22,712 nt of DNA, taken from positions 1-22,712 of the IMG/VR virus record IMGVR_UViG_3300030060_000165. One strand, written 5' to 3'. Origin of the DNA: a virus. This document shows positions 1 to 22,712 of the stretch, piece after piece. The number at the start of each line of letters is the position of its first letter. Position 1 is the stretch's first letter. The translations under genes and the position numbers were made by a program. The notes under the pieces are model-generated. The model saw nothing but the letters and a program-made list of their open reading frames with translations, did no database searches and had not been told where the DNA came from.

Positions 1-14
1 TCTGGTGTTTGCAT
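1..14 (-). CDS. Start of next tail/fibre gene (cut by window edge)
   Basis: Only the first four codons (Met-Gln-Thr-Pro) are present. The ATG overlaps the TAA stop of the preceding paralogue as TAATG. It is preceded by GGAG inside that gene's conserved Gly-Asp-Leu-Ala codons, the same junction used by the neighbouring fibre genes. It is probably another tail/fibre protein, but nothing about its product can be read. Confidence 0.45.
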
Positions 15-397
15 TATGCTAGGTCTCCTAACACTGCGTAGTTTCTACCGTCTGTATCTGATGCTGCTGAAGTAGAGTGTGTCTTTAAAACCATACTAGA
101 TGTTGCCCGAAGATATGTTCCACTAAGCTCTTGAATACATGCAATGAAACTGTTTTCTTTTGGGGTGCCAATATTTGAAAAATTTGCATTACTCATATTG
201 TTAGTGAAGTTTGCCCTAACTACACCAGCAGCTTCATCTGTAAGACTAGCTACATTAAACGACCCCGTAATACTAGGAGTTCCATCACCCTCAATAAAGG
301 CCCACGCCTTCGCACTACCCTCAACAACGAACTTTGTGTCTACAGAGCCGGAGGTGCTGTGTTCTAGGGTATCTGCTTTGATTTTTCCTAGTGCCAT
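14..397 (-). CDS. Small tail/fibre-type protein, paralogue 3 of tandem family
   Basis: A 127-aa Ser/Thr/Gly/Asn-rich protein with no signal peptide or membrane segment, typical of beta-structured phage fibre pieces. It shares an N-terminal KADT motif, a central patch (AKAW, then a Gly-Thr stretch, SFN, SLTD, FTNNMS) and a C-terminal GDLA with the two upstream genes, so the three are paralogues. The start overlaps the previous stop as TAATG, with GGAG ten bases upstream. It is likely part of the tail appendage or receptor-binding apparatus, by position and composition only. No enzymatic motif is visible. Confidence 0.7.
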   Translation of the reverse strand: MALGKIKADTLEHSTSGSVDTKFVVEGSAKAWAFIEGDGTPSITGSFNVASLTDEAAGVVRANFTNNMSNANFSNIGTPKENSFIACIQELSGTYLRATSSMVLKTHSTSAASDTDGRNYAVLGDLA

Positions 398-798
398 TAC
401 GCTAAGTCTCCATGCCCTAAAGAACTTACATCGTCAACATCAATCGCCGCACCAGTGTCTGTCCTAGCACAATAGGTGTATATACTTGATGCTGTGTTTG
501 AAGCGTGAGAGACAGTATCTATACTTGTTCTATATCCACTTTGGCCACCTAAAGCATTTCTTGCGTAATCGTTGCTAGACATACTGTTGGTCAAATTAGT
601 TTCGTAAGCTCCTGTTCCATTATCATCAACAGAACTTGTATTGAACGAATCATTTATGGTTGTTCCATTAGTCTGGTTACACCAAACCTTCCCCAACCCT
701 TGCTGAAGATTAGTGGTCGTGCTATTACCTTCACCTGTGACTACAATAGACCCAGCCGTGCCTACGCCAGTGAGTTTGTCTGTTTTTACCTCACTCAT
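397..798 (-). CDS. Small tail/fibre-type protein, paralogue 2 of tandem family
   Basis: A 133-aa polar, Ser/Thr/Asn/Gly-rich protein. Alignment by eye with its neighbours shows a shared N-terminus (KTDKLT), a central patch (GKVW, SFNTSSVDD, NLTNSMS) and the C-terminal HGDLA. The start codon overlaps the upstream stop by four bases (ATGA) and has a well-spaced GGAG seven bases upstream, inside the GDLA codons of the upstream gene. The role is probably a tail appendage or host-recognition part. Sequence outside the shared patches has diverged strongly, as is usual for surface-exposed phage parts. Confidence 0.7.
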   Translation of the reverse strand: MSEVKTDKLTGVGTAGSIVVTGEGNSTTTNLQQGLGKVWCNQTNGTTINDSFNTSSVDDNGTGAYETNLTNSMSSNDYARNALGGQSGYRTSIDTVSHASNTASSIYTYCARTDTGAAIDVDDVSSLGHGDLA

Positions 799-1175
799 GC
801 TAAGTCTCCGTGTTGAACAAACTGTAAAAATTCTGGGTCTTCAATAGCTAAAGTATCTGCACGAACACTCCACGTTATTACCTGACTTGCACTTGCAGCC
901 CCCGGAAGACTTATGTATCTATTATAAGAAGTGGTATCATTACCTTGATTATTACAACCTGCTGTAATACTATTTACATCACTGAAAGAGCTAGTAAAAG
1001 CATGAGTATATTTTCCTGTAGCGTTATCTGTGACACTGCTAATATTAGAACTCGCTCTAATTGTTGCAGTTCCTGAACCATCTAAATTACAAGATGCTTT
1101 CGCAGCCTGTTGACTGGTAAGCGTAACCGCACCACCGCTCGTGCTTTGTATGGTATCTGCTTTTAATGTACTCAT
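795..1175 (-). CDS. Small tail/fibre-type protein, paralogue 1 of tandem family
   Basis: A 126-aa protein beginning MSTLKADT, with the family's central patch (AKAS, then SSNISSVTD and a GKYTHAFTSSFS stretch) and C-terminal HGDLA. It is the first of three paralogues in transcription order. It overlaps the upstream 150-aa gene by four bases (ATGA), indicating coupled translation. No catalytic motif, membrane segment or coiled coil is visible. Location at the end of the tail module and composition suggest a fibre or fibre-associated protein; the target is unknown. Confidence 0.7.
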   Translation of the reverse strand: MSTLKADTIQSTSGGAVTLTSQQAAKASCNLDGSGTATIRASSNISSVTDNATGKYTHAFTSSFSDVNSITAGCNNQGNDTTSYNRYISLPGAASASQVITWSVRADTLAIEDPEFLQFVQHGDLA

Positions 1176-1624
1176 AGCGTCACCAACGTCCCACCAGACT
1201 CGACTGTAAGTGTAACACCAGAAGCCACAGTAAACGGACCAGTTACGTTGGCGTTCTCTGTGGCTAGGATAGTGGTGTCTACAGTCAGGCTTTGATTGTT
1301 TGTACGAAAGATACCACCAGACTTAAAGTTGCCTCTGTTTTCTGCGGCAGGTGAAATGGATCCAGAGGATACACCCATATACATAACAAAGATGTTGTTG
1401 CCGGAGTTACTTGATGGCGCTTCATCGAACGTAAGAGTGGTTCCGTTAGGCACGGTATATGATCCAGTTGGCTCTTGAACCACCCCATCAACGGAGACGA
1501 CTATATCTTCTGCACGAACCGTCTGATTAAGAGTAAAGGTGGTGGTGCTTCCATCACCACTAAACTCCTGCCTTGTAGGTCTGGCCTGAAAACTAGATAC
1601 TACTGGATTACCAAGGAAAGGCAT
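1172..1624 (-). CDS. Tail fibre-like structural protein
   Basis: A 150-aa beta-rich protein. The N-terminal part has a pattern I recall from many marine phage tail proteins: a GDGSTTTFTLNQ stretch near residue 24, a VSVDGVVQ hairpin near 43-50 and FDEAP near 67. The C-terminal part looks like a short parallel-beta or fibre-shaft piece (residues about 115-150, with TGPFTVASGVTLTV). The start overlaps the preceding stop as TGATG. It probably forms part of a tail spike or fibre; the receptor is unknown. Confidence 0.75.
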   Translation of the reverse strand: MPFLGNPVVSSFQARPTRQEFSGDGSTTTFTLNQTVRAEDIVVSVDGVVQEPTGSYTVPNGTTLTFDEAPSSNSGNNIFVMYMGVSSGSISPAAENRGNFKSGGIFRTNNQSLTVDTTILATENANVTGPFTVASGVTLTVESGGTLVTL

Positions 1625-1953
1625 CAGGTGATCTCCATTATACTCGCTACAGTATCCAAGCTGTTTGCCGTGTCACTCTGCACAATCAAGCTATGCCCGG
1701 TTTCCATGACAATCTTGTTGCCTGCCATATATTCAAAACTAGATGCCGCAGGAATCGGTATGTCTTTTGCCAGAAACACCATATCTCCAGCGTTCAGCTT
1801 TATGTCAGCAGTGATTTGAGAAGATGAGGTGTTCGCCAGAGTCAGACCAATAACAACGGTAGTGGTAGAACTTGGCACGGTGTAAACAGCCATGTCCGAG
1901 TTGGCACTGGCTGATCCACCGTTGAACACCTTATTTTTAAAGGTATTAGCCAT
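1624..1953 (-). CDS. Conserved small tail protein
   Basis: A 109-aa protein beginning MANTFKNKVF. It is predicted to be mostly beta strand, with alternating hydrophobic stretches (VVIGLTLAN, DMVFLAKDIPIP, NKIVMETG) and a final SIMEIT strand. I recall similar short proteins in environmental phage tail modules, where they are annotated only as structural or hypothetical. It sits between two other beta-rich tail genes in the same operon. The call rests on context and fold-like composition; the function is not known. Confidence 0.65.
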   Translation of the reverse strand: MANTFKNKVFNGGSASANSDMAVYTVPSSTTTVVIGLTLANTSSSQITADIKLNAGDMVFLAKDIPIPAASSFEYMAGNKIVMETGHSLIVQSDTANSLDTVASIMEIT

Positions 1954-1962
1954 GTTCTACTC

Positions 1963-2415
1963 CTATGCTACATCATCTAGTAAAGCACATACTATGACTT
2001 CGGCTGTTGATGCAGATGAAATAGCGTGTATATCCGCTACGGTTGTGTTTGGCAGTCTTGCTACAAAAGCCTCACTTGGACCAATCGTAATACCATCAGT
2101 TGCACTAGATGATGCGGTGCCTGCGTCCAGGACTATGTAAATGCTGCGGCTGTTGGTGTCGACGTTTTTTATGAACAAAAACTTTACTTTGTCACCTGTA
2201 GCAACGGCAGTAGGTGCCGTGTCATCGTCAACTGCGGTGTAATCTGTGTAATTACCAGCGATCAAGTCTGTGCTTGAGTTAGAGACGCTAGTCTTCTTGT
2301 AATACCACTTATCGTTGGCATCAGCAGGAGTAACAGTCATACTTGCCGAAAAGGTCTTAGCAATCTCGTCTGGCAAAACTGTCGCCTGTATTGTTGCGGA
2401 TCCATCATTTGCCAT
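1963..2415 (-). CDS. Conserved virion/tail structural protein
   Basis: A 150-aa protein. Residues about 80-90 hold a GDKVKFLFIKNVD strand, and the C-terminus carries a VADIHAISS segment ending in CALLDDVA. This combination is familiar from marine phage contigs, where it is part of the tail gene cluster without a known function. No membrane segment is present and Cys is almost absent. The gene follows the fibre-like 170-aa gene with a ten-base gap. A structural, probably tail-tip role is inferred from position. Confidence 0.65.
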   Translation of the reverse strand: MANDGSATIQATVLPDEIAKTFSASMTVTPADANDKWYYKKTSVSNSSTDLIAGNYTDYTAVDDDTAPTAVATGDKVKFLFIKNVDTNSRSIYIVLDAGTASSSATDGITIGPSEAFVARLPNTTVADIHAISSASTAEVIVCALLDDVA

Positions 2416-2424
2416 TTTTAACTC

Positions 2425-2937
2425 CTATCCTAAAGCTATGGCTAAAGCAGTAGCTGTACCAGCGACCTCTGCACTACTACCTACGTTAAAAGATGTAGCA
2501 AGTCCAGTGACTGCCGCCCCTGATCCTGCACCATCACAGAACACAATGTCAGAAGTACCGTTTGGTATAGACACTGTAGCTCCTGTTCCTTGTTTTATAG
2601 TAGCTGCTCTGCTACCAGACAAAGAATTTTTTATGATAAAAAACTTACTTGTAGTATTTGGTGCAATCGTGACCACGTTTGTGCCACCAAGATCAGAGCC
2701 ACTATCTTTTAAATTAATTACAGAAAACATACCAGTCTGAACATTACTGGAGCCAGAGGTCGGAGATCCTAACCTTACGGTCAAGTCTGTAGTCAGGTCA
2801 GAAGCTGTTAAGTCAGTAGCGCCTGTTATTCTATCAAATATGTCAAAGTTAAAGTTGGTGACATCGCCCCAACTACCAGACAATTCACCCGTAGCTGGTT
2901 TTTCTATGCCAAGATTTGTACTAAACGAGCTTGCCAT
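2425..2937 (-). CDS. Tail fibre protein (N-terminal attachment type)
   Basis: A 170-aa protein starting MASSFSTNLGIEKPATGE followed by a SGSWGDVTN motif. This N-terminus is very typical of tail fibre or tail appendage proteins in marine phages. The middle contains a beta-rich TNVVTIAPNTTSKFFIIKN segment and a DIVFCDGAGSGAAVT segment, also characteristic of that family. It probably attaches to the tail by its N-terminal part. At 170 aa it is short compared with fibres that carry a receptor-binding tip, so the tip may be supplied by the downstream small genes. Confidence 0.75.
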   Translation of the reverse strand: MASSFSTNLGIEKPATGELSGSWGDVTNFNFDIFDRITGATDLTASDLTTDLTVRLGSPTSGSSNVQTGMFSVINLKDSGSDLGGTNVVTIAPNTTSKFFIIKNSLSGSRAATIKQGTGATVSIPNGTSDIVFCDGAGSGAAVTGLATSFNVGSSAEVAGTATALAIALG

Positions 2938-2946
2938 TTATTACTC

Positions 2947-3513
2947 CTATGCCGCCTTATCTGTCCAAGACGGTGTTTGTGACGGTGTTACATCACTCCA
3001 AATTGTCGTAACACCTGCCACAGACACCCAATTTGGCGTTTGTGACGGTATAACATCCGTGTACACGAGAACTATAGCAGTATTTCCTGTCGCTGTAACC
3101 CCTGTCGGAAAAACTCCTATAGATAATGGGAAAGTAATCGTTCCAGTGCTTAGTTCAGCCGTTCCTTCTACACCTGTAAGGGATAAGAGTGAAGTTCCGC
3201 TAACGCCTTCCTCACCTAAACTTGTAGTGGCTACGGCACCAACACCTATTACCCTCGCTCCGGCGTTAGTTTGCTCATCGCCAAGAGCAGAAGTGCCTGA
3301 AACTCCTGTAACTGAGAAAAGGGCTGCGCCTATAAGAGTTAAGTTTCCTACGGCTCCAGTGGCTGCTACGCCCGTGGGTACATGCAGAACAGTTCCTGCT
3401 GGTGTTACAGCGCCAGCGGAGGCTGTAGCTGAGACACCCGTGACAGTAATCGGTATGGCTTGGTTCCAAGCACTTTCGCCCCAAGTGCCTCTGCCCCATC
3501 CAGATACAGTCAC
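2947..3513 (-). CDS. Repeat-containing tail protein (Trp/Ser-Gln-Thr-Pro repeats)
   Basis: A 188-aa protein starting with GTG (GGAG seven bases upstream). The N-terminus is Trp-rich (GWGRGTWGESAWN). The centre holds four or five degenerate copies of a VTGVSGTxxxG beta-hairpin unit at roughly 15-residue spacing. The C-terminus has two copies of a PSQTPxW unit (residues about 156-162 and 177-183). Similar proteins are common in marine phage tail modules. A beta-solenoid or stacked-hairpin appendage is inferred; the function is unknown. Confidence 0.7.
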   Translation of the reverse strand: MTVSGWGRGTWGESAWNQAIPITVTGVSATASAGAVTPAGTVLHVPTGVAATGAVGNLTLIGAALFSVTGVSGTSALGDEQTNAGARVIGVGAVATTSLGEEGVSGTSLLSLTGVEGTAELSTGTITFPLSIGVFPTGVTATGNTAIVLVYTDVIPSQTPNWVSVAGVTTIWSDVTPSQTPSWTDKAA

Positions 3514-3525
3514 CGCGTCACTCCG

Positions 3526-3978
3526 TTAAGCTATACGAATAATAGCGTTACTTGCATCGGCTGTTGGAAACTGAATGGTAAATGTGCCAGAGGTTGAGGT
3601 TTTATTTGAAGAAAAGTCCAACACTGCAACAGCCTTGTTGCTGTTAGTGCTGTTATATATCAAAGCGCCCATTGCAGTAATTGTAGCCGTGGTAAAGCTA
3701 AGATCTGCAAAATCAGTAAATGCTGTGGTTCCAGACGTAGTTGGCGCGACTTTTGTAAGTGTGCCACCCCCAGTTGCATATGAACCGCTAGAAGCTACCT
3801 CACCTGTCGTGGTAAATGCAGTGGTTGTTGCTCCTAAAGTAGCAGTAGTGCTAGACTTTCCACCGCTGCCTTCTGCATATAAAGCAAGCTTAAAAGCGTT
3901 GCCATTTGTTGCAAAATTATGCGTACCCAACATCAACTCTTGTTTAAATGCGGTACACATTGCTTGTGCTATTGCCAT
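3526..3978 (-). CDS. Conserved phage virion protein
   Basis: A 150-aa protein with a helical N-terminus (MAIAQAMCTAFKQELMLGTH) followed by a strand (FKLALYAEG) and a Thr/Ser/Gly-rich beta domain. The later ALIYN and AVAVLDF segments and the FTIQFP strand fit a family widely seen in marine and gut phages as a small structural tail protein. The start overlaps the upstream stop as TAATG. No enzyme motif is seen. It is likely a tail-tip or head-tail structural component, by family and position. Confidence 0.7.
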   Translation of the reverse strand: MAIAQAMCTAFKQELMLGTHNFATNGNAFKLALYAEGSGGKSSTTATLGATTTAFTTTGEVASSGSYATGGGTLTKVAPTTSGTTAFTDFADLSFTTATITAMGALIYNSTNSNKAVAVLDFSSNKTSTSGTFTIQFPTADASNAIIRIA

Positions 3979-4265
3979 TACAGTCTCCCTATAGCGTCAG
4001 CTAATTGATGTTGACCCGCCTCACGGACCTTCGCGCAAATTGTAGCACGTTCTTCTCTTCTAGCCAACTCTACATAATATTGGACTAAATTCCTAACTCT
4101 ATCCTTAAAAGCTTCAGCTTGCAATCTAATTGGTTCAGGAGCTTCATCAGATATATACATGATTTTATCTGCCGCCATGTCAGCTATTTGATCATTAGAT
4201 AATCCGCCATTATCAGATGATACAACATTAACTGATCCTACAGATCCAATATTAACTTCAAACAT
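3978..4265 (-). CDS. Conserved small phage protein, mainly helical
   Basis: A 95-aa protein. I chose the ATG at 4265 (Met-Phe-Glu-Val) because GGAAGG lies seven bases upstream; the in-frame ATG at 4280 has no such site. It overlaps the upstream gene's end by eight bases. The N-terminal third is beta/loop, and the rest forms helices (NDQIADMAADKI, RLQAEAFKDRVRNLVQYY, LADAIGRL). I recall this pattern from phage tail modules, including an 'IAEMAxDKI...AQAEAFK' variant. The function is not known. Confidence 0.7.
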   Translation of the reverse strand: MFEVNIGSVGSVNVVSSDNGGLSNDQIADMAADKIMYISDEAPEPIRLQAEAFKDRVRNLVQYYVELARREERATICAKVREAGQHQLADAIGRL

Positions 4266-4935
4266 TGTCATGCCTTCCAAAAATTACAGGTTCATGTTCA
4301 ATAGGCTCTGGCGATTTAAATTCTGATTGTCTAACAATCATTAAATTGCCATCTTGCACTGTTTGCACAAGCGGATCATCTAATCTATGATAACCATATA
4401 ATTTTTCATTATCTGGTACATTTGTGTCTAACAAGCTAGATCTATGCGCTATCTCCAACTTAATCCCTTTAGTTGCGGCTATACCGCACCAAAACTCCAC
4501 ACAAGCTCTACCAGACTCTGCCATACTTACATTTTTGTATGTGTAATCTATGCCATATAAACAAAGACAAGTAACTTTACTCCAAATTGCATAAGCAACA
4601 GCATAAGCTACAGTATTGTTAAAATAACAATAACCTAATTCTTTAGTTACTTTTTCTAAGGGATACAGTTTTAACTGATCCACTCTGTCATCTAACTGAC
4701 AAGTGTATATAGGGTTTTTATTTTTTTTTAAAAACTCACGAGCAACACCTGTTTGTGTTCCTGCGTTTTCTGTATCTAAAAACCTAGATACAGGATCCAT
4801 CATAAATGTTTTATCAACGTGTATAACAGCGCCGATACAATTTATGCCCCATACCTCATCAAATTCTTGAGAGGCAATACGCGCAGACATGTAGTCAGCG
4901 TAGCTGCCTCCAAGACCAACTATGGCTATTTTCAT
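4258..4935 (-). CDS. Rossmann-like protein, possibly MptE/DUF115- or glycosyltransferase-like
   Basis: A 225-aa protein. The N-terminus is a nucleotide-binding-type beta-Gly-rich loop (IAIVGLGGS, residues 3-11) followed by a FDEVWGIN strand (25-32) and an Asp at 47 in MMDP. Residues 124-134 give a second strand-loop, CLYGIDYTYK. Then comes ESGRACVEFWCG (140-151) and an HRSSLLDTNVP loop with KLYGYHRLDDP (164-188). The order resembles MptE/DUF115 and related proteins whose G-x-S loop and D motif bind a nucleotide or sugar nucleotide; this is a likeness by eye only. It lies within the tail module between a connector and a tail protein. Confidence 0.55.
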   Translation of the reverse strand: MKIAIVGLGGSYADYMSARIASQEFDEVWGINCIGAVIHVDKTFMMDPVSRFLDTENAGTQTGVAREFLKKNKNPIYTCQLDDRVDQLKLYPLEKVTKELGYCYFNNTVAYAVAYAIWSKVTCLCLYGIDYTYKNVSMAESGRACVEFWCGIAATKGIKLEIAHRSSLLDTNVPDNEKLYGYHRLDDPLVQTVQDGNLMIVRQSEFKSPEPIEHEPVIFGRHDNV

Positions 4936-5783
4936 GTTTTGTTTGCCCTTACTAACCCTTCACGATATGCGTCTGAATTTTCAACACCACTGCCATAATT
5001 TCTAAGTCTGTTAAGAGACTCAGTGTATCTAGCAATATAGAGTTGAAGAATATCTGTTTCGCCCTTCATAAAAGTATACGCCTCAACTAAAGAACCATAC
5101 AATAATGTATTTGGGGCGTTTTCACTTAACCAGGTCAAAGTTGAGTCTGCGCTAGTGGAAACCACTGTTCCTGTTGCACCGCTTGTAGCTCCAGTTACAG
5201 TCTCACCAACTGTTAAATCATTACTTGGTATAACAATAATCATTGTAGTGCCACTTGGCACAGAATTTATCGTCGTGCTTGTGCCACTTGTGCCGCCTGT
5301 GATTGTCTCTCCAGCAACAAATGTGCCGCTTACACTACTTACAGTTAAAGTAAATGCGCTGTCTGTTAAGCTAGTAGGTCTATAATAATAATGAAGCTCG
5401 GCTGAAAAAGCCGCGTTTGGTGTCGGCGCTAAAATAAAATTATTAACATCATAAAGAGCATAATATTTAGGCACACCAGTAGCGCCTGTGGGATTAAATT
5501 CTTGCAAGAAGTTTACATCTTTCAACAATACAAATTCTTTAGTGCTAGAATTTGTAACACTTAAACTAAAAGAAGCTAAATAATCATCTGGCACAGCAAG
5601 AAATTGATTACTAGAGGTTGTTGTACCAGTTACATTTTTACGAAAAAAATCTAAGTCCACTTCTTTTAAAATACGCTCTTCTGCGTTTTTTATGAAAAAA
5701 CTTAGATTATTCTTAAAGGTGGATTCAGTGTTTTCTGTCCAGTCTTGAATAGCTGTTTTTAATGTTGAATATGTAAAACTCAT
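4932..5783 (-). CDS. Head-tail/tail adaptor protein with inserted beta-repeat domain
   Basis: A 283-aa protein. The N-terminal half has motifs I associate with a conserved phage tail adaptor (SFTYSTLKTAIQDWTEN; AEERILKEVDLDFFRKN; PKYYALYD; FILAPTP; ELHYYYRP). The C-terminal part (TWLSENAPNTLLYGSLVEAYTFMKGE, about 216-240, then a SDAYREG end) continues the same family. Between them, about residues 144-214, sit two copies of a GETxTGxTSGxxxT beta repeat that interrupts the family pattern. The gene overlaps the upstream connector by four bases (ATGA). It probably links the connector ring to tail parts. Confidence 0.75.
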   Translation of the reverse strand: MSFTYSTLKTAIQDWTENTESTFKNNLSFFIKNAEERILKEVDLDFFRKNVTGTTTSSNQFLAVPDDYLASFSLSVTNSSTKEFVLLKDVNFLQEFNPTGATGVPKYYALYDVNNFILAPTPNAAFSAELHYYYRPTSLTDSAFTLTVSSVSGTFVAGETITGGTSGTSTTINSVPSGTTMIIVIPSNDLTVGETVTGATSGATGTVVSTSADSTLTWLSENAPNTLLYGSLVEAYTFMKGETDILQLYIARYTESLNRLRNYGSGVENSDAYREGLVRANKT

Positions 5784-6517
5784 GGTGTGTTCGCCTGTCC
5801 ACCCATACCGCTATGGTTTGTGCAATAGTAATACAGTGTTGGTGCGCCAACGGCAACCGTGATTTGAGTGTAAGCACCAGAGCTACCTGGTGTGCCGTTA
5901 GTGGTTACACCTGTGGTATACTCAGAACCTCCGCCATGGGTGCCATTTGATGTTGTAGAAAATCTAAGTGGATGACCAGAATTACTACTATCAGACTGGT
6001 CAAAGCGATAAGTGCTTCCCTCTGATAAGTTTACTGTGGCCTGTTGTACTCCATCAATATAATACTTATTACCATAACCTGTGCTAACTACCGTAACTGT
6101 GTAAGTCGCAGCTATGCTTACACCTGTGCCAGAAGCTGTAACGGTGCCAACAGAACCAGTTCCAGAAACCCCTGTAGTAGTTGCGTCAGTGGGCGTGATA
6201 ACATCCCCACCAAAAGTAATATCTCCTACTTGACCCCGCATTGCAGGTATTAACGGTTGAAACAACAACGTCACTATATCAAACGCAGGAAAAGAAGCTG
6301 TCACACTAATGATATTATTAGTATCTGGTCTTGGATCTCTTAACGCTTCAGCGTCTATGGCACGGCGTACAGGCTGTATTTGAGGATGTTTCTCCTCATA
6401 TTCATCTTTGCCTACAAGGAGTCCATTCCACTCTTTACGCATGTCACGCAGCCTATATCTGAAACCAGACCTGTCAGATATGCCATAAGCGTTTTTACCA
6501 ACAGCGTATTTGCCCAT
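5780..6517 (-). CDS. Connector-associated protein with C-terminal cupredoxin-like domain
   Basis: A 245-aa protein. I chose the ATG at 6517, which overlaps the upstream TGA as TGATG; a GTG one codon upstream is possible. Residues 1-60 (GKYAVGKNAYGISDRSG, EWNGLLVG, KHPQIQP) match a small connector-type phage family. A Gly/Thr/Ser-rich linker follows to about 145. The C-terminal domain has the ligand pattern of type-1 copper proteins: His182, then Cys232, His235 and Met238 in YYYCTNHSGMGG. The C-x2-H-x2-M spacing equals that of amicyanin. Copper binding is inferred and untested; the domain may be purely structural. Confidence 0.75.
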   Translation of the reverse strand: MGKYAVGKNAYGISDRSGFRYRLRDMRKEWNGLLVGKDEYEEKHPQIQPVRRAIDAEALRDPRPDTNNIISVTASFPAFDIVTLLFQPLIPAMRGQVGDITFGGDVITPTDATTTGVSGTGSVGTVTASGTGVSIAATYTVTVVSTGYGNKYYIDGVQQATVNLSEGSTYRFDQSDSSNSGHPLRFSTTSNGTHGGGSEYTTGVTTNGTPGSSGAYTQITVAVGAPTLYYYCTNHSGMGGQANTP

Positions 6518-7185
6518 CACGCTATCCTATAAAACTGAAGATTAGGACTCACACTAAATGAGGCTCTATCACGATCCTCTGCTTGAGCCTTATCAAACTC
6601 CTCATCATATATGGTCTTCAAAACCTGTATTCTATCTGGCGCTTTTTTAATTGACAGATAGTAAGCTAAACCAGCGGCTAAACAAGGATAGAAACGAAAT
6701 GGCACTTCAACAGTATTGGTGAAGGTGTCAGCATCATCAATCCTAGTTAAACAATCATAAACTAACGTATCTGTGCTATTTTCAGGTGTAGGCCATATCT
6801 TTATGGCTGGTGTTATCTGTCGATCAACGAAAAACTGAGATGGCCTTGATTGCGTAGTCTTTGAGTTTATTGATAGATAAGTGTCTCGACTTATACGACT
6901 CATTGATAAATCAGACCCACTACGTCTAACAACCATAGACAACACATCAATAACATCTGCATCCAAGTTGTAACTAGATGTGCCTTGAGTTAAGGCTTGA
7001 GTCCTTTGTGTTATTGTCCATTGATTAAGTCCACGATTAGCCCAATCAGCAAACAATAGATTTAAAGAGCGTTTTGCGCTCTTTAAATCATACCCAGTTT
7101 TAACTTCTAAACCACAACGCTCAAAAGCTTCTTCAATATAATCGCTTACGTCTAGTTCAAAGTCAGTTGATCCTGAGACAGCCAT
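6517..7185 (-). CDS. Head-tail connector, P22 gp4-like adaptor
   Basis: A 222-aa protein. The N-terminal helical part contains DVSDYIEEAFERCG, then AKRSLNLLFADWANRGLNQW (about residues 37-56). This pattern is characteristic of the P22 gp4-like tail accessory/DNA-stabilisation family that sits under the portal ring. A beta segment follows (SYNLDADVIDVLSM), then IKIWPTPE, and a C-terminal helix pair (VPFRFYPCLAAGLAYYLSIK; LKTIYDEEFDKAQAEDRDR). The length is close to the family norm. It lies directly before the other connectors. This is one of the main reasons to call the phage a podovirus. Confidence 0.8.
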   Translation of the reverse strand: MAVSGSTDFELDVSDYIEEAFERCGLEVKTGYDLKSAKRSLNLLFADWANRGLNQWTITQRTQALTQGTSSYNLDADVIDVLSMVVRRSGSDLSMSRISRDTYLSINSKTTQSRPSQFFVDRQITPAIKIWPTPENSTDTLVYDCLTRIDDADTFTNTVEVPFRFYPCLAAGLAYYLSIKKAPDRIQVLKTIYDEEFDKAQAEDRDRASFSVSPNLQFYRIA

Positions 7186-7538
7186 TATTTCTTAGCCTTA
7201 CCGCCACGCATCATCTTTTTGACTTTGCCACCGCGCATCATGCCCATAGCTTTACGAGGAGATACACCCATTTTTTTAGATGCTTGTTTAGCTGCGCCAC
7301 CACCCATCATCTTTTTAGGCATAGCCATACCACCACCACGCATACGCTTGGCTTTCTTAGCGGCTCCGCCGCCCATCATTTTTTTAGGAATAGTTGATCC
7401 GCCGCCACGCATGCGTTTTGGAGCTTTAGTAGCGCCACCACCCATCATTTTTTTAGGTGCGGTTTTTTTAGTTAAACCAAAACCCATTTTTTCTGCTAAT
7501 TCTTTAAGAGCAGCCATTTGTTTTTTTGTGTCAGCCAT
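7185..7538 (-). CDS. Basic Met/Gly/Lys repeat protein
   Basis: A 117-aa, strongly basic, low-complexity protein. A short amphipathic start (MAALKELAEKMGFG) is followed by tandem 23-residue units of the form PKKMMGGGA...KRMRGGG (residues 28-50 and 51-73, then a partial third) and a tail of RGGKVKKMMRGGKAKK. No fold is expected from this composition. The Gly-Gly/Met-Arg motifs echo those in several other small proteins here. It overlaps the upstream gene by eight bases. A role in binding nucleic acid or membrane is possible from charge alone. The function is unknown. Confidence 0.65.
   Translation of the reverse strand: MADTKKQMAALKELAEKMGFGLTKKTAPKKMMGGGATKAPKRMRGGGSTIPKKMMGGGAAKKAKRMRGGGMAMPKKMMGGGAAKQASKKMGVSPRKAMGMMRGGKVKKMMRGGKAKK
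7320..7457 (-). repeat. Two tandem 69-bp coding repeats
   Basis: Units 7389-7457 and 7320-7388 encode residues 28-50 and 51-73 of the basic repeat protein, with a partial third unit below 7319. Both units start with codons for PKKMMGGGA and contain a downstream RMRGGG. The unit length is a multiple of three, so copy changes keep the reading frame. Confidence 0.75.
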
Positions 7539-7959
7539 TTTGCAACCTCATTCGCCTATTTAGAATTAAACGCACATAATCATCACGATCATAATGATCG
7601 TAGTATCCCATTTTTTCTAGCTTTTGACTAGCCTCATTAAGTTCCGACAATCTTTGCACAAAAACCATGGTAAAATCTGTTTGAAACGCCAGCAACCAAA
7701 CATCCATTTTGTTCAGCGCAAACCATTCATTCATTGCCATACAAGCTGCTTCAACTTCTTCATATGTTTGTTTAGGATCCCACTCTGTACATATAACAAC
7801 AGAGTACTTGTCATCAAAATATTTGCATTGTCTTGCAATTTGCCCCCATAAGTCTCCATCACAATCAATTATATTTAATTTATTGTCATATATTGCTTTT
7901 TTAGCAAACGGACAAGGCGCAAATCCTGTGGCTTTGTCAACCACACTAAGATCTGTCAT
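7531..7959 (-). CDS. Conserved unknown with CPFA motif (possibly DUF1415-like)
   Basis: A 142-aa cytoplasmic-type protein without a signal or membrane segment. Residues 13-22 read FAPCPFAKKA. A strand near 53-58 (SVVICT) precedes EEVEAACMAMNEWF (67-80), VWLLAFQTDF (87-96) and a C-terminal EASQKLEKMGYY and DDYVRLILNRR. I recall close relatives in marine cyanophages annotated only as hypothetical. The N-terminal CPFA plus later strand order resembles DUF1415, a bacterial family of unknown function; that relation is tentative. It sits among structural genes but does not look structural. Confidence 0.6.
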   Translation of the reverse strand: MTDLSVVDKATGFAPCPFAKKAIYDNKLNIIDCDGDLWGQIARQCKYFDDKYSVVICTEWDPKQTYEEVEAACMAMNEWFALNKMDVWLLAFQTDFTMVFVQRLSELNEASQKLEKMGYYDHYDRDDYVRLILNRRMRLQNG

Positions 7960-7982
7960 TACCCAGTTTTCAATTAAATCCT

Positions 7983-8261
7983 CTATTTCTTCCTTCTCTT
8001 TAATGATTTCACCCTTCTTGGCTTACCTGCTGGTTGCCCAAGCCTCTTCTTTTGAGCTATCCTACTACTCTTTTCTTTAGCAGTCATTTCGCTGGCTGTT
8101 TTGGGAGTTTTAGAAGAAATCCTTTTGGTGGGGCGGCAATATGGAGTACCCCGTTTTTCACCCTTCCTACGCCCACACGGTTTCCCCGTGCGCTGGTCCT
8201 TCCAGTCCTCTTTGAACCACCTCTTGAGCGCCAACCCACTTTTTGTTTTCCTGACTGCCAT
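7983..8261 (-). CDS. Small basic protein of a family seen in marine viruses
   Basis: A 92-aa protein rich in Lys and Arg. Key motifs are LKRWFKEDW (12-20), TGKPCGRRKGEKRGTPYCRP (25-44), SSKTPKTASEM (49-59) and a basic tail (KPRRVKSLKRRKK). I recall very similar short proteins from marine phages and also from large algal viruses; no function is assigned. The two Cys residues (29 and 42) within the basic core could pair or bind metal. It abuts the upstream 165-aa gene with no gap. It may be packaged with DNA, by charge only. Confidence 0.65.
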   Translation of the reverse strand: MAVRKTKSGLALKRWFKEDWKDQRTGKPCGRRKGEKRGTPYCRPTKRISSKTPKTASEMTAKEKSSRIAQKKRLGQPAGKPRRVKSLKRRKK

Positions 8262-8759
8262 CTAATAACCAGCCCCTCTAGCTATGGTAATCATCATTAT
8301 AAAAAATAATCCCACAGCAACTATAATTACTCCACCTACCATAAATGCAAGTTTTATGTTCTCTTGCAACTCTTTATGACGTTTAGCGGCTTCTCTCCTA
8401 GCCGCAGCAGCGGCCTCTTTAGCCTCCTGTATACGTTTTGCCCTTTCTGCCACTATAGAAGACCAGGTGCCATGTCCAAATCTCATGTCCACCATACTAG
8501 CAATTTCTTGCATCTGTTCTTTAGCCAGCTTCGCGTCTATGATTTCTTGCGCTACTGACTTTATACCAAACTGATCTCCTACTCCTACACCAGACTTTTT
8601 ATTACGCCTCTGTTGTACCTGTCTTTCACCCTCAAAGAGGTTGTCTATGTGTCCAGCGATTTCTGATACATCATTCGCTGTGCTAATGACACTTTTGATG
8701 CCATCGACTGCACTTTTAAATAATGCAAAGCCTGCTAAAGCAGTCGAAATTGGCTCCAT
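8262..8759 (-). CDS. Conserved virion-type protein with C-terminal membrane helix
   Basis: A 165-aa protein with the N-terminus MEPISTALAGFALFKSAVDG, an amphipathic helical start known to me from marine cyanophage and vibriophage proteins. Residues 49-64 contain a QQRRNKKSGVGVGDQFG motif, and 70-90 a QEIIDAKLAKEQMQEI helix. A charged coiled coil (about 103-135, RIQEAKEAAAAARREAAKRHKE) leads into one membrane segment (about 137-160). The role is unknown. One possibility is an internal or ejected protein that reaches the host membrane. Confidence 0.65.
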   Translation of the reverse strand: MEPISTALAGFALFKSAVDGIKSVISTANDVSEIAGHIDNLFEGERQVQQRRNKKSGVGVGDQFGIKSVAQEIIDAKLAKEQMQEIASMVDMRFGHGTWSSIVAERAKRIQEAKEAAAAARREAAKRHKELQENIKLAFMVGGVIIVAVGLFFIMMITIARGAGY

Positions 8760-8767
8760 TTAAACCT

Positions 8768-9052
8768 CTATGATTTTTGAGTAACTTTTCTTCTGTTACT
8801 CATAATAGCACCGCAACCTCTAGCAATATTAGGATTGCTAGACGGACGCTTTGCCTTGGTAACTGCCCCTCCATTGTTCATTGTAACTACACCGCCAAGA
8901 GCTTTTTTCTTGGCTTTCTTCTTCTTTTTGCCTCCAGTGCCGTAGTTAGCGGCACCAACCTTTCTACATTTTGCAATTGCGCCTGAGGCATAGGCACTTG
9001 GAAAAACTCTGTAACGAGCCTTTACCTTATGATAACAAGCGTCTTTAGGCAT
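8768..9052 (-). CDS. Small basic Cys-containing protein with GG motif tail
   Basis: A 94-aa protein. The N-terminal 38 residues (DACYHKVKARYRVFPSAYAS, then IAKCRKVGAANYG) form a conserved module that I recall from marine phages and large DNA viruses. A Lys-rich linker (42-50) follows, then an LGGVVTMNNGGAV segment, and the C-terminus ARGCGAIMSNRRKV. MNNGGAV also occurs in the 104-aa protein near the terminase, and the RGxGA end resembles two other proteins here. Cys6, Cys29 and Cys80 are present. It overlaps the upstream gene by eight bases. The function is unknown. Confidence 0.65.
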   Translation of the reverse strand: MPKDACYHKVKARYRVFPSAYASGAIAKCRKVGAANYGTGGKKKKKAKKKALGGVVTMNNGGAVTKAKRPSSNPNIARGCGAIMSNRRKVTQKS

Positions 9053-9377
9053 TTTTTCTGCTCCTTCGTAAAGACTCTTTGCCCCTCTTAAATATATTCA
9101 CTACCTCATTTTTACCCATGACTTTAGCTCTTTGCTCACCAACAGTCAGGATTTGAATCTTCCTAGCAAAAGGTTTTTTAATTTTTTTAACTTTTGCAAC
9201 AGTCGCTCTAGCATCTGCTGGAGTCGCAAACTTAATTCTGACAGTATCTTTGGGGTTTTCATCTGTATATAATCTCCTGCCAGAGCCTTTAGGTTTTTTA
9301 CCTGTTCCTACCTTCGGATCTTTTTTGCTCGGCGGCTTAGTAATTTGCTTACTCATCCGCGCTCTGTTCATAACCAT
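9045..9377 (-). CDS. Small basic protein with GSGRRLYTDENP motif
   Basis: A 110-aa basic protein. A disordered start (residues 15-33, PPSKKDPKVGTGKKPKGSG) leads into GRRLYTDENPKDTVRIKF and a helix-rich end (ADARATVAKVKKIKKPFARK, then VGEQRAKVMGKNEVVNIF). I recall near-identical proteins in marine phages and in algal giant viruses, without a known function. The ATG at 9377 overlaps the upstream stop as TAATG and has AGG eight bases upstream, so I prefer it; Met8 (9356) is an alternative because relatives tend to start there. Confidence 0.65.
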   Translation of the reverse strand: MVMNRARMSKQITKPPSKKDPKVGTGKKPKGSGRRLYTDENPKDTVRIKFATPADARATVAKVKKIKKPFARKIQILTVGEQRAKVMGKNEVVNIFKRGKESLRRSRKNA

Positions 9378-9535
9378 TATATAAACCTATTAGCTAATGC
9401 CGTTGCCACTATAAGAGCCGCAATTCCCCATAGTCGCATATCTAACTTATCTAATTGACGTTGAATTTCAGCGTAACGCTTATCACACGACTCTTCATGC
9501 TTTTCTAGCTGACGCAAGACTTCTTCTGGTGTCAT
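9377..9535 (-). CDS. 52-aa coiled-coil plus membrane-helix protein
   Basis: An intact 52-codon frame fills the space between two basic-protein genes and joins both by TAATG overlaps, good evidence that it is a real gene. The protein starts MTPEEVLRQLEKHEESCDKR and has a heptad-like charged helix to about residue 31 (YAEIQRQLDKLDMRL). One membrane segment follows (about 35-48, LWGIAALIVATALA). The layout resembles small phage membrane proteins such as haemolysin XhlA-like or holin-associated proteins. Function by layout only; an anchor for a virion or lysis protein is possible. Confidence 0.7.
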   Translation of the reverse strand: MTPEEVLRQLEKHEESCDKRYAEIQRQLDKLDMRLWGIAALIVATALANRFI

Positions 9536-9819
9536 TAGCACTTCCATCTTCTACGAGCCTGTCTTAAACGGCTATTCGGATCTTTTGCCGCTTTTGGAAA
9601 CTTTTTCATTTGTCCAGCAGATCTAGCGCAAAATGACTTACGCCGCTTTGCTGCCTTGCTGCCCTTTTTAACTTTACCTGTTACAGCAGTTTTTAACTTA
9701 CTGCCTGGGTTTTCTCTTCTATATCGAGCGACACCAGCCTTAGTCATTCCCGCTCCAGATTTAGTGGAGCGGAAATACTTTTTTGTCTTAGGAGGTTGTT
9801 TGTCCCTCTTACGAGCCAT
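9535..9819 (-). CDS. Small basic protein, DUF6321-like
   Basis: A 94-aa highly basic protein. Residues 21-50 carry SGAGMTKAGVARYRRENPGS and a KLKTAVTGKV segment. Residues 56-72 are AAKRRKSFCARSAGQMK, and the end is KDPNSRLRQARRRWKC. This pattern fits a family I recall as DUF6321, found in marine phages and large DNA viruses; the name is from memory. Conserved Cys64 and Cys94 stand out. It is the first of a run of basic small genes. A DNA- or RNA-binding role is plausible from the charge but is not shown. Confidence 0.7.
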   Translation of the reverse strand: MARKRDKQPPKTKKYFRSTKSGAGMTKAGVARYRRENPGSKLKTAVTGKVKKGSKAAKRRKSFCARSAGQMKKFPKAAKDPNSRLRQARRRWKC

Positions 9820-9821
9820 AG

Positions 9822-10223
9822 TTAGTAGCTCTTCTGCACTTGCATGATGATGGTATATGTATCAGCAGAGGAGTGGCCTACAGTCGTGAACATGATGTCA
9901 CCTGTAACACCAGAACTTGCTGGATTTGTTAAACCACCAAAACTGGTGTAATCGTGATGACCACTTTGATTTTCGCCTAACTCAATACAAAAATCATCTG
10001 TAGAAGCGTCAAATAGTATTTTGACCTTCATGCCATTACATTGCCACCAAATCTTTTCTATTGTAGCTCTAGTACAGGCTTGACCTACAGAGTTGTTAGA
10101 TAAGGCAGAAACATCTACCTTTTTAACAGCACTCTCACCAGAACCATCAGAAATATTGGTGAACTTTAATACAGCAGTTTTTTCACCATCAACAAGCGTC
10201 TGTGATGTTACAGCATCCGCCAT
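9822..10223 (-). CDS. Conserved virion structural protein
   Basis: A 133-aa beta-rich protein beginning MADAVTSQTLVDGEKTAVLKF. It continues with KKVDVSALS, then IEKIWWQCNGMKVKILFDAS and SGVTGDIMFTTVGHSSADTY, ending in MQVQKSY. This pattern is very common in marine phage structural clusters and is annotated as hypothetical or virion-associated. It follows the 209-aa gene with a GGAG site seven bases from the ATG. The immunoglobulin- or jelly-roll-like appearance suggests an external decoration or tail part. That is an inference from composition and position. Confidence 0.7.
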   Translation of the reverse strand: MADAVTSQTLVDGEKTAVLKFTNISDGSGESAVKKVDVSALSNNSVGQACTRATIEKIWWQCNGMKVKILFDASTDDFCIELGENQSGHHDYTSFGGLTNPASSGVTGDIMFTTVGHSSADTYTIIMQVQKSY

Positions 10224-10235
10224 GTTAATCTCCCT

Positions 10236-10865
10236 CTAGTAAACAGAATATTCTATTTCAAGAGTAGCACGGAAAGCTGTTAAGGCTGTATCACAAGCAT
10301 CTCCTGCACACATGTACAAGTGCTTGCTTGCAATAGCTGCGCTAATGTTTGGTTCAAACACATGAAAGTTTCCAGCAGTGTCATCAAGATTGATGTCAAC
10401 TTCAGTAACTGAATCTGTTGCAGAAATGCGTGGATTGAATGACGCAACGCCAGCGCCCACAATTTCTGTTCCAGATGATATTGCTGCATTTGTTGCAGTG
10501 CCAGAGGTTGCACTTAACTGCAAATTAGCCAAAGAGTTAGCATCACTAGCGGCAGCGGTTGTAATACCAATCACTACTTTATGAATAAAAAACTTTGAGG
10601 CTGTGACGAGAGCGTCTGGATGATCTGTGTTTAACTCACCCAATTCTACTAACACATCATCATCTGTATAAGTCACTGATGCTGCATTTGTGTCAGCTAG
10701 ACTCACTGCGAATGTTTGAATCTTACGAGTACCCAAAGAAATAAGCTGTCCTGTTGCATTTACAGAATAGCCTGTTTGAGTAATTGCACCAGTGGTGCCA
10801 TTTTTATTGGTTACTTGAAACCCGCCCTCAGAACGGACTGGTCCTTGGAAAGTAGTTGTAGCCAT
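10236..10865 (-). CDS. Conserved virion structural protein, first gene after capsid terminator
   Basis: A 209-aa protein starting MATTTFQGPVRSEGGFQVTN, an N-terminal signature I recall from marine phage structural clusters. The rest is Ala/Thr/Ser-rich with beta strands (FFIHKVVIGITTAAA; HVFEPNISAAIASKHLYMC) and ends ATLEIEYSVY. Two Cys lie near the C-terminus (MCAGDACDTA). It is the first gene after the major capsid terminator and has AGGAG before its start, so it may be transcribed from its own promoter. It is likely a head decoration or tail component. Confidence 0.65.
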   Translation of the reverse strand: MATTTFQGPVRSEGGFQVTNKNGTTGAITQTGYSVNATGQLISLGTRKIQTFAVSLADTNAASVTYTDDDVLVELGELNTDHPDALVTASKFFIHKVVIGITTAAASDANSLANLQLSATSGTATNAAISSGTEIVGAGVASFNPRISATDSVTEVDINLDDTAGNFHVFEPNISAAIASKHLYMCAGDACDTALTAFRATLEIEYSVY

Positions 10866-10891
10866 GTTTATCTCCTGTCGTGGCTAATGTC

Positions 10892-10908
10892 AGCCCCCAG
10901 TGGGCTGT
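10892..10908 (-). promoter_or_regulatory. Leader hairpin upstream of the 209-aa gene
   Basis: A perfect six-base-pair inverted repeat (CAGCCC and GGGCTG) with a five-base loop lies between the candidate promoter and the ribosome binding site. It has no T-run on the minus strand, so it is not a terminator for the operon. It could stabilise the 5' end of a transcript or mark a processing site. Confidence 0.45.
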
Positions 10909-10921
10909 CAGGGATAAAAAA

Positions 10922-10950
10922 ACTATACATTAAAAAAGAAAGGGCGGCAA
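10922..10950 (-). promoter_or_regulatory. Candidate sigma-70-type promoter for the tail operon
   Basis: On the minus strand TTGCCG (10945-10950) and TATAGT (10922-10927) are separated by exactly 17 bases. They match the consensus at four of six and five of six positions. The -35 box lies in the terminator stem. Predicted transcripts would start about 50 bases before the 209-aa gene and include the small hairpin. The match could be chance in A/T-rich DNA. Confidence 0.4.
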
Positions 10951-10960
10951 CTGCCGCCCC
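10931..10960 (-). terminator. Intrinsic terminator after the major capsid gene
   Basis: The minus strand reads GGGCGGC, loop AGTT, GCCGCCC, and then a T-rich tract TTTCTTTTTT. A seven-base-pair all-GC stem with a four-base loop and T-run is a textbook rho-independent terminator. It lies 24 bases after the capsid stop, in one of the few intergenic gaps. It would end or limit transcription after the capsid gene. Confidence 0.9.
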
Positions 10961-10983
10961 ATCTAAACAAGTATAATTGTACG

Positions 10984-11892
10984 TTATGCGCCTGGTGAAC
11001 CAAATACACAACGAGGATCGGAGAAGCCGAAGCTGTAACGCTCACGAGCCTTAAAACGCATGTTGCCAGTATCGAAGTCAGCTTCCATACCAGTTGTCAT
11101 GGGTGTGCGCTCAAAGTGCTTGAAGCCGTTAGGTGCATCCGTCTTGATAAAGAAAGCATCTGTATCAGTCAGGAAGTGGTTAACGACATAGCCCTCTGGA
11201 AGCATGCCCATGTTACGAATTGCGTTCACATCGTTGTCGGCGGTGCCTGGACGAAGTGTAGACTCAAGAAGACGGTCAGCTACAAACTGAAGCTGTGGCG
11301 GCACAATAAGCTTCATGCCACGAAGGGCAATAATCATATTGCGCTCATCAACGAATGTTGAGATGTCAATCAAGGCATTCTCAAGTGAGGTTTCGTTGAG
11401 GTCAGCAGCAGTTGATGGCTCATTACGCAGAGTGCCACCACCAGACAATGGGTGATCTGTAGCACAAAGCTCTTTTCCATCTCCACCTGTAAAGCTGCTA
11501 TCAAACGCATTGTTAAGCGTTGCAGCGGCTTTAACTTGCTTTGTATGAGCCATAGAACGTGCAAGAGCGCGGGTGTACCGTGCGCCTAAACGATCATACA
11601 GGTTATCTTCCAAAGCTTCTTCTGTTAACGCAAACGCAAGAGCGATTGTCTCATGCGTATAACGTGCAGTGAAAGCTTCTGATGCAGTATCAAATACAAC
11701 TCCAGAGCCTTCAGTCTTGGTGTTCGCATTACCAAAACCAGTGATCATAACCTCTTCTTCAAATGCACGATCTGAAGCTTCGGTATCATAGATTTCAGCA
11801 TGCTCGGCTTCGTAACGCTCATATTCCATTCCAAATAAGGCGTTAAGGCCAGGTTCTAGCTCTTTCGCTAGTTGGGCGCGAGATATAGCCAT
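10984..11892 (-). CDS. Major capsid protein (HK97-type fold expected)
   Basis: A 302-aa protein. The N-terminal helix (ISRAQLAKELEPGLNALFG) and the early EMxY-rich segment are followed by ITGFGNANTKTEGSGVVFD. A long helix carries EEALEDNLYDRLGARYTRAL, AHTKQVKAAATLNNAFD comes next, then a LCATDHPLSGGGTLRN loop. The later KLIVPPQLQFVADRLL, a typical phage capsid P-domain motif, and the C-terminal RFKARERYSFGFSDPR fit major capsid proteins of environmental phages. AAGGAGG precedes the start by eight bases, among the strongest sites here. It is preceded by scaffold and followed by a terminator, as expected for the most abundant virion protein. Confidence 0.9.
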   Translation of the reverse strand: MAISRAQLAKELEPGLNALFGMEYERYEAEHAEIYDTEASDRAFEEEVMITGFGNANTKTEGSGVVFDTASEAFTARYTHETIALAFALTEEALEDNLYDRLGARYTRALARSMAHTKQVKAAATLNNAFDSSFTGGDGKELCATDHPLSGGGTLRNEPSTAADLNETSLENALIDISTFVDERNMIIALRGMKLIVPPQLQFVADRLLESTLRPGTADNDVNAIRNMGMLPEGYVVNHFLTDTDAFFIKTDAPNGFKHFERTPMTTGMEADFDTGNMRFKARERYSFGFSDPRCVFGSPGA

Positions 11893-11904
11893 TGATCAGC
11901 CTCC

Positions 11905-12489
11905 TTATGCCAAGCCAGCGGCTTTTTGGCCGAAGACATGATTTTGAATGACACAATAGACATTCGTTGCATCAGAAGACACATCGCTATTCTCTGGATC
12001 TTCAGAGATGTCTATCACCTTAACTGACAAGTTTGCAGTTGTCGCACCATCAGACACATTCAACTCTGCACCAGAGATGCCAGTTGTTGTGCTTCCAGCG
12101 GAAGTGTAAACAATGTCAAAGTTGCCAAACAAATCAGCAACAGGGAATGCAGCATTACACTGAATTTCAAAGATAACCATAGGGTCATCAATGACAAAAG
12201 CAATAATGTCAGAAGCATTAGTGCTTGCAGGATAGAAGTTTGAAAACTTCTGCTCACCTGTTGTCGGATCAGTGAACTGACATCCATTAAACACACCAAC
12301 GATTGGTACTGTACCACCGTCAGCGTGTACTTCAATACCACCACCTGTTACTTGAGCAACCATATCACCTTGGAAAATAGCTGTTCCGTAGTTAGCAGCG
12401 ATACGATAACGGCTTTGCCCACCAGTATAGGGAGTTCCCCCTATTCTTTTTACTGGGCGCATGCCGAATGCGGCATCTTTATTCGCCAT
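11905..12489 (-). CDS. Capsid-associated structural protein (decoration candidate)
   Basis: A 194-aa beta-rich protein starting MANKDAAFGMRPVKRIGG, a signature commonly found directly before the major capsid gene in marine phage contigs. Strands include GDMVAQVTGGGIEV, PIVGVFNGCQF and IIAFVIDDPMVIFEIQ; the end is VIQNHVFGQ. AAGGAG lies nine bases before the ATG, so it is probably well expressed. The place between scaffold and capsid genes suggests a head decoration or stabilising protein. No enzymatic motif is visible. Confidence 0.7.
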   Translation of the reverse strand: MANKDAAFGMRPVKRIGGTPYTGGQSRYRIAANYGTAIFQGDMVAQVTGGGIEVHADGGTVPIVGVFNGCQFTDPTTGEQKFSNFYPASTNASDIIAFVIDDPMVIFEIQCNAAFPVADLFGNFDIVYTSAGSTTTGISGAELNVSDGATTANLSVKVIDISEDPENSDVSSDATNVYCVIQNHVFGQKAAGLA

Positions 12490-12512
12490 GATCTAGTCTC
12501 CTTCGACTATCA

Positions 12513-12971
12513 CTACTCCTCTCCTTTGGGTCCACCAAAGGACACAGAAGAGGATCGTTGAGGTTTTAGCTTTGGCATGTTTGGATTGCTTTCACGCATC
12601 CAATCACGATCCACAGCCTCCATTTGATTCTGCGTCACACCTTGGTAATGAGCAGTTCTTTGTTCCACGATCTCTTCAGGGATTCTGGCTAAAACCAATC
12701 CACCCACGCCGATCACGCCAGCGTTTTTTCCTTCATCTATCACAGGAGCGTCAAATTCAGGATAATCTTCGGCTCTTACAAGCTCCCATCCCTCTCTACG
12801 CTTCTTATGGATGTTATTTCGGTCATCGTAGCCCATTACGGACTCACGGATCCAACGGTGTTTATAGCCAACTGGGGCTTCAGGTGCTTCTAAAGTTGAA
12901 GGCGGCTTCCACGCGGCAACTCTCGCTGTTTTTTCACGGGTTTGCGAATCCCTGCTTGCACGATCAGTCAT
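12513..12971 (-). CDS. Conserved head-module protein of unknown function
   Basis: A 152-aa protein. A disordered charged start precedes AAWKPPSTLEAPEAPVGYKH, then RWIRESVMGYDDRNN and REGWELVRAEDYPEFDAPV, then IGVGGLVLARIPEEIVEQR. The C-terminus is Ser/Pro-rich with SSSVSFGGP. I recall this order in marine phages, between scaffold and capsid genes. It overlaps the scaffold gene by four bases (ATGA), which supports joint translation. No fold is recognised. It may assist head assembly. Confidence 0.65.
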   Translation of the reverse strand: MTDRASRDSQTREKTARVAAWKPPSTLEAPEAPVGYKHRWIRESVMGYDDRNNIHKKRREGWELVRAEDYPEFDAPVIDEGKNAGVIGVGGLVLARIPEEIVEQRTAHYQGVTQNQMEAVDRDWMRESNPNMPKLKPQRSSSVSFGGPKGEE

Positions 12972-13897
12972 GTCGCTTTCCTCTCTAGTTTAGCAACTTC
13001 TTGAGCCATTTTCTCAAGTGGTATTTTCATTCTCTCGGCAACTCTTACTTGCCCCGGCGTTAACTGCACCGTCTTTTTCCGCCCAGTTTTACTTGATGAC
13101 CGTCCATTAGACGCAGGAGCAACAGCTTGGGCGCTTTGCTTTTGTTCCTGAAACTTGTGCGGCATTTCTTGGCGCATACGCCTATCAATCTCCGCATAAT
13201 ATTCATCTGATGATGGATCAAAGCCCTCTTGAGCCACCAATTGTTCGTGAATAGCTGTAGCACCACGAGTCATAAACATATCAGTGCCAAACCACGAGTT
13301 TTTGCTCATCCAAGATTTAAGCTTTGGATCAAGCTCTTGTGGCTGTTGCGGCTGTTGTGGCTGTTGCACTTGCTGTTGTACGGGTTGTGCAGCTTGCCGC
13401 TCCTGACGATTTTTTTGAATGCGAAGTCGCTCTTTTTCAATGGCTAATGAAGAGATTAACTCTTGCGCCTGAGCCATTTTTTCCATATCACCGCCATCAT
13501 AAGCCTCTTGCAACATTCTTTTTGCTGCGGCTGTCTGACTTTCTACACGACCATCGTACTCAGCTATATACCCTTGATCTAACTGAGCTATGCGCTGCTT
13601 CATCTCTTCATTTTGCTGTTGCACTTGTTGTGCGTAAGCATAAGCAGCCTCTGCCTCTTCAATCGCTTGTTTGCGTTTGGCAGTCAGTTGATTAATACGT
13701 TTTTGAACTTTTTCGCTGTAGTTTTCTAGCTCTGAATCATCTTCACCCTGTACAATTGTACTGGTTTCTTCAGATTCCGCTTGAACAGGAGATTCATCAA
13801 CAATCGTCTCTTGTGCAGATTGCGAAGTATCATCTTCTATCTCAAAGGATACAGATTCCTGCTCAGACTCTTTTTCCATTAATTCATTTGCATTCAT
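12968..13897 (-). CDS. Scaffolding protein
   Basis: A 309-aa acidic-to-basic helical protein. Residues 1-55 are acidic and disordered. About 58-165 form a long coiled coil (SEKVQKRINQLTAKRKQAIE; QQNEEMKQRIAQLDQ; EAYDGGDMEKMAQAQELI). A Gln/Pro tract (about 172-187) follows. Then comes LKSWMSKNSWFGTDMFMTRG, a motif typical of phage scaffolds, and a DEYYAEIDRRMRQEMP helix. The C-terminus is basic (TGRKKTVQLTPGQVRVAERM) and could bind the capsid shell. AGGAG lies before the start. Position between the co-chaperonin and capsid genes agrees. Confidence 0.8.
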   Translation of the reverse strand: MNANELMEKESEQESVSFEIEDDTSQSAQETIVDESPVQAESEETSTIVQGEDDSELENYSEKVQKRINQLTAKRKQAIEEAEAAYAYAQQVQQQNEEMKQRIAQLDQGYIAEYDGRVESQTAAAKRMLQEAYDGGDMEKMAQAQELISSLAIEKERLRIQKNRQERQAAQPVQQQVQQPQQPQQPQELDPKLKSWMSKNSWFGTDMFMTRGATAIHEQLVAQEGFDPSSDEYYAEIDRRMRQEMPHKFQEQKQSAQAVAPASNGRSSSKTGRKKTVQLTPGQVRVAERMKIPLEKMAQEVAKLERKAT

Positions 13898-13915
13898 TAC
13901 AAGCTCCTGTCTGCA

Positions 13916-14392
13916 CTATACATAGGAAATATCGGACGGGTCAAGTATTGTGGCTATCACATTATCGTCATTTATAAGCCGAACTTCTAAACCGTCCACT
14001 TTAAACCTATTTCCAGCATATCTGCCCATTAATACCCATGATTTCTCTTCACACCAAGGTCCAGTCGGAAACTTATTAGCATCTGCGTAAGCATCTGAAC
14101 CCATTTTAACGACATACGCTGCAACAGTTGCATGACTTTCACGTTCACGAACTGCGTCTGGAATAATTATGCCGCCAGCGGTCTTCTGTTTCATGTAATA
14201 TGGAATGACAAGAAGCCTATACCCAACAGGATTGGGTAATCTATCAATAGCAGAAACATCCATCTTAGACGGATCCTCTGTATTTTTCTTATTGTCTTCT
14301 ACGGAATCAAAGCCTTTTGATATTGGCTCTGGTACTTTAGATTTTGCCCTTTGTGCCGCCAACCTGTCAGGGACGAATAGTTTTTTAGCCAT
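13916..14392 (-). CDS. GroES-like co-chaperonin (Cpn10 family)
   Basis: A 158-aa protein. Residues 1-49 form a charged extension absent from bacterial GroES. From about 50 onward it follows the Cpn10 fold: RLPNPVGYRLLVIPY (strand), then a mobile-loop-type segment at 66-82 with TAGGIIIPDA, ATVAAYVVKMG, and a C-terminal VRLINDDNVIATI. The GGIII element is where GroES contacts GroEL. The protein likely caps host GroEL to fold the capsid protein, as T4 gp31 does. It lies directly upstream of scaffold and overlaps the previous gene by eight bases. Confidence 0.8.
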   Translation of the reverse strand: MAKKLFVPDRLAAQRAKSKVPEPISKGFDSVEDNKKNTEDPSKMDVSAIDRLPNPVGYRLLVIPYYMKQKTAGGIIIPDAVRERESHATVAAYVVKMGSDAYADANKFPTGPWCEEKSWVLMGRYAGNRFKVDGLEVRLINDDNVIATILDPSDISYV

Positions 14393-14582
14393 CTTCTAGC
14401 TCTACGCCTTTCATCGCGGTCTTTATATGTTCCTCACATTGAGTCAAGCCGCGTATTTGACCCACTATGAACCGATAGTCGGAAAGATCCTCTATCGCAC
14501 CATCCGCAAGACGTTGTGTATAATCATCTCTGTCTTGACGTATGTTCTTTAACAAATATTCCGCAAGTATAATTGCGTCCAT
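14385..14582 (-). CDS. Small conserved phage protein, helical
   Basis: A 65-aa protein with three probable helices: MDAIILAEYLLKNIRQDRDD, then RLADGAIEDLSDYRFIVGQI, then LTQCEEHIKTAMKG. It is coupled to the holin-like gene by TAATG and overlaps the co-chaperonin gene by eight bases. I recall similar small proteins around phage head and holin genes, with no assigned function. No membrane segment is present. The helical build would suit a small protein-protein adaptor, but this is conjecture. Confidence 0.65.
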   Translation of the reverse strand: MDAIILAEYLLKNIRQDRDDYTQRLADGAIEDLSDYRFIVGQIRGLTQCEEHIKTAMKGVELEDG

Positions 14583-14968
14583 TATTTTTTCCCAAAAAAC
14601 TTAGTTGCAGCGCGAGTTCCAAAAGACGCGCTTACGATAACTCCAAGCGTGTATTGATAGTATTGCGGCATGGCCTCAAGAGCCTGAAAACCGTTTGATA
14701 CAATCTCTCTGCCCCAGTCCCCACAGAAGCTCAAAATGAGCGGGATTGAGAACAAAATTGTAAGCCACTCGTCTTTCCAGCTATGTGCAGAGGCATCAGC
14801 CATCTTGAGATCCCAGTCAATCTCACCCGTGGCTTTCTTCTCCATTATGACTGCTTCAGCTTTAGCTTTCGCCACTTTTGCGCCTGCTACTGCTTTTTTC
14901 TCTTCAACCTTGCCCTCTAACCATGTACCCGCCAGAGAGGAGATTGGACCAAGAAGTGCCTGTATCAT
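14582..14968 (-). CDS. Holin-like protein, GTA 3TM-holin family
   Basis: A 128-aa protein that fits the family called 'holin of 3TMs, for gene-transfer release'. Its N-terminal amphipathic helix (MIQALLGPISSLAGTWLEGK) precedes a charged Ala-rich helix. Then comes the hallmark SWKDEWLTILFSIPLILSF (residues about 63-81, one membrane segment). A second segment lies at about 101-122 (YYQYTLGVIVSASFGTRAAT). It would make pores in the host inner membrane at the end of infection. The family is typical of alphaproteobacterial elements, one hint to the host. It overlaps the next upstream gene by four bases. Confidence 0.75.
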   Translation of the reverse strand: MIQALLGPISSLAGTWLEGKVEEKKAVAGAKVAKAKAEAVIMEKKATGEIDWDLKMADASAHSWKDEWLTILFSIPLILSFCGDWGREIVSNGFQALEAMPQYYQYTLGVIVSASFGTRAATKFFGKK

Positions 14969-15177
14969 TCTTCCTCAATTATCTCCATAATTTCGCCAGC
15001 TTCAAGTCTGACTCTTAATTGTTTACATGACCATTTTTTGTCAAAGTCTGTAGTGTGTCCTACATTTCGTTTTATCTTACGTCTTATACTTAGGCATTCA
15101 GATAGATTCTTGTAAGGCGTGTATTCAACCCGCTCTTCACCTATCATCAGTAACAAAACAAAAGTCATCTCAATCAT
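14965..15177 (-). CDS. Small secreted-type protein with Cys pair
   Basis: A 70-aa protein. The first 13 residues (MIEMTFVLLLMIG) form a short hydrophobic leader. The rest is soluble and charged, with Cys28 and Cys51, which could form a disulfide outside the cytoplasm. It ends in acidic residues (EIMEIIEEE). I recall a family of similar short leader-plus-two-Cys phage proteins in marine contigs. It is embedded in the membrane-protein island beside the holin-like gene, suggesting envelope action. The function is unknown. Met4 is an alternative start. Confidence 0.6.
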   Translation of the reverse strand: MIEMTFVLLLMIGEERVEYTPYKNLSECLSIRRKIKRNVGHTTDFDKKWSCKQLRVRLEAGEIMEIIEEE

Positions 15178-15562
15178 TGTTTGTCAACTTTTCAATGTTG
15201 TCCTCTATTTTGGTTAGCCGCCTATCATAAAACTCCAGCACTAGCTTTTGTTGCTGGTCATGTGGGGCATTACCACTTTCAATATTTTCTGCCAGTTTTT
15301 CTAACTCACTAGCCAAATGTTCGATCATCATAAACTGTTCTGAGTCGGCTGGCAAACTACCCATTTCACCACGAGGCCATTTGATACGAAACTCTGTGTT
15401 TTGACCCAAATCTGTTTCAATAATAATAAATTTATTTTCAATCGTATTGAGTCTTTCAATAACTCCAAAATAAGCCCATGTTGCAACTGCTGCCCCAACC
15501 ACCATCGCAATCAAGTTGCGAATGGGCATACTTAGTTCTGTATTTTCACTTAGTTTTGGCAT
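15170..15562 (-). CDS. Single-pass membrane protein with coiled-coil tail
   Basis: A 130-aa protein. One membrane segment lies at about residues 14-33 (IRNLIAMVVGAAVATWAYFG). After it comes a helix, then FRIKWPRGEMGSLPADSEQF (58-77) and helical charged stretches (LASELEKLAENIE; YDRRLTKIEDNIEKL). Orientation by charge is ambiguous. The architecture is that of an anchored protein with a soluble coiled coil, which would suit a spanin-like or virion-anchoring role. The start is coupled to the upstream stop by TAATG. Confidence 0.6.
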   Translation of the reverse strand: MPKLSENTELSMPIRNLIAMVVGAAVATWAYFGVIERLNTIENKFIIIETDLGQNTEFRIKWPRGEMGSLPADSEQFMMIEHLASELEKLAENIESGNAPHDQQQKLVLEFYDRRLTKIEDNIEKLTNND

Positions 15563-15804
15563 TAATCACACTTGTCCTTTCCTGCACACTCAGTAGGAAA
15601 ACAATGCGCCATCATGCGGTAATATTCGTTTTTATATGTGGCTTGCCACATATCTTCATTTATCAAGTATTCGCATTGAGCTTCTGTCATTGGTTGTTGC
15701 AAAGCAACTTGATTTCCAATGTACTGCCATTCATGACCGTCAAAACCCCACATGCTAATAACCATGATGAATAAAGTTTCAACCGTGTGATGAACCTCAC
15801 TCAT
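15562..15804 (-). CDS. Small Cys-containing envelope-type protein
   Basis: An 80-aa protein. Residues about 9-21 (ETLFIMVISMWGF) are hydrophobic and could act as a signal or anchor. The rest contains Trp/Tyr-rich sequence and four Cys at 44, 68, 73 and 79, arranged as possible disulfides in a secreted domain. It overlaps the 56-aa gene upstream by eight bases and the next gene downstream by one. I do not recognise a family. The role is inferred only from its neighbours (holin-like and other membrane proteins). Confidence 0.6.
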   Translation of the reverse strand: MSEVHHTVETLFIMVISMWGFDGHEWQYIGNQVALQQPMTEAQCEYLINEDMWQATYKNEYYRMMAHCFPTECAGKDKCD

Positions 15805-15967
15805 CCGTGATTATCACCCACTGAACGGTGTTAGGAGTGCTTTCCGTTCTAAATTTTGTTGCAAACTCAGAATTTACATTTTCTGATACAGTTGGAGTCT
15901 CTTTATCATCAGTCATATGACCGTGTATCATCGCCGCCAAAATTGCGGCTATCATAATGTTTTCCAT
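15797..15967 (-). CDS. 56-aa membrane-type micro-protein
   Basis: A short gene with an intact 56-codon frame. Residues 4-14 (IMIAAILAAMI) are hydrophobic, followed by a polar tail containing TDDKETPTVSENVNSEFAT and ending VQWVIITDE. An AAGG sequence precedes the start by about ten bases, and the end overlaps the next start by eight bases (ATGAGTGA), the style used by its neighbours. It fills the only sizeable space between the EF-hand and 80-aa genes. The product could be a small membrane or exported peptide. No family is recognised. Confidence 0.6.
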   Translation of the reverse strand: MENIMIAAILAAMIHGHMTDDKETPTVSENVNSEFATKFRTESTPNTVQWVIITDE

Positions 15968-15984
15968 GCCCTTACCTTTTCAAG

Positions 15985-16305
15985 TTACTTTCTATTCATC
16001 CAAGCAGTCGTACCCATATATGCCCCAACCACGCCTGCTCCACTAATATAAAATAAATTGCTTATATCTGATAATGCCTCAACTCGCTCAATAGGCACAA
16101 AAAACATTGCGGCTGTAAATGCGCCCATTGCAATCAAAGTGTATCTAGCCATGCGTAGTTGAGCTAAATTTTTACGCAATTCAGTTTCTGTCTTCTTTAT
16201 TTCCTTAACATGAGCAAGCTCTTCATCGCTTACGATGCCATCACCATCTTCATCATAATCAGAGTAAATGCTGTCTTTTTGCAATTTTTTTTGCTTAGAC
16301 TTCAT
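15985..16305 (-). CDS. EF-hand plus two-TM protein, holin-like candidate
   Basis: A 106-aa protein. Residues 18-29 (DEDGDGIVSDEE) form a textbook EF-hand calcium loop, with Asp at 18, 20 and 22, Gly23 and Glu29. A helical, charged segment (EIKKTETELRKNL) leads to membrane segment one (about 53-71, ARYTLIAMGAFTAAMFFVP). A polar turn precedes membrane segment two (about 82-103, LFYISGAGVVGAYMGTTAWM). Similar proteins occur in marine phages, where they are uncharacterised or called holin-like. Calcium sensing at the membrane is an inference from the loop. Confidence 0.75.
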   Translation of the reverse strand: MKSKQKKLQKDSIYSDYDEDGDGIVSDEELAHVKEIKKTETELRKNLAQLRMARYTLIAMGAFTAAMFFVPIERVEALSDISNLFYISGAGVVGAYMGTTAWMNRK

Positions 16306-16344
16306 TTGCCTATGTCCTTATCAATGATCGCGTTCAGTTTATTC

Positions 16345-16560
16345 TCAATAAATTTTAAACCGCCGCTCACGCGAGACAGCACCCACGCCACGGGTAACAA
16401 GGCCACCTTTAGACATTTTAAAACCATATTGACCAGTTTTTGTATCATAGGTGTATCCTTTCTTTCCTGCTTTAATAGCTTCTTTCAACGCTTCAAACTG
16501 CTCATCAGTTAAACCAGAAAAAACATCTTTTAAAGGCGGTGTGTCTTTTTTATCTGACAT
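16345..16560 (-). CDS. Small protein with C-terminal GG/RGxGA motif
   Basis: A 71-aa protein. The first half is a helix ([20 protein letters not shown]), followed by [13 protein letters not shown] and a C-terminal basic end, [19 protein letters not shown]. That end resembles the C-termini of the 305-aa and 94-aa proteins elsewhere in this window. The start overlaps the upstream 81-aa frame's stop as TAATG and overlaps the 63-aa gene by 11 bases. No strong ribosome site is present, so translation is probably coupled. The function is unknown. Confidence 0.65.
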
Positions 16561-16741
16561 TAGCTTTTTTTCTTGGCTTTTTTCTTGAGGACGCTTTTTT
16601 TGTTTTCTGACTTTTTTTCTTCGGTTTTTTTGCTGATGACAGAGCTATCGCTACCGCTTGTTTCTGCGGGTACCCCTCTGACCTCAGCTTCGATATGTTC
16701 TTGCTGATCGTTGACTGGCTGGTTCCTTTTTTCAATGGCAT
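16550..16741 (-). CDS. Small Lys-rich phage protein with KQAVAIALS motif
   Basis: A 63-aa basic protein. The N-terminus [19 protein letters not shown] and the segment [18 protein letters not shown] match a short phage family I know by the pattern 'MPxKKG...PQKQAxAIALS'; its function is unknown. I start at the ATG at 16741 because it begins this family pattern and has AAGGTGGAG seven bases before it. The Lys/Arg-rich tail continues to the stop. Another frame, 16560-16805, overlaps most of it, so the region may code in two frames. Confidence 0.75.
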
Positions 16742-16805
16742 TTCTACGCTCCACCTTTTTTGCCTTTTCAACTGCACGAACTTTGTCATACACAGAACTT
16801 GACAT
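16560..16805 (-). CDS. Overlapping 81-aa Lys/Glu-rich reading frame
   Basis: An open 81-codon frame overlapping the 63-aa gene in another frame. Its ATG overlaps the portal stop as TGATG, with AGGAG at good spacing (about six bases), and its stop overlaps the next gene's start as TAATG. Both junctions are like the genome's other coupled genes. The protein starts [20 protein letters not shown] and ends in a Lys-rich tail. The DNA is A/G-rich, so long Lys/Glu frames occur easily. Either both frames are used or an indel has split one older gene. Confidence 0.55.
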
Positions 16806-19243
16806 CACATTCTCCTTTGTAAATTAGCAGCGGCTATATCGCGTTGTGTTTGTATTCTCTCTTCAGCGACACGAACCTTCTCTTGATTTGCCTCTTCAGT
16901 CAAATCAATACGTTGTTGATTGATAAGAACGTCATTACGCTCTTTTTCACGCTCAAGCTGTTGTCTTTCTTCAAACTGTCGCGCACGTTCCTGTATTTCT
17001 GCACCGCGCAAAGAAAGCTCTTGTTGTCTGATTGCCACTAAAGGATCAGTGTTATCAGCAGGAGCCACAGCCTGCGCAAATTGCTCAGTTAGCTCACCAA
17101 TAAGTTCAGCAGCTTTGTTCGCTATCTCAACTTGTAGCTGTTGTGCCATTTGTGGGTTTTGTTGCAACACAAGTTCAGCCTCTGGATCAAGTTGACTCAT
17201 TACTTCTTGTTGAGCCTGTATCTCAGCCATCATTCCTATGTGTTCTTGAATATGACCTTGTAACGTCATCACGATAGTTGCATTCGCTTGAGCCACTGGT
17301 GTAGCTAACATGGCTAAGTGTGACTCAATATGCGCTTGGTGATTTTGATCAGGGAATGCCTGCAATCTTTGACCACGCATGGCCTCCTGATTTTCTTTTG
17401 CAGGGTTTGAAGGCTGTGGCTGTTTAGGTATTGGCAGTATGGCATCAATGTTTGTAACACCTAAAGCCTCATACATCTTTCTGTAAGCCTGATATAAACC
17501 TTGCTCACCACCGTGTATGTCAGGATTAGATTGAACTAACTGCAATTCTGTCTGTGCCAAGGCAATGCGCTGTGACATGGAAAAGATGTTAGGGTCAGAT
17601 ACAGGTAAAACATCAATTCTATCATCAAAATCAGTTTGTTTTATTTGTGGAGGCGCACCTGGCACTGGATATGGGTACATTGGAGCCATGTTTCTGGCAA
17701 ATATGTTGGCTAAAAGCTTAAATTCTTGCTTTTGTGAGTAATGAAGACGCTTATGTATCGCAGACATGACCTTTGTACCACGTTCCATAATAGCCATAGT
17801 CGTGCCTACAGGCGTTTCTCCGCCCATTTCGCCTACTTTCATGTCTGCCATAGACGCAAACCGCCTACCAGCCTCCACAAGCCCTCCTAATAGGCTATAA
17901 AGCGTGTTTGAAGGCTCTTTAAACGGTAATGTCATAATAGACTGACGAATATCCATGCCAGCAGAGTCGATATCACGGAACTCGCCGGGTCTTAACGGTT
18001 CATCTTCGTCACGAATCCGCGCACCACGAGCCTTAAAACCTGCTGGCAGATTAGATAGCGTGCCAGCATCAATTAACTGACGCAGAATACTGGTTGAGGC
18101 TTGAGACAAGCCGCCAATCATGTGTGTTAAGCCAAAACCGTAAAATCCAAGACCAGGTAAAAACTTGTAATGTATGAAATACTGCTGCCTACGCATTAAA
18201 GCGTCACCCTCAAGATAATTCCGGCGAATAGACAATATCTGGTTGGTAGACTCTAATATTGTAACAACATATGGCACTTTTAGTCCTGTAGGCTCACCCT
18301 CCATGTCAGTGTCTTCAAAGCCTGTCAGATCTAATGAGGTGTGGACTTCATGAATAACTAGCTCTTCAGATCCAGAGCCGGACAATTGTACGCCTTGCGC
18401 TTCATTCAAGGCTTCTTTTACGCCGCTATAATCTTCAGATGCGGATGATCCACTTGGAAGATCAATATCTTTATAAAATCCTGAAAGCTGTAGCTTCAGA
18501 ACTTCGTTCTTGTCCATGCGAATAATATGCGTAATACGCGGCGTAGTAAGCAGATCAGTTGCGCCATAAGGAACAACAACATCCTCAGCGTGTACAAATT
18601 TACTGACTGCTCTTTGCAAAAGTGGGTCAAAATACACCTTCTTAAATGTTGAGCCAACAATCGGTAGATAGAATAGCATCTGATCTGTTTCAGGATCATA
18701 CTCTTCCATCTCATAAGTGATCATGTAGTTCATATAATCTTTAACACGTTGAGCTTGAGCCACCAAAGCAGGTGTTTCTGCACCCATAGTCTGTGTTCTT
18801 ACAGGTCCACCAGACGGTAACATTTCACGATAAGCCTGTGCCTGAAACTGTGTGACTGACTCGGCAAGCAAAGGATGTACAACGCCAGTTGCGCCTTCAA
18901 ATGGCTGGCTACGCTCTTCATAGCTCATGCCAAGTAGTTCAATGCCACGCTTGTATGTATCTTCCCAATCTTGTCGAGAGGACATGTCATCTTCAATGTC
19001 ACTGGACAACTCAGACGCGATAGTGCCTAGATCGCTATCATCAATAAACTCGGCTAAATTTGCACCAAAAGGAACTTCGGCAGCGACAGTGGCCTCTTCC
19101 ATGATTTCGCCAACAATCGCAGAGCCATCATCCATCTGCATGACTCCAGGCTGTGCAGGAAAATCAATTATGTCAATTTCAGCTTGCTCTTGAGCGGTCA
19201 TGTCCTGATCGCCGCCAGCGCCTACTCCTTTTTCAACAGCCAT
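16805..19243 (-). CDS. Portal protein (P22-type, large)
   Basis: An 812-aa protein, the largest gene. An acidic N-terminal segment of about 100 residues precedes the portal core. The core begins with GIELLGMSYEERSQPFEGAT and GVVHPLLAESVTQFQAQAYR, then LPSGGPVRTQTMG. Later come SILRQLIDAGTLSNLPAGFK, DIDSAGMD, GEMGGETPVGTTMAIMERGT and KRLHYSQKQEFKLLANIFAR. The last about 80 residues are a charged coiled coil (QERARQFEERQQLEREKERN), like the C-terminal barrel of P22 portals. It forms the 12-subunit DNA gate. It follows the 534-aa gene with two spare bases. Confidence 0.85.
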   Translation of the reverse strand: MAVEKGVGAGGDQDMTAQEQAEIDIIDFPAQPGVMQMDDGSAIVGEIMEEATVAAEVPFGANLAEFIDDSDLGTIASELSSDIEDDMSSRQDWEDTYKRGIELLGMSYEERSQPFEGATGVVHPLLAESVTQFQAQAYREMLPSGGPVRTQTMGAETPALVAQAQRVKDYMNYMITYEMEEYDPETDQMLFYLPIVGSTFKKVYFDPLLQRAVSKFVHAEDVVVPYGATDLLTTPRITHIIRMDKNEVLKLQLSGFYKDIDLPSGSSASEDYSGVKEALNEAQGVQLSGSGSEELVIHEVHTSLDLTGFEDTDMEGEPTGLKVPYVVTILESTNQILSIRRNYLEGDALMRRQQYFIHYKFLPGLGFYGFGLTHMIGGLSQASTSILRQLIDAGTLSNLPAGFKARGARIRDEDEPLRPGEFRDIDSAGMDIRQSIMTLPFKEPSNTLYSLLGGLVEAGRRFASMADMKVGEMGGETPVGTTMAIMERGTKVMSAIHKRLHYSQKQEFKLLANIFARNMAPMYPYPVPGAPPQIKQTDFDDRIDVLPVSDPNIFSMSQRIALAQTELQLVQSNPDIHGGEQGLYQAYRKMYEALGVTNIDAILPIPKQPQPSNPAKENQEAMRGQRLQAFPDQNHQAHIESHLAMLATPVAQANATIVMTLQGHIQEHIGMMAEIQAQQEVMSQLDPEAELVLQQNPQMAQQLQVEIANKAAELIGELTEQFAQAVAPADNTDPLVAIRQQELSLRGAEIQERARQFEERQQLEREKERNDVLINQQRIDLTEEANQEKVRVAEERIQTQRDIAAANLQRRM

Positions 19244-19245
19244 AT

Positions 19246-20850
19246 CTAGTCCTTTCCGCCTTCAATAACCGCTAATCTTGGCTTTTGCGGCGTTGGCTGC
19301 GGTATACCCATACCGCTAATTTCATTCTGCATCCGTGTAGCCTCTTCTAAACTAACACTGCGAATTGGCTTTGCCGTTGCCCTAGCTAACTGAGCATCCA
19401 AAGCTGCCTTGTTTGCTGCGGCCTCTTCACGGCGCTTAACTGCTCTATTAGCACCAAAACCGTAATCATCGTCAAGTCTGGCAAATATTTTGTCTTGTAT
19501 CGGGCGATCAATAACCACATTAAAATCATCTTGAGTCATCTTAATAGCGTCAACCATAGCCTCGCCACGACTCTTACCCTCGCCCCTAAAACCAGCAAAG
19601 TTGTTGGTCAACACATCGCCAAATTCTTCAGTGGTAATCGCTATGTCATCAACAGATTGAAAAGATAACGTATCGTCCAAATCCAGATATGCGTCTTTCA
19701 GAGCATCGTTGATTGCTTCCATCTCAAGATCCTCATCCAGCTTTTGTCTTGCTACTGGTGATTTTACCTTGTCTTTTTGCGCCTCAATGACCAACGCCTT
19801 ATTTGACTTGCCTCGTGGACGAGGCCCAGCCATCGGAGCAAGAGTAGATGCAGCAATGCCAAGACCATAAACGTCCCTCTTCAGTCTGTCAGCCATACCC
19901 TCGTCCATACCAAGAGTTTCTGCTAACTTACCAGCGCCAGTGGCGGCACCACGCAAAACTGTGTCACCAACACGACCAGCGTAATCTAAAACATCAATTG
20001 GAGTGCCAACAATAGCGCGATTAACGGCACCAAGAGGAGTAGGGCCAAACATATCAGTCTTATCAGCAAGTCGCTTAAACATCTCAGTGCTTGCTGGAGG
20101 GGCTGAAAAAGCGCCCATGATTCCTCCACCTTCAGAAAAATTAACTGGATATTTAGGTTTTTTTTCCAACTCAATTCTAACCTGCCTATCCTCAGTACCA
20201 AGAGCATTAGCTAAGTACTCACCTGCCACCTCTGGAGTTATAGCCATGCGTTGTAAAGCTAATATTGGATTGGAAGGAAGATTTCTATCTGCTCTATTAA
20301 AATTATATGTATCCTCTATCACATCCATTTCGGGAGTTTCACGGACATTATACTTACCCAAAGTTGTGGCAACTCCGTATCTAGGATCAGTAAAAGAACT
20401 TTTAATGGAATCAAAATAACCTTTATCTACTTTTCTTCCTCGTTCAAGTCTTTCGTCTCCAACGCGATCATATGGATTTACACTTGTTTTACCTTTAGTA
20501 TCCTCAAAAGATTGAAGTCTCTTTTTTGTTCTAGCTTTTTGTTCTGGATACACATCAAATTGTTGTTGTTGTCTTAAAAATCTTTCTTTTTCTGCATTAG
20601 CTTCACGTTGTCTCTGAGCTAAAAAAGCCATTTCAACTAATTCATCATTAGTAAAATCTTTATTAGTTATAGGACGATCTACACCAACAATATTTTCTGC
20701 CAAGAGTCTTATGTTTGTAGGTATTTTTTTGTATAAACCAGCCACAACTCCTTGAGGAGGTTTATTCAAAATAAGCTCATTGCGTATTTTTTGTCTTAAT
20801 GCTGCGTCAGCAGCCGCGAGAGACTCTGGAGTATTTAATTTGAGGCCCAT
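19246..20850 (-). CDS. Large unknown protein, possibly internal virion protein
   Basis: A 534-aa protein. The N-terminal third is helical and charged (KKIPTNIRLLAENIVGVDRP; FLAQRQREANAEKERFLR). A beta segment at about 151-185 (SSFTDPRYGVATTLGKYNVR, ending DTYNFN) is a motif I have seen in large phage virion or polyvalent proteins. Residues about 269-345 are Gly/Ala-rich and amphipathic (LGAVNRAIVGTPIDVLDYAG; GLGIAASTLAPMAG), which would suit membrane interaction. The C-terminal third is charged and helical. There is no protease or lysozyme motif. An injected or internal head protein is one possibility; the place between terminase and portal fits. Confidence 0.5.
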   Translation of the reverse strand: MGLKLNTPESLAAADAALRQKIRNELILNKPPQGVVAGLYKKIPTNIRLLAENIVGVDRPITNKDFTNDELVEMAFLAQRQREANAEKERFLRQQQQFDVYPEQKARTKKRLQSFEDTKGKTSVNPYDRVGDERLERGRKVDKGYFDSIKSSFTDPRYGVATTLGKYNVRETPEMDVIEDTYNFNRADRNLPSNPILALQRMAITPEVAGEYLANALGTEDRQVRIELEKKPKYPVNFSEGGGIMGAFSAPPASTEMFKRLADKTDMFGPTPLGAVNRAIVGTPIDVLDYAGRVGDTVLRGAATGAGKLAETLGMDEGMADRLKRDVYGLGIAASTLAPMAGPRPRGKSNKALVIEAQKDKVKSPVARQKLDEDLEMEAINDALKDAYLDLDDTLSFQSVDDIAITTEEFGDVLTNNFAGFRGEGKSRGEAMVDAIKMTQDDFNVVIDRPIQDKIFARLDDDYGFGANRAVKRREEAAANKAALDAQLARATAKPIRSVSLEEATRMQNEISGMGIPQPTPQKPRLAVIEGGKD

Positions 20851-20852
20851 AA

Positions 20853-20966
20853 CTAAACTCTCTCGGGTGAGGCTGACTCCAGCGCAGTCATGCGAAGGGC
20901 ATCAAACATGACCGCAAAGCCATGAGCCAGCCTCTCTCGCACTATAACACCAAAGTTAAATGACAT
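20853..20966 (-). CDS. 37-aa micro-gene, coupled by TGATG
   Basis: A complete short frame whose ATG overlaps the upstream stop as TGATG and which ends two bases before the 534-aa gene, the spacing style of the operon. The peptide is MSFNFGVIVRERLAHGFAVM followed by FDALRMTALESASPERV, with no signal sequence. The same DNA holds two nested inverted repeats, so it could instead be a structured leader that happens to be open. Both readings are compatible; coupling and full occupancy of the gap favour a gene. Confidence 0.5.
   Translation of the reverse strand: MSFNFGVIVRERLAHGFAVMFDALRMTALESASPERV
20869..20934 (-). promoter_or_regulatory. Two nested RNA hairpins on the transcribed strand
   Basis: Outer stem: 20924-20934 pairs with 20869-20879, eleven pairs including one G-U. 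Inner stem: 20907-20916 pairs with 20883-20892, ten pairs including two G-U, with a 14-base loop. On the minus-strand RNA all three exceptions are G-U wobbles; on the plus strand they would be A-C mismatches. This strand bias supports a real RNA structure. No T-run follows, so it is not a simple terminator. Confidence 0.55.
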
Positions 20967-21247
20967 CACATAATATCTCGCTGGTTCCCATCATCCAAAG
21001 GATTCATCTCTGAACCCTTGCCCATGTTAAGGGTGATTGAGATGTTGATGTTAGGAGATGCTTTCTTTTGCTTGATCCTGTCCATCATGCTCTCAACCTC
21101 GCCACCATGAGCTTTATAATCAGGCTCTGGTAGTTGATCAAAACGATCACGAGCATATTGTTCAGCCTTTTTCTCATCACCTTTGAAGATCTCAAGACCC
21201 TCTTCAAAGAAGTTTTCAAGAATGGCTTCGTTCTGTGGATTGCTCAT
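20966..21247 (-). CDS. Small acidic conserved protein
   Basis: A 93-aa protein with an acidic helical start (AILENFFEEGLEIFKGDEKK), then YARDRFDQLPEPDYKAHGGE, then a short basic stretch (MDRIKQKKAS) and a final beta-looking NINISITLNMGKG. It contains one HGGEV motif like the Gly-Gly pattern of its neighbours. It is coupled to both flanking genes by TGATG overlaps. No enzyme motif, signal or membrane segment is visible. The family is not recognised. Confidence 0.6.
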   Translation of the reverse strand: MSNPQNEAILENFFEEGLEIFKGDEKKAEQYARDRFDQLPEPDYKAHGGEVESMMDRIKQKKASPNINISITLNMGKGSEMNPLDDGNQRDIM

Positions 21248-22164
21248 CAGCGTATCTTAACCTTCCTAGGCTTACCCATGTAGGCTCGACCCATGCCACG
21301 AACCACACCGCCATCTTCATACTTAGCGGCAAGAGTAGGATTCATCTGCTGTTGCACATCCTCAGGCAACTTGGAAAAGCCCTTGAACTTCTTAGGCACT
21401 TCGCCACCGTCTTCCATGCCCATAAGTTGTCTATCAGTGGCACCTAAGGCAGCAGCAATTCTGGCTCTATCAACGTCAGTCACGCTTCTTCCTCTAGGCA
21501 GAGGAAAATCAGAACCCATCGCAGACAAAAATTCTTCTATGGATGAGTCAGATGTTTGTCTACGCCCTCCCATCTTACCTTTAGGCTTCATGCCCATGCG
21601 TCTTTTCCGTGGTGCCATTCCGCCAAGCCTAGAGCCTATTCTAGCTCTGTCAGCGTCAGAAATATTTCTGCCAGATTCACCTAAGGGAAAAGCAGCGCCA
21701 AGAGCCGATAAAAACTCCTCGGTAGGCAAATTTGATATTCGCGCTATGTCAGCATCACTCATAGCCCTGCCACCTTCTTGCATGCCTTGGACTCTTTTAA
21801 CGCGCTTGATTGCGGCATTAAGACCGCCACCTTTATTCTTTTTGACTGGTTTTACCACGAGAGGCTCCTTTAGTTGCTGTATATAACGATCTAGTTCTTC
21901 AAGGCTCATATTAGTAATATCGACTTTTTTCTTACCAACTTTACCACCATCTTGATATCCTGCTGGCATGTCTTTCATGCCAAGCTCAACATTTTTAAAT
22001 CTGCCGCTACGCAAAACGTCTGGTACAAAAGGGGCGTCAGTGACAGCCTCACCATCAACAGTCAGTCTGCGTATCTGAGCAGTAGACAATCTTGGTGGGG
22101 GTGATGTTTTTTTAAACTTACGCTTACGCTTTTTAGAAGGTATGTTTGGTTTTCTAGGTGCCAT
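21247..22164 (-). CDS. Repeat protein with DGG motifs and three DxDxARI units
   Basis: A 305-aa protein. The N-terminus is basic and disordered (1-30). Residues 71-76, 251-256 and 283-288 carry QDGGKV or EDGGxV motifs. Three copies of [IVM][ST]D[AV]DxARI lie at 135-143, 168-176 and 228-236. EEFLSA[LM]G is at 149-156 and 210-217, so a unit of about 60 residues is repeated. The end (VVRGMGRAYMGKPRKVK) is basic and resembles two other C-termini here. Coupled by TGATG on both sides. Unknown; possibly a virion or packaging helper because it lies next to the terminase. Confidence 0.65.
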   Translation of the reverse strand: MAPRKPNIPSKKRKRKFKKTSPPPRLSTAQIRRLTVDGEAVTDAPFVPDVLRSGRFKNVELGMKDMPAGYQDGGKVGKKKVDITNMSLEELDRYIQQLKEPLVVKPVKKNKGGGLNAAIKRVKRVQGMQEGGRAMSDADIARISNLPTEEFLSALGAAFPLGESGRNISDADRARIGSRLGGMAPRKRRMGMKPKGKMGGRRQTSDSSIEEFLSAMGSDFPLPRGRSVTDVDRARIAAALGATDRQLMGMEDGGEVPKKFKGFSKLPEDVQQQMNPTLAAKYEDGGVVRGMGRAYMGKPRKVKIR

Positions 22165-22478
22165 CAGCTAATCCCCTTAAACTTACCGCCGCGACCGGGC
22201 ATGACTGCACCGCCGTTGTTCATTCTTTTAACAGATCCACCCTTGTTAAGCTTTACCTCTTTCTCCGTAAAAATATTTTCTCCCACATAATCCATGATTT
22301 TCATTTTTTGATCATCAGTGAGATCTTCTCTGGCGCGAATTGCGTTGTCAAATTTGCTACTTCTTTCAAGCTTGTCTTTCTGTTTCTTCATTTTTGCAAT
22401 GGCTTTTTTATCGCCGCGCCTAGCCTTTGTTTCAAGCTCACCAGAGCCTAAATACTTCTCTGATTTATTTTTACCCAT
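22164..22478 (-). CDS. Small basic GG-motif protein next to terminase
   Basis: A 104-aa basic helical protein. The middle part (ELETKARRGDKKAIAKMKKQ; SSKFDNAIRAREDLTDDQ) is charged and helical. The C-terminus (KGGSVKRMNNGGAVMPGRGG, then KFKGIS) bears two Gly-Gly motifs. MNNGGAV is shared exactly with the 94-aa protein at 8768. The start overlaps the terminase stop as TGATG, so it is translated with terminase. I recall similar C-terminal ends in other marine phages. The function is not known. Confidence 0.65.
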   Translation of the reverse strand: MGKNKSEKYLGSGELETKARRGDKKAIAKMKKQKDKLERSSKFDNAIRAREDLTDDQKMKIMDYVGENIFTEKEVKLNKGGSVKRMNNGGAVMPGRGGKFKGIS

Positions 22479-22712
22479 CAGTAATACTCCCTGCTACGCC
22501 TGTAAGTTGCCAAATCATCATCTTCATAATCGGCTCTGGTAGCAACAAAACCGCCTTGCCTAAAACGCAGTATAGCCTGTGTCATGCTATCCGCCAAGTC
22601 ATCATGCTCTCCGTTAGGAAAAGCAGCGCATTCCTCAATGACCTCTTCTGCCCATCTAGTCTCTGGACACCACACCATTCCTGACTCAAACACTGGCGCA
22701 CAAGCATTCATG
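22478..22712 (-). CDS. Terminase large subunit, C-terminal end (5' part outside window)
   Basis: Only the last 78 codons are present; the frame runs off the window's right edge. The segment AAFPNGEHDDLADSMTQAIL is the C-terminal nuclease motif of large terminases (HDDxxDSMxxA), in which the Asp residues help bind metal in the RNase H-like domain. The tail FRQGGF and a charged end (YRRSREYY) follow. The protein cuts and packages genome DNA at the portal. The ATPase part must lie beyond position 22712. Position upstream of the portal agrees with usual phage order. Confidence 0.8.
   Translation of the reverse strand, partial: MNACAPVFESGMVWCPETRWAEEVIEECAAFPNGEHDDLADSMTQAILRFRQGGFVATRADYEDDDLATYRRSREYY

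Follow-up and report, generated by a model that had tools for sequence, protein, structure and literature searches.

Does a small protein encoded amid the neck genes of a marine phage carry a genuine copper site and, if so, what would such a site do on a virus particle? The question is raised by a gene in the window (the whole stretch of DNA that was analysed, 22,712 bases), which is the first part of a 32,255-base viral record. The genes of the window include those of a portal, a capsid and two proteins that resemble the SU10 adaptor. The portals nearest to its own are those of phage DSL-LC04, of pelagiphages HTVC023P and HTVC027P, and of phage 023Pt_psg01. The initial annotation placed at 5780–6517 a protein with a Gly/Thr linker and an amicyanin-like ligand set. 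The open reading frame is indeed found there, read from an ATG on the minus strand from 6517 down to 5780; it encodes 245 residues, with a Gly/Thr-rich linker ahead of the C-terminal domain. The features needed for what follows are these:

5780..6517, minus strand: 245-residue protein with a ribbon N-terminus, a Gly/Thr-rich linker and a C-terminal cupredoxin domain (open reading frame, translation)
4932..5783, minus strand: downstream neighbour, SU10-adaptor-like (Pfam PF24175, E 4.7e-22)
6517..7185, minus strand: upstream neighbour, SU10-adaptor-like (Pfam PF24175, E 6.3e-12)
6319..6517, minus strand: ribbon-type domain, residues 1–66 (phrog_28581)
5783..6106, minus strand: predicted cupredoxin domain, residues 138–245 (AlphaFold2 model, PDB fold matches, profile matches)
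5972..5974, minus strand: codon of His182, first predicted copper ligand (by position; invariant in profile A3)
5822..5824, minus strand: codon of Cys232, predicted copper ligand (by position; invariant in profile A3)
5813..5815, minus strand: codon of His235, predicted copper ligand (by position; invariant in profile A3)
5804..5806, minus strand: codon of Met238, predicted axial copper ligand (by position; invariant in profile A3)

The four residues of the putative site lie where they had been announced: 50 residues separate His182 from Cys232, and the motif CTNHSGM has the C-x2-H-x2-M spacing, which is that of amicyanin. In a cupredoxin fold, His-Cys-His-Met is the type-1 copper set. The match of all four residues is far beyond chance.

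The fold was predicted with AlphaFold2. The model of the full-length protein is poor (pLDDT 68.5) because of its linker, which is disordered, and although its top PDB matches are still cupredoxins, their fold scores are diluted; the domain was therefore modelled alone. With an alignment of 58 diverse relatives, the resulting model is confident (pLDDT 97.4, pTM 0.89). A Foldseek search of the PDB, the check proposed in the initial annotation, returns rusticyanin, three-domain copper nitrite reductase and multicopper oxidases at ranks 1 to 15, all of them cupredoxins, and amicyanin at rank 17. The scores are modest (best E-value 2.3e-3, TM about 0.5–0.6), and the domain is therefore a distant member of the cupredoxin superfamily. 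Rusticyanin and three-domain copper nitrite reductase, the best fold matches, share only 13–16% identity with the phage domain, are larger proteins, and have Cys-His-Met loops of other lengths. According to DSSP, His182 directly precedes a strand (184–187), Cys232 closes another (228–232), and His235 and Met238 are in the loop ahead of the last strand; in the model, these positions are compatible with the cupredoxin topology. Of the viral models, the one that ranks first belongs to a cyanophage S-TIM5 structural protein, and P-SSM2 tail-fibre proteins are among the lower-ranked named matches; an S-TIM5 homologue carries the annotation of virion structural protein. For the two phage carriers searched, no solved phage structure with the domain was found. 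The cupredoxin model is also matched by three BFVD entries (A0A481Z6J5, A0A481Z7Q7 and A0A481YVH3, 20–26% identity), each a "beta-sandwich protein" of Pithovirus- or Marseillevirus-like giant viruses.

The relation to known copper proteins is harder to detect in sequence. PDB searches with the single window sequence or with a profile of close relatives (A1) gave no matches. The one profile that worked, A3, built from the 58 diverse domains, retrieves copper nitrite reductase, plastocyanin, pseudoazurin and amicyanin, with weak E-values, from 0.0075 upward. The window domain alone matches none of the Pfam and NCBIfam cupredoxin models: it does not reach the cut-off of Copper-bind (PF00127), which matches 13 of the 58 relatives at E <= 0.1 (best 5.1e-5), nor does it match the amicyanin model TIGR02657, to which four of the 58 are weakly matched. 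A Pfam match to Shr-like_HID was also below the cut-off and was set aside. In hhalign comparisons, whose scores are weak and for which the plastocyanin and amicyanin sequences were entered by hand, the first His and the Cys-His-Met end of both proteins fall on the phage ligand columns. The phage domain shares with the PF00127 proteins plastocyanin, amicyanin and pseudoazurin the predicted fold, the H...C-x2-H-x2-M order and the columns of the ligands. Unlike them, it lies under Pfam detection, has no export signal, is fused to virion-type proteins, and has conserved features of its own (GHP and YYYC.NHSGMGG).

Are the ligands kept because they matter? The full-length relatives of the protein number 80 on viral contigs, and these close relatives alone are not very informative, since most of the domain is conserved in them. 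Among 73 representatives with less than 70% identity, the ligands take the first four places in conservation out of 106 columns, and in A3 the only invariant columns are those of His182, Pro183, Cys232, His235 and Met238. It is important to note that some members of A3 were gathered with patterns that contain the ligand motif. For this reason the analysis was repeated on ligand-blind sets, collected by whole-domain tblastn (phage records, or with the ligand-poor copy of cyanophage PSS2 as the query) or with ligand-free stretches. In this collection, H-C-H-M is intact in 148 of 154 unique domains; the ligands rank within the dozen or so best-conserved columns rather than as the top four, and are carried by 34–37 of 38–39 representatives. 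The ligands, whose conservation had been proposed as a check, are not freely replaced.

The six exceptions read D-A-T-M (two), A-A-T-M, H-E-D-M, H-D-E-L, and one incomplete Y-A. Cys232 and His235 are lost together in all six and neither is ever lost singly, a count that does not amount to many independent events, the exceptions being few and partly interrelated. If the two residues belong to one metal site, their joint loss is to be expected. One close relative (L036) has D-C-H-L, which is also a double change. A further histidine, His194, was considered as an extra ligand; it is common in close relatives and was dropped, not being invariant in the diverse set. Two of the ligand-less domains (L488 and L092) have acidic residues at the Cys and His positions (E..D and D..E), and this may point to a change to another ion, such as calcium. 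In cyanophage PSS2 and its relatives (L089, L254–L257), the domain is a free-standing protein of about 112 residues, and three of the ligands (both His and the Cys) are missing from these copies. Given these few ligand-less homologues, the fold would be able to function without copper.

The N-terminus of the protein had been described as connector-type. This description is based on the gene neighbourhood: the gene is flanked by two SU10-adaptor homologues on the portal and capsid strand, a structural-gene setting. The domain itself is a decayed zinc-ribbon-like domain (phrog_28581). The positions that are cysteines in some relatives are Ser14, Ser17, Gly36 and Glu39 in the window protein. The pattern C-x2-C...C-x2-C is kept in 17 of 154 relatives, 112 read S, S, G, E, and there are few intermediates. 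The ribbon cysteines therefore seem, from the alignment, to have been lost together while the protein was retained; the N-terminal metal site appears to be lost and the C-terminal one kept. Next to the neck genes, at 7185–7538 on the minus strand, is a gene for a 117-residue protein made mostly of Lys/Met/Gly repeats (KKMMGGG, KRMRGGG).

The cupredoxin domain is a portable module, found in differing carrier genes in related phages. In the 32,255-base record it is present as a single copy. Among related phages it occupies three sites: the C-terminus of the ribbon protein, as in the window, the inside of the downstream SU10-type adaptor, and the N-terminus of the upstream adaptor. The ribbon protein has many complete relatives with no such domain at the end. 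Three contigs (L258, L138 and L157) also have a cupredoxin insert in the downstream adaptor gene; in a nearest-neighbour comparison, the insert of L138 lies nearer to a domain from a different type of protein (88%) than to the adjacent copy (66%). In phage 023Pt_psg01 the ribbon protein is devoid of the module, which is instead at the N-terminus of an apparent counterpart of the upstream adaptor (the open reading frame at 5983 of L577), an identity judged by eye from the sequence. HTVC023P has the ribbon gene and no module. Outside the neck, the module is found in tail fibres, baseplate-region proteins and structural proteins of cyanophages, pelagiphages and methylophages; isolates that have it include cyanophage S-TIM5 and pelagiphage HTVC028P. 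Marine bacterial contigs have it too, among others in SAR86 proteins with lipobox-like starts and in proteins with cadherin domains. The cellular relatives sit in secreted-looking proteins, some of them beside cadherin domains; some of the "genome" matches are plainly viral contigs inside metagenome bins. In the open-licence papers searched, we found no account of a cupredoxin domain as part of a phage structural protein. Both fold and site belong to known kinds; a cupredoxin module that is shared and swapped across marine phage structural proteins appears to be undescribed.

Taken together, fold, profiles and conservation lead us to conclude that the last 108 or so residues are a cupredoxin domain with a complete type-1 ligand set, which is probably carried as a portable module on the head–tail neck of a marine phage with a short-tail, SU10-type connector, and on the fibres and baseplates of other marine phages. 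On the model and the alignments, it is highly likely that the fold is that of a cupredoxin and that the metal site is real. The contrary reading, that the four residues coincide by chance in some Ig-like or carbohydrate-binding domain with no relation to cupredoxins, is very improbable: in Pfam the window domain finds its best, weak match in CBM_4_9, at an E-value of 0.02 that is below the cut-off, and Ig folds are present lower down in the Foldseek lists, but the fold matches, the profile matches and the ligand conservation independently indicate cupredoxins.

The nature of the metal is a different matter. Copper is the metal expected from the ligand set, and we consider it the probable occupant in virions. 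It may be that the ligands are real and hold another metal (Zn, Ag or Ni), or serve only to pin the domain together structurally, with no copper chemistry; joint conservation and joint loss speak for a shared site and not for the identity of its metal, and the neighbouring ribbon domain is evidence that zinc-type sites do occur in these proteins. This is nevertheless unlikely, since the closest relatives of known structure are copper proteins and the His-Cys-His-Met set in this fold is that of type-1 copper. If copper is present, the domain could also be an electron-transfer module which, at entry, exchanges electrons with surface or periplasmic proteins of the host. The ligand set is complete, and plastocyanin, amicyanin and rusticyanin, to which the domain is similar, are electron carriers. 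We regard this function as improbable, however, because fusion to many unrelated structural proteins better suits decoration and no redox partner is known.

What the copper-type module would do has to be judged from where it is found. The SU10 adaptor ring connects the portal to the nozzle, and the long tail fibres are attached to it (PMC9509320). As the module can be placed on each of three neighbouring neck genes and, elsewhere, on fibres, the simplest interpretation is an exposed decoration or contact domain, and the best reading of its location is that it is a type-1-copper-type module exposed on the neck or fibres of the virion. The retention of the ligand set suggests that metal binding matters, whether to keep the domain stable outside the cell or to make the contact itself. 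The small beta-sandwich modules known as phage Ig-like domains are exchanged between virion proteins; the present domain resembles them in this swapping, and differs from them in having a cupredoxin fold and a conserved set of metal ligands. By analogy, surface contact or decoration may be its main role, an assignment that we make tentatively and hold at somewhat below an even chance.

In the mechanism that we propose, the protein, which has no export signal, would be made metal-free in the host cytoplasm and would acquire copper when the cell lyses or afterwards. Once filled with metal, the domain would be rigid, stable and exposed on the particle, where it would serve contact with the host, as is thought for phage Ig-like domains; the copper site would be needed for binding or for stability in this contact. 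A metal in a phage tail with a proposed role in attachment has been described: T4 gp37 and the tail fibres of marine phages have iron-binding HxH motifs, for which a Trojan or Ferrojan Horse role in host attachment has been proposed (PMC11705849). There, HxH motifs hold iron in a fibre, whereas the present case is a single predicted copper-type site in a globular domain. In a broader and rather doubtful extension of the same idea, several groups of marine phages (cyanophages, pelagiphages, methylophages) would share a swappable particle module, copper from seawater or lysed hosts would aid attachment, and phages would join the pool of dissolved copper ligands.

Should the site contain copper, a large number of ocean phages may be metalloprotein particles, which would bear on how they attach to their hosts and on the chemistry of copper in the sea. 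The small size and wide occurrence of the domain make the claim directly testable, and a confirmed claim would also supply a name for unexplained regions within the PHROG families phrog_30742, 693, 27200 and 708.

Last, two other loci of the window deserve mention. The gene at 13916–14392 (minus strand) encodes what, judged by eye only, looks like a GroES co-chaperonin, and an annotated GroES is close to the capsid gene in the sister phages HTVC023P and 023Pt_psg01. At 14–1175 (minus strand), three neighbouring small genes (14–397, 397–798 and 795–1175) have products that all end in GDLA; they look like tandem paralogues.
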